This document shows, in pieces, positions 1 to 64,000 of a DNA stretch of 64,000 nucleotides (within the stretch, counting starts at the first letter, position 1; every line of letters starts with the position of its first letter). This DNA comes from Acidobacteriota bacterium (GTDB lineage Bacteria; Acidobacteriota; Terriglobia; Acidiferrales; UBA7541), in contig QHZD01000051.1 in assembly GCA_003225315.1 (NCBI GenBank), positions 1 through 64,000 on the forward strand, in the 5' to 3' direction. The notes under the pieces are model-generated. The model was not told the origin of the DNA. It did not search any database and saw nothing but the letters and a program-made list of their open reading frames with translations. Position numbers and translations under genes: made by a program.

Positions 1-92
1 GCCTCAAACCAATGAATCTGCTTGCTGATGGCCCGCAAAATCACTTCCTGTACTTTCATCGCCCGCTCCATGGCGACCCTGGTGTAAACCAT
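1..92 (-). CDS. Transposase, N-terminal part only (runs off window)
   Basis: The reverse strand has an open frame of 30 codons from an ATG at position 92 to the left edge. It is preceded by GGGAGG eight bases upstream, a good ribosome binding site. The peptide begins MVYTRVAMERAMKVQE and continues with VILRAISKQIHWFEA. This resembles from memory the start of ISNCY-like transposases, where a helix-turn-helix 'aaeIiGIS' segment follows. Repeats of an IS end lie just upstream at 138-183. The product would cut and rejoin the element's ends. The family name is recalled, not searched, and whether the gene is intact cannot be seen. Confidence 0.55.
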   Translation of the reverse strand, partial: MVYTRVAMERAMKVQEVILRAISKQIHWFE

Positions 93-137
93 CCCGGCAA
101 CCTCCCGGAATGCGGTCTACACCCAGCCGCCTCTCAA

Positions 138-183
138 AAGCGGACATTTCACATGCTAATCAAGCGGACATATCATGTGCTAA
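138..183. repeat. Two direct repeats at an insertion sequence end
   Basis: Two 22-bp units at 138-159 and 162-183 both start AAGCGGACAT and end TGCTAA, with 18 of 22 bases identical and a 24-bp period. They lie upstream of the partial transposase start at 92. Repeated AAGCGGACA boxes are typical of terminal regions bound by IS transposases, so this is probably the element's terminus. The outer boundary is not certain. Confidence 0.5.
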
Positions 184-204
184 CGACATTACACCAGATT
201 TCAA

Positions 205-233
205 TTGACTTGCTCTTTAACTTGTGCTATGGT
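205..233 (+). promoter_or_regulatory. Sigma70-like promoter of repeat module A
   Basis: TTGACT at 205-210 and TATGGT at 228-233 are separated by 17 bases. The predicted start near 240 would give a transcript of about 60 nt ending at the hairpin at 269-301. A similar promoter precedes the related module at 25.6 kb. Confidence 0.4.
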
Positions 234-268
234 TCTTATTGGGTATTCGTGCGGGATTTAAGCAGTTT

Positions 269-301
269 GCAGCAGCGCGTCTGCTGCTTTTCTTTTTTTT
301 T
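269..301 (+). terminator. Rho-independent terminator in module A
   Basis: GCAGCAG (269-275) pairs perfectly with CTGCTGC (281-287) around a 5-base loop, followed by an interrupted run of Ts to 301. With the promoter at 205-233 it would end a short, apparently noncoding RNA. Confidence 0.6.
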
Positions 302-385
302 GCACCTCCACAGCGCTGTGACAGATAAATCCCATAGAATGAGCACCTGTGGAAACGCTCGGTCTTGGCACCCCTATCCACCTTT

Positions 386-464
386 AAAATCAACACTTAC
401 AAAAGTGTGTCAAAACAAAGGACTTTAACCACCTTTAGAATGAACACTTATGAAAAACAGGGGG
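386..464. repeat. Intergenic repeat module, copy A
   Basis: The 74 bp at 388-461 align without gaps to 53979-54052, with 64 identical positions by my count. The shared core includes CAACACTTAC/GC, CAAAAGTG, TCAAAACAAA and AACACTTATGAAAAACAGG. A further degenerate unit (AGAATGAGCACCTGTGGAA) lies near 338-356. A G-rich tract follows at 460-472. The unit CACTTNNNAAAGTG is partly palindromic. It codes for nothing obvious. Confidence 0.7.
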
Positions 465-636
465 AGGGGGGGCCAGTTATTGTTAACTAGACGCCGCATA
501 AAGGGTGTCTGTCCCGAGCGACGAGCGTTGTTGCGGGCCCCGACCTGGTCGGGACCATCGGGAGCGAGGGATCTCTCCGAGGAATCCCACACTGGAAGAT
601 TCCTGATCGCCGGTTCTGTTCCCTAAGCCACGACCC

Positions 637-2100
637 TCACCGCCGCCGGTACGCCACCACGTCATCTCCGTACGCTCCGCTCGGCGTGTATGCGACCGTC
701 CTCCGGCCGAGATACTCCAAAGCCTGCGCGTGCTGCGCCGGCAGCGCATGGTTTGCCAGGAAGATGCCGCCGTGGTTCATCATGTGGGCGATGCTGCCCA
801 TTGCCAGCGCCTGCTGAAAAAGGTCGTAGTAAACCAGCACGTTGGTCGCGACCACCAAGTCGAAACCCTGCCCTTCGGGAACGTCCATGGTCTGCGTCAC
901 CACGTTCATGTCGAATCCGCGCATGTGCGCCGCATATCCCGGACGGATCGCCACGGCTCGCATCGTGACGTCCCTTACCGACGCAGGAACCGGCAGCGCC
1001 TTCACCGGCGTGCCCAGAGTCTCCCCGAACTTTTGCCAGTACGCCACGGCCTCCGGGCTCCACTCCGCGGAAACTAGTCGCGGCAGTTGCACCGTGTACG
1101 CCTGGCCCGCTCGGCCGCGCTCCGCGAGCCTCGCCACATGCGCGTTCACGGCCGCGTTCAAATCCACCGTCGCCACGGAAATTCCTTCGGCTTTTCCTAA
1201 TCCCAGCCGCGCCACCGCTTCCAGCATGGCGAACGGCTGAATGGTTTGCAGCGGATAAAAATCGTAGCCGTCGCGCTTGTCCGTAAAATCCAGTCCCGGC
1301 CCGATTACCAAAATCCGGCGCATCGTTCCGGGCTTGATCGCTCCTTTGCGCAGCATGGTTCGCAGTGTGTCTTCCAGCGCATAGTTCGGCAGCAAAGAAG
1401 TATCGACGGACAATCCCCGCTCTTGATAAAGCGTTCCTCGCGCAAGCAGCGCCGCAGCCGGGTCTGCGGCCTTTTCTGATTCCTTCAGTTTTTCCTGATA
1501 AGTGCGTTGTTCCGCGACCAGCCGCCGCAAGTTTTCTTGGAGTTTCGCTTCGACGGACTCCCTGGGAGCGCCCTTGCGCTCCAGGAACTCGCGCACAAAC
1601 CGCAGCCGCTCGTTGCGCGCCGAATTCGGCAAGGCCGCAGCGAGGGCATTGACCCGCGCGAGCGCAGCCGGCGTTAGCTCTCCGGTTTCCGATGCTCCGC
1701 TTTCTGCATTCTCCAATCGTGGAAGACTCGTATACGAAACACCGTAAAGAATCAGGTTGCTGATGGAATCTTCGACGCCTCGGTCGATGCGTCCGCGAAC
1801 TTCCGCGTCGCGTGAGCGGACCCAATCGTTCCACGCGGCAGCATCCTTGAAATCGCCACCGCTTAAGCCTGCATCAGCGAACAGCTTGAGCGTCTCCGCC
1901 GCTTCTTCAAAACGGAGAAAGCGCACAACCGGTTCTGTCGCTGAAAAAACCGTATGAAGAAAGAAGGAGAGGACCAAACACGCAAATGCCGCGCGCCTCA
2001 GCTTGACGCCTGACGTGACCTTTGACTTGACCGCTGACTTGACCCTTGACAGGAATTCGCAGACCACATGCATCGTTGCGCGCATCTTAGGGCCAAGCAT
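637..2100 (-). CDS. Membrane-anchored SAM methyltransferase-like protein
   Basis: This 487-residue protein has a hydrophobic segment near residues 36-53 (AFACLVLSFFLHTVFSA), suggesting a signal anchor or signal peptide. A long polar, helical middle follows. The C-terminal half looks like a class I SAM-binding fold: RRILVIGPGLDF resembles motif I, and LVVATNVLVYYDLFQQAL resembles the later strand and helix seen in CheR-like enzymes. It ends with a plausible MNHGGIFLAN strand. No substrate can be named. Alternative in-frame starts are at 2085 (MRATM) and 2073. An exported or membrane-tethered methyltransferase-like domain is unusual. The fold call is inference from motifs only. Confidence 0.7.
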   Translation of the reverse strand: MLGPKMRATMHVVCEFLSRVKSAVKSKVTSGVKLRRAAFACLVLSFFLHTVFSATEPVVRFLRFEEAAETLKLFADAGLSGGDFKDAAAWNDWVRSRDAEVRGRIDRGVEDSISNLILYGVSYTSLPRLENAESGASETGELTPAALARVNALAAALPNSARNERLRFVREFLERKGAPRESVEAKLQENLRRLVAEQRTYQEKLKESEKAADPAAALLARGTLYQERGLSVDTSLLPNYALEDTLRTMLRKGAIKPGTMRRILVIGPGLDFTDKRDGYDFYPLQTIQPFAMLEAVARLGLGKAEGISVATVDLNAAVNAHVARLAERGRAGQAYTVQLPRLVSAEWSPEAVAYWQKFGETLGTPVKALPVPASVRDVTMRAVAIRPGYAAHMRGFDMNVVTQTMDVPEGQGFDLVVATNVLVYYDLFQQALAMGSIAHMMNHGGIFLANHALPAQHAQALEYLGRRTVAYTPSGAYGDDVVAYRRR

Positions 2101-2153
2101 CCGGCTTAGTCAATCGCACACCGCCTAAAAGATGTTCCACTTTGTTGCGGTAT

Positions 2154-2516
2154 TCAGCTTTGCCGCTGCGGCGCGCCTGTCAGACTGTTCTTGTCACGTG
2201 GAATAAATCGGAAAAGGATAAGCGCAAGCAAACCCAGGGTGATGACGAATCCAATCAGCGCATATTTGAGTTGTGTGGCCATCTCGAAGATCGCGGTCTT
2301 GTCGGGCCCGAACTCGGGCTTGTAGTCGAGAGCGAAGATCAGCGGGACGAGAACAAGTGCGACGTTGGAGAACGCTAGCCAAAAACTGGCGCGTTCAGTT
2401 GTCCCGCAGAGTTCAATGAGCAAAGTTCTTAGCTGCTTTTTGACATACGCCACGATGCCGACAAACAAGAACGCCGCAAGGGCAACATCCAACAAGAAAG
2501 CCACGGCCGGACTCAT
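2154..2516 (-). CDS. Small membrane protein, function unknown
   Basis: This 120-residue protein begins MSPAVAFLLDVALAAF and has about three predicted membrane segments, at residues 4-24, 45-65 and 85-105 approximately. The longer upstream frame is Arg/Trp-rich and overlaps the next gene, so I chose the ATG at 2516, which has GGAG about ten bases upstream. It lies 22 bp downstream of the DCC thiol gene on the same strand and may be cotranscribed with it. I do not recognise a family. The C-terminal tail is charged. Confidence 0.6.
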   Translation of the reverse strand: MSPAVAFLLDVALAAFLFVGIVAYVKKQLRTLLIELCGTTERASFWLAFSNVALVLVPLIFALDYKPEFGPDKTAIFEMATQLKYALIGFVITLGLLALILFRFIPRDKNSLTGAPQRQS

Positions 2517-2538
2517 TTTCGTGCGCTCCTTTCCAGCT

Positions 2539-2958
2539 CTACACTCGCTTCGAGGTTTCGGATGCCGGGCAAGCCTCCGCCGCGCAGCTCCGGCTCGCGG
2601 CAACCCAGCGGTATCCCTTGCGCAGAATTTCCACCATCCCCGGAATTCTCGATATCCATACCAGCGGCCGGCCCCACCAAATCTCACGCGCCAGCGCCAC
2701 TGCCGCATCCGCGCCGCCGAATCGGCTTCCGTCGCTCAGAAGAAATTGCATTTCACGCATTAACTCTTCGCGCGACAATCCCAGCAGCGCTCCAACGCGC
2801 GGATCTTGCAGCGGCGCCAGTGCCATGCCGCGCTTCTCCAGACTCGGCGCCAGCCACCGCGCGATGCGCGTGCAGAACTTGCACTCCGCGTCAAAAAACA
2901 GCCATCCCCGCGCGTGCCGCCCTTTCCCGTCGGTGTACTCACTCACCAGCGAAATCAT
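2539..2958 (-). CDS. DCC-family thiol-disulfide oxidoreductase-like protein (DUF393)
   Basis: The 139-residue protein carries [11 protein letters not shown] (C26 and C29), the D-x-x-C-x-x-C motif that defines the DCC family. The following [29 protein letters not shown] and RSCAAEACP segments fit too. These short thioredoxin-fold-related proteins are thought to act in thiol redox chemistry, but substrates are generally unknown. It sits 18 bp downstream of the GbsR/MarR regulator gene and may be controlled by it. No signal peptide is visible, so it is probably cytoplasmic. Confidence 0.82.
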
Positions 2959-2976
2959 GATTTTTCTCCGCTGCCG

Positions 2977-3540
2977 CTATCCCGCTGCTTTTTTCCGATC
3001 GTTTCCGAGAAGCGTAATTACTTTCCCGCGCAGCTTCACTACGCCCTTCAGCGCGCCGGTTGGCATGCGGATGATTTCCTCGAACAACCCCGTCATCGCC
3101 GTCAAGAACTCCAGCATGCTCTCCAGCCGTTCGCGCGTGTATGCATCGCCCTGCGGGTTGGACTTGATCTCGCGCACACATTCCGCCAGCACGTTCAGCG
3201 TCGGATCGATCTCGCGCCGCTTCCGCTCTTCGGAAACGATGCGGAAAATTTCCCACACGTCTTTGATCGACTCGAAGTGGTCTCGCCGGTCTCCCAGCAC
3301 GTGCACCACACGCACGATGCGCCAGCCCTGCAGCTCGCGCAGGCTGGTACTCACATTCGAGCGCGCCACGGCCAGCGTCTCGGAAATTTCGTCCGCGGGC
3401 AGCGGGTGTGGCGACAGGAACAGCAGCGCGTGCACCTGCGCCACGGTGCGGTTGATGCCCCAACGCGTGCCCATTTCTCCCCAATGCAAAATGAATTTCT
3501 GGGCCACCGGGGTTAGTGTGTTTTTTGCGGGTTCGCTCAT
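2977..3540 (-). CDS. GbsR/MarR-family transcriptional regulator
   Basis: The 187-residue protein has a winged helix-turn-helix in its N-terminal half (QVHALLFLSPHPLPADEISETL, then ARSNVSTSLRELQGWRIV), a basic wing (VHVLGDRRDHFES) and a helical C-terminal half. This is the layout of GbsR-type MarR regulators, which bind a small ligand and repress nearby genes. I chose the ATG at 3540 because GGAG lies eight bases upstream. A GTG at 3549 is the alternative. A strong promoter and a perfect 16-bp palindrome lie just upstream (3594-3636), suggesting autorepression. The DCC thiol gene follows. Confidence 0.8.
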   Translation of the reverse strand: MSEPAKNTLTPVAQKFILHWGEMGTRWGINRTVAQVHALLFLSPHPLPADEISETLAVARSNVSTSLRELQGWRIVRVVHVLGDRRDHFESIKDVWEIFRIVSEERKRREIDPTLNVLAECVREIKSNPQGDAYTRERLESMLEFLTAMTGLFEEIIRMPTGALKGVVKLRGKVITLLGNDRKKAAG

Positions 3541-3593
3541 TTTTTCCACTCCGTGACTGGCGGCCTTCTCGCCGCTTTCGTTGTGTCTGTTAT

Positions 3594-3609
3594 TTCTGTT
3601 AATACAGAA
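3594..3609. promoter_or_regulatory. Palindromic operator at the GbsR/MarR promoter
   Basis: TTCTGTTAATACAGAA is a perfect inverted repeat (6-bp arms, 4-bp centre). It overlaps the -10 box and start region of the minus-strand promoter, an ideal place for repression. Binding by the adjacent regulator is inferred. Confidence 0.55.
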
Positions 3610-3636
3610 TATACAGTTATTTCAGCCTATTGTCAA
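3608..3636 (-). promoter_or_regulatory. Sigma70 promoter for the GbsR/MarR gene
   Basis: On the minus strand, TTGACA (3631-3636) and TATATT (3608-3613) are separated by exactly 17 bases. The start point would fall near 3600, inside the palindrome, giving a leader of about 60 bases. Confidence 0.65.
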
Positions 3637-3699
3637 GCTCTTTTTAGTTTGCCCGCTTCGCCGCTTGCGGAAGCATGGCGGTGGTAGTAGGATGGTAGT

Positions 3700-3933
3700 A
3701 TGAAAGAGAAGACTTCCGTCACACTCTCGAAGGACGTTCTGAAGGACGTGGACCGCCTGGCGGGGTCGAAGTACTCGCGTTCCGCGTTCATCGAACGCGT
3801 GCTCCGAAGATACCTGCGCGATCGCGCTAAGGCAGCCCTGGAGGCGCGAGACCTGGAACGCCTCAATAGCGGCGCGGATCGACTCAACCGCGAGGCTGCG
3901 GAAATTCTGGAATACCAGGCCTCCGAAGAATGA
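3700..3933 (+). CDS. Ribbon-helix-helix antitoxin (CopG-like)
   Basis: The 77-residue protein starts with a beta strand ([18 protein letters not shown]) followed by two helices ([19 protein letters not shown]), the ribbon-helix-helix DNA-binding fold. The charged C-terminal half (residues 45-77) would wrap and inhibit the toxin. A MazF-like gene begins 22 bp downstream, so this is the antitoxin of a type II pair and probably represses its own operon as a dimer. It is divergent from the GbsR/MarR gene. Confidence 0.8.
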
Positions 3934-3955
3934 CCGCCTTGCGTCATACGTGCCG

Positions 3956-4276
3956 ATGACCCGCGGCGAGCTTTATCGTGTCTTCAAGCCGGGAGGCGAT
4001 CCCAAACAGTACCGGATTTTCGTCGTCGTCAGCCGCCAAGTGTTGATCGATTCAAAGTTCTCGACGGTCATCTGCGCGCCGGTGTTCACGAATGGTGAAG
4101 GATTATCCACGCAAGTCGCGGTTAATCTGGAAGAAGGCCTGAAGCATTCAAGCTGGATCATGTGTGACAACCTCGTAAGCTTGCGAAAAACGGAACTCAC
4201 GAATTTCGTAGGTTCTCTCTCCCCCGCCAAACTCCTGGAGCTAAACCGGGCCTTGAAAATGGCCCTTGGTCTGTGA
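3956..4276 (+). CDS. MazF/PemK-family toxin (mRNA endoribonuclease)
   Basis: The 106-residue protein starts MTRGELYRV, the usual MazF opening, and continues with [26 protein letters not shown], the SH3-like barrel strands, and ends with a C-terminal helix ([19 protein letters not shown]). MazF toxins cut single-stranded mRNA. I prefer the ATG at 3956, because MTRGELYRV matches the family, over the GTG at 3950. No strong ribosome binding site precedes it, so translation may be coupled to the upstream antitoxin. A normal length suggests an active toxin, but activity is not shown. Confidence 0.8.
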
Positions 4277-4342
4277 GATGTAGATTCCATCCACCGGCCG
4301 TTATGCTAGGCCACGGGCCCTTCAAATACTGGAGATGCTTCT

Positions 4343-4687
4343 ATGACACCCAAAGACTTTCGCAGGCTGGCCTTGAGTTTCCCCGAGACAGAGGAGCACG
4401 CGCACATGCACCACCCCGATTTTCGCGTTGCCGGAAAGATCTTTGCTACGCTCGGCTACCCGGACCATGACTGGGCGATGGTCAAGCTTACGCCCTTGGA
4501 GCAGGAGATGTTCGTCAAGGCGCAGCCTAAGGTCTTTAACCCATGCAGCGGTGCTTGGGGACGCCGAGGTTGCACAAACGTGAGCCTGAAGGGAGTCAGA
4601 AAGCCCACGCTGCACCGCGCCCTCGAAGCCGCCTGGCGCCTCGCCGCCCCTAAGTCAGTGACCCGTCAACCGGATAAAACTCGTTAA
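4343..4687 (+). CDS. MmcQ/YjbR family DNA-binding-like protein
   Basis: The 114-residue protein has the family pattern: an N-terminal MTPKDFRRLALSFPETEE, then HPDFRVAGKIFATLGYPDHDWAMVKL, a sheet of the CyaY-like YjbR fold, and a C-terminal helix where KP and LHRALEAAWRLA normally follow. YjbR proteins are small 'double wing' proteins of unclear physiological role, often annotated as DNA-binding. GGAG lies about nine bases upstream of the ATG. It appears to be a stand-alone gene. Confidence 0.75.
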   Translation: MTPKDFRRLALSFPETEEHAHMHHPDFRVAGKIFATLGYPDHDWAMVKLTPLEQEMFVKAQPKVFNPCSGAWGRRGCTNVSLKGVRKPTLHRALEAAWRLAAPKSVTRQPDKTR

Positions 4688-4775
4688 ATTTTGACATTCG
4701 ATGTGTGACTAGCCAGCCTTCCAAACGTCTAACCACCACAGCGGGTGGCCATTTGGCGAGCCAGGAGGACGAGTC

Positions 4776-6658
4776 ATGGCAAATTTTGCTCGCAATGTTC
4801 GTTATGGCCTGCGCCTGTTGCTCAAGAACCCCGGCTTCACTTCGGTAGCCCTGCTCGCGCTAGTGCTAGGCATCGGGGCGAACACCGCCATCTTCAGCGT
4901 GGTCTATGCCACTCTTCTTTCCCCCATGCCATATCCAAATCCGGATCAACTCGTCATAGTCTGGTCCAAAATCGCGGCTAATGGCAACCGTAACGGCGTT
5001 TCCGCCGGGGACTTTCTCGATTGGAAGAGCCAGAGCACCGTCTTTCAGTCCTTGTGTGCCTGGACTGGTGGCAATTTCGCGCTCGCCGGCTCCGACCATC
5101 CCGAAATGATTGAGACTCGGCTAACCACGCCCGGCTTCAACGATATGGTGGGAACACCCTTCTTCCTGGGGCGGGATTTTCTGCCAGAGGAAGGGCAAGT
5201 CGGAAGGGAACATGTGGTGATCACGACCCATCGGCTCTGGATGGAGCGCTTCGGGAGCGACCGCGACATCATCGGCAAGCCCATCCGCCTAAATGGAGAG
5301 CCCTACACCGTCGTGGGTGTCCTGGCAGCCGGGCAGCCTGATCGCTTGGAAAACCAGTTGTTCGTCCCCCTGGCGTTCAAGCCGGAACAGATCAATCACG
5401 ATTTTCATTTTGTTTTAGTGATGGGGCGCCTGAAACCGGGAGTCACTATCCAGCAAGCCAACGCGGATATGGACTCCGTCACGCGCCAATAGAATTCGCC
5501 TTAGCGCTCACGCTGCTCGCGGGCGCGGGATTGGTAATTCACAGTTTCTGGAAATTATCGCGCGTGGACCTGGGTTTTCGACAGGACCACATCCTTACGT
5601 TTTATTTGCCCATCACCAACGACCGCTTTGCCCATCCTGAACAGATCAACACCTTTTATCGGCAACTCATGGATAAGATCGGCGCCCTGCCGGGAATCAC
5701 GTCCGTCTCTGCCTCCACCGGCATGCCGATCATCGGCACAAACTTTGGCATGCCCTTCAATCTCTCGGGACAGGCTGTCGACCCCTCCTCGCGTCCCGGC
5801 GCGGGCTTCAATATGGTCACTCCCGAATATTTCCGCACCTTTGGAATCCGCATGCTTCAGGGCCGCGCTCTTACCGAACAGGATGTCGCGGGCAGCGTGC
5901 ATGTTGCCGTCGTGAATGAGACCTTCCTGAAAAAGTATTTGTCAAAAGTGGATCCCCTAACGCAGCGGGTTGTGGTTGAGCAGTTGATTCCGGGCGTCAC
6001 GAAACTCGGCCCGCCCATTGAATGGCAAATTGTCGGCGTCTACGGTGACGTTCATAACGGCGGCGTCCGACGCGAGGGCTTCCCGGAGATTGATGTTCCC
6101 TTCTGGCAGTCACCTTGGCCATCGGCGGGCTTTGCAGTTCGCACCTTTGGCGATCCCTCCGGCATGACCAAGAGCATTGCCGCAGTTGTGCACACCCTCG
6201 ATCCCGAACTTCCCCTCGACCAGGTAAAAACGATGGATCAACTCGTCCATGAGTCGCTGGCCAGCGATCGCTTCTCGACTGTGCTCTTCGCCAGTTTTGC
6301 GGGCCTGGCGCTTCTACTTGCCGCCATCGGCATTTATGGCGTGATGTCGTTCGCAGTGGCGCAGCGCACTCACGAAATCGGATTGCGTATCGCTCTTGGC
6401 GCCGGCCCGCGGCAGGTGCTACGCCTGGTGATTGGGGAAGGGATGTTGCTCGCGCTGATTGGTTTGGTGATGGGCCTGGGCGGCACCTACTTTGTCGGCC
6501 GCGTGATGAAGACCGTCTTGTATCAAGTCAATGCCATCGATCCTGCAGCCATCAGCGCCGTCACCGCCGTACTTCTGCTCTCCGCTCTGTTGGCCTGCTA
6601 CATCCCCGCGCGGCGCGCAACGCAAGTCGATCCCATGGTAACCTTGCGCGACGAATAG
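4776..6658 (+). pseudogene. Broken ADOP-type FtsX/MacB permease (internal deletion and frameshift)
   Basis: The first piece (4776-5492, 238 codons) has the ADOP start with NVRYGLRLLLKNPGFTSVALL and LGIGANTAIFSVV, then part of the MacB periplasmic core, and stops at TAG after MDSVTRQ. In another frame, from about 5494, the sequence resumes with EFALALTLLAGAGLVIHSFW, the second core domain and the last FtsX domain (MSFAVAQRTHEIGLRIALGAG), ending at 6658. Against the intact homologue at 38981-41497, roughly 190-200 residues covering the first FtsX domain are missing at the join. AGGAGG lies upstream of the ATG. ADOP permeases resemble MacB-type exporters. This copy should not make a working one. 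Confidence 0.85.
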
Positions 6659-6766
6659 ACACTGTCTCATCCCAACTACTCGCTTTTATAACGTCTTTGG
6701 CTAGACACCAATCTATCCCAGCCAGATTGAATTGAGGCCTCTGCGGGCGTACCATTTTCTTCATCC

Positions 6767-8011
6767 ATGCGCATCCCACGGTGGCCTAGCAAGACGGGTC
6801 GAATGATTTTGTTCCTCTGCTGCGTATTCCTTTGTAGCCCTGCTTCCTTCTCCAAGCTGCTTACTCCTAGAGATTTTAGTTATGGGGTCTTGGACGCCGA
6901 GCTTGTGGTCATCGTCCACCAAGAATCACACAGCAAGTTTATGGTGGAAGAGGTGTTTCTAGGAAACGCCAGCGGGGGTGATTCCATCAAACTGCCGGAT
7001 TTCCGGCTTTTCACCGAGCAGAGGGATGGTCCCGACACTGTCGAACCCATTACCTCTGGCACAAGGATTCTGCTGTTTTTGCATCATAAGAAAGACGCTC
7101 CCGCGGCGTGGGAGCCGACCTATTTTGGAAACTGCTTCTTTTGGGTGCAGGATCCGCAACAAGTGAGTCAGCTTAGGAACATGGCAGAACAGGCGGTGGC
7201 TTTGCGCCGGCGATGGGAGGAAGCTGCCGCTACCCCGGACTCGAGGCGACGTGCGGAAGCGCTGTGGCCATTTCTTTCGATGAAGGAGTACGGAGATGAC
7301 ATCCGCAAACACACTGAGTCAGCCCTGCAGAAGATTGCGCCAGTGTCCGGAGACTTCTTCGCAGGGCAGTTTGCCTCCATGTCGCGTTGGGATCGCGCAG
7401 ACCTTTTCAGAAACGCGGGCGCTTACGGCGGCGACAAACTGCACGAGACCCTGGCAAATCACATAGAAATACAACAACAGGTTTACGAAAAGTTCGAGTC
7501 GACCTTAGTTTCTAATGGCCAGGATGAGCTTGCTCGTTGGAATACGCTTCCCGAGCACGTCAAGGACACGATCGGTGATATCTACTACGGCCTTGCCGGC
7601 CTCGCCAGTTTCCAGCGCCGCGACGATCTGCCCTTGATCAGGGAGATTGCTCGCTGGGCGGTCAAGTATCGCCTGGAACAAACGTCCGAGGCGGCCTTAG
7701 ACGCATTTCGCACCATGCCTGATGAAGAGAACCTCCCAGTGATTGCGCTCATCTGGAAGACATTCCCTCTTGGCAGCGGCGAGGGGGACGAGATTTTCCA
7801 CGTGGATGTCATCGAGGCGCTCTGCGCGCACAAATATCCACAGACGGTGCCGTTGCTCGCGCCATTCGTGACCGATGACTTTGCCGGGGCAGAAGCCGAA
7901 GCTGCGCTTTCGGAAATCGTCGGACGTGATTTGGGAAAGCAACCGCAGCGCTGGCTGGATTGGTACGCAGCGAGAGACAATCTCCGCTCAAAGAGTCGCA
8001 ATCCAAATTGA
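6767..8011 (+). CDS. Exported hypothetical protein, helical repeat-like
   Basis: The 414-residue protein has a basic start and a hydrophobic stretch (MILFLCCVFLCSPASFS, residues 13-29), a signal peptide with a possible lipobox-like cysteine. An N-terminal region of about 100 residues (ELVVIVHQESHSKFMVEEVFLG, GTRILLFLHHK) is predicted to be beta-rich. The rest is helical and rich in Ala/Glu/Leu, ending in segments like PLLAPFVTDDFAGAEAEAALSEIV that resemble HEAT-type repeats. I do not recognise the family. It lies 108 bp after the broken permease and appears to be transcribed alone. Confidence 0.6.
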   Translation: MRIPRWPSKTGRMILFLCCVFLCSPASFSKLLTPRDFSYGVLDAELVVIVHQESHSKFMVEEVFLGNASGGDSIKLPDFRLFTEQRDGPDTVEPITSGTRILLFLHHKKDAPAAWEPTYFGNCFFWVQDPQQVSQLRNMAEQAVALRRRWEEAAATPDSRRRAEALWPFLSMKEYGDDIRKHTESALQKIAPVSGDFFAGQFASMSRWDRADLFRNAGAYGGDKLHETLANHIEIQQQVYEKFESTLVSNGQDELARWNTLPEHVKDTIGDIYYGLAGLASFQRRDDLPLIREIARWAVKYRLEQTSEAALDAFRTMPDEENLPVIALIWKTFPLGSGEGDEIFHVDVIEALCAHKYPQTVPLLAPFVTDDFAGAEAEAALSEIVGRDLGKQPQRWLDWYAARDNLRSKSRNPN

Positions 8012-8164
8012 GTCCGTTCCGATTCGAAATTCGTACCATCACAGCGGTTCGGGATCGTCTCCCGGCTTGACACCAGACCCGCGGCGACCTATGGTTTTGC
8101 CCAAGGAAAGTGGAAGTCGCGCACTCCCGCCTGCTCACAAAGATTTCCGCTTTGGAGGTATGCC

Positions 8165-8521
8165 ATGCCACTAAGCCTAATGACGTTATCCCTGGTGGAC
8201 TCGCCGGTAACCCTAAAGGAAGGCCTGAAGATTCTGGAACGCGACGATTATCGCTGTCAGTACTGCGGATTGGACGGCCGCGCCAGTTTTGAGAACGCTC
8301 TGACGATGCGCGTGGATTTCGTTGTTCCGCGAGCTCGCAAAGGAAAGAAAGAGCCGAGCAATCTGGTAGCTTGCTGCACACCTTGCAACACCATCAAGGG
8401 CACGCGCGTTTACGGTAATTTCGAAGAGGCCAAGGCTTTCGTGCTGAAAAAACGCGAAGAATTGCGGAAGAATTGGGAATCGAAAACGGCGCGGCCGCTC
8501 GCGAAGTCCGCAGGAGCTTAG
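8165..8521 (+). CDS. HNH endonuclease-like protein
   Basis: The 118-residue protein has ILERDDYRCQYCGLDG, then LTMRVDFVVPRARKGKKEPSNLVACCTPCNTIKG. This is the HNH/McrA layout with two CxxC zinc pairs, although the usual first His of the HNH core reads Asp (VDFVVP), as in some relatives. NLVACCTPCNTIKG is typical. GGAGG lies about seven bases upstream of the ATG. Such small HNH proteins may nick DNA, but their roles vary. Nothing nearby points to phage or restriction. Confidence 0.78.
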   Translation: MPLSLMTLSLVDSPVTLKEGLKILERDDYRCQYCGLDGRASFENALTMRVDFVVPRARKGKKEPSNLVACCTPCNTIKGTRVYGNFEEAKAFVLKKREELRKNWESKTARPLAKSAGA

Positions 8522-8630
8522 AACTGAGCGATTCAATTCGCCGCAGAAGACTCGTCAAGCGCGCGGAGATGTTTCTCTCTACTCGGCGGCCGCTTGATGT
8601 GGCCTTGCCTTTTTTTGTGCGGAGGATTCG

Positions 8631-8852
8631 CTACGAGGCCTTCGCTTTACTTCCCCGCCATTCCTTCGCGGAAAGAAACCGCATGCAGCGGCAGAAGCCC
8701 TTGTGGTCGCCGGGGGCCTGGCAGGAATACTTCAGCGCCGCGTGGTTGCTGGCGCGATGCCCGCACGTGCACATCTCACGAGCCTGTTCAGGAGTAGCAC
8801 GCACTCCGCGGCCGCGTACTGCCACCACCGTTTTTCCATTTTCTGATTTCAT
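8631..8852 (-). CDS. Small Cys-rich, probably zinc-binding protein
   Basis: This 73-residue product starts MKSENGKTVVAVRGRGVRA. Its C-terminal half holds MCTCGHRASNHAALKYSC, then KGFCRCMRF, giving C-x-C-x2-H and C-x-C patterns likely to bind one zinc ion. I chose the ATG at 8852 over the longer frame to 8903 because the protein-like composition begins there. The family is not one I can name. The regular Cys/His spacing argues that it is real. It may be a small metal-binding or nucleic-acid-binding protein. Confidence 0.5.
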   Translation of the reverse strand: MKSENGKTVVAVRGRGVRATPEQAREMCTCGHRASNHAALKYSCQAPGDHKGFCRCMRFLSAKEWRGSKAKAS

Positions 8853-9032
8853 GCTGTTCACAGTTCCTCGCTCATTGTACACCCCGTGGCGGTCATTCAG
8901 CACTGGGGGCCCCCATAGTGTCGCATCCGAACTGGCAGATAGCCAAGTGTCAAGCCTGGGGGGTGACCATTCACTGAGAGGGCCGCGCCCTTAGTTTGCT
9001 CCTGTATTGCAGCAACTACAACCAAATCCGGG

Positions 9033-10358
9033 TCATCCAACTTCCTGCATCGTCGAGACCAACTCTGGAATCTCAATGCGAATGACCGTTCCCTCGCCCG
9101 GCCGGCTCTCGATGTCCAAATGAAAATCGGTTCCGTACAGCACGCGCAGCCGCTCGCGCACGTTGCTCAGCCCGATACCCTCGACGTACACGTGCGGCAT
9201 TTTTTCTTCCGAAATACCGACACCGTTATCTTCAATCTCGATGCGCAGCCGCCCATCGCTGTTGGTCGTTCGCAATTCGATTTTTCCGCCGCCGAGCTTC
9301 GGCGCCAGCCCGTGTTTCAGACAATTCTCCACCATCGGCTGAAGAAGCATGCTCGGGACGAAGGCTTCCAGGGCAGCTTCGTCAATGTGCTTCACGATGT
9401 CGAGATTGTCTTTTCCGAATCGCGCCACCTCGATGTCCAGGTAGTCGTCGATAAATTGCAACTCCTCGCGCAGCGGCACAAACGTTTCGTGCTTGCGTAA
9501 CAGCCGCCGGAGAATGTTGCTCAGCTTCAGGACCACGCCACGCGCCGAATCCGGATCAAAGCGGATCAGCGCGGAGACGGTATTGAGCGTGTTAAACAAA
9601 AAGTGCGGATTGATTTGGCTGGAAAGCGCGTCCATGCGGGCCTTCAACAGCAACTGCTGGTGCTGCTCCAGGTTCATCTCGACGCGCGTGTTATTCCAGA
9701 TCTTCAGCGGCGAGGCCACGGACATCAGCGTGGCAATCACTACCAGCACGAGCCACCAGTCCCAGTGCGAGTCAACGGCGAAGAGCCACTTCGGTTTGGT
9801 CGTCGCCAGCACCAGCGCCACACGGCCCAGCTCCAGGCCTACGCACGCGCCCAGCGGTGCCATTTCCCAGGACAATTCTGCTTTGCGCAGCAGGCGCATC
9901 GTCGCTTTCGGGATGTTGAGGAACGTGAACGGGCCAAAATTCCAGAGGTCTTCCTTGTTGGGAATCGCCTGGCGGATTAGTCCGCCGAGCAGCCCCGCCG
10001 TAGACGCTGCGGGCATGGCTAGCCATTCGTGCGAAATCAGCGCTGGAATGGTGATGATTGCCCCTCCGATCGGCCCGACCACGCGCCCGCCGAGCAGCCC
10101 CATCAAAAAAGCGCCTTCGAGCGATAAATCCGCAAACGCGTACGCAGGCCCGCCAACCAGGCGCAACGTCACGCCAACGATCAACGCCGGCGTCAGGAAC
10201 AGCATCAGCTTTAGTTTTTGGTCGGGTTCGCGTTGTTCGGTGAAGAGCACGCGCCGGAACGCCGTCCACCGCGCCAGCAGCGCAGCAATCGACGACGCCA
10301 CGCCGACCTTCAGAAGAAGGGTAAACAGCAGGTCGCGAACGGAGGTTGCCGTATCCAT
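9033..10358 (-). CDS. LytS-type sensor histidine kinase
   Basis: This is a 441-residue membrane kinase. Residues 1-200 hold about five or six membrane segments of the 5TM-5TMR_LYT type (VGVTLRLVGGPAYAFADLSL, LMGLLGGRVVGPIGGA). A His_kinase domain (SSQINPHFLFNTLN) carries the phosphorylated His, and a HATPase domain shows VENCLKHGL, IEDNGVGI and GIGLSNVRERL. I start at the ATG at 10358. The longer frame to 10493 overlaps the divergent ribA leader. No LytR-like response regulator lies next to it in this window, so it is an orphan here. It probably senses an envelope signal, which is not identified. Confidence 0.88.
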   Translation of the reverse strand: MDTATSVRDLLFTLLLKVGVASSIAALLARWTAFRRVLFTEQREPDQKLKLMLFLTPALIVGVTLRLVGGPAYAFADLSLEGAFLMGLLGGRVVGPIGGAIITIPALISHEWLAMPAASTAGLLGGLIRQAIPNKEDLWNFGPFTFLNIPKATMRLLRKAELSWEMAPLGACVGLELGRVALVLATTKPKWLFAVDSHWDWWLVLVVIATLMSVASPLKIWNNTRVEMNLEQHQQLLLKARMDALSSQINPHFLFNTLNTVSALIRFDPDSARGVVLKLSNILRRLLRKHETFVPLREELQFIDDYLDIEVARFGKDNLDIVKHIDEAALEAFVPSMLLQPMVENCLKHGLAPKLGGGKIELRTTNSDGRLRIEIEDNGVGISEEKMPHVYVEGIGLSNVRERLRVLYGTDFHLDIESRPGEGTVIRIEIPELVSTMQEVG

Positions 10359-10520
10359 TTTTGTTGCTAGTACCAGGCTAACGCTAGCCAATCCGCCGCT
10401 GGATGTAAAGATGGGAGAATTCGCATGAGGCCGCGCAGGAAACGGGGAAGGAATCCGCCGTTGGTCGCGCGCGCGGAAATCGGTGCGAAACAAAGTCCCT
10501 GCTATACTTCTCGTTTCGCC

Positions 10521-11159
10521 ATGCGCGCAAAATCACGACAAGAGACGAAGCCGAAGAGGAAAGCCAGCGGTCTGCGGATGGTCGCGCACGCTGCGCTGCC
10601 TACACGCTATGGGCGTTTCACGATATATGGCTTTCAGGGGCGCGGCCCGCAAGAGGAAGCGGTCGCCCTGGTACGCGGCAGCATGAACGGCAAGTCCACG
10701 CCGCTGGTGCGCGTTCACTCGCAGTGCCTGACCGGCGACGTTCTGACTTCAATGCGATGCGATTGCCGCGCCCAGCTTGAATTGTCGATGAAGAAAATTG
10801 GACAGGCATCTTCTGGAATCTTGCTCTACTTGCCTCAGGAAGGACGCGGCATCGGTTTGATGAACAAATTGCGCGCGTACGAACTGCAGGACGGCGGCAT
10901 GGACACGGTGGAAGCCAATGAAACCCTGGGATTCGCGGCCGACGCGCGCGATTACAATTTTTCCGCGCAAATCTTGAAAAAGCTCGGCGCGACGAAAATT
11001 CGCCTGCTTTCCAACAATCCGGAGAAAGTGCGCCAGCTCGAAAGTTCGGGGATCCGCGTCATCGAGCGCGTGCCGTGCCAGCCGCGCGTGTCAAAGATTT
11101 CCCGCGGCTATCTCAAGACGAAGAAACGAAAGATGGGGCATCTGCTGAAAGGAATTTGA
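10521..11159 (+). CDS. ribA: GTP cyclohydrolase II (riboflavin biosynthesis)
   Basis: This 212-residue enzyme opens GTP to 2,5-diamino-6-ribosylamino-pyrimidinone phosphate, the first step of riboflavin synthesis. It has VRVHSQCLTGDVL and SMRCDCRAQL, the three zinc cysteines, then LYLPQEGRGIGL and the GTP-binding ANETLGFAADARDY. It is the short, stand-alone form without a RibB domain. I chose the ATG at 10521. A second at 10578 (MVAHAALPTRYG) aligns with the usual RibA start and is equally possible, as the 19 residues between are basic. A TATACT box lies at 10503-10508. It is divergent from the kinase gene. Confidence 0.9.
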   Translation: MRAKSRQETKPKRKASGLRMVAHAALPTRYGRFTIYGFQGRGPQEEAVALVRGSMNGKSTPLVRVHSQCLTGDVLTSMRCDCRAQLELSMKKIGQASSGILLYLPQEGRGIGLMNKLRAYELQDGGMDTVEANETLGFAADARDYNFSAQILKKLGATKIRLLSNNPEKVRQLESSGIRVIERVPCQPRVSKISRGYLKTKKRKMGHLLKGI

Positions 11160-11175
11160 GTCCGCAAGAATACTC

Positions 11176-11388
11176 TTAGCCGCCGCCGACAAATTGCACG
11201 ATTTCGTAACGGTCGCCAGGTGCAACCTGGGTTTCGGTCCACTTCGGGCGCGGCAAAATTTCCAGATTCCGTTCGATGGCTACGCGTCCGGAATCGAGCC
11301 CGAGTTCGCGAAGCAATTCTATGACCGTAGCTCCGGGCTTGGCGGCGCGATTTTCTCCGTTCACGACAATTGCAATTTTAGTTTCCAT
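11176..11388 (-). CDS. thiS: ThiS-family sulfur carrier protein
   Basis: The 70-residue ubiquitin-like protein begins with a strand (KIAIVVNGENRAAKPGATV), has the helix ELLRELGLDSGRVAIERN typical of ThiS, then VAPGDRYEIVQFVGGG with the C-terminal Gly-Gly. That tail is adenylated by ThiF and loaded with sulfur for the thiazole of thiamine. No thiF, thiG or thiH is nearby, so the partner enzymes must be encoded elsewhere. It starts 3 bp after the upstream gene, so the two are translationally linked. Confidence 0.85.
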   Translation of the reverse strand: METKIAIVVNGENRAAKPGATVIELLRELGLDSGRVAIERNLEILPRPKWTETQVAPGDRYEIVQFVGGG

Positions 11389-11391
11389 GCG

Positions 11392-12021
11392 CTAACTCGC
11401 CGAAGGGACGCGCGGCTTGCCGCGTAACTGAAAGCGCAAATGCCCCCGGGCATTTCCTTTCGATGCCTCGATGACCAGAGCCGGCTCACCGCCCGCCAGG
11501 CGCGGCATATCGAATTCGAATTGCGCTTGCCCGGAGCCGCCAGTCTTGGCGGAAAACTGGGTCGCCTCCGCCGCGCCATCCACGCGGGTAATCACGGTGG
11601 CGCCACTCACCGCTTGGCGTCCTTCGTTTCGAACCACGATTTGCAACAAGGCGCGTTTCCCCGTGAGCCAGGTCTTGGCGTTGATCAATTCCAACGCAAG
11701 AACGCCAGTCGCAGACTCAGTCGCCGGTTCTGCCGATGAGGCAGCGGCCTTTTCCTCGCGCGGCAGCGCAAGATGCAGCGCTCCCGTTCGAAGCTCCTCG
11801 ACAACGGCGCGGTGTTGCTCGTCGAGACGCACCTTTAGAGCTTGCTCGCGGCCGGGGTTCAGAGGAAGCAGATCGAAATAGTTATTCGTCCTGCGGTGCA
11901 AGACGCGTCCGTTGAAGTAAACAGTCGTATCAATGAGCGCGTTCGTGGTGCCGCGATCTTCCGTTTGCACGTGATAGGTCGTGCCACGCGCTTCCACGTT
12001 CGAATTGTGACCGAAAAGCAT
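11392..12021 (-). CDS. Conserved hypothetical protein upstream of thiS
   Basis: This 209-residue protein begins MLFGHNSNVEARGTTYHVQTEDRG, a beta-rich N-terminal domain ending near residue 75. A Glu/Ala-rich linker (about 83-105) follows, then a second domain with immunoglobulin-like strands (LALELINAKTWLTGKRALLQIVV, ALVIEASKGNARGHLRFQLRG). I prefer the ATG at 12021, because the upstream 21 codons read as low-complexity sequence. I have no function to assign. Tight coupling to thiS suggests coexpression, not necessarily a shared role. It is divergent from nuoA. Confidence 0.65.
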   Translation of the reverse strand: MLFGHNSNVEARGTTYHVQTEDRGTTNALIDTTVYFNGRVLHRRTNNYFDLLPLNPGREQALKVRLDEQHRAVVEELRTGALHLALPREEKAAASSAEPATESATGVLALELINAKTWLTGKRALLQIVVRNEGRQAVSGATVITRVDGAAEATQFSAKTGGSGQAQFEFDMPRLAGGEPALVIEASKGNARGHLRFQLRGKPRVPSAS

Positions 12022-12084
12022 TTCGCTGCTCGTCCTGACCCTGCGAAGAGCTGAAAGCGCTTCGCAGGAATCTTTCCACCGCAT

Positions 12085-12114
12085 TTGACCGAGTGGCGCT
12101 TGAATCGCTATTAT
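12085..12114 (+). promoter_or_regulatory. Possible promoter of complex I locus 1
   Basis: TTGACC (12085-12090) and TATTAT (12109-12114) are 18 bases apart, with an alternative -10 TATAAC at 12112. The start would lie near 12120, only a few bases before the nuoA ATG at 12127, so the nuoA message would be almost leaderless. No ribosome binding site is visible there. Confidence 0.4.
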
Positions 12115-12126
12115 AACTCTTCGCCT

Positions 12127-12498
12127 ATGAGTGGTTCCGGATTACATACCTATGCCCCGCTTCTCATACACCTGCTGATTGCCACGGTGCTCGCCGGTGC
12201 GTTGACGACTGTTTCCGTTTTAGTGGGCTGGAGGCGTCCGACGCGGGCCAAGCTGCAGCCATACGAGTGCGGCATGGAACCCACAGGTGACGCGCGCGAG
12301 CCTTTTTCGGTCAAATTTTACCTCGTAGCGATGGTTTTCATTTTGTTCGACGTGGAAGCCATCTTCCTGTACCCCTGGGCGTACATTTTTCGCAGTCTGC
12401 GGTGGTACGGCTTCGGGGAGATGATGCTCTACATTGCCATCCTGTTGGTCGGTTATTTATATCTCTGGAAAAAGGGCGCGCTGGACTGGCATAAATAG
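12127..12498 (+). CDS. nuoA: NADH-quinone oxidoreductase subunit A (locus 1)
   Basis: The 123-residue membrane subunit of complex I has three membrane helices, at residues 8-30, 62-82 and 90-112 approximately. Its conserved loop KLQPYECGMEP carries the Cys that lines the quinone tunnel, and FYLVAMVFILFDVEAIFLYPW is the family signature. I start at MSGSGLHTYAPLL (12127). The longer frame to 12085 lies in the promoter. It is the first gene of an 11-gene + strand operon. nuoC follows 24 bp later, where nuoB is normally found. Confidence 0.92.
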   Translation: MSGSGLHTYAPLLIHLLIATVLAGALTTVSVLVGWRRPTRAKLQPYECGMEPTGDAREPFSVKFYLVAMVFILFDVEAIFLYPWAYIFRSLRWYGFGEMMLYIAILLVGYLYLWKKGALDWHK

Positions 12499-12522
12499 AC
12501 GGCGCAAGTGGGATTCTAAATC

Positions 12523-13047
12523 GTGACGGAGCCTGCCAGTAAAAACGCTAATGTTGTCGCTGAGTGCCTGCGTTCGTGGAACCCGAAAGCGGTCGCGGAA
12601 GTCAGTGAATACCGGGGAGAGACCACGATCGTCGTGCCGCGCGAACTCCTGCGAGCTACGGCGGAACATTGCCGCCAGGACGCCAAGCTGCAGTACAACT
12701 TCCTGACTGACGCTACCTGCGTGGACCGCTTCCCCGCGGAGCCGCGATTCGAATTGAACTATCACCTGGTTTCCATCCCGCGGCGTGAAAAAGTGCGGCT
12801 GCGCGTGTGGCTTGGCGGAAACGATCCAGTGGTCGATTCGCTGGCTCCCGTGTGGCCGGGCGCGAATTGGCTGGAGCGCGAAATTTTTGACCTGTTTGGC
12901 ATTCGTTTTTCGGGCCATCCGGATTTGCGGCGCATCTTACTTCCAGAAGACTGGGAAGGCTACCCCTTGCGCCGGGATTATCCCGTAGAGGGCTATCGAG
13001 ACGTGCCCAACACCGGCGAATTATTCCGGAAAAGCAGCACACCATGA
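12523..13047 (+). CDS. nuoC: NADH-quinone oxidoreductase subunit C (locus 1)
   Basis: This 174-residue peripheral-arm subunit starts at GTG. The signature YHLVSIPRREKVRLRVW and the SLAPVWPGANWLEREIFDLFGI and HPDLRRILLPEDWEGYPLRRDY blocks identify the 30-kDa subunit that packs against NuoD and NuoB near the quinone site. Its 3' end overlaps nuoD by four bases (ATGA), a sign of translational coupling. It is not fused to NuoD, unlike in enterobacteria. The absence of nuoB before it is notable. Confidence 0.92.
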   Translation: MTEPASKNANVVAECLRSWNPKAVAEVSEYRGETTIVVPRELLRATAEHCRQDAKLQYNFLTDATCVDRFPAEPRFELNYHLVSIPRREKVRLRVWLGGNDPVVDSLAPVWPGANWLEREIFDLFGIRFSGHPDLRRILLPEDWEGYPLRRDYPVEGYRDVPNTGELFRKSSTP

Positions 13048-14240
13048 CAACCGTTGAAACCGCAATCGGAACAGCAAAGACGATGGTCCTTAATATGGGG
13101 CCGCAACACCCGTCGACGCACGGCGTGCTGAGAATTTTGCTGGAGTTGGATGGCGAAACGGTGGTGAAAGCGGTTCCTGATCTTGGGTATTTGCATACGG
13201 GAATTGAAAAATCCTGCGAAGACAAGACCTATTCGCAAGTCATCACGCTGACGGACCGGATGGATTATCTGAATCCTCTGGGGAATAACCTGGTCTACTG
13301 CCTGGCGGTGGAAAAGCTGCTAGGGCTGGAAGTGCCAAAGCGCGCGCAATACATCCGCGTGATGATGGTGGAGTTGCAGCGAATTTCCTCGCACCTGGTC
13401 TGGCTGGGCACGCATGCGATCGACCTGGGAGCGATGTCGGTTTTTCTTTATTGTTTCCGCGAGCGCGAAGAGATTTTGAAGATTTTCGAATTGTTTACCG
13501 GGCAGCGGATGATGACCAGCTACATTCGCATCGGCGGGCTGGCCCTGGATCCGCCGGCGGGCTGGCGGCAACCGGTCGAGCGCTTCCTGAAAATGATGCC
13601 GAGCCGCGTGGACGAATACGAAACACTGCTGACGGAAAACCGCATCTGGATCGGGCGCACCAAGGGGGTCGGGTACATCTCGGCTGAGGATGCGATTGCG
13701 TTGAGCATGAGCGGGCCGACCCTGCGCGCGGCCGGCGTTGCTTACGACAATCGAAAAATGTTTCCGTATTCGAGCTACGAGGAATTCAATTTCAACGTGC
13801 CGACGCGGACGGAATCGGATTGTTACGCGCGGTACCTGGTTCGCGTTGCGGAGATGCGCGAAAGCCTGAACATCATCCGGCAGGCGTTCGACAAGATCAA
13901 GGACGAAGGACCGATCAAGGCGGACGCACCGGGCATCATCCCGCCGCAGCGCGAAAAGATGAAGACGGAGATGGAAGCGCTCATCTACCACTTCAAGATT
14001 TTCACGGAGGGATTTTCACCTCCTCCGGGCGAAGCATTTGTGACCATTGAATCTCCGCGCGGAGAGCTGGGCTGCTTCGTGGCCAGCAACGGCTCACCAA
14101 AGCCGCTCCGCGTTCACTTCCGCTCTCCTTCGTACATTAATTTGCAGGCGCTGCCGAAGCTGATTGAAGGACAGTTGATTGCGGATGTCATCGCATGCAT
14201 CGGGACAATCGATATCGTTCTCGGAGAAGTCGACAGGTAA
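13044..14240 (+). CDS. nuoD: NADH-quinone oxidoreductase subunit D (locus 1)
   Basis: The 398-residue 49-kDa subunit holds the quinone-binding cavity with NuoB and descends from the large subunit of NiFe hydrogenases. It starts with MTTVETAIGTAKTM, then [17 protein letters not shown], the loop that lines the quinone site. RMDYLNPLGNN, the LWLGTHAIDLGAM helix and [21 protein letters not shown] at the end match the family. It overlaps nuoC by four bases and is followed after two bases by the nuoE-nuoF fusion. Confidence 0.95.
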   Translation: MTTVETAIGTAKTMVLNMGPQHPSTHGVLRILLELDGETVVKAVPDLGYLHTGIEKSCEDKTYSQVITLTDRMDYLNPLGNNLVYCLAVEKLLGLEVPKRAQYIRVMMVELQRISSHLVWLGTHAIDLGAMSVFLYCFREREEILKIFELFTGQRMMTSYIRIGGLALDPPAGWRQPVERFLKMMPSRVDEYETLLTENRIWIGRTKGVGYISAEDAIALSMSGPTLRAAGVAYDNRKMFPYSSYEEFNFNVPTRTESDCYARYLVRVAEMRESLNIIRQAFDKIKDEGPIKADAPGIIPPQREKMKTEMEALIYHFKIFTEGFSPPPGEAFVTIESPRGELGCFVASNGSPKPLRVHFRSPSYINLQALPKLIEGQLIADVIACIGTIDIVLGEVDR

Positions 14241-14242
14241 TC

Positions 14243-16057
14243 ATGGAACTCTCCCCAGCACTTTCGGCGAAGTTTGAGAAGTTGCAGACGAGCTATCCGG
14301 TGAAGCGCAGCGCGCTGATTCCCATGCTGATGTACGCGCAGGACGAATTCGGCTGCGTCAGCGACGAAATGATCGCGGAGATCGGGCGGCGGCTGGATCT
14401 GAATAACGTGCAGGTCGAGGAGACGCTGGCGTATTACTCGATGCTGCACCGCAAGCCCTGGGGCAAGCATCATGTGCAGATTTGCACCAACGTGGCCTGC
14501 ATGCTGAAGGGCGGGAACGAGCTTTTGGAGCGCGCGAAAAAACGGCTGGAGATCGGCCAGAAGGGAGTTACGGCCGACGGAGTTTTCTCTCTGGAAGAAG
14601 TGGAATGCATCGGCGCGTGCACGGGCGCTCCCGCGATGCAGGTCAACTACGATTTCTACGAGAACCTGACGCCGCTCAAATTCGATCGCATTATCGAGGA
14701 CCTCGACGCCGGCAAACATCCCGCACCCGAGCCGGTAATTTCCGGCGCACTGCACGAACGGCACGAGCTGGAGACGCCACTCATCAGCCGGCGATGGGGG
14801 ATGAAGGACTCGCACAAGATCGACGTCTACCTCATGCAAGGCGGCTACAAAGCGCTGGAGAAAGCGCTGAAAGAGATGACGCCGGAGTCGATCATCGAGG
14901 AGGTGAAGAAGTCGAACCTGCGCGGTCGCGGCGGCGCAGGATTCCCGACGGGAATGAAGTGGTCGTTCGTGCCCAAGGACACGCCGAAGGCCAAGTACGT
15001 GATTTGCAACGCCGATGAATCCGAGCCGGGAACATGCAAGGACCGGCCGCTGATGGAGATGGACCCGCACCAGTTGATCGAAGGAATGGTGATTGCGGCA
15101 CGCGCCATCGGTTCGCATCAAGGATTCATTTATATTCGCGGCGAATACCGCTACGTGCTGGATATCGTGGAGGGAGCTCTCGGCGAAGCGTATGCGCGCG
15201 GGTACCTAGGCAAGAATATTCTCGGAACGGGATTCGATTTCGATTTGCTGGCGCATACCGGAGCAGGCGCTTACGAGTGCGGCGAAGAATCCGCGCTGAT
15301 GGAATCGCTCGAAGGCAAGCGCGGGTACCCGCGAATTAAGCCGCCCTTCCCCGCCGTGGTGGGATTGTACGGATGCCCGACAATCATTAACAACGTGGAA
15401 ACGCTGAGCGCGGTGCCCTCGATTATCCGCGAAGGCGGCGATGCGTATGCCAGCCGCGGCACGCCGAAAAACGGCGGCACACGCATGCTGTGCATCGCGG
15501 GACACGTCAACAAGCCTGGAATATACGAAGTGCGGCTGGGGATGAACATGAAAAAGTTCATCTACGACGTGGCCGGAGGAATTCCGGACGGAAAGAAACT
15601 GAAGGCGGTGATTCCCGGCGGAAGCTCTTGCCCGCTGCTGGCTGCCGACGAGATTGACATCCCGATGGACTATGACTCCGTGGCGAAAGCCGGTTCGATG
15701 CTGGGCTCCGGGGGCATGGTGATCATGGACGAAGACACCTGCATGGTGGACATGGCGCGCCGGATTATGCACTTCTACGCGCATGAATCGTGCGGGTGGT
15801 GCATCCCGTGCCGCGAAGGTACAACCTGGCTGCGGAAGACGCTGGAGCGTTTTCACGGCGGAATGGGACGCGTGGAAGATATCGACATGATTGCGGACCT
15901 GGCGAAAAACATGCTGGGCCGCACGTTCTGCCCGCTCGGGGACGCGGCGGCGATGCCCACGATCAGCATCATGAAGAAGTGGCGCAACGAATTCGAAGAT
16001 CACTTGAGGGGGCGCTGCCCGTACAAATCCGCGGGCGTGCTGGTTGGCTCGCGATAA
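14243..16057 (+). CDS. nuoEF: Fused NADH-quinone oxidoreductase subunits E and F
   Basis: A single 604-residue frame contains both the 24-kDa and 51-kDa subunits. Residues 1-160 are NuoE: CTNVACMLKGG and CIGACTGAPAM give the four cysteines of the 2Fe-2S cluster N1a. Residues from about 180 are NuoF: GRGGAGFPTGMKWSF binds FMN, ECGEESALMESLEGKRG contacts NADH, and SCGWCIPCREGT with FCPLGD ligates the 4Fe-4S cluster N3. It accepts electrons from NADH. The start at 14243 lies two bases after the nuoD stop. No stop or frameshift separates the halves, so I read a true fusion. Confidence 0.93.
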   Translation: MELSPALSAKFEKLQTSYPVKRSALIPMLMYAQDEFGCVSDEMIAEIGRRLDLNNVQVEETLAYYSMLHRKPWGKHHVQICTNVACMLKGGNELLERAKKRLEIGQKGVTADGVFSLEEVECIGACTGAPAMQVNYDFYENLTPLKFDRIIEDLDAGKHPAPEPVISGALHERHELETPLISRRWGMKDSHKIDVYLMQGGYKALEKALKEMTPESIIEEVKKSNLRGRGGAGFPTGMKWSFVPKDTPKAKYVICNADESEPGTCKDRPLMEMDPHQLIEGMVIAARAIGSHQGFIYIRGEYRYVLDIVEGALGEAYARGYLGKNILGTGFDFDLLAHTGAGAYECGEESALMESLEGKRGYPRIKPPFPAVVGLYGCPTIINNVETLSAVPSIIREGGDAYASRGTPKNGGTRMLCIAGHVNKPGIYEVRLGMNMKKFIYDVAGGIPDGKKLKAVIPGGSSCPLLAADEIDIPMDYDSVAKAGSMLGSGGMVIMDEDTCMVDMARRIMHFYAHESCGWCIPCREGTTWLRKTLERFHGGMGRVEDIDMIADLAKNMLGRTFCPLGDAAAMPTISIMKKWRNEFEDHLRGRCPYKSAGVLVGSR

Positions 16058-16063
16058 GAATCC

Positions 16064-18301
16064 ATGGCCGAACAGAAACTGATCAAGCTGAAAATCAACG
16101 AACGCGAAGTGCAGGTGCCGCAGGGAACGCTGGTGATTGAAGCGACGCGGCGCATGGGGACGGAAGTGCCGTCGTTCTGCTACTACCCCGGCTTGTCGCT
16201 GCAAGCGGCGTGCCGCATGTGCCTGGTGGAAGTCGAAAAAGCGCCGAAGCTGCAGACCGCGTGCACGCTGGTGGCGATGGAAGGGATGATCGTTCGAACG
16301 GACACCGAGCAGGTGCGCCAGGCGCGCAAGTACATGCTGGAATTCCTGCTGACGAATCACCCGCTGGATTGCCCGGTGTGCGACAAGGGCGGCGAGTGCG
16401 AATTGCAGGACATGGTGTTCCGCTACGGCGCGGACTCCAGCCGTTTTGTGGAAGAAAAAATTCACCGGCCGGAAGAAAAATGGTCGGAGCTGGTTTATTA
16501 CGATGCGCCGCGCTGCATTTTGTGCTTCCGCTGCGTGCGCGTTTGCGATGAAGGCATGGACGTAAAGGCGCTGGGCGTGGGCATGCGCGGGGCGAACAGC
16601 GTGATCATCCCGAACCGCCAGGATCATCTGGAGTGCGAAGAGTGCGGGATGTGCATCGATATCTGCCCGGTCGGAGCGCTGACCAGCGGGACCTACCGGT
16701 ATAAAACGCGCCCGTGGGAAATGGCGTACGTTCCGACGGTGTGCACGCATTGTTCGAATGGCTGCAAGACCACGCTGAGCGTGCGCAACCACGAGATTCT
16801 GCGTTCAAACAACCGCGACCTGAGCGGCATCAACGGAGACTTTCTGTGCGTCAAGGGGCGGTTTGGATTTGATTTTACGAAGCACGCCGAACGCATCCGG
16901 CAGCCGATGGTTCGCAAGGGAGCCAAGCTTTATCCCGTATCGTGGGAAGAAGCGGCACAGGCCGCGGCGACCATGCTGAAGGCAGTCCACGATTCCGGCG
17001 GCAAAGACGCGATTGGTTTCATCGGCTCGAACCGCGCTTCGAATGAAGAAAATTATTTGTTGCAGAAGCTGGCGCGCACCACGTTTGGAACAAACAACGT
17101 CGACCATCATCGCACAGCCGACTACACGGGACTGATTACCGCGCTTGGCGAGCGTGCCGGCGATTCGCTACTGACAATGAAGCAATTGTACGAATCGAAG
17201 GCCGTTTTGCTGGTGGGAAATGATCCCACGAATCAGAACCCGCTTGTCGGATGGCAGATTCGCAGCGGAATCCGGCACTTTGGCGCCAAACTGTTCGTCA
17301 TCAATGCGAACGAGATCAAGCTCAAGCGCAAGGCCACGCAGTTTGTGAAAGTGTCGGCAGGCCAGGAAGCGGCCGCGCTGCGCTGGCTGGCGCATGAGGA
17401 AGGACATCTCGCGCCGGAGCTTGTTGAACAACTGGTGCAATTGAAGGCCGGGCTTGAGGCGGAAAGCGATGTCGCCGTAGCGTTCGGCGCGGAGATTTCT
17501 GGCGCGGCGATTGCTACGCTAGTAGCCTTCGGTTCGAAGCTGCCAGGCAAAACACACTACATGGCGCTGGGGGATTACGCTAATTCGCGCGGCGCCGCAG
17601 ACATGGGTGTGTTGCCGGACCGTTTGCCGGGATACGCCTACGTGGGCAGTCCGCACGCGCACACTTCCTTTGAAAAGTTGTGGGGCTGCGGACCGATTCC
17701 GCCAAAGCCAGGACTGACCACGCCGCAAATGGTGGAAGCAGCGCAAGCGGGAAAGTTGAGGGCGTTGTACGTGATGGGCGCGAACCCACTGGCGCATTTC
17801 GGCACACTGAGTCTTGGGCGCGACAAACTGGACACGCTAATCGTGCACGAAATGTTCCTCACCGAGACGGCTAGCGTGGCGGACATCGTTTTTCCCGCGG
17901 CCTCGGCCTATGAAAAGGACGGCACGGTCACCAATACTTCCGGCGAAATTCAAATGCTGCACAAAGGCGCGGAAGTGATGGGGCCGCGGAGCGATTTCGA
18001 TTTGCTGAGGATCTTATCGCATCAATTGGAAAAGTTGGGACTGGGGAAAGCGTTTCATTACAAGAATCCGGCCGCGGTGTTTGAAGAAATTCGCAAGACG
18101 GTGAGCGGCTATAACGTGCAGTCGGCGGGGCTGCTGACCGGGGGCGCGGAGCCGACGCGCATGGAATTTGCGCGGAACGGGCATGTGCCGTACGACGTGC
18201 CGGTGGGGTTGATTCGACCTGCGAAGGACACTTTGTTTACGAGCGGGACGCTGGGGCGCTTCTGCACCATGATGGAATCGCTGCCGGAGGCCAAGGCCTA
18301 G
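16064..18301 (+). CDS. nuoG: NADH-quinone oxidoreductase subunit G (locus 1)
   Basis: The 745-residue 75-kDa subunit carries electrons along several clusters. N-terminal CYYPGLSLQAACRMC binds 2Fe-2S N1b, HPLDCPVCDKGGECELQD binds N4, and CILCFRCVRVC with CEECGMCIDICPVG binds the 4Fe-4S centre N5. VCTHCSNGC and a Cys 27 residues later (NGDFLCVKG) complete the extra N7 cluster, absent in many species. The rest is a molybdopterin-oxidoreductase-like domain that binds no cofactor in complex I. It starts six bases after nuoEF. Confidence 0.95.
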   Translation: MAEQKLIKLKINEREVQVPQGTLVIEATRRMGTEVPSFCYYPGLSLQAACRMCLVEVEKAPKLQTACTLVAMEGMIVRTDTEQVRQARKYMLEFLLTNHPLDCPVCDKGGECELQDMVFRYGADSSRFVEEKIHRPEEKWSELVYYDAPRCILCFRCVRVCDEGMDVKALGVGMRGANSVIIPNRQDHLECEECGMCIDICPVGALTSGTYRYKTRPWEMAYVPTVCTHCSNGCKTTLSVRNHEILRSNNRDLSGINGDFLCVKGRFGFDFTKHAERIRQPMVRKGAKLYPVSWEEAAQAAATMLKAVHDSGGKDAIGFIGSNRASNEENYLLQKLARTTFGTNNVDHHRTADYTGLITALGERAGDSLLTMKQLYESKAVLLVGNDPTNQNPLVGWQIRSGIRHFGAKLFVINANEIKLKRKATQFVKVSAGQEAAALRWLAHEEGHLAPELVEQLVQLKAGLEAESDVAVAFGAEISGAAIATLVAFGSKLPGKTHYMALGDYANSRGAADMGVLPDRLPGYAYVGSPHAHTSFEKLWGCGPIPPKPGLTTPQMVEAAQAGKLRALYVMGANPLAHFGTLSLGRDKLDTLIVHEMFLTETASVADIVFPAASAYEKDGTVTNTSGEIQMLHKGAEVMGPRSDFDLLRILSHQLEKLGLGKAFHYKNPAAVFEEIRKTVSGYNVQSAGLLTGGAEPTRMEFARNGHVPYDVPVGLIRPAKDTLFTSGTLGRFCTMMESLPEAKA

Positions 18302-18303
18302 CC

Positions 18304-19539
18304 GTGACTTCTTTCTTGTCCTCAAATGCGGAGCTGGTCATCACGGTCGTGAAGATTGCGCTGCTGCTTTTCATCGTCCTGACAGTGAATGCATACCTGA
18401 CGTGGTTCGAGCGGAAAGTTGTGGCGCACATGCAGTCGCGCTGGGGGCCGCATCGCGTGGGACCGCACGGATTGCTCCAGCCGCTAGCCGACGGCCTGAA
18501 ATTTCTTTTTAAGGAAGATCCCACGCCGGCGGGCGCCGATAAATTTGTCTACTACCTCGCGCCTCTCCTGGCTTTGGCCCTGGCACTGACGTCGATTGCG
18601 CTCATCCCGTTTGGGCCAGAGCCATTGCCGTGGAAATTTTACGGAAAGGCAATCTATCTGGGAATTGTGTCGCCGGATGTGAACATCGGAATCCTGGCGC
18701 TGTTCGCGATCACGGCGATGGGCGTTTATGGCGTGGCGCTGGCGGGATGGTCTTCCAACAGCAAGTATCCGCTGCTCGGCGGGCTGCGCAGCTCGGCGCA
18801 AATGATCAGTTACGAGCTGGCGCTCACGATGTCCGTAGTCGGCGTGCTGCTGATGGCGGGCAGCTTCAACTTGAAGCAAATTATCGAAGCGCAGGCGCAC
18901 CATCCGGAACGTGGAATTTTTGGCTGGAATGTGTGGCCGCAGATCTTGGGATTTTTTTGTTTTTTCGTGGCTGCGGTCGCGGAAACGAATCGCGTGCCGT
19001 TCGATTTGCCCGAAGCGGAGTCTGAGCTGGTCGCGGGCTTTCACACGGAGTATGCCAGCTTCAAGTTCGCGATGTTCTTCATCGCGGAATACACCAGCAT
19101 GATCACGGTTTCGTGCTTGTGCTCGATTCTGTTTTTCGGCGGCTGGCTGTCTCCCTTCCCTGCTTCGTGGACTTTCACTCATTATTTGCCGTCGGTGATC
19201 CTGATTCCGTTCGGGCTGTGGGTGATTTTGGACGGGTTCCGCTACGAAACGATGTTCGGCCGCATTATTTTGCCGGGAGTCGGAACGGCAATTGCCGGGC
19301 TGGGCGCGGTTTTTGTCTTGCTCCCCAACGTGAATGAGTTTATTCAGGCGCCCTTCTGGCTGTTGTCCAAGATTTTTGTTTTTCTGTTTGTGTATGTGTG
19401 GATGCGCGGGACGCTGCCGCGCTTCCGTTATGACCAGCTGATGGCCTTCGGGTGGAAATTGCTGCTGCCGCTGTCCATCGTGAACGTAATTGTCACCAGC
19501 TTTGTGATCCTGGCGAGAATGACGTGGGGCGCGAAATGA
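18304..19539 (+). CDS. nuoH: NADH-quinone oxidoreductase subunit H (locus 1)
   Basis: This 411-residue membrane subunit starts at GTG two bases after nuoG. It links the peripheral arm to the proton-pumping arm and forms the quinone tunnel entrance. WFERKVVAHMQSRWGPHRVG and [20 protein letters not shown] are its signatures, the latter holding the conserved acidic residues of the E-channel. About nine membrane helices are present. It is longer than the usual 330-350 residues because of loop and C-terminal additions. nuoJ overlaps it by four bases, leaving no room for nuoI. Confidence 0.95.
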   Translation: MTSFLSSNAELVITVVKIALLLFIVLTVNAYLTWFERKVVAHMQSRWGPHRVGPHGLLQPLADGLKFLFKEDPTPAGADKFVYYLAPLLALALALTSIALIPFGPEPLPWKFYGKAIYLGIVSPDVNIGILALFAITAMGVYGVALAGWSSNSKYPLLGGLRSSAQMISYELALTMSVVGVLLMAGSFNLKQIIEAQAHHPERGIFGWNVWPQILGFFCFFVAAVAETNRVPFDLPEAESELVAGFHTEYASFKFAMFFIAEYTSMITVSCLCSILFFGGWLSPFPASWTFTHYLPSVILIPFGLWVILDGFRYETMFGRIILPGVGTAIAGLGAVFVLLPNVNEFIQAPFWLLSKIFVFLFVYVWMRGTLPRFRYDQLMAFGWKLLLPLSIVNVIVTSFVILARMTWGAK

Positions 19540-20039
19540 CCGCGCCGCTCGTAGTTTTCTTTGTGCTGGCGGCGCTGGCGGTGATTGGCGCGGTCAGCCT
19601 GATTTTGCAGAAGCACCCGATTCATAGCGCGCTGTCGTTGATCGTGGTGATGGTTGCGCTCGCGGGACTTTATCTTCTGCTGGGCGCGGAGTTCGTTGCT
19701 GCCGTGCAGATCATCGTCTATGGCGGCGCGATCATGGTGCTGTTCGTGTTCGTAATCATGCTTTTGAACGCGGGCGTGGAGGAGCACACCAACCTTTCCA
19801 AGATGGCGGGAGCGCCGGGATTGCTCCTGGTGGTGGCACTGGCGGGATTCGTGGCGGCGACGATCGCGAAGTCGGCGGAGAGCGTGCATGCCGCGCCGCA
19901 AACGGGAGAACTTGCTTCGACGCTCGGGATTTCCAACATGATTTTCAAGGATTTCGTCTATCCGTTCGAGCTGACTTCGTTCCTGATTCTCGTGGCGGTG
20001 CTCGGGGCCACGGTACTGGCCCAGCGGGAGAAAAGTTGA
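19536..20039 (+). CDS. nuoJ: NADH-quinone oxidoreductase subunit J (locus 1)
   Basis: The 167-residue protein has five membrane helices. ADIHSALSLIVVM-like HPIHSALSLIVVMVALAGLY and [26 protein letters not shown] are the NuoJ core, the latter with the pi-bulge Tyr region linked to coupling. I start at the ATG overlapping the nuoH stop (ATGA), not at the longer upstream frame. It normally follows nuoI, which is absent here. Confidence 0.93.
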   Translation: MTAPLVVFFVLAALAVIGAVSLILQKHPIHSALSLIVVMVALAGLYLLLGAEFVAAVQIIVYGGAIMVLFVFVIMLLNAGVEEHTNLSKMAGAPGLLLVVALAGFVAATIAKSAESVHAAPQTGELASTLGISNMIFKDFVYPFELTSFLILVAVLGATVLAQREKS

Positions 20040-20040
20040 G

Positions 20041-20343
20041 ATGGTACCGACGAACTATTACGTCATCCTGAGCGCGATCCTGTTCGGGCTGGGCGTGTTT
20101 GCGTTTATCTTCAAGCGCAACATCATCACGATTTTCATGTCCATTGAGCTGATGCTCAACGCCGTCAACCTCGCGTTTGTGGCGTTTAGCCAGGCTCTGG
20201 GAAAAGTCGACGGCCAGGTTTTTGTGCTGTTCGTGATTGTGGTGGCGGCGGCGGAAGCCGCCGTGGGACTGGGAATCATCATCTTGATTGCGCGCAACCG
20301 GCAAACGCTGAACGTGGAACGCGTGGACCTGCTCAAACTCTAA
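20041..20343 (+). CDS. nuoK: NADH-quinone oxidoreductase subunit K (locus 1)
   Basis: The 100-residue three-helix membrane subunit is related to MnhC of Mrp antiporters. It carries the conserved Glu of helix 2 (FMSIELMLNAVNLAFVAF) and the second Glu in [15 protein letters not shown], both needed for proton transfer. The stop TAA overlaps the nuoL ATG by one base. Confidence 0.94.
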   Translation: MVPTNYYVILSAILFGLGVFAFIFKRNIITIFMSIELMLNAVNLAFVAFSQALGKVDGQVFVLFVIVVAAAEAAVGLGIIILIARNRQTLNVERVDLLKL

Positions 20344-22364
20344 TGCCGAAATACCCGATGCTCGAATACCTGTGGATTGTTCCGCTGCTGCCGCTGCTGG
20401 GCTCGGCGGTGAATGGACTTTTTGGCGCGAAGTGGCCGAACAAGATCGTTAACTGGGTGGCAATCGGATCGACTGGGCTTTCGTTTCTCGGCGCGCTGGA
20501 AGCGGTGCGCGAGTTTTTCGAGTCCGGGCAAGTTCTCTTTCACAAGGAATTCTTCACCTGGATCGCAGCGGGCAATTTCCGCGCGGGCTTCGACCTGCAG
20601 ATGGATCAGCTCACGGTGGTAATGGTGCTGGTGGTGACCGGAGTGGGCTGGCTGATTCACGTTTATGCGACCGGATACATGGCGCATGAGGGCGGCTACT
20701 ACCGGTTCTTTTCCTACCTCAACCTGTTCATGTTTTTCATGCTAATCCTGGTGCTGGCGGCGAATTACGTGCTGCTCTTCGTTGGCTGGGAGGGCGTCGG
20801 GCTTTCGAGCTATTTGCTCATTGGATTTTACTTTCTGAAAAAATCTGCTTCGGATGCGGGGAAGAAAGCGTTCATCGTCAATCGCATCGGCGATTTCGGA
20901 TTCATGCTGGGGATGTTTTTGCTGTTCCGCGCTTTCCATACCTTGGATTTCCAAGCCATTTTCACTAGTTCAACGCTGCACGGCTGGCCTGTTGAATTGA
21001 GCGGGCATCTTGGCACTTTGACGTTTGCGTGTTTGCTCCTTTTCATGGGCGCGTGCGGAAAATCGGCGCAGTTACCTCTGTACGTTTGGCTGCCGGACGC
21101 GATGGAAGGGCCGACACCTGTGAGCGCGCTGATCCACGCGGCCACGATGGTGACCGCGGGCGTATATGTTGTGGCCCGCTCGCACATTCTTTTTGCGCAT
21201 GCTCCGACGGCGATGCTGGTCGTCGCTATCGTGGGCTGCGCGACGGCGTTTTTTGCCGCCACCGTCGGCTTGGTGCAAACGGATATCAAAAAAGTTCTGG
21301 CGTACTCCACTGTCAGTCAATTGGGCTACATGTTTCTCGCGTGCGGCGTGGGCGCATTTTCCGCGGGCATCTTTCATCTGATGACCCACGCGTTCTTCAA
21401 GGCGCTGCTCTTCCTTGCGGCTGGTAGCGTGATTCACGCCATGGGCGGCGAGCAGGACATGCTCCGCATGGGCGGACTGAGCAAAAAGATTCGCTGGACG
21501 TACGTGACGATGCTGACGGCCACGCTGGCGATTGCAGGCTTTCCGCCATTCGCCGGGTTCTTCAGTAAGGACTCCATCCTGTTAAGCGCTTTCGAGAATG
21601 AATATGGCGGCCGCAACGTTGGATATGCATTGTACGGGTTCGGACTGGCCACGGCGCTGCTGACGGCGTTCTACATGTTCCGGCTGATCTTCCTGACTTT
21701 TCATGGAAAGCAGCGGTATGACGACCACCACGTTCATGTGCACGAATCGCCGTGGAGCATGCTGGGTCCGCTGGTGGTCCTTGCGGTGCTTTCCATTATC
21801 GGTGGTTGGATGGCCGCGCCTGAATTCTGGGGCGGTGAAAACTACTTCGATAAGTTTGTAGGGCCCGTGCTTGGCGATCCTCTCTCGACCGCTCCGATCG
21901 CTCTTATAGGGTCGCGGGGCTGGAATGAAGGAGGCGCCGTCAAATTCATGCAATATTTAGCGGCGATCGCTACTTCTGTTGCACTGCTTGGTTTCGCCGC
22001 GGCGTTTTGGCTGTACATCCGCAGGCCTGGCAAGGCGGACAGTCTGGCCAAGTCGTTGCGCGGCGTGTATACCACGCTGCTGAACAAGTATTACGTGGAC
22101 GAATTGTATGCTGCTGTCATTGTCCGCCCGCTGCTGTGGATTTCGACCAATGTCCTATGGAAGGGCGCCGATATTGCGGGAATCGATGGCGCCGTGAACG
22201 GCATTGCTGAAGGCGCGACTGCCATCGGCGACGGGGTTCGTCACGCGCAATCCGGAAACACGCGCAGCTACGCAGTGTGGGTGGTCGTCGGTGCGCTGGT
22301 CGTGATAGCGGTCATCTTCTTCTGGCCATTCAGCGGAAAAGCCGTCCTCGGGATGGTGCGCTGA
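20343..22364 (+). CDS. nuoL: NADH-quinone oxidoreductase subunit L (locus 1)
   Basis: This 673-residue antiporter-like subunit sits at the distal end of the membrane arm. FVGWEGVGLSSYLLIGF holds the helix-5 Glu, PDAMEGPTPVSALIHAATMVTAGVYVVAR the TM7-TM8 Lys/His region, and STVSQLGYMFLACGVG a later channel helix. The C-terminal part has the long lateral helix and a final anchor (YAVWVVVGALVVIAVIFFWP). It overlaps nuoM by one base at 22364. Confidence 0.95.
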   Translation: MPKYPMLEYLWIVPLLPLLGSAVNGLFGAKWPNKIVNWVAIGSTGLSFLGALEAVREFFESGQVLFHKEFFTWIAAGNFRAGFDLQMDQLTVVMVLVVTGVGWLIHVYATGYMAHEGGYYRFFSYLNLFMFFMLILVLAANYVLLFVGWEGVGLSSYLLIGFYFLKKSASDAGKKAFIVNRIGDFGFMLGMFLLFRAFHTLDFQAIFTSSTLHGWPVELSGHLGTLTFACLLLFMGACGKSAQLPLYVWLPDAMEGPTPVSALIHAATMVTAGVYVVARSHILFAHAPTAMLVVAIVGCATAFFAATVGLVQTDIKKVLAYSTVSQLGYMFLACGVGAFSAGIFHLMTHAFFKALLFLAAGSVIHAMGGEQDMLRMGGLSKKIRWTYVTMLTATLAIAGFPPFAGFFSKDSILLSAFENEYGGRNVGYALYGFGLATALLTAFYMFRLIFLTFHGKQRYDDHHVHVHESPWSMLGPLVVLAVLSIIGGWMAAPEFWGGENYFDKFVGPVLGDPLSTAPIALIGSRGWNEGGAVKFMQYLAAIATSVALLGFAAAFWLYIRRPGKADSLAKSLRGVYTTLLNKYYVDELYAAVIVRPLLWISTNVLWKGADIAGIDGAVNGIAEGATAIGDGVRHAQSGNTRSYAVWVVVGALVVIAVIFFWPFSGKAVLGMVR

Positions 22365-24001
22365 TGCTGCACGGCGGACACTTGCTTTCCGTGCTTATTT
22401 TCTTCCCTGCCGTGGGAGCGCTGGCGTTGTTGTTGTTGCGCGGCGACGATCATAAATTCATCCGCATCATCGCCCTGATTGTTTCCCTTGCGGAATTTTT
22501 GTTTTCGCTGTTGATGATCCGCGCAGTGCCTGCCGGCGCCACCGGGTATCACCTCGAGGAATACGCCAAGTGGATCAACCAGCCGCCGATCAACTACCAC
22601 CTGGGCGTTGACGGAATCAGTTTGTTCCTGGTGATCCTAACGACGTTTCTAACGCCGATTTCGATTCTGGCTTCGTGGAAAAGCATCGAGCACCGCGTCA
22701 AAGAATTTTTCGTGATGCTGCTGATGCTGGAAGTCGGTGTCGTGGGCGTGTTTCTCTCGCTGGACCTTTTTCTCTTTTTCCTTTTCTGGGAAGTGATGCT
22801 GATTCCCATGGCGTTTTTGATCGGCATTTGGGGACACGATCGCCGCGTGTATGCAGCGGTGAAGTTCGTGCTTTACACGATGGCCGGCTCGATCCTGATG
22901 CTGGTCGGCATCGTCTGGTTGTACAACGCCACGGGCACGTTCGATCTGCCGACGATTCAGACGCTGCTGCATACACCTGCGTCGCAAGGTGGCCTGGAGC
23001 TCGCGCCGAGAACCGAAGCGCTCCTCTTCCTGGCTTTCTTTCTCGCGTTTGCAATCAAGGTGCCGCTCTTCCCCTTGCACACCTGGCTCCCGGATGCGCA
23101 CGTGGAAGCGCCCACGGCCGGGTCGGTGATGCTGGCAGGGGTGCTGCTGAAAATGGGGACGTACGGCATGATTCGCTTTTGCTTGCCGCTCTTCCCGGAA
23201 GCTTCGCGCCGCGCTGCGGGCTGGGTGGCAGTGTTGGCGATCATCGGCATTATTTACGGCGCGCTGGTGGCGATGGTGCAGCCAAACTTGAAGAAGCTGG
23301 TCGCCTACTCGTCCGTCAGCCACCTTGGCTTCGTAGTGCTGGGGATTTTCGCGTTCCACAACATTTCCATGCAGGGCGCGGTTTACCAGATGCTGGCGCA
23401 CGGAATTTCGACGGGCGCGCTCTTTTTGCTCGTCGGCATGCTGTACGACCGGCGGCACACGTTTGAAATCAGGGAGTACGGCGGGCTGGCCACGCCGATG
23501 CCAAAGCTTGCGGCGTTCTTCCTGTTTGTGGCTCTCTCCTCGCTGGGATTGCCGATGCTGAATGGTTTCGTCGGCGAATACCTGGTGCTACTCGGCACGT
23601 ACCAGCGGCACTGGGGCTGGGCTTCGTGGGCGGCGCTTGGCGTGATTCTCTCCGCCTGCTACTTGCTATGGTCGTATCAACGTGTGTTCTTCGGCGAGAT
23701 CACGCGGGAGAAAAACCGCACGCTCCCCGATGCCTCCGCGCGCGAGAAGTGGATTCTCGCGACCATGGCCGTTGTGACGCTGTGGATGGGCATCGGCTCG
23801 ACGTTTATCACCAAGCGCACAGCGGCTGCGGCGCAGGACGTAATTGATCAGGTCGAGCCACAGCGGCCTTATGAGGCTGCGGCGCCGAACGTATTCAAGC
23901 CTAACGTTGTAAAGCTGAACGGAACCACGTCACAGGCCAGCCGAGACTCTGCAAGTGCGGCGGCAAGAGTCACTTCGAGGGAAAGGCTGGAAGTCCGCTA
24001 A
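22364..24001 (+). CDS. nuoM: NADH-quinone oxidoreductase subunit M (locus 1)
   Basis: The 545-residue antiporter-like subunit starts at the ATG overlapping the nuoL stop. LFFLFWEVMLIPMAFLIGIWG holds the conserved Glu and HTWLPDAHVEAPTAGSVMLAGVLLKMGTYGM the Lys-containing channel. The C-terminal tail, from about residue 500 (PYEAAAPNVFKPNVVKLNG and on), is a 45-residue soluble extension not found in most NuoM. nuoN starts on the next base. Confidence 0.94.
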   Translation: MLHGGHLLSVLIFFPAVGALALLLLRGDDHKFIRIIALIVSLAEFLFSLLMIRAVPAGATGYHLEEYAKWINQPPINYHLGVDGISLFLVILTTFLTPISILASWKSIEHRVKEFFVMLLMLEVGVVGVFLSLDLFLFFLFWEVMLIPMAFLIGIWGHDRRVYAAVKFVLYTMAGSILMLVGIVWLYNATGTFDLPTIQTLLHTPASQGGLELAPRTEALLFLAFFLAFAIKVPLFPLHTWLPDAHVEAPTAGSVMLAGVLLKMGTYGMIRFCLPLFPEASRRAAGWVAVLAIIGIIYGALVAMVQPNLKKLVAYSSVSHLGFVVLGIFAFHNISMQGAVYQMLAHGISTGALFLLVGMLYDRRHTFEIREYGGLATPMPKLAAFFLFVALSSLGLPMLNGFVGEYLVLLGTYQRHWGWASWAALGVILSACYLLWSYQRVFFGEITREKNRTLPDASAREKWILATMAVVTLWMGIGSTFITKRTAAAAQDVIDQVEPQRPYEAAAPNVFKPNVVKLNGTTSQASRDSASAAARVTSRERLEVR

Positions 24002-25468
24002 ATGCTTCCCCGCGTTATCGACGCGTATCGAGTGCTTCCGGAACTGGTGTGGTGCGGCTTCGGCGTGCTGGTGATGTTGATGCAGCCGTTCGTGCGCAGC
24101 CGTCACTTCTTTACGTTTCTGGCGCTGATCGGCGCGCTGGCGGGAACGGCGGCATCGGTGACTTCAGCAATGCATGCGGGGCCTGGTTTTGACGGTCTGG
24201 TGCAGTCCGATTCGTTCAGTTTCTTTTTCCGGCTGCTGGTAGGGACCGTTGCGTTTCTGGTGGTTCTGGTGGCGGAGCCATATCTGGAGCGGGAACGGCT
24301 TCCCTTCGCGGAATTTTACGCGCTGCTGCTGTTTGCCACCGCGGGAATGGGCGTGCTGGCATCGGCACAGGAGTTGCTCACTGCGTTCATCGGCCTGGAG
24401 ATGAGTTCGATCTCCAGCTACATTCTTGCGGGGTATCGCCGCGATTCCTTGAAGTCCAGCGAATCGGCGATGAAGTATTTTCTGCTTGGCTCGTTTGCGA
24501 CGGCGTTCTTTCTCTACGGGATCGCGCTGGTGTACGGTTCGAGCGGAACGACCAAGCTGATCGGGATGGGCTCCGAAGAGCTCTTCCATAGCACGTATTT
24601 CGAGCTTGGGCTGGCGATGATTCTGATTGGCCTGGGCTTCAAAGTAGCCGCGGCGCCTTTCCAGGTGTGGACGCCGGACGTTTACGAAGGCGCACCGACG
24701 CCGGTGACGGCGCTATTTTCCGCGGGACCGAAGGCCGCGGCATTTGCGCTGCTCTTGCGCATCTTTGCGACGGTTCCGGCCGCCACGCACTTCTGGTTCT
24801 GGGCTTTCTGGGCGCTAGCGGCGCTGACGATGTTCGCCGGGAACCTGGGCGCGCTGGTGCAGACCAACGTCAAGCGGCTGCTGGCGTACAGCTCGATTGC
24901 GCACGCCGGCTACATTATGGTGGCGTTCGCGGCGGTTACGTTCATGGCGCGCAGCGGAGCGGCGGAAGCAGCGCCGGCTTACGCCGCGGTCCTTTTTTAT
25001 TTGCTCAGCTACGCGCTGGTGAAACTGGGAGCGTTCACCATCGTTTCGCAACTGGGTGGCGCGGGCGAAAAGAATCTTTCATTGGACGACTATGCGGGGC
25101 TTTCGCAGCGGCAACCATGGGTTGCGGCTGCGCTCAGCGTGTACCTGCTTTCGCTGCTCGGGCTGCCGGTGACAGCGGGCTTTTTCGGAAAGTTCTACAT
25201 CTTCAAGGCAGCGGTGAATTCGCACTTGCTGTGGCTCGCGGTGCTGATGGCGATTAACAGCGTGATCGGGGCTTACTACTACCTGCGCGTGATCGTGGTG
25301 ATGTACATGCGCGAGTCCAGCGCGGAGGCGGCGTCGGCCCCGCCCGTGGGATTTCCGCTCACGGTGAATTTCGTCTTGGCGCTAACGGTCGCGGGCACGC
25401 TTTACTTCGGACTCTTCCCCAATCAGGTTCTGAACTTCATTCTGCAGCCCACGCTTCTTGGCCATTAG
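24002..25468 (+). CDS. nuoN: NADH-quinone oxidoreductase subunit N (locus 1)
   Basis: The 488-residue third antiporter-like subunit closes the locus. LLTAFIGLEMSSISSYILAGY contains the helix-5 Glu and PFQVWTPDVYEGAPTPVTALFSAGPKAAAFAL the Lys channel. LLAYSSIAHAGYIM is the next signature. It directly abuts nuoM. About 400 bp of noncoding sequence follow before the convergent atpE. Confidence 0.94.
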   Translation: MLPRVIDAYRVLPELVWCGFGVLVMLMQPFVRSRHFFTFLALIGALAGTAASVTSAMHAGPGFDGLVQSDSFSFFFRLLVGTVAFLVVLVAEPYLERERLPFAEFYALLLFATAGMGVLASAQELLTAFIGLEMSSISSYILAGYRRDSLKSSESAMKYFLLGSFATAFFLYGIALVYGSSGTTKLIGMGSEELFHSTYFELGLAMILIGLGFKVAAAPFQVWTPDVYEGAPTPVTALFSAGPKAAAFALLLRIFATVPAATHFWFWAFWALAALTMFAGNLGALVQTNVKRLLAYSSIAHAGYIMVAFAAVTFMARSGAAEAAPAYAAVLFYLLSYALVKLGAFTIVSQLGGAGEKNLSLDDYAGLSQRQPWVAAALSVYLLSLLGLPVTAGFFGKFYIFKAAVNSHLLWLAVLMAINSVIGAYYYLRVIVVMYMRESSAEAASAPPVGFPLTVNFVLALTVAGTLYFGLFPNQVLNFILQPTLLGH

Positions 25469-25582
25469 CCAGGAAGGCCTCAGCGGCGCGTTTGGAGTGC
25501 GGCAGCTTGCTCCCGCTTTTCTTTTTCCAGGGCAGCCAATTCGGCCTTCAAGTCACCTAAAATCCCTGCGACAAAATCGTCC

Positions 25583-25610
25583 TTGACGAATCTCTAATCT
25601 GTGATATACT
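25583..25610 (+). promoter_or_regulatory. Sigma70-like promoter of repeat module C
   Basis: TTGACG (25583-25588) and TATACT (25605-25610) are 16 bases apart. The predicted transcript starts near 25617 and would end at the hairpin at 25639-25663, giving an RNA of about 45-50 nt. The spacing and flanks (CTCTAATCTGTGATAT) resemble the module A promoter (CTCTTTAACTTGTGCTAT). Confidence 0.5.
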
Positions 25611-25638
25611 TCATTCTGTAGATAACTGCGCATGCACT

Positions 25639-25663
25639 GCGGGAGCTTCCTCCCGCTTTTTTT
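25639..25663 (+). terminator. Strong rho-independent terminator in module C
   Basis: GCGGGAG (25639-25645) and CTCCCGC (25650-25656) form a perfect 7-bp stem with a CTTC loop, followed by seven Ts. It can end either the short module C transcript or read-through from nuoN. Confidence 0.75.
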
Positions 25664-25708
25664 GACACGAATCCCGGCTCTTCCTTACCCAAAACAACCA
25701 AAATCGCT

Positions 25709-25789
25709 CTCTTTAGAATCAGCAACTTACGAAATGCTTTTCTTGTAAGTCCCTTGTTTTGATATTTATACGAAATGATGGCGGGGGTG
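25709..25789. repeat. Intergenic repeat module, diverged copy C
   Basis: TTTAGAATCAGCAACTTACG (25711-25730) matches the TTTAGAATNAACACTTAYG core of copies A and B. A second, weaker unit (TTTATACGAAATGATGG, about 25767-25783) runs into a G-rich tract at 25782-25796. It is clearly more diverged than A and B, but has the same order of promoter, hairpin, repeat and G-tract. Confidence 0.5.
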
Positions 25790-25870
25790 GGGGGAGCCGT
25801 ACATGCGGCGAAAATGAAACGGCCCGGCAGTATACGCCGCCGGGCCGTTTGGAATGCCTTTTCTCTGGGT

Positions 25871-26182
25871 TTAGATCTTCACGAAAATAATAACCAGGGT
25901 GAAGAGCGCGAGGGTTTCAACGAATACGAGACCTAGAATCATGGCCGCGCGGATGGCCGCTGCCGCTCCGGGATTGCGCGCCATGCCTTCGCAGGCTGCT
26001 GAAGCGATTCGGCCCTGCCCCAGCGCGCCGCCAAACGCCGCCAGCGCCATGCCGAAGCCCGCAGCAATGGCCATCAGGCCCTTGCCTCCGGCTGCCGCAG
26101 CTCCTGTATCTTGGGCAAACGCCGACGGAGCAATCAACATCACCGCCGCAAGCGCCACCAACACCATCGTCCACTTCTTCAT
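25871..26182 (-). CDS. atpE: ATP synthase Fo subunit c, with a signal-like leader
   Basis: The 103-residue precursor starts MKKWTMVLVALAAVML and has a typical signal peptide with a possible cleavage after SAFA (residue 23). The mature part is the two-helix c subunit: GFGMALAAFGGALGQGRIAS, the polar loop ARNPGA, and LGLVFVETLALFTLVII with the ion-binding Glu at 89. The rotor ring moves protons or sodium ions. Gln56 in the first helix and Thr90 are sodium-like, but the second Thr of the sodium motif is Leu here, so the ion cannot be fixed. It is the last gene of the minus-strand operon. Confidence 0.9.
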   Translation of the reverse strand: MKKWTMVLVALAAVMLIAPSAFAQDTGAAAAGGKGLMAIAAGFGMALAAFGGALGQGRIASAACEGMARNPGAAAAIRAAMILGLVFVETLALFTLVIIFVKI

Positions 26183-26292
26183 CACTTCCTCCTTATGAAT
26201 CGCCGCCAGGAGGTGGTTCCCGGACACCGTGCAGCCGGGCTCACACTGGAACGGCACAACAGACTTGGCCCAGAAAAACTCTGGGAAAACGG

Positions 26293-27108
26293 TTAGTGCT
26301 CCTCCCCCGTCGCGATTCCCAAATACACAGACGGGAGCACCGTAAATATGTAAGTCTGAATGATAGCCACAAAAATATGCAGACCGATAAATGCGAGCGG
26401 AATAAGGGCAGGAAAGACTGCCAGGACTATTCCGAGAACCGGCGCCTTGTGCCATCCCCAAAGCACGGGGGCGATCAGGAGGCTTAAAAAGATCGAGTAC
26501 AAAAGATCACTGGCAAAAATGTTGGCCCATAGACGGACGGTCAGGGAGAGCACACGGGCGCAAGTACTGATGATCTCGACGGGAAAGATGAGAGGTGAAA
26601 GCAGCGGGACGGGCCCCGCGAAATGCTTAAGGTAGGCAATATGGCCGTGATGGCGGATTCCCTGCCAGTTGAAATAGAGAAACGTAAGAATCGCGCAAGC
26701 CAAGGGGACGCTGACGTTGGCGGTCGGCGCCGCGAAAGGTGGGAAGACACTGAAGAGATTGGCCAACAGGATGAAGACGGAAATCGAACCAACCCAAGGG
26801 ACGTGTTTGATCCCTTCGTGTCCAACGTTCTCTTCCAGCAAATCCTTGATCCCGAAACCAAGCGGATTGGTAAGCAATAATTCCGCGACTTGCTGAAAGC
26901 CGCCAGGGCGCTCCACGGAAAGCCGTGAACGGAGCAAGAGCGCCAAAACAGTGCCAAGAATCAGCACCATGAAACCCATCACGACGTGTTCTGGGATGGG
27001 CAAATCGGGATTCTCAGGGCTGATATGGAGCGCAGAAAGCAGCGCCAAGGCGAGTCGCCCGAGGTAATGGTTCACCAGTTGCGTCAGTCCGGTAACGTGT
27101 TCGGTCAT
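26293..27108 (-). CDS. atpB: ATP synthase Fo subunit a
   Basis: The 271-residue membrane stator subunit has about six helices. SLTVRLWANIFASD carries the essential Arg (about R192), and GLHIFVAIIQTYIFTVLPSVYL is the last conserved helix. With the c ring it forms the ion half-channels. It follows atpI by 17 bp and precedes atpE by 110 bp. The b subunit and the F1 genes are not here. Confidence 0.93.
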   Translation of the reverse strand: MTEHVTGLTQLVNHYLGRLALALLSALHISPENPDLPIPEHVVMGFMVLILGTVLALLLRSRLSVERPGGFQQVAELLLTNPLGFGIKDLLEENVGHEGIKHVPWVGSISVFILLANLFSVFPPFAAPTANVSVPLACAILTFLYFNWQGIRHHGHIAYLKHFAGPVPLLSPLIFPVEIISTCARVLSLTVRLWANIFASDLLYSIFLSLLIAPVLWGWHKAPVLGIVLAVFPALIPLAFIGLHIFVAIIQTYIFTVLPSVYLGIATGEEH

Positions 27109-27125
27109 TCGTTAATCCCTGGGCG

Positions 27126-27542
27126 CTAATCCGCAGGGTGCCAGATTTCGTACACGCTCGCCGCGATTGTTGCGGCTCCTAAAGCGCACAAACCAACGAC
27201 CATGCTTACAAGGGGAACTCTCAGATAAACAAAAATAACATACACGGCGAGGGCTATCAACCCGTAGCGGAAGAGCATGCCGAAGTAGCTGAGCAGAGGT
27301 ACGGCGGGCTTTTCCTTGCCAGCTTGGGCGGTGGAAGCCACGACCAGAGCGTCCATGCCCTTACTGAGCCAGCGAAAATTGAGCCAGGAGAGCACAGCGC
27401 CAATCGCAAGGCCCGCGCCCCACAAACGATCGTGAAGCAGAGCGACCAAGAGTCCGGCAATCAGGCCAATCAGAAGGGTCAGCCACGAGATGCGCCGTTC
27501 TGTGACGGCAGCAGACGAAGAATCAGCCGCGCTTACTGCCAT
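27126..27542 (-). CDS. atpI: ATP synthase subunit I-like protein
   Basis: The 138-residue protein has four predicted membrane helices (WLTLLIGLIAGLLVALLHDR, GLAIGAVLSWLNFRWLSKG, YGLIALAVYVIFVYLRVPL and VVGLCALGAATIAASVYE). This fits the AtpI-like family that helps assemble the c ring. I start at the ATG at 27542. The longer frame overlaps atpZ in an unlikely composition. It overlaps the atpZ 3' end by 20 bp and sits just before atpB, the usual position. Confidence 0.75.
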   Translation of the reverse strand: MAVSAADSSSAAVTERRISWLTLLIGLIAGLLVALLHDRLWGAGLAIGAVLSWLNFRWLSKGMDALVVASTAQAGKEKPAVPLLSYFGMLFRYGLIALAVYVIFVYLRVPLVSMVVGLCALGAATIAASVYEIWHPAD

Positions 27543-27798
27543 CCCCGCTTCCTCCGAGCCGCCGGAGAACGTCGCGCACACCTGCATAGAAGCCGATACT
27601 GCCAAGCACGAGCAGGAAAAGCGGCTTGGTATGGAGCCAACGGTCGAGAAAATAACCGAGGAGGCCGCCGACAACCACAGCTGAGACGAGGACGAAGGGC
27701 AGTTCCATGGCAATGGCCGTCTGGTTGGAGATGTCTTTCGCTTTCTCGCGCACGGGAGAGGTTGATTCGGAGTTTTCCGGCTTATTGTCCGAAGGCAT
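27523..27798 (-). CDS. atpZ: AtpZ-like Fo accessory protein
   Basis: The 91-residue protein has a polar start (MPSDNKPENSESTSPVREKA) and two membrane helices (LPFVLVSAVVVGGLLGYFLD and LFLLVLGSIGFYAGVRDVL). This is the AtpZ/'F0F1-ATPase subunit' layout, with the GxxLGYxLDxW motif (GGLLGYFLDRW). AtpZ and AtpI are thought to help assembly or magnesium/calcium handling. It overlaps nuoN of locus 2 by 17 bp, tying the Fo genes to that operon. Confidence 0.75.
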   Translation of the reverse strand: MPSDNKPENSESTSPVREKAKDISNQTAIAMELPFVLVSAVVVGGLLGYFLDRWLHTKPLFLLVLGSIGFYAGVRDVLRRLGGSGDGSKRG

Positions 27799-29380
27799 AT
27801 TGGGCGAGCTTAGTGAACGGCTCAGGATACAATCCGGCGGCGAGGGTGACAAACACGGCGATGCCGAGAGCCACGGCCTGTGCGCTGGTCATGATGGGGT
27901 GGGGCGCTTCGCCGGGCTGCTTGAGCCAGGCGTGCACGATGATGCGGAAGTAATAGTAAAGCGCGGGGACGATGTAGAGGACGGCAAATACCGCGAGAAC
28001 GGGATGGTGCGACTCGATGAGCGAAAGGAAAATGAAATACTTGCCCATGAAACCGGCGGTGGGCGGGATGCCCGCAAGCGAAAGCATAAAGATCAGCAGC
28101 AGGACAGCAGCGGCGGGGCTACGCTGGTACAGACCATTCAGGTCTTCCAGTTCTTCGCCGATAATCCCTTTCTGACGAAGCACAATGATGACCGCGAACG
28201 CGCCGGCGGTCATAAAGACATATGCGAATAGATAGAAAGCAATGCCTTTAAAAGCCGTGGGATTCCAGGCGACGAGGCCGAGCAAGATGTAGCCAACGTG
28301 AGAGATTGAAGAGTAAGCGAGCAGACGCTTTACGTTTGTTTGGGTCAACGCAGCGAGATTGCCCCAAGTGAGCGAGGCCACGGCCACACCCGCGATGAGG
28401 TACATCCATTGTTCCTGGGAAGTTTTTTGCGAGGGAGTAAACACGGAAATGAACAGGCGCAGAAGCAAAGCAAAACTCGCCGTCTTGGAAGCCACACTGA
28501 CGTAGGCAGCGACCGGCGTGGGTGCGCCCTCGTAAACGTCCGGCGCCCATTGATGGAACGGCGCGGCGGCAACTTTAAAGAATAGCCCGACGACGACGAG
28601 AACGAACGCGAGTACGGGAAGAAGCTGGAGAGTGAGAGGATCGAAGTTCAGTGCGATGGGGAGTTGCCTTGCCAGCAGGTCGTGCATCTGTTGGCCTTGC
28701 GCGCTAGGGAGACGGCTGAGCGCAACGACGTGCACCAAATTTTCGCGCCGCGCCAGCGCCGAGGTGATGCTGCCAAGGCTCGTTGCGCCGCTCAGACCAT
28801 ATAGAATCGAAAAACCGTAGGCTAGGATTCCGGAGCTGAAGGCGCCGAGGAGGACATATTTCAGCGCGGCTTCATTCGAACGTTTTTCGCGGCGCAAGAA
28901 ACCTGTGAGCACGTAGAAGCTGAGCGCCATGGTCTCCAGTCCGAGGAACAGCACGATCAGGTCGATTCCGGAAGCCATGAGCATCATGCCGACGCAGGCA
29001 AAGAGAAGGAGCGCGTAGTATTCGCCCTCTTGTTCCCTCTCGATGTCCAAGAATTTCACGGACAGCAGGATTACCAGCACGGTGGCGGCGAGAAAAAGAA
29101 CGGAGAAGAAAAGGAAGAATGGATCGACCACCACGGAATCGTGGAATCCGGCGAATTCACCCCGGGCGACGACTGCGGAACGGAGCCTCCACAACGTGAA
29201 AGCACTGAACAAAGTTCCCGCCAGCGCAAGGCCGGCGTTCATGTATTTTTCCTTCTGCTCGATCCAGAAATCGATTACCAAAATGCCGAGTCCGAAGAGA
29301 ACGAGCTCGATCTCCGGAAGGATGACGGCGCCGTCGCCCCGGAGATAGCTGACAATCGAATTGATAATCGGGATGTTCAT
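27782..29380 (-). CDS. nuoN: NADH-quinone oxidoreductase subunit N (locus 2)
   Basis: The 532-residue antiporter-like subunit has DLIVLFLGLETMALSFYVLTGF (conserved Glu), PFHQWAPDVYEGAPTPVAAYVSVASKTASFAL (channel Lys) and LLAYSSISHVGYILLG. It differs clearly from the locus 1 NuoN and carries an extra loop (about residues 205-245, LSRLPSAQGQQMHDLLARQL). Its last 17 bases overlap atpZ, so the complex I-like genes and Fo genes are physically coupled. Confidence 0.94.
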   Translation of the reverse strand: MNIPIINSIVSYLRGDGAVILPEIELVLFGLGILVIDFWIEQKEKYMNAGLALAGTLFSAFTLWRLRSAVVARGEFAGFHDSVVVDPFFLFFSVLFLAATVLVILLSVKFLDIEREQEGEYYALLLFACVGMMLMASGIDLIVLFLGLETMALSFYVLTGFLRREKRSNEAALKYVLLGAFSSGILAYGFSILYGLSGATSLGSITSALARRENLVHVVALSRLPSAQGQQMHDLLARQLPIALNFDPLTLQLLPVLAFVLVVVGLFFKVAAAPFHQWAPDVYEGAPTPVAAYVSVASKTASFALLLRLFISVFTPSQKTSQEQWMYLIAGVAVASLTWGNLAALTQTNVKRLLAYSSISHVGYILLGLVAWNPTAFKGIAFYLFAYVFMTAGAFAVIIVLRQKGIIGEELEDLNGLYQRSPAAAVLLLIFMLSLAGIPPTAGFMGKYFIFLSLIESHHPVLAVFAVLYIVPALYYYFRIIVHAWLKQPGEAPHPIMTSAQAVALGIAVFVTLAAGLYPEPFTKLAQYAFGQ

Positions 29381-29389
29381 GCGGCCGGG

Positions 29390-30967
29390 CTATTTCGTCT
29401 CCGCCACAGCGGCGGGGAGTGCCGCCGGAGGCAATGTCGCGTGTTCCGCTTTGTAGAAGTCCGGATTCACCTGCCTCACAATATTTTCTACCGGCTTATC
29501 GATGAGGGCGAAGAACGGCTTCGGGTAGATGCCGATCCAGAAGGCGAGAATCACGAGCGGCACGAGCGTGGCGTACTCGCGCAGGTTCAAGTCCGGCAAA
29601 TCCTCATTGGCAAACTGCGTGACCGGACCGAACATGACGCGCTGGTACAGCCACAGCAGGTACGCCGCCCCAAGCACTACGCCAAGCGAGCCCCAGGCAG
29701 CCCAGGCTTTGCTGACCTGAAATGCGCCCTGGAGAATGGTGAACTCTCCGATGAAACCGTTCAGTAGCGGCATTCCGAGCGAGCTGAGGCTGATGATCAG
29801 ATAGATGGCGGCGAAATTGGGCATGGGCGTCGCAAGGCCGCCGAACTCCGAAATCATGCGCGTGTGACGCCGCTCATAGAGCACGCCGACGATCAAGAAG
29901 AGCGCGCCGGTGGAGATGCCGTGGTTGATTTGCTGGAGCACGCTGCCGGAAAGCCCGTTGGGTGTGAGCGCAAAAATTCCCAGCGTACAGAAACCAAGAT
30001 GGCTGACTGAACTGTAAGCGATCAAGCGTTTCATGTCCTTCTGCATGAGGCAAACGAGCGCGCCGTAAATGATGCCGATGAGGGAGAGCACGATGACGAT
30101 TTGAATGATCTTGTGGCGCAGGAGCGGATCACCTGGAAGCAAGGGCAGCGAAAAGCGGATGAAGCCGTACGTGCCCATTTTCAGCAAGACGCCGGCGAGA
30201 ATGACGGAGCCGGCGGTGGGCGCTTCGGTGTGCGCGTCAGGGAGCCAGGTGTGGAACGGGAACATGGGAACCTTGATGGCGAACGCGAAGAAGAATCCCC
30301 AGAAGAGCCAGACCTTTAACGGATCGGAGAAGTGCTGCGCGGCGGCGAGAAGCGTTGGAACGTCAAAGGTGCGCGTCCCGCCTGCCGGAATGGGAGCATA
30401 GAAATAGAGCGCGAGGATCGCCAGAAGCATGACGACGGAGCCAGCCAGCGTGTACAGGAAAAACTTGATGGCGGCGTAGAGGCGGCGGTCGCTGCCCCAG
30501 ACGCCGATAAGGAAATACATGGGAACGAGCATCACTTCCCAGAAAACGTAAAAAAGGAAGAAATCCAGGGAAACGAAAACGCCGATCATGCCGGTCTGGA
30601 GCAGCAGGAGAAGAATGTAGTACTCCTTGGTGCGTTGATGGATGGCGCTCCAGGACGAGAGGATGGCGATCATCCCGAGAAACGTGGTGAGCATGACGAG
30701 CAGCAGGCTGATTCCGTCAAGTCCGAGATGATATTTCGCGCCGATGGAGGGAATCCAATCGGCGGTTTCCTGAAACGTGAAACCGCCCCACTCCGGCTTG
30801 AACCAGCGAACCAGCGGAAGCGAGACCAGGAAACCGAGCACCCCAAAAATATTTCCAGCGATCTTATGCGCCAGCTCGTTTTCGCGGGGAATGAAGAGCA
30901 TCAACAAGGCGCCTGCGAGCGGAGTGAACAGGACGACGCTCAAGATGTGATGTGCAAAAAAGTCCAT
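29390..30967 (-). CDS. nuoM: NADH-quinone oxidoreductase subunit M (locus 2)
   Basis: The 525-residue subunit shows FLFYVFWEVMLVPMYFLIGVWG, HTWLPDAHTEAPTAGSVILAGVLLKMGTYGF and LIAYSSVSHLGFCTLGIFA, all proton-channel signatures. It ends in an Ala/Pro/Glu-rich tail. It lies 9 bp before nuoN and 12 bp after nuoL in the minus-strand operon. Confidence 0.95.
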   Translation of the reverse strand: MDFFAHHILSVVLFTPLAGALLMLFIPRENELAHKIAGNIFGVLGFLVSLPLVRWFKPEWGGFTFQETADWIPSIGAKYHLGLDGISLLLVMLTTFLGMIAILSSWSAIHQRTKEYYILLLLLQTGMIGVFVSLDFFLFYVFWEVMLVPMYFLIGVWGSDRRLYAAIKFFLYTLAGSVVMLLAILALYFYAPIPAGGTRTFDVPTLLAAAQHFSDPLKVWLFWGFFFAFAIKVPMFPFHTWLPDAHTEAPTAGSVILAGVLLKMGTYGFIRFSLPLLPGDPLLRHKIIQIVIVLSLIGIIYGALVCLMQKDMKRLIAYSSVSHLGFCTLGIFALTPNGLSGSVLQQINHGISTGALFLIVGVLYERRHTRMISEFGGLATPMPNFAAIYLIISLSSLGMPLLNGFIGEFTILQGAFQVSKAWAAWGSLGVVLGAAYLLWLYQRVMFGPVTQFANEDLPDLNLREYATLVPLVILAFWIGIYPKPFFALIDKPVENIVRQVNPDFYKAEHATLPPAALPAAVAETK

Positions 30968-30979
30968 TCTTATCGCCTC

Positions 30980-33103
30980 TCAGCGCACGCTGCGCAGGAG
31001 TACCTGCACATGGTGCCCGTAATACGCCAGAAGAACGACGAGCCCGAGCAAAATCAGCATTGCGTAACTGGAAAAAAGACCGGTTTGCAGCAAACGCACC
31101 GGATAACTGAAAAGCTGCATCAGCTTCGCGCCGAAATTCAGCAGCCCATCGATGATCCACTTGTCCCACCACATCGAAACGGTGGAGGTGAAGCGCGCAA
31201 GCCAGCCGGCGCCGTTGACGCCGACACCGTCGATCACGTTGGCGTCAAAGCGGCCGAGCAACGTGCCGAGGTCTTTGGTACGCTCGACGACGGCGGCGTC
31301 ATAGATTTCGTCGATGTAATATTTGTGGAGGAGCAACCGGTACAATGCCGGCCGCCTGCTGGCGACCAGCTCCGGCGCTACGCGCTTGGTGCAATAGAAT
31401 TCGTATGCGAGCCAAAATCCTAAACCGACGATTGCAAGCGACGCCACCATCAAGAGAATCTCCTTGGCGTTAGCATGGTGGGCGATCTTGACCGTTCCCG
31501 TCTCCGGCATAACGCCAATCAGGACGGGATCAAGGAAACGCTCAAAACGATTTTCTCCTCCGAAGACCTCCGGCCACCCAATCCAACCACCAATGACTGA
31601 GAATCCGGCGAGAATCATGAGCGGAAGGACCATCGGTCGAGGTGATTCGTGGATGTGCTTCACAACGTGCTCGTCGGCGCGGCAATATCCAATGAATGTA
31701 AGAAAGAACAGCCGGAACATGTAGAAGGCCGTCATTCCTGCGGTGATGAAGCCGATAATCCACAACAGGAAAAAGCGGTCGAAGGCCTGGCCGAGAATTT
31801 CATCTTTGCTGAAAAATCCGGCGAAGGGAAAAATCCCCGCGATGGCCAACGTCGCGACCCCAAACGTTCTCGCGGTAATCGGAATCTTTTGCCACAAGCC
31901 GCCCATCTTGCGAATGTCCTGTTCGCCGGACATCGCGTGGATCACGCTGCCTGCGCCAAGGAACAGCAGCGCTTTGAAGAAAGCATGAGTCATCAGGTGA
32001 AAGATTCCGGCGGCGAAGGCGCCCACACCCAGGGCGAGGAACATGTATCCGAGTTGGCTGATGGTGGAGTAGGCGAGAACCTTCTTAATGTCGTTCTGCA
32101 CGAGCGCCATGGAGGCTGCAAAAATGGCGGTAATCGCACCGATTACGGCGACGACGTCCAAGGCGAAAGGCGCAAGCTGGTAAACGGCGTTCATGCGGGC
32201 GACCATGTACACACCGGCAGTCACCATCGTCGCTGCGTGAATCAGGGCGCTCACCGGTGTAGGGCCTTCCATGGCGTCCGGTAGCCAAACGTAGAGAGGG
32301 ATTTGCGCGGATTTGCCCATCGCTCCAATAAAGAGTAAAAGCGCGATGCCGGTCAGAACGGGTGCCCCGAAGGCTAATGCGTGCCCGTCAACAGCGGTCT
32401 TCAGCGCCTGCAAAATTCCTGAAGCGCCTTCCACATCCGGCAAACCTTGCGAAGTAAAACGGACGGTGCCCAAGGTCACCGCGGTCAGAAGAATTCCAAG
32501 GATGAAACCGGCGTCACCGATGCGATTGACGATGAAGGCTTTTTTTCCGGCATCGGAAGCCGACTTTTTCAGAAAATAAAATCCGATCAGCAAGTAGCTA
32601 CACAGGCCGACGCCTTCCCAGCCAACAAACATGAACAGCATGTTGTTCGCCAGAACGAGCGTCAGCATGGCGAACATGAAGAGATTCATGTAGCCGAAGA
32701 AGCGGTAGTAGCCGCCTTCGTGCCCCATGTAGCCGATAGAGTAAATGTGAATCAGGAAGCCGACGCCGGTGACGACCAGAACCATGACGCAGGAGAGCGG
32801 GTCGAGAAGGTATCCCCAGTCAGCGACGAACCGGATGGCCTGTCCGCCGGTCATTTGCATGGGCCCGGGGGTAAGCCATTCGAAGAGCACTTTCTGAAAG
32901 AAGCGATGGTCCGGCTCAGCGGCCAGCAATTGAAGCACGGCGCCTACAGCGTAGAGGAAAGACAAACCAACGCTACTGACGCAGAGCACGCTGACGCCAG
33001 AATTCGGCAGCCGCTTGCCAAACAAGAGCATCAGCGCCGCCGTCGCGAGCGGAAACAGCGGGATGAGCCAGAGATGATCGAGAAAGTAGCCTGTTGGCGT
33101 CAT
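30980..33103 (-). CDS. nuoL: NADH-quinone oxidoreductase subunit L (locus 2)
   Basis: The 707-residue distal antiporter-like subunit has FVGWEGVGLCSYLLIGFYFLK, LPDAMEGPTPVSALIHAATMVTAGVYMVAR and the STISQLGYMFLALGVGAFAAG helix. It is slightly longer than the locus 1 copy, with a larger lateral-helix region (about residues 540-680), and ends with a membrane anchor (SYAMLILLGLVVLLAYYG). Confidence 0.95.
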   Translation of the reverse strand: MTPTGYFLDHLWLIPLFPLATAALMLLFGKRLPNSGVSVLCVSSVGLSFLYAVGAVLQLLAAEPDHRFFQKVLFEWLTPGPMQMTGGQAIRFVADWGYLLDPLSCVMVLVVTGVGFLIHIYSIGYMGHEGGYYRFFGYMNLFMFAMLTLVLANNMLFMFVGWEGVGLCSYLLIGFYFLKKSASDAGKKAFIVNRIGDAGFILGILLTAVTLGTVRFTSQGLPDVEGASGILQALKTAVDGHALAFGAPVLTGIALLLFIGAMGKSAQIPLYVWLPDAMEGPTPVSALIHAATMVTAGVYMVARMNAVYQLAPFALDVVAVIGAITAIFAASMALVQNDIKKVLAYSTISQLGYMFLALGVGAFAAGIFHLMTHAFFKALLFLGAGSVIHAMSGEQDIRKMGGLWQKIPITARTFGVATLAIAGIFPFAGFFSKDEILGQAFDRFFLLWIIGFITAGMTAFYMFRLFFLTFIGYCRADEHVVKHIHESPRPMVLPLMILAGFSVIGGWIGWPEVFGGENRFERFLDPVLIGVMPETGTVKIAHHANAKEILLMVASLAIVGLGFWLAYEFYCTKRVAPELVASRRPALYRLLLHKYYIDEIYDAAVVERTKDLGTLLGRFDANVIDGVGVNGAGWLARFTSTVSMWWDKWIIDGLLNFGAKLMQLFSYPVRLLQTGLFSSYAMLILLGLVVLLAYYGHHVQVLLRSVR

Positions 33104-33131
33104 GCCGGTTTCATTTCTTCTTTCCTGTTGC

Positions 33132-33434
33132 CTACCACTTCAGCAAATCCATTTCGTCCGCCAACACGGTTTCGCGGTTGCGGAAAAAAGCGATAATGAT
33201 TCCGAGGCCAACGGCAGCCTCCGCGGCCGCATCGGCAATAATGAAAAGCGCAAAGACCTGACCGGCAACATCGCCGTACAAACGGGAAAACGCAACGAGG
33301 TTAATGTTCACGGCGTTAAGAATCAGCTCGATGGACATGAGCACGACGATGACGTTGCGCCGCGTGACGACTCCGACCACGCCGATGATGAAGAGCGCGA
33401 GGCTGAGGAACAAGTAGTGTCCGATCGGAAGCAT
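33132..33434 (-). CDS. nuoK: NADH-quinone oxidoreductase subunit K (locus 2)
   Basis: The 100-residue three-helix subunit starts at [37 protein letters not shown] holds the helix-2 Glu and [15 protein letters not shown] the second. I chose the ATG at 33434 because it gives the standard length. The longer frame overlaps nuoJ. Confidence 0.93.
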
Positions 33435-33441
33435 CGCTGCG

Positions 33442-33960
33442 TTACGCTCTCTTCTTGGCCATGACCACGGCCCCAATCATAGCCACCAGCAACAAGACCG
33501 AAGCAATCTCAAAGGGCAGCAGATACGATTCGAACAAGCTGCGCGCCACGGTTTCGGAATTGGGCGGCAACTTCGCGGCAGCCGCAGCAGTCAACACCGG
33601 CAAACCCTGCCCTGGCATTTTCCCGGAAGTCCAGAACATCACGCCAACCTGGCCAGCGAGCGCCACCGCGACGATGAGCGCCACCCACTTCTGCCGCGCG
33701 AACTGGATCTGCTGAAGCGCCACGTCCAAATTGACGAGCATGATCACGAAGACAAACAGAACCATGATGCCGCCGACGTAAAGAATAATTTGGACGATGA
33801 ACAAAAACTCCGCGCGCAATTGCAAGAAAATTCCTGCAGTCGCGAGCAGCGCGGTGATCAGGAAAATGGCGCTATGCACCACGTTGCGGCGCGTCACCAT
33901 GAGCACGGCGCTGACCACGGCGATCCCCGCGAAGAAATAAAATAGGGCTTTATCCAGCAT
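33442..33960 (-). CDS. nuoJ: NADH-quinone oxidoreductase subunit J (locus 2)
   Basis: The 172-residue five-helix protein has [20 protein letters not shown] and [25 protein letters not shown], the NuoJ core. Its start overlaps the end of nuoH by 11 bp, so no nuoI gene can lie between them. A 40-residue loop before the last helix ([20 protein letters not shown]) is larger than in locus 1. Confidence 0.92.
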
Positions 33961-35320
33961 AAAAATCCGATGCAGCAGCCTGGTCCTGCCGCGCTCGGTG
34001 CTCTTTCTCCATCGCCAGAATCAGAAACGCGACGATCAGCGTAATGATGGCCGCGGGAGTCGTAACCAGAAGCAGTTCCCACCCGTGCAGGTTCAAATAC
34101 GATCCAGCAATCAGGGCCACCCCAACCAGCAAAACGTTGACGATGGACAACGGGATCAGAAAATGCCAGCCCAGGCGCATCAACTGGTCAAAGCGATACC
34201 GTGGTATGGTGAATCGCAGCCACATGAAAAAGTAGATGTACAGACTCACTTTGAAAATAAACCAGAAGCCGCCGTGAATGCCGGCGTAAAACGGTTTGGC
34301 GACGGGCACAACGACGGGCGCGAGCAGCACTAGGCCCAGGACAAAACACAAACCCGCGACAGCCAGCATGAAGATCTGCTGCACACGCGTTGGCTGCTTT
34401 GGAGTGCGCTGCAAGCAGTAGACGCCAATGGCCACCATTAAGAGGGCCGGGACGAAATCCAGAAAATTCAGCCAGTGAAAACCGGGAAGCTCGTGAAACT
34501 TGGCGAAAGGCCTGAGCCAGCCTCCAAGAAACAAAGTCGTGGCCACGGAAGCCACCACGATCATGTTGGCGTATTCGGCGAGAAAATAGAGCGACCAGCG
34601 GAATCCGCTAAACTCCGTCATGTATCCGGCGACAAGTTCGGACTCCGCCTCGGGCAAATCGAATGGGGCGCGGTTGGTCTCGGCGATGGAGGCAACGAGG
34701 TAAGTGAAGAACGCCACCGGCGCAAGCATCACGAACCAAATGGCCTCTTTATTTTGCGCTTCCACGATCGATTTAATGTTCAGCGTGCCGGTGAATAAGA
34801 GCGCGCTCACCAACGCCATGCCCGCGGCAGTCTCGTAGCTCACCAACTGCGCGGAACTGCGCAGCGCGCCCATCAAGGAATAGTGGCTGTTCGACGCCCA
34901 GCCGCCCAGCACGATGCCGAAAATTCCCAGGGCGCTGACGCCTACGACAAAGAGAATTCCAATGTTGATGTCCTGTGCGATTTGGAATGCCGGGCCGATC
35001 GCGAGTCCAGCCAACGAAAGCAGCGCCGCACCAACGGAGAGCACAGGGGCAAGCCAGAAGACGAGTTTGTCCGCGTTGTCCGGGATGATGTCTTCTTTGG
35101 TCAGCAGTTTCACAGCGTCGGCGATGGGCTGCAGCAAACCGTGCGGACCGACACGCATCGGACCGAGCCGCGCCTGCATGTCGGCCATAAGCTTGCGTTC
35201 CACAAGCACGATGTAACCGACGATCAACGGCAGAACGGCAACGATGGCCACGCCACACAGCAACGGCGCCCAGAAAGCTTTCAAGAACTCGATGGTCGCC
35301 TGAAAAATCGAAGTCATCAT
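33950..35320 (-). CDS. nuoH: NADH-quinone oxidoreductase subunit H (locus 2)
   Basis: The 456-residue protein has [22 protein letters not shown] and [21 protein letters not shown], the NuoH core. It is about 100 residues longer than usual. Extra hydrophobic segments ([21 protein letters not shown] and [22 protein letters not shown]) and a charged tail ([20 protein letters not shown]) account for the difference. It overlaps nuoD by four bases and nuoJ by eleven. The extension could serve as an extra contact surface, which is inference. Confidence 0.94.
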
Positions 35321-36447
35321 CGGTCGACTTCTCCCAACACGATATCGATCGTACCGATGATGGCCACGACATCCGCTACGAGGTGTCCCCGCACCATGCG
35401 GTCGAACGCCTGCAAATTGATGAACGAAGGCGGCCGGATGTGCACGCGATACGGCATGACGCTGCCGTCGCTGATAACGTAATAGCCGATTTCACCTTTT
35501 GGCGCTTCAATCGCGTGATAGACCTCGCCCGGCGGCGGTTTCAGTACCTTTCCCACTTTGGCCATGATCGGCCCGGCAGGAATATTCTCGATGGCTTGCA
35601 GGCAGATCAGCCGCGATTGCCGCATCTCTTCCATGCGGACCAGGTATCGATCGTACGTGTCTCCGGTTGTGCCGACAGGAATTTCGAATTTGTACTGATC
35701 GTACGCCGCGTAAGGAGCGGCCTTGCGGATGTCCCATTTCACGCCACTGGCGCGCAGGACCGGTCCGGTCACACCAAACGCGATGGCGTCCGCCGCGGTC
35801 AGAATCCCCACGCCCTTCGTGCGCCCGATCCAGATGCGGTTTTGCGTGAGCAAATCCTCGTATTCCACGATGCGCGATTCGAAATCCTTGCAGAAGCGCT
35901 CGACGTCCTTTTCGAAAGTGTCGTAAGCCTCGTATTGCAGCCCGCCGATGCGGAAGGCATGGGTGGTCAAGCGCGCCCCGCAATACTTTTCAAAAATTTT
36001 CAGAATCTCTTCGCGTTCGCGGAAGCAGTAGAAGAGCGGCGTAAGCGCGCCAATGTCCAGGGCATGCGTGCCGAGCCACAAGAGGTGGCTGGCGATTCTC
36101 TGCAGCTCCGTCAAGATGGTTCGAATCACGCGGGCGCGCGGCGGCGCTTCCACGATCAGCAATTTTTCAATGGCTTCGCAATATCCCAGGCCGCTGCTGA
36201 CGGCCGCGACATAGTCCATGCGGTCGACATAGGGAGCAAACTGCTGATAGGTGCGGTTCTCCGCGATTTTCTCCACACCGCGGTGCAAATACCCGATGAT
36301 GCACTCCGAGCCAATCACGCGCTCGCCATCGAGCTTCAGCTTGACGCGCAGCACGCCGTGCGTAGACGGATGCTGCGGCCCCATGTTGATGACCAGCTCA
36401 TCCGCTCCCAGCAGCGTCTTCTGATCGTTTGTGGTATCGACGCTCAG
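35317..36447 (-). CDS. nuoD: NADH-quinone oxidoreductase subunit D (locus 2), probable CTG start
   Basis: The 49-kDa subunit has [52 protein letters not shown] and the [21 protein letters not shown] end. The first ATG (36384) would begin exactly at the quinone-site loop and drop the strand that normally precedes it. In frame upstream the codons read [20 protein letters not shown] with no ATG, GTG or TTG. A CTG at 36447 lies nine bases after AAGGG, so I place the start there (376 residues). The minimal product from 36384 is 355 residues. nuoC lies 30 bp upstream. Confidence 0.9.
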
Positions 36448-36477
36448 AGGCGTTTTCCCTTTTCTGTCAAAACAGTT

Positions 36478-37149
36478 TTATTGACCGCTCTCAATGCCAA
36501 GGTTTTCCCGAACCCAGGTGGTGTCCTGCTGCAAGATGTCATAGTCTTTGCGCAGGGGGTAGCCTTGCCACTCGTCCGGCAGCAAAATGCGCTTCAAATC
36601 CGGATGCCCGGAAAAAACAATTCCGAACATGTCGAAAACTTCGCGCTCCTGCCAATTCGCCGCGGACCAGACACTCACGACGCTGGGCACTTCTTCCGCG
36701 TCCGCGGCATGCACCTTCAGCCTTAGCCGCTCATTCTTCGGGAAGGAGTACAGATCGAGAACCACGTCAAACCGCTTCTCGCGCTTCGGCCAGTCGACGG
36801 CCGTCAAGCTGGAAAGCATGTCGAATTTTTCTTCATCGCGCAGATACAGCGAAATTTCCACCAGCCTCGCGCGCTCCACGATCAGGATGGCTTGCTTGCG
36901 GTCCTCGATCGCTTCGAGAAGGGCCGCGCCGAACTTGGCGCGAAATCGCTTGACCAATTCATTGTCCAGAGGAGTCTGCAGAACCACAGGCGGTTTGGGA
37001 GGCGGGGGAGCCGCTGCCTTCGGAGGAACAGCAGGCGCGCCGGCTTCCGCGGGCTTGGCAGGAGGAGTCGACACAGCGGGCGTGGTGCTGGCGGGCTTTT
37101 CGCCCGTGGGGACTTGAGGCGGTTTAGGTTCCTTGGGCTCGTCAGCCAT
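36478..37149 (-). CDS. nuoC: NADH-quinone oxidoreductase subunit C (locus 2), proline-rich N-terminus
   Basis: The 223-residue protein has a normal NuoC core ([42 protein letters not shown] and [22 protein letters not shown]) preceded by about 55 residues rich in Pro, Ala and Lys ([18 protein letters not shown] and on). The extension is likely disordered. The core belongs to the quinone-site end of the peripheral arm. nuoA lies 168 bp upstream, with no nuoB between. Confidence 0.92.
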
Positions 37150-37174
37150 GGACCCCGGGTGTGACAGGCTGCGA

Positions 37175-37197
37175 CGAACCGTTTGCGGTTCGCAAAC
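37175..37197. promoter_or_regulatory. Overlapping, mutually exclusive hairpins between nuoA and nuoC
   Basis: CGAACCG-TTTG-CGGTTCG (37175-37192) and GTTTGCG-GTT-CGCAAAC (37181-37197) are both perfect 7-bp stems that share bases, so only one can form at a time. This could be a simple switch or just a compact inverted repeat. Confidence 0.3.
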
Positions 37198-37317
37198 TAC
37201 AACAGAGAAGCAGCCGAAAATTCAAACGCCGCGTTTCTAACACACGCCGCCAACCGAGTCAATCATAACAACTTGCGAACCGGATGGCGGGATTGGAGAG
37301 ACTAAGAGAGCTGGGCG

Positions 37318-37692
37318 TTACACCCACTCAAGAGCGCCCTTTTTGTACAGCCACAAATACCCAACCAGCAGGATTCCGAGGAACAATACCATCGAAACCA
37401 AAGCGAACAGCCCCTGATGCACTGCGACCCACCCTCGGTATAGGATCGCCCACGGAATCAGGAACATCGTCTCCACGTCGAAAATCACGAACAGCATGGC
37501 CACGATGTAAAAGCGCACGGAATATCGTCCGCGCGAATCGCTCTCTGGAGGAATTCCGCACTCATAGGGCTTGAGTTTCGCGCCAACGGAGGTGGAGGCC
37601 GGCCGGATGAACTTTGCCAGGACCAGCGTTACGGCCGGAAACGCGACGACCAGCACAGCGTAAATCAAAACTGGAATGTATGCCCTCTGCAT
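37318..37692 (-). CDS. nuoA: NADH-quinone oxidoreductase subunit A (locus 2)
   Basis: The 124-residue three-helix protein has KLKPYECGIPPESDSRGRYSV (the loop with the tunnel Cys) and FYIVAMLFVIFDVETMFLIPW. GAGG precedes the ATG at 37692 by five bases. A GTG directly before it is an alternative start. It opens the 13-gene minus-strand run. proC ends only 49 bp upstream on the same strand, so the operon may begin at proC. Confidence 0.92.
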   Translation of the reverse strand: MQRAYIPVLIYAVLVVAFPAVTLVLAKFIRPASTSVGAKLKPYECGIPPESDSRGRYSVRFYIVAMLFVIFDVETMFLIPWAILYRGWVAVHQGLFALVSMVLFLGILLVGYLWLYKKGALEWV

Positions 37693-37741
37693 CACTCCCT
37701 CACACGGTGCATCCTACCACTGCTGTCAATCGCGCGCGGGG

Positions 37742-38581
37742 TTACTTTTCGAAAAGCAACTCTCCGGCGCGGCTGGTGGCTTTCACCACTGCTTTAATCA
37801 GGGTCACGCGGAGCTTGCCTTCTTCCAATTCCATGATTCCGTCGATGGTGCAGCCCGCGGGAGTCGTCACGGCGTCCTTCAACAGGGCGGGGTGATCGCC
37901 GGTTTCCAGAACCACGCTCGCCGCGCCCTTCATGGTCTGCGCCGCGAGCAGAGTGGCCACATCGCGCGGGAGACCGACTTTCACGCCGGCTTCCGCGAGG
38001 GATTCGAGAATGATGTACGCAAACGCGGGGCCACTGGCGGAAAGCCCGGTTACGGCGTCCATATTCTTCTCGTCCACGGCCACCGTGCGCCCGACGGCGT
38101 TGAACATCGCGCGCGCCATCTCCAGGTGCTCCGGCCCGGCGTGGGCGCCGCGGCAAAGACCCGTCATGCCGCAATCGACAGCAGCAGGCGTATTGGGCAT
38201 GGCGCGCACCACAGGGACTTTTCCAGTTAGCCGTTGCTCGATGTAACTGGTCGGAACCGATGCGGCAACGGAGATAACCAGCGTCTTCTCATTCAGCTCC
38301 GGCGCAATCTCTTTCAAGACCTCGCCCACCACCTGCGGCTTCACGCCGAGGAGCACGATGTCCGCGCCTTTGACCGCCTTGCGGTTCTCAGTCGTTACGG
38401 ACACACCAAGGTCCTTGGACAGCGTCGAAGCCTTTTCTGCGTGTTTCACAGTCGCGGTGACGCGTTTCGGCGAGAAGAGTTCCTGTTTCAGGTAAGCCCG
38501 GAGAAGAATCCCGCCGAGTTTTCCCGTGCCCAGGACAGCCAGTTTTTTGTCCGATAATTTGTGTGCTGTAGTGCTTGCCAT
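37742..38581 (-). CDS. proC: Pyrroline-5-carboxylate reductase (proline biosynthesis)
   Basis: The 279-residue enzyme reduces pyrroline-5-carboxylate to proline with NAD(P)H. It has an N-terminal Rossmann motif (LAVLGTGKLGGILLRAYL), VLLGVKPQVVGEVL, VRAMPNTPAAVDCGMTGL, and the C-terminal helical SGSGPAF-like LSASGPAFAYIILESLAEAGVKVGLPRD with VTTPAGCTIDGIMELEEGKLR. I start at MASTTAHKL (38581). Its 3' end lies 49 bp before nuoA of locus 2, an unusual neighbour that may reflect shared transcription. Confidence 0.93.
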   Translation of the reverse strand: MASTTAHKLSDKKLAVLGTGKLGGILLRAYLKQELFSPKRVTATVKHAEKASTLSKDLGVSVTTENRKAVKGADIVLLGVKPQVVGEVLKEIAPELNEKTLVISVAASVPTSYIEQRLTGKVPVVRAMPNTPAAVDCGMTGLCRGAHAGPEHLEMARAMFNAVGRTVAVDEKNMDAVTGLSASGPAFAYIILESLAEAGVKVGLPRDVATLLAAQTMKGAASVVLETGDHPALLKDAVTTPAGCTIDGIMELEEGKLRVTLIKAVVKATSRAGELLFEK

Positions 38582-38699
38582 AGTCCAAGCATTCTTGACT
38601 TGAATCAGCAATCGGTCAACCCAAGAATCTCGGATGCGGCCGCCTCAAACTGCCAGCCCTCAGGGAACAATTCGGTTGAGGTTCCAAAAAGCGCTCCTT

Positions 38700-38972
38700 T
38701 GGGGGACAGCACAAAACTCTTGACAGCCGGGAACCACGGGTCTGGACAGACGCAAAGCGTGTGGCACAATGGGGACCGCGGCGGCCGGCAACGCCATGTT
38801 TGAGATGCTTACCACCGTGACCTTCGCCGAAGAAGGCGGCAAGACGAAACAAATCTTGCGGACGCGCGTTATAAAGTCAACCCCCGAAGCCCCCCGGTAC
38901 CTGGCGGGGATGGAGGCGGGCTGGACGCAAAGCCTAGAGCGCCTCACGGCCTACTTGGCGGCACACTCATAG
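38700..38972 (+). pseudogene. Decayed SRPBCC/AHSA1-domain protein
   Basis: The end (about 38799-38972) reads MFEMLTTVTFAEEGGKTKQ, then YLAGMEAGWTQSLERLTAYL, the C-terminal half of an AHSA1-type SRPBCC protein. In another frame, about 38728-38769 gives REPRVWTDAKRVAQWGP, which resembles the family's N-terminal VWxAWTDPxxVAQWWGP. About 80 residues between them are missing and the frame differs, so the gene has lost its middle. It ends 8 bp before the intact ADOP permease. Confidence 0.6.
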
Positions 38973-38980
38973 GAGTAACG

Positions 38981-41497
38981 ATGATGAACGAGAGCCAAAC
39001 GAAAGATTCCCCGTCTCGCGAGGCCGTCCTGACCTTCGTGAACGACCTGAAATTCGCTATTCGGTCGCTGGCGCGCAGCAAAGGGCTGGTAATCACCGTG
39101 GTGCTCACGCTGGCGCTCGGGATCGGCGCCAATGCGGCCATTTTCACGCTGGTGCGCGGGGTGCTCCTGCGGCCGCTCGTCAATCGTGACGAAGACCGGC
39201 TCGTTTTTATCCAACAGAGCGCGCCTGGTATCAGCCCCGGGGCCGTCCCATTCTCCGTGCCGGAAATTCAGGACCTACGGGCAAGCGTCAAGACCCTCAG
39301 CTCGTTTGGCGAGTTCTCCGTCGTAGGTTTCACCATGATCGGCCTTGGCGAGCCTCGGGAAGTTCGCGCGGGCGTCGTTGACGGCTCCTATTTTGACGTG
39401 GTGGGCCTCCATCCCGTCCTCGGCCGTCTCATCGGCCCGGAAGACGACGGTCCTAAAGCCGCCGGCGTCGCCGTCTTGACGTATCATTTCTGGGCGGGCA
39501 CTCTCAAGAGCGATCCTTCCGTCATCGGTAAGGTCCTTCGCCTCGGCACCGGCTTCGGCGATAGGTCCGCCACTATCATCGGCGTCCTCGAACCCTCCGT
39601 CCAATATCCGACAAATACCGAAATCATTGCGAACATTGTGACCAGTCCGCACCATCTCTCCGCGACCATGCAGAATGGGCGCGTTCATCGCATGACGGAA
39701 CTCTTTGGCAAGCTCACTCCCGGTGCAACTCTCGAGTCGGCGCGAGCGGAACTCCGGACCGTGCATGGAGCGATGGTCAAAGCGCATCCAGCAGAGTACC
39801 CTGCGCGAGCGGATTTCCGGATCGAGGCTAGGCTGCTGCGCGACCAGATCACCTCCCGCGCGAAGACTGTCCTGCTGGTGCTGCTCGCGGCTTCGGCGCT
39901 CATCTTCGTCATCGCTTGCTCGAACGTGGCCAACCTGATCCTCTCGAGGACTGTCCGGCGCGAGGGCGAGCTGTCGATCCGCGCGGCGCTCGGCGCAACC
40001 ACTGGTGCGCTTCGGCGTGTCCTGCTGGCGGAAAGCCTTCTGCTCTGCGGTGTTGGCGCGACGCTCGGCGTGTTGAGCGCTCGGCCCATGGTCGACATTA
40101 TGGCGCGGTACGCCTCGCGATTCTCCGTCCGCGCGCTCGACCTGACAGTGGACTCGAGTATGCTCTGGGTCGGGGCGGCGCTGGCGGTTATTGCGGCGGT
40201 GTTGCTGGCATTTGTCCCGCGGCTGCCGTCGGCTGACTCCTCGCAAGGAATCAGTCTCTCGAACGGCAGCGTGCGCATCACGGGAAGTACGAATCGCCGG
40301 CTGCGCATCTTCGCCGTGACGCAGATTGCGGCGTCTTTCGTGCTGCTGGCGGGGGCAAGCGCATTGGTCAAGACGCTGCTCTCGCTGCAAACGGCGCAGA
40401 CCGGCCTCGACATACGCCATGTCCTGGCCATCAACGTTCCCGCAATGTCCTACGGAAAAACACCGCAGCAAGTGGTCGATTTCTACAAGGACGCGATACG
40501 CCGCATTGAAGCGCTACCGGGCGTGAACAAGACGGCTTTCGGCATTGTCGTTCCCTGGCGCGACGCCGGCAGCTTTGGTCCTGGTCTCCAGTTCTCCGCG
40601 GACGGCCACGTTCATGCGCCCGGCGAAGAGGATCCTCGCGCGCAGTTACGGACCATCTCGCCCGGATTCTTTGCCGCGCTTGGAGTTCCCATCATCGCGG
40701 GCCGCGATTTCAACGCTCTCGATGGCCAAAGCAAGGAACCCGTCGTTATCGTCAGTGAAACTCTCGCGCAGCGCATGTTCCCCAATCAGGATGCCGTTAA
40801 CCGCCACGTCTACTGGACGGATCCAGTGATGAAATTCATTCCCGGGATCAGCGTCGCGCCACACCGCATCATCGGCGTCGCTGCCGATATTGACGACGAA
40901 CACGTCGTTCCTGGACCCATCATCACCATTTACAACCCTTTTGAAGAAGGTCCAATGTTTGGCGGCCGCCTCTTTATCCATACCAGCGCAAATCCTTATT
41001 CGCTGGTCACACCGGTCACTCGCATCATTCGCGATATGTCTGTGGAGCAGCCCGTGGAACGCGCTGCTACCCTCGAGGACGTTCGCGCCGAAGTTCTCAC
41101 TCCGGATCGTCTCAACACAGTGGTGTTCGGTGTCTTTGCGGCTGTCGCGCTGGCGATTGCGCTGGTTGGCGTCGCCGGCGTGCTGGCATTCTCGGTTAGC
41201 GCGCGGACGCGCGAGTTCGGCGTCCGGCTGGCCATTGGAGCGCAGCCGCGGCAACTCCTGGCGAGTGTCATTGCGGAAGGCGCCGTGATGGCGGCAGGAG
41301 GTGTCATCGCAGGCGCCGCCTGTGGGTACGTGCTGGTGCGTCTGGCGCGCAGCTCATTCGAGGACGTGAAGATGCCGGGCAGCCTGCCTGTGGTTGTATC
41401 GGTGGTCGTGCTGCTGGCCGCTGCTGTCGTAGCGTCAGTGCTGCCGGCGGCGCGCGCTGCGCGCGTCGACGTCACGGAGGCGCTGCGATCGGAGTGA
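38981..41497 (+). CDS. ADOP-family FtsX/MacB-like permease (intact)
   Basis: This 838-residue membrane protein has two repeats of periplasmic core plus FtsX domain. The N-terminal ADOP segment (NDLKFAIRSLARSKGLVITV, LALGIGANAAIFTLVRGVLL) is followed by a MacB-type core and a first FtsX domain (VLLAASALIFVIACSNVANLIL). A second core follows, then the last FtsX domain (SARTREFGVRLAIGAQPRQLL) and a VLPAARAARVDVTEALRSE end. AGGAG lies just upstream. Such permeases are thought to export or handle envelope substrates. No ATPase gene is adjacent. Its 3' end overlaps the convergent hxlR by 63 bp. Confidence 0.9.
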   Translation: MMNESQTKDSPSREAVLTFVNDLKFAIRSLARSKGLVITVVLTLALGIGANAAIFTLVRGVLLRPLVNRDEDRLVFIQQSAPGISPGAVPFSVPEIQDLRASVKTLSSFGEFSVVGFTMIGLGEPREVRAGVVDGSYFDVVGLHPVLGRLIGPEDDGPKAAGVAVLTYHFWAGTLKSDPSVIGKVLRLGTGFGDRSATIIGVLEPSVQYPTNTEIIANIVTSPHHLSATMQNGRVHRMTELFGKLTPGATLESARAELRTVHGAMVKAHPAEYPARADFRIEARLLRDQITSRAKTVLLVLLAASALIFVIACSNVANLILSRTVRREGELSIRAALGATTGALRRVLLAESLLLCGVGATLGVLSARPMVDIMARYASRFSVRALDLTVDSSMLWVGAALAVIAAVLLAFVPRLPSADSSQGISLSNGSVRITGSTNRRLRIFAVTQIAASFVLLAGASALVKTLLSLQTAQTGLDIRHVLAINVPAMSYGKTPQQVVDFYKDAIRRIEALPGVNKTAFGIVVPWRDAGSFGPGLQFSADGHVHAPGEEDPRAQLRTISPGFFAALGVPIIAGRDFNALDGQSKEPVVIVSETLAQRMFPNQDAVNRHVYWTDPVMKFIPGISVAPHRIIGVAADIDDEHVVPGPIITIYNPFEEGPMFGGRLFIHTSANPYSLVTPVTRIIRDMSVEQPVERAATLEDVRAEVLTPDRLNTVVFGVFAAVALAIALVGVAGVLAFSVSARTREFGVRLAIGAQPRQLLASVIAEGAVMAAGGVIAGAACGYVLVRLARSSFEDVKMPGSLPVVVSVVVLLAAAVVASVLPAARAARVDVTEALRSE

Positions 41498-41935
41498 CCT
41501 AAAGCGCTTCGGCGCTCGGGCCGTTTCGGCCCAGCGTTGCCGTATGGCGGATGTGAACTTCTCCTTGTCCTTTCGCATTGCGTGGACAAGCGCCTGATTG
41601 GCTGTGTCTTCGTGCGCCGCAGCCCACAGCACCATTTCTGTAAGGACTGGCGCAAGATCAATCCCTTTCGGCGTGAGCGAGTAAATTACTTTCCGTCCGT
41701 CCGATGGGTTTTTCTCGGTGGTGATAATTCCGTGAGCGATCAACTTTCGCAGGCGATCGGCCAAAATGTTCGTTGCGATTCCCTCGTAGGACCCCAGGAA
41801 CTCTTTGTAAGTGCGGAAGCCCCGCAGCATCATGTCGCGGATGATCAGCAGCGACCAGCGGTCACCGAGGATCTCCACCGAAGCATTCAGCGGACAACCG
41901 GAGCGCCGCTTGGGACTCGCCTTTTTTCCTGGCAC
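41435..41935 (-). CDS. HxlR-family winged-helix regulator
   Basis: The 166-residue protein starts with GCPLNASVEILGDRWSLLIIRDMMLRGFRTYKEFL, then EGIATNILADRLRKLIAHGIITTEKNP and the beta wing KVIYSLTPKGIDLAPVLTEMVLWA, the HxlR winged helix with its N-terminal Cys, possibly redox-sensing. Residues from about 135 (APKRFRSLRSQRLRDVDARS) form a basic tail that reads antisense into the permease gene. That may mean the original stop was lost. A 17-bp palindrome lies 22 bp upstream and is the likely operator. Confidence 0.85.
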   Translation of the reverse strand: MPGKKASPKRRSGCPLNASVEILGDRWSLLIIRDMMLRGFRTYKEFLGSYEGIATNILADRLRKLIAHGIITTEKNPSDGRKVIYSLTPKGIDLAPVLTEMVLWAAAHEDTANQALVHAMRKDKEKFTSAIRQRWAETARAPKRFRSLRSQRLRDVDARSARRRQH

Positions 41936-41957
41936 ATTTTCACTCTAGCATATTTTT

Positions 41958-41974
41958 ACTTGCATTTTGCAAGT
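41958..41974. promoter_or_regulatory. Probable HxlR operator
   Basis: ACTTGCATTTTGCAAGT is a perfect inverted repeat (6-bp arms, 5-bp centre) 22 bp upstream of the hxlR start. The sequence and spacing resemble HxlR-type ACTTRC/GYAAGT operators. It suggests autoregulation, and possibly control of the + strand genes from 42193. Confidence 0.55.
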
Positions 41975-42192
41975 AACTTGTTGCAGACTGTCTTTCCCAA
42001 GCCAGCGACCTTTGGCCCGCAAGTTGAAATGGGAGATGGAAATGAGCTAGGCAACTATGAAGAAATCATCTTCCGACGCAATGGAGGTTTGGGTACCACT
42101 GAAACCGTGATGTAAACCAAAGAACTTTTGCGGCATCGGAACCAAAGGTACGCTCCTGCGGCGGCCTTACTATTGATCGGAAGGAGAGAGAA

Positions 42193-43377
42193 ATGAGCGG
42201 AGTACGGGTACTGGTTGGAACGCGCAAGGGCGCATTTGTCCTTACATCGGATGGCAAGCGCCAAAAGTGGGACGTCAGCGGACCGCATTTTGCCGGTTGG
42301 GAGATGTATCACCTCAAGGGTTCGTCCGCAGATCCGAATCGCATCTATGCGTCGCAGACCAGCGGCTGGTTCGGGCAGATCATTCAGCGCTCCGATGACG
42401 GCGGCAAGACCTGGACACAGCCAGGCACTCCGCCGGGCGAACAGACCGGCCCCGGTGGCATGCCCAAAGGGGAGAGCAATAAGTTTGTCTACGACACTTC
42501 CGCGGAAACCGGGAAGCCTCTCACCACTCATCAGTTCTACGATGGAAAGCAGCATCCGTGGGAGTTCAAGCGCGTCTGGCACCTCGAGCCTTCGTCCACT
42601 GATCCGGACACCGTCTACGCCGGAGTAGAGGACGCCGCCTTATTCCGTTCGACCGACGGCGGGAAGAATTGGAAAGAGCTCGCGGGACTGCGCGGCCACG
42701 GCACAGGTCCGCGCTGGCAGCCCGGCGCCGGTGGCATGTGCCTCCACACAATCATCTTGGATCGCAAAGATCCAAAGCGAATCTATATCGCCATCTCGGC
42801 AGCGGGCGCATTTCGGACCGACGACGGCGGCAACACCTGGAAGCCCATCAACAAAGGTCTCTACTCGCAGTACATTCCCGAACCAGCCGCCGAGGTCGGC
42901 CACTGCGTTCATCACGTTGCAATGCATACCTCCCGCCCGAATGTCCTCTTCATGCAGAAGCACTGGGACGTTATGCGCAGCGACAATGCGGGTGACTTGT
43001 GGAAAGAGGTCAGTGGCAACCTGCCGACCGACTTTGGCTTCGTGATCGACGTCCACGCCCACGAACCGGAAACCATTTACGTCGTGCCGATCAAGAGCGA
43101 CGGAGAACATTTCCCTCTTGAGGGCAAGTTGCGCGTCTACCGCAGCAAATCCGGCGGTAACGAATGGGAAGCGCTGACCAAGGGGTTGCCGCAAAAGGAC
43201 TGCTACGTAAACGTATTGCGCGACGCCATGGCCGTCGACTCGCTCGATAAATGTGGCGTCTACTTTGGCACGACGGGCGGGCAGGTGTACGGTTCCGCCG
43301 ACGCGGGCGACAGTTGGTCTCCCATCGTCGAACACCTCCCAGCCGTACTTTCTGTCGAGGTCCAGACGCTGCCATGA
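42193..43377 (+). CDS. Sialidase/VPS10-like beta-propeller protein
   Basis: The 394-residue protein repeats the blade motif S-x-D-x-G-x-x-W at least four times ([36 protein letters not shown]), with each blade preceded by hydrophobic strands such as [12 protein letters not shown]. This is the BNR/VPS10 beta-propeller fold of exo-sialidase-like proteins. No signal peptide is visible. A full blade set with His/Cys-rich loops ([13 protein letters not shown]) may bind a ligand. AAGGAGA precedes the ATG. Its stop overlaps the ATG of a MoaD-like gene. The function is unknown. Confidence 0.82.
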
Positions 43378-43670
43378 TTCGCGTCGTCCTCCCGGGCCAT
43401 CTGCGGGCGCTGGCACGCGTCGGTCCGGAGATTCAGCTTCACATCGAGGGCCCAGTCACGCAACGCTCGGTGCTCGATGCGCTCGAAGCGCAATACCCGA
43501 TGCTGCGCGGCACCATCCGGGATCATGTCACGCAGGAGCGGCGCCCGTTTTTGCGATTTTTCGCTTGCGCGGAAGACTATTCTCTTGAGCCGCCGGATAC
43601 GCCGTTTCCGGATGCCGTCGCCTCGGGAGCGGAGCCTCTGCTCATCATCGGCGCAATCGCTGGCGGATAA
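43374..43670 (+). CDS. MoaD/ThiS-like ubiquitin-fold protein
   Basis: The 98-residue protein starts [19 protein letters not shown] and ends [12 protein letters not shown], with the C-terminal Gly-Gly of MoaD/ThiS sulfur carriers. The middle ([35 protein letters not shown]) fits the fold. Translation is coupled to the propeller gene by an ATGA overlap, so the two are expressed together. I recall such pairs in other bacteria, but no role is established. It could carry sulfur or act as a protein tag. Neither is shown. Confidence 0.8.
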
Positions 43671-43736
43671 CGGCCTGCGGGCAATATGCTCAGGTGCACT
43701 TGGTTCTAAGGGTTGATTGGGAAGAGGTCATTCCGT

Positions 43737-44189
43737 ATGAAAAATCTCTTTGCAGCGGCTAGGGTGGAAGAAGTCAAAGAACGGATGGCACAACTAAGGC
43801 CGCATAGCGAGCGGCTGTGGGGCAAGATGAATGCGGCGCAAGCGGTGGCGCACTGCTCTGCGGGTTTGGAGTTGGCATTAGGGGACAGGATTCCGCCACG
43901 GATGTTTATGGGACGGATCATCGGACGGGTGGTGAAGCCAATGGCGCTTGGGAACGATCAACCGATGGGCCGGAATTCGCCGACGATGAAGGATCTTGTA
44001 GTGCAGGATGAACGCGACCTGGGAACGGAACGGGGGAGGTTGCGCGGATTGGTTGACCGGTTTGCTGCAGCGGGACCGAAAGGCTGCACCACGCATCCGC
44101 ATAGCTTTTTTGGGCCGCTAACGCCGGAGGAGTGGGCGACTTTGATGTACAAGCATCTGGATCATCACCTACGACAGTTTGGCGTTTAG
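43737..44189 (+). CDS. DinB-like protein (DUF1569)
   Basis: The 150-residue protein starts MKNLFAAARVEEVKERMAQL, with GKMNAAQAVAHCSAGLELALG. It ends HSFFGPLTPEEWATLMYKHLDHHLRQFGV. This is the DinB-type four-helix bundle with a three-His metal site (His from AHC and from KHLDHH). Such proteins are thought to be metal-dependent transferases in thiol chemistry, though most are uncharacterised. GAGG lies a few bases upstream. I use the ATG at 43737, not the TTG at 43713. Confidence 0.75.
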   Translation: MKNLFAAARVEEVKERMAQLRPHSERLWGKMNAAQAVAHCSAGLELALGDRIPPRMFMGRIIGRVVKPMALGNDQPMGRNSPTMKDLVVQDERDLGTERGRLRGLVDRFAAAGPKGCTTHPHSFFGPLTPEEWATLMYKHLDHHLRQFGV

Positions 44190-44283
44190 GAGGCCCGGCG
44201 CAGCGGATTGCTATTTCACGAATTACCGCCCGACGATCATCTTCGGTTGATTTTCGATCAAACGACTCAAGGAGAAAAGATTC

Positions 44284-44709
44284 ATGCCATCAGACACGCA
44301 AGCGGCTCCCGTCTCCAAGAAAGGCCTCTGGGCCGGACGCATCATGAGCGGATTGGTTGTCGCGTTCCTCGCTTTTGACGTCGTTTTAAAATTTGTAACG
44401 CCGGCTCCGGCCCCCGTAGTGGAGGCATTCGCTCACGTGGGTTGGCCCCTTAACCTCGCTCCAGTTCTCGGGATGATCTTGTTAGTGTCCACTGTCCTCT
44501 ATGTCATTCCGAAGACCTCGATTCTTGGCGCGATCTTGCTGACTGGTTATCTTGGCGGCGCCGTTGCCACGCACTTACGTGCCGGCGACCCGTTGTTCAG
44601 CCATGTTTTGTTCCCGACGTATTTGGGCGTGCTGTTGTGGGGAGGTCTTTACTTGCGAGAGGACCGGCTGCGCGCTCTTATTCCCCTGCGAAGTCCGAAA
44701 GGGGCTTAG
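44284..44709 (+). CDS. DoxX-like membrane protein
   Basis: The 141-residue protein has four membrane helices (IMSGLVVAFLAFDVVLKFV, NLAPVLGMILLVSTVLYVI, SILGAILLTGYLGGAVATHL and FPTYLGVLLWGGLYLRE). This is the DoxX-like fold, and GAILLTGYLGGAVATHLRAGDP is its signature. The role is unclear and may concern membrane redox or oxidative stress. AGGAG lies 11 bases upstream of the ATG. It is convergent with mog. Confidence 0.78.
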   Translation: MPSDTQAAPVSKKGLWAGRIMSGLVVAFLAFDVVLKFVTPAPAPVVEAFAHVGWPLNLAPVLGMILLVSTVLYVIPKTSILGAILLTGYLGGAVATHLRAGDPLFSHVLFPTYLGVLLWGGLYLREDRLRALIPLRSPKGA

Positions 44710-44715
44710 CACGCG

Positions 44716-45192
44716 CTAGTCGTGCCGTGCTCCGTGGAGAACCTTCACCGCGTGCGGCAACAAGTGCGCCACGACTCCGAGGGACTCCACTGCGCCCTTG
44801 GGACTTCCCGGCAAATTGACAATGAGCGTCTTCGTTCGCACGGCGGCAGTTCCGCGGGAGAGCACCGCAGTCGGCGTTTTCTCCAGTCCTTTGCGGCGCA
44901 TTTCTTCGGAGAGTCCCGGCACGATACGGTCAGCCACGGCCTGGGTGGCTTCCGGCGTGTTGTCCCGCGGCCCGATCCCCGTTCCGCCCGTGGTCAACAG
45001 AACGTCCACGCGGCCGGAATCCGCCACGGCGCGCATCTGCTCGCGGATGCTTGCGGGATCGTCGGAGACGTGCAGCATCGACGCAATTTCCCAACCCAGT
45101 CCACGGCAAAATGCAACAACCGCGGGGCCGGACAAATCCTCTCGCTCGCCTTTTGTCACGGAGTCGCTGATCGTTAGGACTGCAACGCGCAT
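44716..45192 (-). CDS. mog: Molybdopterin adenylyltransferase (MogA/MoaB family)
   Basis: The 158-residue enzyme adenylates molybdopterin before molybdenum insertion. It carries VLTISDSVTKGEREDLSGP and VLLTTGGTGIGPRDNTPEATQAV, the substrate and nucleotide motifs, and ends NLPGSPKGAVESLGVVAHLLPHAVKVLHG. It is the last gene of the moeA-moaC-response regulator-mog run, 22 bp after the regulator. Confidence 0.9.
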   Translation of the reverse strand: MRVAVLTISDSVTKGEREDLSGPAVVAFCRGLGWEIASMLHVSDDPASIREQMRAVADSGRVDVLLTTGGTGIGPRDNTPEATQAVADRIVPGLSEEMRRKGLEKTPTAVLSRGTAAVRTKTLIVNLPGSPKGAVESLGVVAHLLPHAVKVLHGARHD

Positions 45193-45214
45193 CGGGAAGG
45201 TTTCTTCGTGAGAA

Positions 45215-45973
45215 TCACGGCGTCTCGACCGTATCGCGGTTGGCTTCGTCCATCAGCCGCATGGCTTCCATCAACAGGCCGGTGGTATTGCGCGTGGTGG
45301 TCGTCTTTGTCGAGGCATTCGCGGCGTTGAAATCAATCTCGAATTCTCCCGCCGTCCACAGAACCACTTTATAAACCGCATCATCGCCTTCGAGTTTGCC
45401 GATTTTCGCGTCGCGGCATTGCCCGCTCGCAAAATAAAGTTCGCCTTGCGCCCCGCCGCTCTGCACGATCAGCCGGCACGACTTCTGCCCCATCTCCAGC
45501 GACTGCATCAGGTCGATCATGCTCATCTCTTCGAGCCGGCCTTGAATGACGCCCGGCCGCGAAGCTTTCTTCTGCAGCTTCTCAAGGTGCAGGCGATCGA
45601 CAACCTTTTTCGTGATGCGCACCAGGTCCTTAATCAAAAATGGTTTTGGGATGAAATCCTCTACGCCATCCACCAGCGGCCTCAGGCGTTCCTCGATGTC
45701 CGGCCGGCTGGCCATGAACAGGAATGGAATGTGGCGTGTAGCTTCGCGCGCGCGCAGTTTCTCGAAGAGCTGCCTGCCATCCAGGCCGGGCATCTTGTAA
45801 TCGCACAAAATCACGTCGGGAGGAGTGTCCACAACTTTCAGGAGCGCGTCCGCGCCGTCCGTGGACGCTTCCACTAAGCAGAACGGCTCAAGTCCCTTCA
45901 CGATCAAATCGCGCACCAGCGGATTATCCTCCGCCAGGAGCAACTTTATGGTTTTGTGCCCTGCGGTGGTCAT
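45215..45973 (-). CDS. Response regulator with PATAN/DUF4388 output domain
   Basis: The 252-residue protein has a receiver domain in residues 1-125 (KLLLAEDNPLVRDLIVKGL, the phospho-Asp in ILCDYKMPGLDG, Lys in PKPF). A DUF4388/PATAN-type domain follows (QGRLEEMSMIDLMQSLEMGQ, GELYFASGQCRDAKIGKLEG, AVYKVVLWTAGEFEIDF). PATAN domains often act in protein-protein interaction in surface motility or signalling. It overlaps moaC by four bases, an odd place for a signalling gene. No kinase gene is nearby. Confidence 0.85.
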   Translation of the reverse strand: MTTAGHKTIKLLLAEDNPLVRDLIVKGLEPFCLVEASTDGADALLKVVDTPPDVILCDYKMPGLDGRQLFEKLRAREATRHIPFLFMASRPDIEERLRPLVDGVEDFIPKPFLIKDLVRITKKVVDRLHLEKLQKKASRPGVIQGRLEEMSMIDLMQSLEMGQKSCRLIVQSGGAQGELYFASGQCRDAKIGKLEGDDAVYKVVLWTAGEFEIDFNAANASTKTTTTRNTTGLLMEAMRLMDEANRDTVETP

Positions 45974-46464
45974 CGCGCGCGCCTCAGCGGCGCCATCCGC
46001 CGGCGGAAGTCCCCGCTCTTGCCACCCGTCTTTTCGACGAGGACAATGTCCGTGATTTCCATCCCTTTATCGAGGGCTTTGCACATGTCGTAGACCGTGA
46101 GGGCCGCCGCGGTAACCGCGACCAGGGCTTCCATTTCCACGCCCGTCTGGGCGGCCGTGGTCACTGTGGAATGCACTTCCACGCCATTCTGGCACAGCCG
46201 CGCGGTCACATCAATGTGCGTCAAGGGCAGTGGGTGACAAAGAGGTATCCACTCCGCGGTCCTCTTGGCTGCGGCAATTCCCGCAATCCGCGCCACTTCC
46301 AGGGGATTCCCTTTCGGGTTTTTCAGCCGCCGGACGGCGTTCACCACACGCGGTTTCATCTTTACAAAACCACGTGCCGCGGCTGTTCGCATCGTCACCG
46401 CCTTGTCGGACACGTCGACCATTCGCACTTCGCCCTTTTTTCCGTAATGCGACAGCTTCGCCAT
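45970..46464 (-). CDS. moaC: Cyclic pyranopterin monophosphate synthase
   Basis: The 164-residue enzyme with MoaA makes the first intermediate of molybdenum cofactor synthesis. MVDVSDKAVTMRTAAARGFV, AKRTAEWIPLCHPLPLTHID and DKGMEITDIVLVEKTGGKSGDF are the active-site blocks. It starts 10 bp downstream of moeA and its stop overlaps the start of the response regulator. moaA is not in this window. Confidence 0.92.
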   Translation of the reverse strand: MAKLSHYGKKGEVRMVDVSDKAVTMRTAAARGFVKMKPRVVNAVRRLKNPKGNPLEVARIAGIAAAKRTAEWIPLCHPLPLTHIDVTARLCQNGVEVHSTVTTAAQTGVEMEALVAVTAAALTVYDMCKALDKGMEITDIVLVEKTGGKSGDFRRRMAPLRRAR

Positions 46465-46474
46465 AAGCGATCGC

Positions 46475-47686
46475 CTAGACGACGTCCTTCCTCAGTAACA
46501 CCGAAACGCTCTCGCCGGCCTCGATCTTTTCTCGTTCCGCCGGCACCACTAGGAAACAGTTCGCCTGCGCCAGCGCTGCAATATCACCCGAGCCTTGCCA
46601 CTTCAACGCTTTCACCTCAGGCATCCTCCCGCGCCACTCCGCTCGTGCTGGCAAGAAATGCGTCAGCCCGGACCTTTCGTTCAACGCTTCCGCCAGTCGT
46701 GCTTCGAGCAGCGGCAACTGCCGCGCCTCCGCGCCGCACAACAAGTCAATCGCAGGCACCACAAACAATTCAAACGTCACCATCGTCGAAACCGGATTGC
46801 CCGGCAAACCGAACACAGGCTTGCCCTGGCACATCCCAAACACTGCGGGCTTCCCGGGGCGGATTGCAACGGCATCGAAAAAAAACTCCGCGCCCATGGC
46901 TTTCAGCACACTTTCCACCAGGTCATACTTCCCCATGGAGACGCCGCCCGACAGCACCAGCGCATCTTCTTTCAACCCGTGCTCGATTTTTTCTCCCAAG
47001 TCATCGATGTGGTCCGCCGCATTTCCCAGGACAATCGGCTCGCCCCCCGCGATCCGAACCTGCGCGGCAAGAGAAACGCTGTTGCTGTTTCGAATCTGAA
47101 ATGGGCCGGGCGTTTCGTCGATCAAAACCACTTCGTCACCCGTGGAAAGAATCGCCACGCGTGGCCGCTGCGCGCATTGCAATTGCACCGCCCCGACTTG
47201 CGCCGCCAGCGCCAGCTCCGCATATCCGAGCCTTATGCCGGGCTTCAGTATCGTTTGCCCAGCCGTGGCCTCGCTTCCTCTTGGGACAATGTTCTGCCCC
47301 CGCTGCACCACTCGTTCGAATCGCACAAGGTCGCCTTCGCGGCTCGTGTGTTCAATCATCACCACCGCATCCGCGCTTGCCGGAACCGCCGCGCCCGTCA
47401 TGATTTGCCAGCAAGTTCCCGCGGCCAGCGATTCCCGCACAGTGTCGCCCGCTTTGATTTCTCCCGCACACTTTAGTTGCGCACCGGGCGAAACTTCATT
47501 CGAACGGACCGCATACCCATCCCGCGTCGAGCGGTCGAACGGCGGATACTCGCGGTCCGTCTTCGCTTCTTGCGCCAGCACCAATCCCAGCGCATTCCAC
47601 ACACTCACACTGGCGACCGCGCGAGGTCCTTTTCTCTTCTCAACTTGTTCGATGACTTTCTTCCGTGCTTGCTCGTAGCTGAGCAT
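46475..47686 (-). CDS. moeA: Molybdopterin molybdenumtransferase
   Basis: The 403-residue enzyme inserts molybdate into adenylated molybdopterin. Its four-domain layout shows PPFDRSTRDGYAVRS, the ILKPGIRLGYAELALAAQVG block, ILSTGDEVVLID, LSGGVSMGKYDLVESVL, VFGLPGNPVSTMVTFELFV and a C-terminal barrel. I start at MLSYEQARKKVIEQV (47686). The longer upstream 23 codons are polar and unlike the family. It heads the minus-strand cofactor run. Confidence 0.93.
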   Translation of the reverse strand: MLSYEQARKKVIEQVEKRKGPRAVASVSVWNALGLVLAQEAKTDREYPPFDRSTRDGYAVRSNEVSPGAQLKCAGEIKAGDTVRESLAAGTCWQIMTGAAVPASADAVVMIEHTSREGDLVRFERVVQRGQNIVPRGSEATAGQTILKPGIRLGYAELALAAQVGAVQLQCAQRPRVAILSTGDEVVLIDETPGPFQIRNSNSVSLAAQVRIAGGEPIVLGNAADHIDDLGEKIEHGLKEDALVLSGGVSMGKYDLVESVLKAMGAEFFFDAVAIRPGKPAVFGMCQGKPVFGLPGNPVSTMVTFELFVVPAIDLLCGAEARQLPLLEARLAEALNERSGLTHFLPARAEWRGRMPEVKALKWQGSGDIAALAQANCFLVVPAEREKIEAGESVSVLLRKDVV

Positions 47687-47791
47687 TCTGGTTTTCTGAT
47701 GAGCTAATTCGCGATAACTCGTGGTCTGCCTGACTCGACTCTGTGTCGTCCCCAAACTCAGTGGCTCTGTGCCTCTGTGGCCAATTCCTTC

Positions 47792-49090
47792 CTACAGCCA
47801 GCGCGACAGCAGCGTCCCCGCCGGCACAATCGTCGCGTCGCGTTCCGGTCCCGTCGAAATCATCCCAATCTCCACCTGCAGAAAATCGGAAATAAACTTA
47901 AGATAGTCGACCGCCGCCTTTGGCAGCTTCCCGCCATCTTTCACGCCATACGTTGTTTCATTCCACCCAGCGAGCGTCTTGTATTCCGGCGTGACTTGCT
48001 CGTATTCTTCTGCAAGCGCCGGCATTTCTTTCAGCCGCGTTCCTTTGTACTTGTATCCGACACACACCTGAATATCTTTCTGTGTATCAAAAACGTCCAG
48101 CTTGGTAATTACGAGCGAATCAATTCCATTGATCATTTTCGCGTAGCGTAGCACCTGCAAATCCAGCCAGCCGCAGCGTCGCGGCCGCCCCGTCACCGCG
48201 CCAAATTCTTTTCCGCGCTCGCGCACTTCTTTCGCGTCAAGGTCGGGCATTTCCGTCGGAAACGGGCCGCCGCCTACTCTCGTCGTGTACGCCTTGGAGA
48301 TTCCCAGCACATGCTTGATTTTCGTCGGCGGCACGCCCACGCCCGTCGCCGCCCCTCCCGAAGTAGCGCTCGATGAGGTCACGAACGGATAGGTTCCGTG
48401 GTCGATATCCAGCATGGTTCCCTGCGCGCCTTCGAACAGCACGGACTTCCCTTCGTCCAGCGCGCGGTTCAACAATTCCGCCGTATCGCAAATGTATCCA
48501 CGGATCTTTTCGCTCAGTTTCAGCGTTTCTTCCACCTCATGCGAAAAATCAATGTCTGCGCCGTAAGCGCCTTTCGCCAGACGGTTCTTCTCCGCCACCA
48601 CGTGCGCTGCCTTCCTTCGAAACAACTCGGGCTCCAACAGGTCGCACATCCGCAGCCCACGCCGCGCCATCTTGTCTTCATAGGCCGGGCCAATTCCCCG
48701 AGAAGTCGTGCCAATCTTATTTGCGCCGCGCGCGCCTTCCGCCGCTTTATCCAGCTCCCGGTGATATGGAAAAATCAGGTGCGCGCGATTGCTGACATGC
48801 AGACGGCTGTCCACGTTGACTCCCGCCTTGCACAGCGTTTCAATCTCCGCAACGAGTGCGGCCGGATCGACGACCACGCCAGTGCCAATCACCGCATGTT
48901 GTTTGGGGCGAAGAATTCCGCACGGGATCAGTTGCAGCACGTAGCGGTCTTTTCCGATGATGACGGTGTGCCCGGCATTGTGCCCGCCCGCTACTCGGGC
49001 AATGTAATCGAACGAGCCGGAAAGATAGTCGACGACTTTGCCTTTTCCTTCATCGCCCCACTGTGCACCCACCACTACAACGGATTTCAT
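47792..49090 (-). CDS. purA: Adenylosuccinate synthetase (purine biosynthesis)
   Basis: The 432-residue enzyme joins IMP and aspartate using GTP. VVVGAQWGDEGKGKVVDYL is the GTP loop with the catalytic Asp, AGGHNAGHTV the IMP site, GTTSRGIGPAYEDK a second switch and TKLDVFDT, with SWTSPAT-like TSSSATSGGAATGVG, further family blocks. It has the standard length. It lies 106 bp after the moeA start on the same strand, but is probably a separate unit. Confidence 0.95.
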   Translation of the reverse strand: MKSVVVVGAQWGDEGKGKVVDYLSGSFDYIARVAGGHNAGHTVIIGKDRYVLQLIPCGILRPKQHAVIGTGVVVDPAALVAEIETLCKAGVNVDSRLHVSNRAHLIFPYHRELDKAAEGARGANKIGTTSRGIGPAYEDKMARRGLRMCDLLEPELFRRKAAHVVAEKNRLAKGAYGADIDFSHEVEETLKLSEKIRGYICDTAELLNRALDEGKSVLFEGAQGTMLDIDHGTYPFVTSSSATSGGAATGVGVPPTKIKHVLGISKAYTTRVGGGPFPTEMPDLDAKEVRERGKEFGAVTGRPRRCGWLDLQVLRYAKMINGIDSLVITKLDVFDTQKDIQVCVGYKYKGTRLKEMPALAEEYEQVTPEYKTLAGWNETTYGVKDGGKLPKAAVDYLKFISDFLQVEIGMISTGPERDATIVPAGTLLSRWL

Positions 49091-49271
49091 TCTTCGCCTT
49101 TCTCTTCACACGCTTTGACTCATCAGGGCCCTGCCCCGTGGGTCGGGGCCGCACCCTTCCCTCTCCGTCACTTCCTGAGAGGAAAATTTACTGGCGGGAA
49201 TTCGCGGGAAACAACAATTTAGAATCGTACGCTCGCCTCGTCTTCAACGCAAGCAAGCCTTCCACGCACAC

Positions 49272-49856
49272 CTATTTCGACAATTCTCGATATCGGAAGC
49301 AACTCACCAGGTGGTCGTTCACCATGCCCGTCGCTTGCATCAGTGCGTAGCAAATAGTCGATCCCACAAACCGGAAGCCGCGCTTCTGCAAATCCTTGCT
49401 GAGCGCGTCCGATTCGGCCGTTTTTGCAGGGAGGCCGCTGTGGCTTTTCCACGCGTTTTGTTTGGGCTGGCCGCCGACGAAGCGCCACGCATACGCATCA
49501 AATGTACCAAATTCTTTCTGCACTTCCAGGAACGCCCGCGCGTTCGTAATCGCCGCGTCGATCTTCAGCCGGTTGCGGATGATTCCCGCGTCGCGGAGCA
49601 GCTCGCGCACTTTCTTTTTGTCGTAGCGTGCCACTTTCGCGGGATCGAATCCGTCAAACACTTCGCGATACCGCGCGCGTTTCTTCAAAATCGTGTCCCA
49701 GCTCAGCCCCGCCTGCGCGCCTTCCAAAATCAGAAACTCAAACCACTTCTTCTCGTCGTGAACGGGCACGCCCCATTCCTCATCATGATAAGGAATGTTC
49801 AGTTCATTCGCCGCCCAAGTACAACGCACTTGCGCGATTGGCTTGCTTGTCGCCAT
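49272..49856 (-). CDS. tag: DNA-3-methyladenine glycosylase I
   Basis: The 194-residue base-excision repair enzyme has RCTWAANELNIPYHDEEWGVP (the zinc and substrate-binding N-terminus), FEFLILEGAQAGLSWDTILKKR, IIRNRLKIDAAITNARAFL and GFRFVGSTICYALMQATGMVNDH, all conserved in Tag. I start at MATSKPIAQV (49856), as the longer frame runs through the trxA terminator. It removes 3-methyladenine from DNA. Confidence 0.92.
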   Translation of the reverse strand: MATSKPIAQVRCTWAANELNIPYHDEEWGVPVHDEKKWFEFLILEGAQAGLSWDTILKKRARYREVFDGFDPAKVARYDKKKVRELLRDAGIIRNRLKIDAAITNARAFLEVQKEFGTFDAYAWRFVGGQPKQNAWKSHSGLPAKTAESDALSKDLQKRGFRFVGSTICYALMQATGMVNDHLVSCFRYRELSK

Positions 49857-49897
49857 ATCCCTTATGTCAGCATTCTCATCCACACCCGAATCCAAAC

Positions 49898-49933
49898 AAA
49901 AAAAAGCGCGCCGCACTTTGCCGCGCGGCACGC
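49898..49933 (-). terminator. Rho-independent terminator downstream of trxA
   Basis: On the minus strand GCGTGCCGC (49925-49933) pairs with GCGGCGCGC (49906-49914), nine pairs including one G-U, around a ten-base loop. Eight Ts follow on that strand (49898-49905). It sits 18 bp after the trxA stop and isolates tag from trxA. Confidence 0.7.
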
Positions 49934-49950
49934 CTTCACTTGCTTCTTCC

Positions 49951-50295
49951 TCAAATTACCCCGATGTGCCGTTCCAGCGCCTTGGTGATCTGCTCTTTGG
50001 GCACTGCACCCACAATTTGCTCGACGACTTGCCCGTTCTTGAACAGCAGCAGCGTCGGGATTCCCTGCACACGATATCGGCCCGCCGAATTCATCGCTTC
50101 ATCCACGTTCAATTTCATCACTTTCAGCTTCCCCGCGTAGTCGTGCGCGATCTCCGCCACCGTCGGCGCGAGCATGTGGCACGGGCGGCACCATTCTGCC
50201 CAGAAATCCACCATGACCGGCTGCGCATTGCTGGCCGTCAGCACCTCAGCTTCGAAATTCTTGTCATCTGCAGTCTGAATTGTATTATCCGCCAT
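49951..50295 (-). CDS. trxA: Thioredoxin with WCRPC active site
   Basis: The 114-residue protein has MVDFWAEWCRPCHMLAPTV, with C36 and C39, then KLKVMKLNVDEAMNSAGRY and VQGIPTLLLFKNGQVVEQIVG, all thioredoxin signatures. The usual active site is WCGPC. Arg at the first x should shift its redox potential and surface charge, though such variants are known. I start at MADNTIQ (50295). glgA ends 66 bp upstream. Confidence 0.9.
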   Translation of the reverse strand: MADNTIQTADDKNFEAEVLTASNAQPVMVDFWAEWCRPCHMLAPTVAEIAHDYAGKLKVMKLNVDEAMNSAGRYRVQGIPTLLLFKNGQVVEQIVGAVPKEQITKALERHIGVI

Positions 50296-50361
50296 GTCCT
50301 TTGTCCTCAGCAGCTTGCCCGCCACATGCGGGCCGCCGCATCTCCTTCTCCTCAGCCGATT

Positions 50362-52011
50362 CTAATTGGATGTTCCAGCACGCTTTTGGTTTCTTGCGCC
50401 TTGCCCTGACTTCTTGGGCGTTTGCTCCGCAGTTTGCGGCGTCTGTTCCGGCTCGCGCTCGGCTTGCGCCGAGCTTTGAGGGGCTTGCTCCGGTTCTTGC
50501 GTGGGCTGCTGCGTGGGTTGCCCCTTGCTCCGAGCCGCCTTTCCCGAACCTTTCACCGCCGCCGAAAATCCTCGTGCGACTCGCGCGGCCTCATACAGCT
50601 TCGCATACTCCGCCGCAGCCGTCTTCCAAGAAAAATCCTTCGCCATCCCGTTCAACTGGATGCGCTTCCAGATTCTCTCATCCATGTAGTGATGCAGCGC
50701 CTGCCGAACGGCAAACAAGAGCGCCTCGCCGGTGTACTCCTTGAACTTGAACCCCGTCCCTGTCCCGTGCTCCACGTCGAACGGCTCGATGCTGTCGTCC
50801 AACCCGCCGGTGGCTCTCACGATCGGCACCGTACCATACTTCAAGCTGTACATCTGATTCAACCCCGACGGTTCATAGCGCGAAGGCATCAGGAACATGT
50901 CTGCGCCGGCTTCGACCTTGTGCGCCAGTGTATTGTCGTACGCGATCTTCACGCCGACGCGCCCCGGATACGCCGCTGCCAGCGCCCGGAACAACTCCTC
51001 ATATTTGCGGTCGCCACTTCCCAGGACCGTCAGCATCAAATCCTCGCGCATCAATTCATGCGCTTTATCCGCAATCAAATCAAAGCCTTTTTGATCCGCG
51101 AAGCGCGACACAATTCCAATCACCGGCCGGCTCAAGCTCTCCGGCGGCAATCCAAACACTTCCAGCAGATCCGCCTTACACACCTGCTTTCCGCCCAAAT
51201 CTTTCGCCGAATAATTCGCCGCGATCAGCTTGTCAGTCGACGGATTCCATGCCGCGTAATCCACGCCGTTCAAAATTCCCACTAGCCGGTCCGCGCGGCT
51301 CTTCGCCACACCATCCAATCCATGCCCATATTCCCGCGTCTGAATTTCTTCGGCGTATTTCCTGCTCACCGTCGTCAAGTAATCCGAAAAAACCAATCCA
51401 CCCTTCAGCAGGTTTGCGCTCCCGAAGAATTCAATTCCCGTCGGATGAAACAGGGTCGGCGGCAGTCCTACGCGTTCCAAAACATCCCTCGTGAACTGCC
51501 CGTGATACCCCATGTTGTGAATCGAGAAAACGACGGGAATGTCCTTCACCAACGGATCGTCGCTGTAGGAAGTCCGCAACAGCACCGGCACCAGCGCCGA
51601 TTGCCAGTCGTGGCAATGAAACACGTCCGTGGGCCAGATGTGCTTTGCGATCTCAATCGCCGCGCGGCAGAACTCCGCATACCGCTCCGGATTGTCCGGA
51701 TAATCCCCAGTGCTCCCGCCATACAATCCATCGCGGTCAAAGTACGCCGCATCTTCCACAAAAAAATACCGCACGCCGTTCAGCACCGTGCCGTCGGCGA
51801 TCGCCGGAAATCGCACCCGCGCTCCGCCCATTGGAATCGTCAGGCTCGGCATCACCACTGCCGTCGCCTTCGTTCCGCGGTATCGCGGCAACACGACGGC
51901 AACCTCGTGGCCCTGCGCTACGAGCCCCTTCGGCAGCGCCTCCACTACGTCCGCCAGGCCGCCCGTCTTCGAGAACGGCAGCCCTTCCGATGCCACAAAC
52001 AAGATTCTCAC
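50362..52011 (-). CDS. glgA: Glycogen (starch) synthase with low-complexity tail
   Basis: The 549-residue GT5 enzyme transfers glucose from ADP-glucose to glycogen. The N-terminal FSKTGGLADVVEALPKGL binds ADP-glucose, and VIGIVSRFADQKGFDL and PSRYEPSGLNQMYSLKYGTVPIVRATGGLDDSIEPFD are the C-terminal domain blocks. Residues from about 483 form a Gln/Pro/Glu-rich tail of about 65 residues (QPTQQPTQEPEQAPQ and on) that is unlike the family and likely disordered. Other glycogen genes are absent here. Confidence 0.93.
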   Translation of the reverse strand: MRILFVASEGLPFSKTGGLADVVEALPKGLVAQGHEVAVVLPRYRGTKATAVVMPSLTIPMGGARVRFPAIADGTVLNGVRYFFVEDAAYFDRDGLYGGSTGDYPDNPERYAEFCRAAIEIAKHIWPTDVFHCHDWQSALVPVLLRTSYSDDPLVKDIPVVFSIHNMGYHGQFTRDVLERVGLPPTLFHPTGIEFFGSANLLKGGLVFSDYLTTVSRKYAEEIQTREYGHGLDGVAKSRADRLVGILNGVDYAAWNPSTDKLIAANYSAKDLGGKQVCKADLLEVFGLPPESLSRPVIGIVSRFADQKGFDLIADKAHELMREDLMLTVLGSGDRKYEELFRALAAAYPGRVGVKIAYDNTLAHKVEAGADMFLMPSRYEPSGLNQMYSLKYGTVPIVRATGGLDDSIEPFDVEHGTGTGFKFKEYTGEALLFAVRQALHHYMDERIWKRIQLNGMAKDFSWKTAAAEYAKLYEAARVARGFSAAVKGSGKAARSKGQPTQQPTQEPEQAPQSSAQAEREPEQTPQTAEQTPKKSGQGARNQKRAGTSN

Positions 52012-52338
52012 AGTGCGTTCACCAACGGCTTACAAGGAACAACGCAGCCATTCTACGCCACCGGAGCACCGTAGGCGCAGCAGAAGTTTGCCCGGCCAGC
52101 GCCGCGTCCCTCCCCTTCATTTCAAACGGAGCAAGCCGATGCTTTTTCTTCCCGCTTCGCTCCTGCGAAGCCGTCGGCCTGCGCAGTGAGAAATCTCTCT
52201 TCGCTTCAGTCATAGCGGCGTCCCTTCAGGGCGCCATCTTGCCGTTTGCCCGTCTCCGCCCACGTGCTTTTTCCGCATGCAATGCACCCATGCCGAATTG
52301 GGCACGCTAAATTGCACACCTCAGGATTCACTCATAGA
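52012..52338. other. Intergenic region, nothing recognised
   Basis: GC-rich sequence between the glgA start and the small hypothetical gene. Several overlapping frames are open, but none has a ribosome binding site or protein-like composition. I see no promoter with good boxes and no strong hairpin. Confidence 0.5.
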
Positions 52339-52593
52339 ATGGCCTCATCGATGGGCGCGCATTTCCCAGCCAAGCCGGAATTCGTGCAACTCACCGAGTG
52401 GGGTACTGGGCGTGTTCCTCAGGGAAGTTCTTGGATGATCTTTGAAGTTGATTCCGTCGCGCCAAGCTGCATTCATCCCGGCGAGTGGGTAGTTCATGTT
52501 CGCGACTACCGTTATGGCGCCGACCCCGCAGGAATGTTGGGCCGCGACTACCAAATCTGGTCGCTAACTCCAGGCGACTATGAACCAGTCTGA
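52339..52593 (+). CDS. Small hypothetical protein
   Basis: This 84-residue frame starts MASSMGAHFPAKPEFVQLTE and contains SWMIFEVDSVAPSCIHPGEW and VHVRDYRYGADPAGMLGRDY. The balanced composition, with Trp, Tyr and Asp in a regular pattern, looks like a real small protein, but no family comes to mind. No clear ribosome binding site precedes the ATG. The upstream extension to 52246 is less protein-like. Confidence 0.4.
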   Translation: MASSMGAHFPAKPEFVQLTEWGTGRVPQGSSWMIFEVDSVAPSCIHPGEWVVHVRDYRYGADPAGMLGRDYQIWSLTPGDYEPV

Positions 52594-52630
52594 CACCGCC
52601 CCGCTCCCCAATTTTTTAGGGCTGTGTAGG

Positions 52631-52703
52631 GCCGGACTTCAGTCTGGCCTTCCTTGCTCAGACCTGCCTTGCTTCTTGGTGGGACAGCCATTCCTGGCTG
52701 TCC
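52631..52703. repeat. Two strong hairpins in an intergenic region
   Basis: GCCGGACT-TC-AGTCTGGC (52631-52648) and GGACAGCCA-TTCC-TGGCTGTCC (52682-52703, a perfect 9-bp stem) lie 33 bp apart. The second is followed by GCCTTTTCCCC and may act as a weak terminator. Such 'GCCGGACTTCAGTC' and 'GACAGCCATTCCTGGCTGTC' units look like dispersed intergenic repeats. Confidence 0.45.
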
Positions 52704-52857
52704 GCCTTTTCCCCAATCCTTCGCAGGGGCACGATATCGGAGATTCCGGGCAGCAGCCGGAACATCGTGCCCTCAGTCGTAGCTTGGTCGCATCCCCTCG
52801 TGCTGTTCGTGCGAAGATTCTTTATACGAACCATAACTGATATCCTTCCTTGAAAAA

Positions 52858-53670
52858 ATGAGCCTACCGAAGAATATCCCCAAGGATCTCTCCAGCTTTC
52901 TGGAAGCGATGGCCACCGATTTCCCGGCGATTCTGCATGGCAATCTCGTTGGCATCTACGTGTGGGGCTCGTTGACCTACGACGCATTCGAAGAGATCTG
53001 CAGCGATGTCGATTGCGTGGGTGTCACCCGGCGAGACCTCGAAGACCGCGAATTTTCAGAACTGGATGGCTGGTTCAAAACGAAAGCGGAGCAGAACCGC
53101 TGGGTCAAGCGAATCGACATGCGCTTCGTCATCGACCACGAATTTCTCGACAAGGCGTCGCGTTGCTGCGGCTTCTACCACCACACTGGAAGGCTCGCCC
53201 GTCATGGATCGGACGGAAACCCCATCATCTGGGTGAATATCGCTCAGTCCGGCATCAGCCTGTGGGGCGAGGACGCCAAGTCCATCGCGCCCCAAGTGTC
53301 CGACCAATGCCTCAACGACGCGCTCCTCTTGGAACTGAACTACCTGAAAGAAGACCTCACCGCCAACGCCGGAGACCGCTTCAACAGGGCGTTCATTCAC
53401 AACGCCTACGCTGTCCTCACTGCCTATCGCATCCTTTACTCGGCCCATCACAGGGCTCTGGCGTCCAAAGACCAAGCTTACGGCTGGGCGATGGAAACCG
53501 TCCCGCCCGTGTGGCGGGCGGTCATTCACGCTGCTAAAGAGAATCGACTGAGGAATGCCGGCTCGACGACACCCCAGTTGGAAGAGGACGCGAAGCAGTT
53601 CGTGGAGTTCGTCTCCGGTGAGGTCAATCGCATACTGGCTATCCCACAGCAACTAAACCACTTAAAGTAA
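52858..53670 (+). CDS. AadA/ANT-like nucleotidyltransferase (DUF4111 type)
   Basis: The 270-residue protein has a Pol beta-like nucleotidyltransferase motif (YVWGSLTYDAFEEICSDVDC: G-S then D-x-D about 14 residues on) and a helical C-terminal domain like that of ANT(3'')/ANT(9) aminoglycoside adenylyltransferases. These enzymes move AMP to hydroxyl groups of streptomycin or spectinomycin. Chromosomal copies in soil bacteria often have unknown substrates, so resistance is not implied. No neighbour hints at one. The gene starts at the only ATG giving the full domain. A near-consensus promoter lies just after its stop. Confidence 0.7.
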   Translation: MSLPKNIPKDLSSFLEAMATDFPAILHGNLVGIYVWGSLTYDAFEEICSDVDCVGVTRRDLEDREFSELDGWFKTKAEQNRWVKRIDMRFVIDHEFLDKASRCCGFYHHTGRLARHGSDGNPIIWVNIAQSGISLWGEDAKSIAPQVSDQCLNDALLLELNYLKEDLTANAGDRFNRAFIHNAYAVLTAYRILYSAHHRALASKDQAYGWAMETVPPVWRAVIHAAKENRLRNAGSTTPQLEEDAKQFVEFVSGEVNRILAIPQQLNHLK

Positions 53671-53673
53671 TCC

Positions 53674-53701
53674 TTGACATACGTTACCAATATGCTATAA
53701 T
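53674..53701 (+). promoter_or_regulatory. Near-consensus sigma70 promoter of module B
   Basis: TTGACA (53674-53679) and TATAAT (53696-53701) are both perfect hexamers with a 16-base spacer. Transcription would start near 53708 and run through the repeat module towards ksgA, 416 bases away. This is the strongest promoter by sequence in the window, with no gene directly behind it. Confidence 0.7.
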
Positions 53702-53864
53702 GGCTTGGTAGTTCCGGCACGCTCCCTCAGCCGCCCACCGTAGGAAGTGCTCTTCGCCCAATGTGCGCTCTCTGCATCCCGGTTTTCGTACCGGGGCTCG
53801 CCCTCCATGCGGTCCTTCTGACTCCGCCGGCAGCAGACGTGTGCCTCCCTCCCGCAACCCCTCT

Positions 53865-54056
53865 AGAATCAACACTTGTGGAAGTGATCATTCTAAACAC
53901 TTTAAACCTCTTTAGAATGAACGCGGGCTTGGCAAGGCCACAGTTTGCACAATTTTGGTGCAATGTAAGCCCCTGTCGAATCAACACTTGCAAAAGTGGT
54001 TCAAAACAAACGGCTTTATCTACGTTCAGAATCAACACTTATGAAAAACAGGCCGG
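53865..54056. repeat. Intergenic repeat module, copy B (four units)
   Basis: Units: AGAATCAACACTTGTGGAAG (53865-53884), a partial TTTAGAATGAACGCGGG (53911-53927), GAATCAACACTTGCAAAAGT (53978-53997), and AGAATCAACACTTATGAAAA at 54028 running on into ACAGG. The last 74 bp (53979-54052) match copy A with 64 identities and no gap. A G-rich tract (54051-54067) ends it, as in A and C. A palindrome-like CACTTGNNNAAGTG recurs in the units. Confidence 0.72.
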
Positions 54057-54123
54057 GTGGGGGAGGGATTACTTCGTTCCCTCGCTCAGCGTTCTGGGCG
54101 CCTCTTGCTACACTGTTCCACCC

Positions 54124-55032
54124 ATGGCACGCCAACGCCTCGGCCAACACTTTCTTGCCGACCTCCACTGGCGCGAAGAGATAGCGCGCGCCATTCGCGT
54201 GTCGCCGCATTCGCTGGCGCCACTCGCTGGCGACGGTCGAAGTCAAGCCCCGCTTCCCCGGGACGATCAGCACTGCTGGATCGAAATCGGTTCGGGGCAC
54301 GGTGAAATGACCCAGCACCTTCTCGCCACCGGCGCTCCTGTCCACGCCATCGAACTCGATCCGGCGTTCCTGCCGGGTCTGCGCCACCTCGCAAAGCAAT
54401 TCCCGAATCTCAACGTCGTTCCTGGCGACGTTCTCAAAGCCGACATCGCTGCCATCGCGGGCGGCCGCCGCGTGCGCGTCTACGGCAATCTTCCTTATTA
54501 CATCACGTCGCCAATCCTTCATCGCCTCTTCACCTTCGCCGACCTCATCGACGAAATCCACGTCGTCATTCAGACCGAAGTCGCCCTTCGCCTCGCCGCC
54601 CAGCCCGGCACCCGCGATTACGGCTATCTTTCCGTCCTCACCCAGTTCTATACGCGTCCGGAATTCGTCTTCGAAATTCCGCGCGATGCGTTCAATCCAC
54701 CGCCGGAAGTCACTTCTGCCCTCGTCACGCTTCGCCTGCCCGGCGAACGCGCAAAGCTTTCCCTCGCGTCGTGCGCCCCGCCAGCCGCAGGCACGCAGGC
54801 ACACTCGTCCACCGATGCCGATTCTCGCTTCTTGGATTTTGTGAAATTGTGTTTCTCGCAGAAACGCAAAACGCTCGTCAACAACGTGCGCTCTCTCGCT
54901 AAGCCCGATCGTACGCGCGAAGCCCTTGCCGCGCTAGAACTTCGCCCCGACGCTCGCGCCGAGCAACTCCCCGTCGCCCAGCTCGCTGCCCTTCATTCTC
55001 TTCTGTCTGCGCTCCCGGATTCTGCGCCATGA
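54124..55032 (+). CDS. ksgA: 16S rRNA (adenine1518/1519-N6) dimethyltransferase
   Basis: The 302-residue enzyme dimethylates two adenines near the 3' end of 16S rRNA during ribosome assembly. It begins MARQRLGQHFLADLHWREEI, the usual KsgA start. WIEIGSGHGEMTQHLLATG is the SAM loop, VHAIELDPAFLPGL the second motif and VYGNLPYYITSPILHRLF the catalytic NLPY block. Residues about 35-55 (LAPLAGDGRSQAPLPRDDQH) look like a small insertion. I start at 54124. Its 3' end overlaps the convergent glycerophosphodiesterase by 40 bp. Confidence 0.93.
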   Translation: MARQRLGQHFLADLHWREEIARAIRVSPHSLAPLAGDGRSQAPLPRDDQHCWIEIGSGHGEMTQHLLATGAPVHAIELDPAFLPGLRHLAKQFPNLNVVPGDVLKADIAAIAGGRRVRVYGNLPYYITSPILHRLFTFADLIDEIHVVIQTEVALRLAAQPGTRDYGYLSVLTQFYTRPEFVFEIPRDAFNPPPEVTSALVTLRLPGERAKLSLASCAPPAAGTQAHSSTDADSRFLDFVKLCFSQKRKTLVNNVRSLAKPDRTREALAALELRPDARAEQLPVAQLAALHSLLSALPDSAP

Positions 55033-55748
55033 GAATCTCTCTTTGTCGCCGCCGCCAGCCGGTCCGGATAGTCGCTCATGATCCCGTCGACTCCGGCGGC
55101 GATCAGCATTCGCATGTGCGCGGGATTGTTCACCGTCCAGCACACCACGTGCAAATCTTTTTTCTTGGCTTGCGCGATCAGTGCAGGCGTCACCAGGTCC
55201 CCGCGCACCACCAGTTGCCGCGCGCCGATTTCGACGGCTTTGTCCAGCGGATTTTCGATTTGCCCGTCATACAGAAGCCCGGTCATCAGCGTGGGCTCGA
55301 TTTTCCGCACATTCAGCACGATGGCGGGATCGAACGAAATCACCACGGCCCGCGGTATCTCTCCCGAATCGCGCAGCGCGCCAATCAGCGCGTGCTCTCC
55401 GCCCCATGCGCTCCCCGGTTTTATTTCCAGGTAAAGTACCACGTCATTTTTTTTGGAGAACTCCAGGATTTCTTCCAGTGTGGGGATGCGCTCTCCGGCG
55501 AATTCGCTCCCGAACCACGACCCGGCATCCAGCCGCCGCAAATCGGCAAGCGTCATGTCGTGTACCGCGCCCTGTCCGTTCGTGGTGCGATCCACGGTGG
55601 TGTCGTGAATGGCCACGAAGTGCGCATCGCGCGAAAGCTGCAAATCCGTTTCGATGAACGTAGCCCCAAGCGCAACGGCTTTCCGGAACGCCGCCAACGT
55701 GTTTTCCGGCGCGTTCCCCGAAGCCCCACGATGCGCAATCACCAGCAC
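54993..55748 (-). CDS. ugpQ: Glycerophosphodiester phosphodiesterase
   Basis: The 251-residue enzyme cuts glycerophosphodiesters to glycerol-3-phosphate and an alcohol. LVIAHRGASGNAPENTLAAF has the His-Arg pair and the catalytic Glu, FIETDLQLSRDAHFVAIHD the metal Glu-Asp and second His, and VVLYLEIKPGSAWGG the third Glu. No signal peptide is visible, so it is cytoplasmic and UgpQ-like. The C-terminal 12 codons overlap ksgA on the opposite strand. Confidence 0.9.
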   Translation of the reverse strand: MLVIAHRGASGNAPENTLAAFRKAVALGATFIETDLQLSRDAHFVAIHDTTVDRTTNGQGAVHDMTLADLRRLDAGSWFGSEFAGERIPTLEEILEFSKKNDVVLYLEIKPGSAWGGEHALIGALRDSGEIPRAVVISFDPAIVLNVRKIEPTLMTGLLYDGQIENPLDKAVEIGARQLVVRGDLVTPALIAQAKKKDLHVVCWTVNNPAHMRMLIAAGVDGIMSDYPDRLAAATKRDSHGAESGSADRRE

Positions 55749-55955
55749 TATGCCACTCTCAGCGCGGGCATAAATTTAGATACAACACCGCCGCTCTCAA
55801 AAAGTTTCTCTCTTCGGAATAATCCCATGTCTCCCGCCGTCCTTGTCGGGAGTATGCTAACACCTCCCCTCGGCACGGGTGCAGGCAACCCAAGCCTCCT
55901 GCATCTTGAATCTAACTGGTTGAAAAAAGTTAGGACATTTGTCCAGGAGGAAATC

Positions 55956-56531
55956 ATGAGAAAGGAACTCCGGTCCCTGTTTGTAATGCTGCTCCTCGCC
56001 ATTCCCATGGTGGCCTTGGCAAACTCTCTCGCGGCTCAGCCGCAGGAAGAGAAGAAGCAGCGCAGTGAAGCAAAATATCGCGAAAAACTAGCCAAAGAAG
56101 TGCGGCATCAGCTCGTCATGCTGCCGTGGTATTCCGTATTCGATAGCCTTGAATATAAGGTCGAAGGTGACAAGGTCATTCTCTTCGGCCAGGTCACCCG
56201 GCCGACTTTGAAGTCCGACGCCGAAGCCGCCGTGAAGAGCATCGAGGCAGTCTCCTCGGTGGTGAACAACATCGAGGTTCTTCCGCTCTCGCCGATGGAT
56301 GACCAGATCCGCCGTGCTGTGTACCGCGCGATTTATGGAGATTCCGGCCTCTCGCGTTACTCCATTCAGGCCGTGCCGTCCATCCATATCATCGTGAAGA
56401 ATGGCAACGTCACGCTGGAGGGCGTGGTGGATAACGAAGCGGATAAAAATCTTGCGTACCTGCGCGCCAGCGCGGTTCCCAATATTTTTTCCGTGAAGAA
56501 CAATTTAGTCGTCGTCGGCAACGGCAAATAA
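55956..56531 (+). CDS. Exported protein with two BON domains
   Basis: The 191-residue protein has a signal peptide (MRKELRSLFVMLLLAIPMVA, with cleavage near residue 27). Two BON domains follow: YSVFDSLEYKVEGDKVILFG with VKSIEAVSSVVNNIEVL, and YSIQAVPSIHIIVKNGNVTL with ASAVPNIFSVKNNLVVVG. BON domains bind phospholipid or other envelope ligands and are often osmotic-stress proteins (OsmY-like). AGGAGG lies five bases upstream of the ATG. The last codons (VVVGNGK and stop) recur in decayed tandem copies just downstream. Confidence 0.85.
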   Translation: MRKELRSLFVMLLLAIPMVALANSLAAQPQEEKKQRSEAKYREKLAKEVRHQLVMLPWYSVFDSLEYKVEGDKVILFGQVTRPTLKSDAEAAVKSIEAVSSVVNNIEVLPLSPMDDQIRRAVYRAIYGDSGLSRYSIQAVPSIHIIVKNGNVTLEGVVDNEADKNLAYLRASAVPNIFSVKNNLVVVGNGK

Positions 56532-56668
56532 TTTGTCGAGTGCGCGAAGTCGCCCGCTACTCGGTAATCGCAGTCGGCGGCAAGTGATTTTGAGTGCGCG
56601 GGACCGCTTGCTACTTGGTAGTCGCTGGCAATGGCAAGTAGTTCGTGAGTGCGGGGCCGCTCGCTACG
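56511..56668 (+). repeat. Tandem 54-55 bp repeat copying the end of the BON gene
   Basis: Three units at about 56511-56565, 56566-56618 and 56619-56668 each resemble GTCGTCGGCAACGGCAAATA followed by TTTGTCGAGTGCGCG and CGCTCGCTACTCG. The first includes the BON gene's last codons. GTGCGCG landmarks fall at 56540, 56594 and 56649, periods of 54 and 55. The later copies hold point changes. The third runs into the 3' end of the iclR gene. Confidence 0.6.
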
Positions 56669-57452
56669 CGGCTCCCGCGCTCCCGCTTCTCTGCAACTGC
56701 CGCGAAATGCGGCGCGCCGTTTCCTTGAGCGCGTCGATAATTCGCGGCATGCCGTCTTCGTCCATTTGCGTAAGAGTGCCGCTGGCGCCAAGCGCCGCGG
56801 TTACATTTCCTGTTGCATCGAAAATCGGCGCGCCAAGGCACCGCGCGCCCAGACTGTTTTCTTCATCATCCACCGCGTAACCTGATTGCTTCGCGTGTTC
56901 GAGATCGGCAAGGAGTTTTGTGATGGAGGTGATGGTTTTCGGCGTTCTTTTTTTCAGTCCTTGCTGCTTCACAATTGTCTCCACGTCGTCTTTCGGCAGC
57001 CAGGCCAGCAAGCATTTTCCGACGCTTGTGGAATGCAAAAACATTCTGCGTCCCACCCACGTGTTCACTTTGAAAAACCCGGGGGCTTCCACTTTTTCGA
57101 TGTACACGGCTTCGCCCTGATCCAACACCGCCAGGTGCACGGTCATTCGAATCTTCTCGCTAAGCATCCTCATGAATGGCAGCGCGACGTCGGCGATATC
57201 CAGATTGGCTTGCGCGTCTCCGCCGAGACTGAGGATTTTGAGACCGAGCCGGTAGCGCCCCGTTTCCGCTTCGCGGCGCAAATAGCCACGTCTTTCGAGG
57301 GTGCGCAAAATGTAGCTGGCGGAACTCTTGGGGATGGCCAGTTTGCGGCTGATTTCCGAATTGGTCATTCCGTCGCGGCGGTTGGCCGCGGCTTCGAGAA
57401 TGTTCAGGGCGCGCTCGACCGCGACTGCGGGATTGGCGTCTGAGGCTGGCAT
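56664..57452 (-). CDS. iclR: IclR-family regulator of the glyoxylate shunt
   Basis: The 262-residue protein has an N-terminal winged helix (AVAVERALNILEAAANRRDGMT, EISRKLAIPKSSASYILRTL, RRGYLRREAETGRYRLG) and the C-terminal IclR ligand domain (MTVHLAVLDQGEAVYIEKVE, LHSTSVGKCLLAWLPKDDV, GYAVDDEENSLGARCLGAPI). I start at MPASDANPAV (57452), since the upstream frame runs into the intergenic operators. It is divergent from malate synthase and isocitrate lyase, which it probably represses as E. coli IclR does. The inducer is not identified. Two 18-bp palindromes lie between. Confidence 0.9.
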   Translation of the reverse strand: MPASDANPAVAVERALNILEAAANRRDGMTNSEISRKLAIPKSSASYILRTLERRGYLRREAETGRYRLGLKILSLGGDAQANLDIADVALPFMRMLSEKIRMTVHLAVLDQGEAVYIEKVEAPGFFKVNTWVGRRMFLHSTSVGKCLLAWLPKDDVETIVKQQGLKKRTPKTITSITKLLADLEHAKQSGYAVDDEENSLGARCLGAPIFDATGNVTAALGASGTLTQMDEDGMPRIIDALKETARRISRQLQRSGSAGAA

Positions 57453-57498
57453 GGGCGGACTCCTATAAGTTCCGGTTATGTCCACAGCATAGAATACA

Positions 57499-57516
57499 TG
57501 TTCAGGATACTGAACA
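57499..57516. promoter_or_regulatory. Palindrome 1, probable IclR operator
   Basis: TGTTCAG-GATA-CTGAACA is a perfect inverted repeat 47 bp upstream of the iclR ATG, where it could govern iclR itself. It matches the second site in the form TGTTCAR-NATA-YTGAACA. Confidence 0.6.
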
Positions 57517-57574
57517 CATAGTTGCAACCCTACGCAGGTGTTAGGTATCAAAGGATCAGGGAGAACCGAACACA

Positions 57575-57592
57575 TGTTCAACATATTGAACA
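57575..57592. promoter_or_regulatory. Palindrome 2, probable IclR operator
   Basis: TGTTCAA-CATA-TTGAACA is a perfect inverted repeat whose centre is 76 bp from that of the first site, roughly seven helical turns, which would allow cooperative binding or a loop. It is 221 bp from the aceB ATG. Confidence 0.6.
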
Positions 57593-57813
57593 GTGTGGCG
57601 AAGCTGAGAAAATACTCGCCACAGGTGTGCAAATTTCTCGACATAGTGACGGGAATTTCCCACGCACGACTGGCCGCGGCGCAGCGCGGCTCTCATCTGC
57701 TTGAACGGCTTGGTTTTAGAAACACGGCTGGCGCGGCAATTGGCCTCCCGATTGCCCTACCCTCTTTCCGGCCTGCCTTCGCTCAATTTGGTGGGAAGGG
57801 GATCAGGTAAATC

Positions 57814-59424
57814 ATGGCATCCGCTACGACAAAACCGAACCCGTCAATGGAGCCGCAGCCCTTCGCGAATCGCATCGTTCCGGTCAATTCCGCTCCGCCG
57901 GATTTCGATGCTGCCCGCGACCTGCCTGCGGGCTTCCTTGAATTCCTTGCGCCACTGCACGCCGCGCTAACCTTGCGCCAACGCGCGTTGGTCGCACGCC
58001 GTGATTTTGCCCTGGCCGAAGCGCACGCCGGCAAACTTCCCGATTACTTGCCGCCCTCGGTAGCCACGACAAACTCCTGGCGCATTGAGCTTCCCGCGTG
58101 GTGCGCCGATCAGCGGAACCAGATGACCGGGCCTGCCGATGACGCCGACCTCGTGGTGAAGATGCTGAATTCCGGTGCTCCCGGCGTGATGCTCGACCTG
58201 GAAGACTCAACCGCAAATAGCTGGGAGCATAATTCGCGCGGCATCAAGAACATTCTGGAAGCGCTGGCCGGACGACTAACTTACTTTGACCGCAAGCGCG
58301 ACAAGACCGTTGGCATCAATCCCAGTTCCACGGTGATTTTCACGCGGCCCCGCGGATTGCACCTGCACCAGGCCGGCGTTCTGCAAGGGGAATTACTTCC
58401 CGCTTCACTGTTCGACGTCGCGATGGTGGCTTATCAGGTGGATTTCAGCGCGCTTAAGCATCCGCTGTGCATTTACATTCCGAAGTCGGAATCCGCCGAC
58501 GAAGCTCTGTGGTGGCGCGATCTTTTCCAGGTGATTGCGCGCCTGAAGGGCTTGCCGGCAAATGCCATCAAGTGCATGGCGCTGGTGGAATCGCATCCGC
58601 TCGCGTTTCAGATGGAAGAGTTTGCCTGGAATTTGCGCGATCACATCCTGGGGCTGAACCTCGGGCGCTGGGATTACATGGCCAGCTTGATTCACTTCAA
58701 TCTGGAAAATCCGGAGTGGGTGCTCCCCGACCGCAACACCATTCCGCACAACGTGGCGTTCTTCCAGAATTTGCGCAATCTCATGCCGGAAATTTGCCAC
58801 AAACACGGAATGCTCGCCATCGGCGGAATGACCGCACTGTATCCGAGCCGCGAAGATGCGGAGCTGAATGCGCGGGCGCTAAAAATCCTTGCTGAGGACA
58901 AAAAGAACGAAGCCAATTCTCTGATGGACGGCGCGTGGACGGGCCACCCCGATCAAAACGAAATCGCGGTGAGTCAATTCTCTGCCCCGAATCAACTTCA
59001 GGCGCGCCCCGCGGATGGCAACACGCATCCCGATCTGCGACCGCTGCCGAAGGGAGTCGGCAAGCGCACGTTAGCAGGAACACGCGCGGCGGTTCGCACG
59101 GTGATTCGCTATCGCAACGGCGTTCTCAATGGCAAGGGCGCTAGCCTACTGGACGGCTACATGGAAGATCTCGCCACCGATCGCATTTACCGGCTGATGA
59201 TCGCGCAGCGCATGAGGCACTCAAACACTGTCGAGGTCGCGGATGAGAATGGCGCGCCGGTTCGTCATACGCCGGAATTCATCCGCGATCTGTTTGACGA
59301 AGAGCTTGAACGGCTGTTGCGCGAAACGGCAAAGAGCAGCGATCCGCTGATAGAGGCGACGCTCCGGGAAGCGCGGAGGATCAGTGAAGAAATGATCCGG
59401 CGCGAAGAGTTTAATCCAGCGTGA
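57814..59424 (+). CDS. aceB: Malate synthase A (glyoxylate shunt)
   Basis: The 536-residue enzyme condenses glyoxylate with acetyl-CoA to malate. GVMLDLEDSTANSWEHNSRG, IFTRPRGLHLHQAGVL, IYIPKSESADEALWWRDLFQ, LVESHPLAFQMEEFAWNLRD, HILGLNLGRWDYMASLIHFN and TALYPSREDAELNARALKIL are family blocks, with the catalytic Arg in TRPRG and Asp in LMDGAWTGHPDQNEIA. It is the monomeric A type. isocitrate lyase follows 65 bp later in the same operon. Confidence 0.93.
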   Translation: MASATTKPNPSMEPQPFANRIVPVNSAPPDFDAARDLPAGFLEFLAPLHAALTLRQRALVARRDFALAEAHAGKLPDYLPPSVATTNSWRIELPAWCADQRNQMTGPADDADLVVKMLNSGAPGVMLDLEDSTANSWEHNSRGIKNILEALAGRLTYFDRKRDKTVGINPSSTVIFTRPRGLHLHQAGVLQGELLPASLFDVAMVAYQVDFSALKHPLCIYIPKSESADEALWWRDLFQVIARLKGLPANAIKCMALVESHPLAFQMEEFAWNLRDHILGLNLGRWDYMASLIHFNLENPEWVLPDRNTIPHNVAFFQNLRNLMPEICHKHGMLAIGGMTALYPSREDAELNARALKILAEDKKNEANSLMDGAWTGHPDQNEIAVSQFSAPNQLQARPADGNTHPDLRPLPKGVGKRTLAGTRAAVRTVIRYRNGVLNGKGASLLDGYMEDLATDRIYRLMIAQRMRHSNTVEVADENGAPVRHTPEFIRDLFDEELERLLRETAKSSDPLIEATLREARRISEEMIRREEFNPA

Positions 59425-59489
59425 GAAGAGATTTCGTAGTCTTTGGTTGAATGCCGCAGGAAAGGTCAGGAAAGGTAAGGAATAGCAAA

Positions 59490-60851
59490 ATGTCGACAAA
59501 GGGAACGAACGGGGCCAACGGGAACGGGAATGGCAAAAGCAACAAACATCTCAACTATTGGAGCACTGATCCCCGCTGGTCCGGCATCACGCGTCCTTAC
59601 TCTTACTCAGATGTGCTGCGGCTGCGCGGCTCGATCCAGATCGAGTACACGCTGGCGCGGCTGGGAGCAGAGCGGCTCTGGAATCTGATGCACACGGACG
59701 CTTACGTTCCCGCGCTCGGGGCCATCACCGGCAATCAGGCGATTGAGATGGTGCAGGCAGGACTGAAGGCGATTTATGGAAGCGGCTGGCAAGTTGCCGC
59801 TGACGGCAATACCGCGGGCGACGTGTACCCCGACCAGAGTCTTTATCCTTGCGACTCCGCGCCGAACCTGGTGAAGCGCATCAATCGCGCGTTGCTGCGT
59901 GCGGACCAGATTGAATCCGCCGAGGGCAAGAAGTCCGGCACGTATTGGTTTGCGCCGATTGTCGCGGATGCGGAAGCCGGCTTTGGCGGCTCGCTGAATG
60001 CTTACGAGTTGATGAAAGCGATGATCGAAGCAGGCGCGGCGGGGGTGCACTTCGAAGATCAACTTTCTTCCGCAAAGAAATGCGGGCATCTGGGCGGCAA
60101 AGTCGTTGTGCCCACGCGGGAGTTCATCGAGAAACTGGTGGCGGCGCGACTGGCTGCCGACGTTTGCAGCGTGCCGACGATTCTGATCGCGCGGACAGAT
60201 GCCAACTCCGCCGGTCTCCTACTTTCCGACGCCGACCCGCGCGACCGCGAATTCATTTACGGCGAACGCACGCCGGAAGGTTTTTACGAATATCGTGGGG
60301 GCATTGATGCGGCCATCGCGCGCGGGCTGGCTTATGCCCCGTACGCCGACATGCTCTGGTGCGAAACGTCGACGCCGGATCTCGCGGAAGCGAAGAAATT
60401 CGCAGAAGCCATCCATGCGAAATTTCCCGGCAAACTGCTGGCTTACAACTGTTCGCCTTCGTTCAACTGGAAGAAGAAGCTCGACGACGTGACCATCGCG
60501 AACTTCCAGCAAGAACTGGGCAAGATGGGCTACAAGTTCCAGTTCGTCACGCTGGCGGGATTCCACGCGCTCAATATGTCCATGTTCCATCTGGCGCGCG
60601 GCTATGCGCAGGCGGGCATGACGGCGTACTCAAAACTGCAGCAGGAAGAATTCGCCTCGCAGGAGCTGGGCTACCGCGCGGTGACGCACCAGCGGTTTGT
60701 GGGCACAGGTTATTTCGACGAAATCGCGCAGGTGGTTTCCAGTGGCAATTCTTCCACTACTGCGCTGGCGGGGTCGACGGAAGCCGAGCAGTTTCACGGC
60801 GCGGTACCGATCGCGCCGGCGAATGGGCACGCGCCCGAAGCACACGCTTAG
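59490..60851 (+). CDS. aceA: Isocitrate lyase (glyoxylate shunt)
   Basis: The 453-residue enzyme splits isocitrate to glyoxylate and succinate. [20 protein letters not shown] has the active-site Cys198, [20 protein letters not shown] and [20 protein letters not shown] line the site, and [16 protein letters not shown] holds metal ligands. The start [15 protein letters not shown] at 59490 gives a Gly/Asn-rich, likely disordered N-terminus of about 18 residues. It pairs with aceB and is probably under IclR. Confidence 0.94.
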
Positions 60852-60888
60852 TAAACGAATCTACTGAAAGTCTCAGAAGAACTATCAA

Positions 60889-61800
60889 TCAACCCCGTTC
60901 GCTCTTCGGACACTGGCGGAAATCCAACATGATGTCCACAGTGCCGTTGACGGTGTCTCGCGAGACCGGCATATTCCTGTCTAGAGATGAACCCGGGGGT
61001 AGGCGAGTCATATTGCTTTTGAAGAAAGCCCGCCATAACGCGGGGTTGAAGAAGTCCCCGATTTGTTGCGGAGGAGTCAGCTCGCTCTGTGTCTTCGTGG
61101 GCAAGCCCACGAACTCTAGCTTCGCAATGCGGTAAGGCTTTTGCTCATCCACGTTGATGAGAAGATCGATTAGCGAATTCTTTTCATCGATTGTCGTCTC
61201 AGGTTCGGGTGTGGCATCAATGTATCCCTTTGAGCCGTACAGCCTTCCTATCGCTTCGAGCCCACCTCGAATCTTTGTGACGTCGAACAGATCGCCTTCT
61301 TGCAGTTGAACCTGCTGCCTGAGGAGCGCTTCCGGGAGCACCAATGGGGAATCCGAGGCGCTCGCGAACCGTAGGTGTCCGAGCCTGTACTGTGGCCCGC
61401 TTTCTATGGTAACCGCCAACACATAACGACGCTCGCTAGGCTGCGCAAGGACCAGATACGGCGTCCCTTCCACATTAGTTCTAAAGTAGCCTCGTTCGCG
61501 CAATGCATCTCTCATTGAGTTGAGAGCTTGATTGACCCAGCTGGAGTCAGGTTGTTCCGTGGTGGTCCAGAGATCTTGTTGCTGGATAAGCTTAGCGTGC
61601 TCTTCTTTTTGTGCGTCGGAGAGAGGATTTTCACTCTGAAATTCAACGCCGACGATGGTGATTCTTGTTTTTTGTGTGGGGACATTTGACGAGGAATCGG
61701 TGTTAGCACACGGTTGAGATTGCGCAAACAAAAGGGGAGACGAACACGAAATTGCGAGTATGGCCAGAATGCCGAGTCGAAAATACATTCGGCAGCTCAT
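60889..61800 (-). CDS. Exported POTRA-domain protein without a barrel
   Basis: The 303-residue protein has a signal peptide (LGILAILAISCSSPLLFA) and two or three POTRA-like repeats of the BamA/TamA kind (VEFQSENPLSDAQKEEHAKL, LRERGYFRTNVEG, GPQYRLGHLRFASAS and LRQQVQLQEGDLFDVTKIRG, YIDATPEPETTID). The C-terminus is short, with no beta-barrel. It is likely periplasmic and may bind outer-membrane proteins or a partner. The start could be 61800 or 61788 (MYFRLG). It is convergent with aceA. Confidence 0.7.
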   Translation of the reverse strand: MSCRMYFRLGILAILAISCSSPLLFAQSQPCANTDSSSNVPTQKTRITIVGVEFQSENPLSDAQKEEHAKLIQQQDLWTTTEQPDSSWVNQALNSMRDALRERGYFRTNVEGTPYLVLAQPSERRYVLAVTIESGPQYRLGHLRFASASDSPLVLPEALLRQQVQLQEGDLFDVTKIRGGLEAIGRLYGSKGYIDATPEPETTIDEKNSLIDLLINVDEQKPYRIAKLEFVGLPTKTQSELTPPQQIGDFFNPALWRAFFKSNMTRLPPGSSLDRNMPVSRDTVNGTVDIMLDFRQCPKSERG

Positions 61801-61860
61801 CGATTGAATCTTATGCCCAGTTTAGGTCATTCCAATAAAGTCAAGCGGAAGATGAGTTGC

Positions 61861-63075
61861 TCAGGAAGAAACGTTGGGCCAAGACTGGCCGTCGGGATAG
61901 GAGCGCCGCGTTCTAAACGACGACGAAGGAGCGGAATAGCCCGTGGTGGCCGAGCCTTTCATGACAGCGTCGAAGGCGGATTGGAAGGCTTCCATGTCCT
62001 GCTGGGTGCCAACGGTAATGCGCGTGTACGTAGGCCAAACGGGCCAGATCCGGCCGATGAATACATTGCGCGCGGCCATCGCGTCGATGACTTCTTTGGC
62101 GGGGCGCTTGGTGTCCAGCATGAAACAGTTGGACTCGGAGGGAACGAAGGAATAGCCATGGCTCCCGAGCCAATCAAGGGTTTTTTGGCGGATTTCGGCG
62201 TTCAACTTTTTGCGCTCGGAAACGAGATGCTCGTGCTTCAGGCTGGCGGTTGCCGCAGCTAGCGCGGTGATGGGCATGGCGCTCCAGCCGCTGAAGTTCT
62301 CCAGCTTCGCGAGCAAGTCGGGACGCGCGATGGCCATTCCGCAGCGGATGCCGGCCATTCCGTAAATTTTCGAGAAAGTGCGCAACACGATCACGTCGCG
62401 ATCAGCCTTGACGAGATCGAGGGCGCTGACGCCGTCGGAGAAATGGATGTAGGCTTCGTCGACGAGCACGACCGAGCCCTTCGGCTTCGCCGCCAAGAGC
62501 TGCTCGATTTCGGAATGCGGCGTCAGTGTGCCCGTGGGATTATTTGGGCTACACACATAGAAGAGCCCGGCGTCCGGAGCTGCGGCGAGCATAGCCTTGA
62601 TGTCGTGGGCATACGTTTTGGTCAGCGGAGTCTTGACGATGCGAGCCCCAGAGATTTTTGCCGCTTTCATGCCGGCTTCGTATCCCGGGTCGGCGGTGAC
62701 GTAGCTTTTCGCCGGCGACGTAAACGCCAGTACGGAGAAATGGAGCGGCTCGCTCGAGCCGGGAAAGACGCGCACGTATTCCTGCTTGAGGCCTTCCATT
62801 TCCGTGAAAGTCTTCACGAATTCTTCCGCGAGCCAATAGGAATAGCGCCCGCCTTGCGGGGCCATGTCCACGATAGCTTTGCGCGCGGCGTCGCAGGGGC
62901 CGAGCGGATTTTCGTTTGCGTCGATCACCACCGCTCCCGGGTGAAAAACTTTGCGATCTTCCGCCGCGAGAGACGCCTCGGTGGTAATGCGGAACGCCGC
63001 CGCCGCGGTGGCCGCAGCCGACAACTGGAGAAACGTCCTCCGCGAACCATTGGAAAGAATCTCGTTAGTTTTCAT
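61861..63075 (-). CDS. HisC-like aminotransferase with a Tat signal
   Basis: The 404-residue PLP enzyme starts MKTNEILSNGSRRTFLQLSA, a twin-arginine signal ending in an alanine-rich stretch. The rest is a class I/II aminotransferase of the histidinol-phosphate type: VIDANENPLGPCDAAR, YVRVFPGSSEPLHFSVLAF, VCSPNNPTGTLTPHSEIEQL, VLVDEAYIHFSDG, VLRTFSKIYGMAGIRCG (PLP Lys) and RNVFIGRIWPVWPTYTRITVG. GGAGG precedes the ATG at 63075. A signal sequence suggests export, unlike ordinary HisC, so its substrate is likely different. There is no his operon here. Confidence 0.85.
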   Translation of the reverse strand: MKTNEILSNGSRRTFLQLSAAATAAAAFRITTEASLAAEDRKVFHPGAVVIDANENPLGPCDAARKAIVDMAPQGGRYSYWLAEEFVKTFTEMEGLKQEYVRVFPGSSEPLHFSVLAFTSPAKSYVTADPGYEAGMKAAKISGARIVKTPLTKTYAHDIKAMLAAAPDAGLFYVCSPNNPTGTLTPHSEIEQLLAAKPKGSVVLVDEAYIHFSDGVSALDLVKADRDVIVLRTFSKIYGMAGIRCGMAIARPDLLAKLENFSGWSAMPITALAAATASLKHEHLVSERKKLNAEIRQKTLDWLGSHGYSFVPSESNCFMLDTKRPAKEVIDAMAARNVFIGRIWPVWPTYTRITVGTQQDMEAFQSAFDAVMKGSATTGYSAPSSSFRTRRSYPDGQSWPNVSS

Positions 63076-63352
63076 CCGGCCCTCCTCAACACGCAAATCG
63101 TTTCCGGTAATCTTGCTGCTCTCCGCCGCAACAAGAGCGGCCGGATTATTTCATCCGGCTTATGCATCACTATAGCACCGAATCCGGGGAGGATTTAAGA
63201 GCCAGTTGCAACACGGACGAGCCGGCGAACGCATCCTATTTATGGATGGCTAGGAACGAAAAATTTGATGGCGAAGATCGGATAGATTTTCTTAAGCGTT
63301 CGCTCTAGGCTTCTAGTTTGACAGTCGCGCGCAGAGAAACTTGCGGGCTTGC

Positions 63353-64000
63353 ATGGCTCAGGCAGCAAGAAATAGTCTCGCGAGACGTTCCATCGCCGAG
63401 CGAATCGACGCACTGGACTGGAGCGGCGCCGAGCAATCTCTTTCGGAGCGCGGCTACGCGGTTACGTCTCCTGTTCTCTCGCCAACGGAATGCGGCGAGT
63501 TAACCGCGATCTATAACGACGCGACCCACTTTCGCAGTCACATCATCATGGAGCGCTACCGCTTCGGGATTGGCGACTACAAGTATTTTGCGAATCCACT
63601 TCCAGATTTGGTCGCGGACCTTAGGAGCAGCGCTTACCCGCACCTCGCCGTAGTTGCGAATCGCTGGGCGGAAGCTTTTGGTGAGCGAACGTCTCCGTAT
63701 CCTCAGGAACATGCCGCCTTCGTGAAGATTTGCCACAAAGCCGGGCAGACCAAACCCACGCCGCTGATGCTTCATTACGAAGCCGGCGGGTACAACTGCC
63801 TGCATCAGGATCTCTACGGTGAGGTGAGCTTTCCGCTGCAAATGGTTTTCCCGCTTGGCCAGCAAGGCCGCGATTGGGAAGGCGGAGAATTCATCCTCGT
63901 GGAACAGCAACCGCGCGCGCAGTCCAAACCGCAGGTGGTGATTGCCGACCAGGGCCAGGCGATTGTTTTCACGACGCGATACCGGCCTGTTAAAGGTTCG
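63353..64000 (+). CDS. 2OG-Fe(II) oxygenase-like protein, 5' part (runs off window)
   Basis: From ATG 63353 the frame stays open for 216 codons to the edge. MAQAARNSLARRSIAERIDA is a helical start. VTSPVLSPTECGELTAIYND and FRSHIIMERYRFGIGDYKYF resemble prolyl-hydroxylase-like proteins, and GYNCLHQDLYGEVSFPLQMV holds the His-x-Asp iron motif (HQD), the first two ligands. The distal His and the 2OG Arg should lie just beyond the window. Its substrate is unknown. No promoter box stands out upstream. Confidence 0.8.
   Translation, partial: MAQAARNSLARRSIAERIDALDWSGAEQSLSERGYAVTSPVLSPTECGELTAIYNDATHFRSHIIMERYRFGIGDYKYFANPLPDLVADLRSSAYPHLAVVANRWAEAFGERTSPYPQEHAAFVKICHKAGQTKPTPLMLHYEAGGYNCLHQDLYGEVSFPLQMVFPLGQQGRDWEGGEFILVEQQPRAQSKPQVVIADQGQAIVFTTRYRPVKGS

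Follow-up and report, generated by a model that had tools for sequence, protein, structure and literature searches.

A conserved gene pair of an Asp-box beta-propeller and a CysO-like ubiquitin-fold carrier, probably parts of one sulfur-handling system

Why does the gene of a beta-propeller protein overlap that of a small carrier-like protein in an acidobacterial genome? This arrangement is found in the window, i.e. the whole 64,000-nucleotide stretch that we analysed, taken from a genome of ~5.0 Mb in 57 contigs. The original prediction described a VPS10/sialidase-like propeller coupled to a MoaD/ThiS-like protein with a Gly-Gly end, and proposed that they form a sulfur-transfer or protein-conjugation system. 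Both open reading frames were found at the predicted positions, joined by the ATGA overlap. The features of the locus are as follows.

41435..41935, minus strand: divergent gene of an HxlR-family regulator (Pfam HxlR, 4.7e-19)
42181..42188, plus strand: AAGGAGAG, a ribosome-binding-like sequence before the propeller start, read from the sequence
42193..43377, plus strand: seven-bladed Asp-box beta-propeller of 394 aa, similar to 3b7f (open reading frame, Pfam, PDB and model)
43374..43377, plus strand: ATGA stop-start overlap of the propeller TGA and the carrier ATG, with probable translational coupling
43374..43670, plus strand: CysO/MoaD/ThiS-like ubiquitin-fold carrier of 98 aa, with the C-terminus GAIAGG

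The start codon of the propeller gene is ATG, and AAGGAGAG finishes 4 bases upstream of it. By eye, there is no ribosome-binding-like sequence in front of the carrier start, which fits translational coupling of the carrier to the propeller. The same spacing of -1 occurs in 16 of 47 same-strand pairs detected in a sample of 297 Acidobacteriota genomes. The propeller sequence opens directly with a beta strand, suggesting a cytoplasmic protein. The HxlR-family regulator possibly controls the pair; homologues are present at 29 of 80 related loci (80 of at least 568) or, where 1.8 kb or more of upstream sequence is available, at 28 of 68, as counted without a background control.

We analysed what kind of propeller this is. 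Two Pfam models match it above the cut-off, Sortilin-Vps10 (E=8.4e-13, with the best stretch at positions 3-61 of 446) and BNR (1.8e-7), and its relatives carry record names such as 'exo-alpha-sialidase' or 'sialidase family protein'. The signature of GH33 sialidases is an arginine triad with a Tyr/Glu nucleophile pair. Among 59 aligned propellers, which are relatives 28-84% identical to that of the window (the extracted rows do not include L104, the locus of Cupriavidus metallidurans CH34), R343 is the sole invariant Arg and neither Tyr nor Glu reaches 90% conservation at any position; the near-invariant R262 and R317 sit in Asp-boxes, as do the conserved Asp residues. Sortilin/VPS10 receptors have a ten-bladed domain and a 10CC module in a membrane receptor. 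The 394 residues analysed here align instead end to end with 3b7f (Reut_B4987, 'putative glycosyl hydrolase with BNR repeats'; E=4e-72), which has seven blades, neither the six of sialidases nor the ten ascribed to the sortilin propeller in the relevant part of PMC2716378. In the part of that 2009 study that deals with 3b7f, it is a seven-bladed Asp-box propeller with its function listed as 'Not known'.

The structural model agrees with this assignment. An AlphaFold2 model of the propeller (pLDDT 89, pTM 0.90) was built with 52 natural sequences, i.e. the 59 rows after those from plasmid records had been dropped, and 3b7f is by far its best fold match (VIA-align Z 50.7, rmsd 1.8 over 355 residues). 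The second-best fold family is GH74 (Z 29), and the entry titles of the matches include GH74 xyloglucanases, a YCF48-D1 peptide complex and sortilin complexes. Thus, both sequence and fold match the 3b7f-type propeller over the full length. The predicted beta-propeller was correct in that sense, but the protein lacks the catalytic residues of a sialidase and is not a ten-bladed VPS10 receptor domain. That it might nevertheless be a sialidase or other glycosidase encoded next to an unrelated carrier is what the public annotation and the GH74 matches would favour; we find this hardly credible, given the missing catalytic residues, the number of blades and a carrier linked to it in nearly every close relative.

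Leaving out glycines, prolines, leucines and Asp-box positions, the residues invariant among the 59 aligned propellers are T10, K12, W175, H185, S202, H240, Q255, H257, F283 and R343. The polar ones (three His, Gln, Arg and Lys) are retained even at ~30% identity, and 3b7f also keeps K12, H185, S202, H240, Q255, H257 and R343. In the model, the strand order places them at inner-strand starts and B-C turns. They may thus share one face, the top, around the propeller axis, as judged from strand order and not from coordinates.

The carrier of the window itself has no significant match to ThiS, MoaD or any other Pfam or NCBIfam model, but PF02597 (ThiS) is matched by 42 of 64 aligned carriers (E<=0.01) and NCBIfam SAMP1 by 49 of them. 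A profile of the 64 carriers first retrieved CysO of M. tuberculosis (3dwg, 3.9e-19) and the Amycolatopsis protein of 4n6e (6.3e-19). The AlphaFold2 model of the window carrier, built with the 59 of 64 rows that do not come from plasmid records, has a beta-grasp (ubiquitin) fold with a pLDDT of 92.9. Its top PDB matches are SAMP1, then the CysO chain of 4n6e, then Urm1 and MoaD. Its description as MoaD/ThiS-like fits the fold and the matches of many aligned members, and the nearest relatives of the carrier are CysO and SAMP1.

The Gly-Gly tail is kept in relatives, as the original prediction required. It is retained in 63 of the 64 aligned carriers, many of whose rows had been preselected by a Gly-Gly ending, and in 18 of the 19 rows found by the profile alone. 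Complete carriers of close relatives, which were not selected in this way, come from the 80 of at least 568 related loci; 70 of these 72 end exactly in GA[IMLV]AGG before the stop codon, and the other two have one or two residues beyond Gly-Gly. The one exception is a Nonomuraea partner of the carrier family (L102, 4808-5119), which ends in PALA and lacks Gly-Gly. Of the partners, 42 were examined: in 7 of them Gly-Gly is followed by 1-19 residues, and 2 continue into another protein. Carriers with such extensions of 1-19 residues are found at L170, L178, L179, L180, L201, L202, L203, L057 and L087. The extra residues imply that some carriers need trimming or leave their tail unused.

The pair is conserved as well. 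We sampled 297 Acidobacteriota genomes evenly; 51 of them have a match to the carrier, and 46 have a close propeller (identity of at least 68%). Every genome of the latter group also has the carrier, at most 71 bp away in 45 of the 46. Together, these genomes contain 47 same-strand pairs, of which 46 are separated by -1 to 71 bp and one by 1,757 bp. The five genomes with the carrier only comprise three weak matches, one fragment with stop codons and one case at a contig edge.

A propeller search yielded at least 568 confirmed related loci, of which 80 were kept; these are 78-95% identical, the nearest being acidobacterial MAGs. By their record titles, the 80 belong to Acidobacteria, Deltaproteobacteria, Anaeromyxobacter, Nitrospira, Chloroflexi, Gemmatimonadetes, Hydrogenedentota and Phycisphaerales, among others. 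The carrier is detected at E<1e-5 in 75 of these 80 loci (of at least 568), a contig end truncates two further ones, and no carrier is found near the propeller in L036, L039 and L043. For more distant propellers (28-46% identity), we looked at 40 loci hand-picked from the weaker matches. In 37 of them a carrier is encoded in the same stretch of ~6 kb, on either side and mostly adjacent, although L170 and L181 have it at a distance of ~800-900 bp; the ~6 kb stretches of L171, L175 and L182 contain none. On plasmids recorded for Burkholderia, Cupriavidus, Mitsuaria and Pseudomonas, the carrier gene is just upstream of the propeller gene. No carrier was found at the plasmid loci L098, L099 and L100, and the plasmid stretches of Streptomyces, Fuscovulum and Rhodobacter gave none. 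Finally, the distances among propellers and among carriers correlate (Mantel r 0.88 for 52 pairs, reached by 0 of 2000 permutations), with the effect of shared ancestry included in this value. The co-occurrence of the two genes is thus a conserved property, both in the Acidobacteriota genomes and at the distant loci.

A carrier of this type needs an activating enzyme, and the original prediction had pointed out that none is adjacent. This is true of the window but not of all relatives. The source genome has two genes for ThiF-domain proteins, on contigs C29 and C25, and the former codes for an E1-rhodanese. In 5 of the 46 genomes with the pair (G129, G161, G176, G194 and G289, from five families), a MoeZ-type E1 gene lies 110-525 bp from it, and all five products align with the C29 protein over nearly its full length. 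At a further locus, L067, an E1-rhodanese gene directly follows the carrier gene on its 3' side, overlapping its end if a GTG start is used; its product is 64% identical to the MoeZR of the source genome and, like that of C29, has a rhodanese domain. (L019 and G194 represent the same contig of 53,052 bases and were counted once.) Assuming uniform placement, 0.075 E1 genes would be expected beside a pair against the 5 observed (P ~2e-8); this expectation was computed with 45 of the 86 E1 matches, and the other 41, checked by eye, include none near a pair. The search for an E1/MoeB-like partner was therefore positive. The E1 gene is away from the pair in 41 of the 46 genomes. The presence of an E1 anywhere in all 46 genomes carries no signal, since at least 275 of the 297 genomes have one.

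The E1 gene appears rather to follow the available carriers. In nine of the 46 genomes, the only CysO-type match is the pair's own carrier. The E1 is encoded at the pair in five of these nine and in none of the 37 others (Fisher p=9e-5, with kinship ignored). The groups were defined, with all 86 matches, by whether the E1 gene has another CysO-like gene at most 3 kb away, so that grouping and E1 position are not independent; counting CysO-type matches yields the same nine genomes. Thus, genomes with a separate CysO have the E1 gene beside it, and those lacking one tend to have the E1 gene beside the pair. The pattern supports, without proving it, the view that one E1 serves both CysO and the carrier of the pair. 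In mycobacteria, MoeZR thiocarboxylates several carriers, according to the part of PMC3227635 that deals with this enzyme.

The source genome has a CysO cassette of its own, with genes for CysM (by eye), JAB, CysO and MoeZR on contig C29 (4623-7634 of L106), separate from the pair. The CysO of this cassette ends in AGGVPAME, and the residues behind Gly-Gly would have to be removed. A further CysO-like carrier is encoded beside a threonine synthase-like gene (by eye) on contig C1 (446678-446944; L108), and a ThiS gene lies in the window itself (11179-11370, minus strand; PF02597, 1.1e-13). Among the matches listed for the 46 genomes with the pair, no JAB protease gene is near the pair, and eight genomes, including G129, G161, G176 and G289, have no JAB match at all. 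Similarly, the 80 of at least 568 related loci have no JAB match, and only L059 has a CysM-like one. It therefore seems that release by Mec+, a step of the CysO pathway, lies outside this system. With a separate cassette in the source genome and no listed JAB match by the pair, we rejected a role of the pair in the CysO cysteine pathway.

The window also raises the question of molybdenum cofactor synthesis, since moaB, a response regulator gene (by eye), moaC and moeA follow one another on the minus strand at 44716-47755, ~1-4 kb from the pair. The carrier could accordingly be the MoaD subunit of molybdopterin synthase serving these neighbours, but this is very improbable. Cofactor genes are found near the pair in a single one of the 80 of at least 568 related loci (L010, with a propeller 95% identical), and the one MoaE match of the source genome adjoins a different MoaD, on contig C12. 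The proximity of these genes is probably incidental, and a role of the pair in this pathway was rejected. Other neighbours recur, mostly identified by eye, namely genes for VOC, YciI/DGPF, DoxX, AHSA1 and ECF-sigma-like proteins (L026, L040, L042, L044, L056, L060, L079, L083, L084 and others). A VOC-like gene is inserted between the propeller and carrier genes in L056 and L060, and VOC and YciI genes are annotated nearby in the Pseudomonas plasmid record L103. No second substrate enzyme is regularly linked to the pair. PADLOC, which predicts anti-phage defence, detected nothing for the propeller, the carrier or the carrier-propeller fusion described below; the matches it listed for a kinase fusion and for E1s span only the kinase or ThiF domain, and a defence role was rejected.

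Taken together, the propeller and the carrier are probably parts of one sulfur-handling system. More specifically, we propose, with a probability of about 0.5, that the pair is a functional unit in which the carrier receives a thiocarboxylate from an E1-rhodanese and the propeller acts as the dedicated sulfur acceptor or transferase. The C-terminal Gly-Gly of the carrier would be adenylated and then thiocarboxylated by the cell's MoeZ-type E1-rhodanese, using ATP and rhodanese-bound sulfur. The propeller, made from the same message, would grip the carrier tail at its top face, where the strand order suggests a candidate site lined by K12, H185, S202, H240, Q255, H257 and R343. The sulfur would then go to an acceptor, either a small molecule or a protein, or be used by the propeller itself. 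The three invariant histidines could bind a metal.

The E1 linkage and the Gly-Gly tail fit protein conjugation too. In that case, the E1-activated carrier would be joined through Gly-Gly to a lysine, and the propeller would be its main target, perhaps at K12, or a targeting factor. The invariance of K12 in all 59 aligned propellers, the SAMP1 matches of the carriers in both family and fold, and an E1 linked to the pair with no sulfur-product enzyme seen are all consistent with this mechanism. However, K12 is also located where a binding residue would be, and the rhodanese domains of the E1s point to sulfur, with the reservation that Uba4 does both sulfur transfer and conjugation. Moreover, as judged from the JAB matches listed, conjugates could not be removed by such a protease in eight of the 46 genomes. 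We therefore consider conjugation rather unlikely. Thus, the conserved pair, its tail and its E1 link fit the sulfur-transfer or conjugation system originally predicted; that interpretation is supported in part, with the sialidase/VPS10 naming of the propeller corrected.

Sister versions of the pair give additional indications. At L189 (2521-3873, minus strand), the carrier and the propeller are encoded in one frame of 450 aa, in which SGG is directly followed by the propeller, so that Gly-Gly is internal. Two propellers are fused to a Ser/Thr kinase. One is a paralogue in the source genome (L109/L002, on contig C50, 2754-4850; 698 aa), with a propeller 43-47% identical, followed by its own SGG carrier. 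The other (L178, in genome G148, 1281-3392; 703 aa) has behind it a Gly-Gly carrier gene whose product looks internally shortened. These kinase-propeller fusions hint at signalling. A third candidate, L169, was rejected, as the long frame upstream of its propeller has no kinase sequence by eye. At that locus (264-2522, minus strand) the carrier runs in frame, with no stop codon, into a TypA/BipA-like GTPase (by eye), which represents a fusion, a read-through or an assembly error.

The kinase fusions, each with a carrier gene behind it, and the peptide-binding YCF48-D1 and sortilin complexes among the fold matches would agree with a propeller that merely binds the free C-terminus of the carrier, as an adaptor that stores it or a sensor that reports sulfur status, the kinase-propeller making the signal. 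This appears unlikely to us, with only two kinase fusions seen, and because polar residues kept invariant at ~30% identity suggest chemistry and not binding alone. We thus favour the propeller as a sulfur acceptor or transferase. Tentatively, and as a real possibility, the system might be a sulfur relay in which an E1-rhodanese and a Gly-Gly carrier feed a propeller enzyme with its own active site, which would make a thio-compound or modify a protein. In sister versions, the propeller is joined either to the carrier or to a Ser/Thr kinase, and the kinase would link the relay with signalling by phosphorylation.

The individual parts belong to known kinds, namely a CysO-like carrier, a MoeZ-like E1 and an Asp-box propeller. 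The BexX-CysO system of Amycolatopsis (4n6e) resembles the pair in that its carrier, matched at 6.3e-19 by our profile, serves an enzyme other than cysteine synthase. BexX, an enzyme of 2-thiosugar synthesis, is the client of this CysO and is not a propeller. The SAMP1/Urm1 modifiers resemble our carrier in fold and in their NCBIfam model, conjugation in the pair being a proposal only, and we know of no fixed propeller partner for them. YCF48/HCF136 and sortilin Vps10p are, by their entry titles, Asp-box propellers that bind peptide ligands, but they share only 10-16% identity with the propeller. They function in other cell compartments and, to our knowledge, have no carrier partner. We know of no beta-propeller that is the client of a ubiquitin-fold sulfur carrier. 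The mycobacterial CysO-CysM-Mec+/MoeZR system also has a CysO-type Gly-Gly carrier activated by an E1-rhodanese, as described in part of PMC3227635; in contrast, the pair has no JAB/Mec+ protein, a CysM-like match in 1 of the 80 of at least 568 loci, and the propeller in the place of the acceptor enzyme. No earlier description of the propeller-carrier combination was found in a full-text literature search of partial coverage, with few subscription journals. In a survey of prokaryotic beta-grasp proteins (PMC1779556), the terms propeller, BNR and sialidase are absent by term search, and in the searchable part of another (PMC1949818) a propeller appears a single time, in the legend of a figure of domain architectures.

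If the proposed function is correct, a large group of proteins called 'sialidase', from soil bacteria as well as from some records of Pseudomonas, Mitsuaria and Rhodobacter, would carry the wrong name, and many of its members would have their place in a sulfur (or protein-modifier) pathway. There would be a testable partner for the solved structure 3b7f, and the pair would represent a simple two-gene system for finding a new sulfur acceptor.
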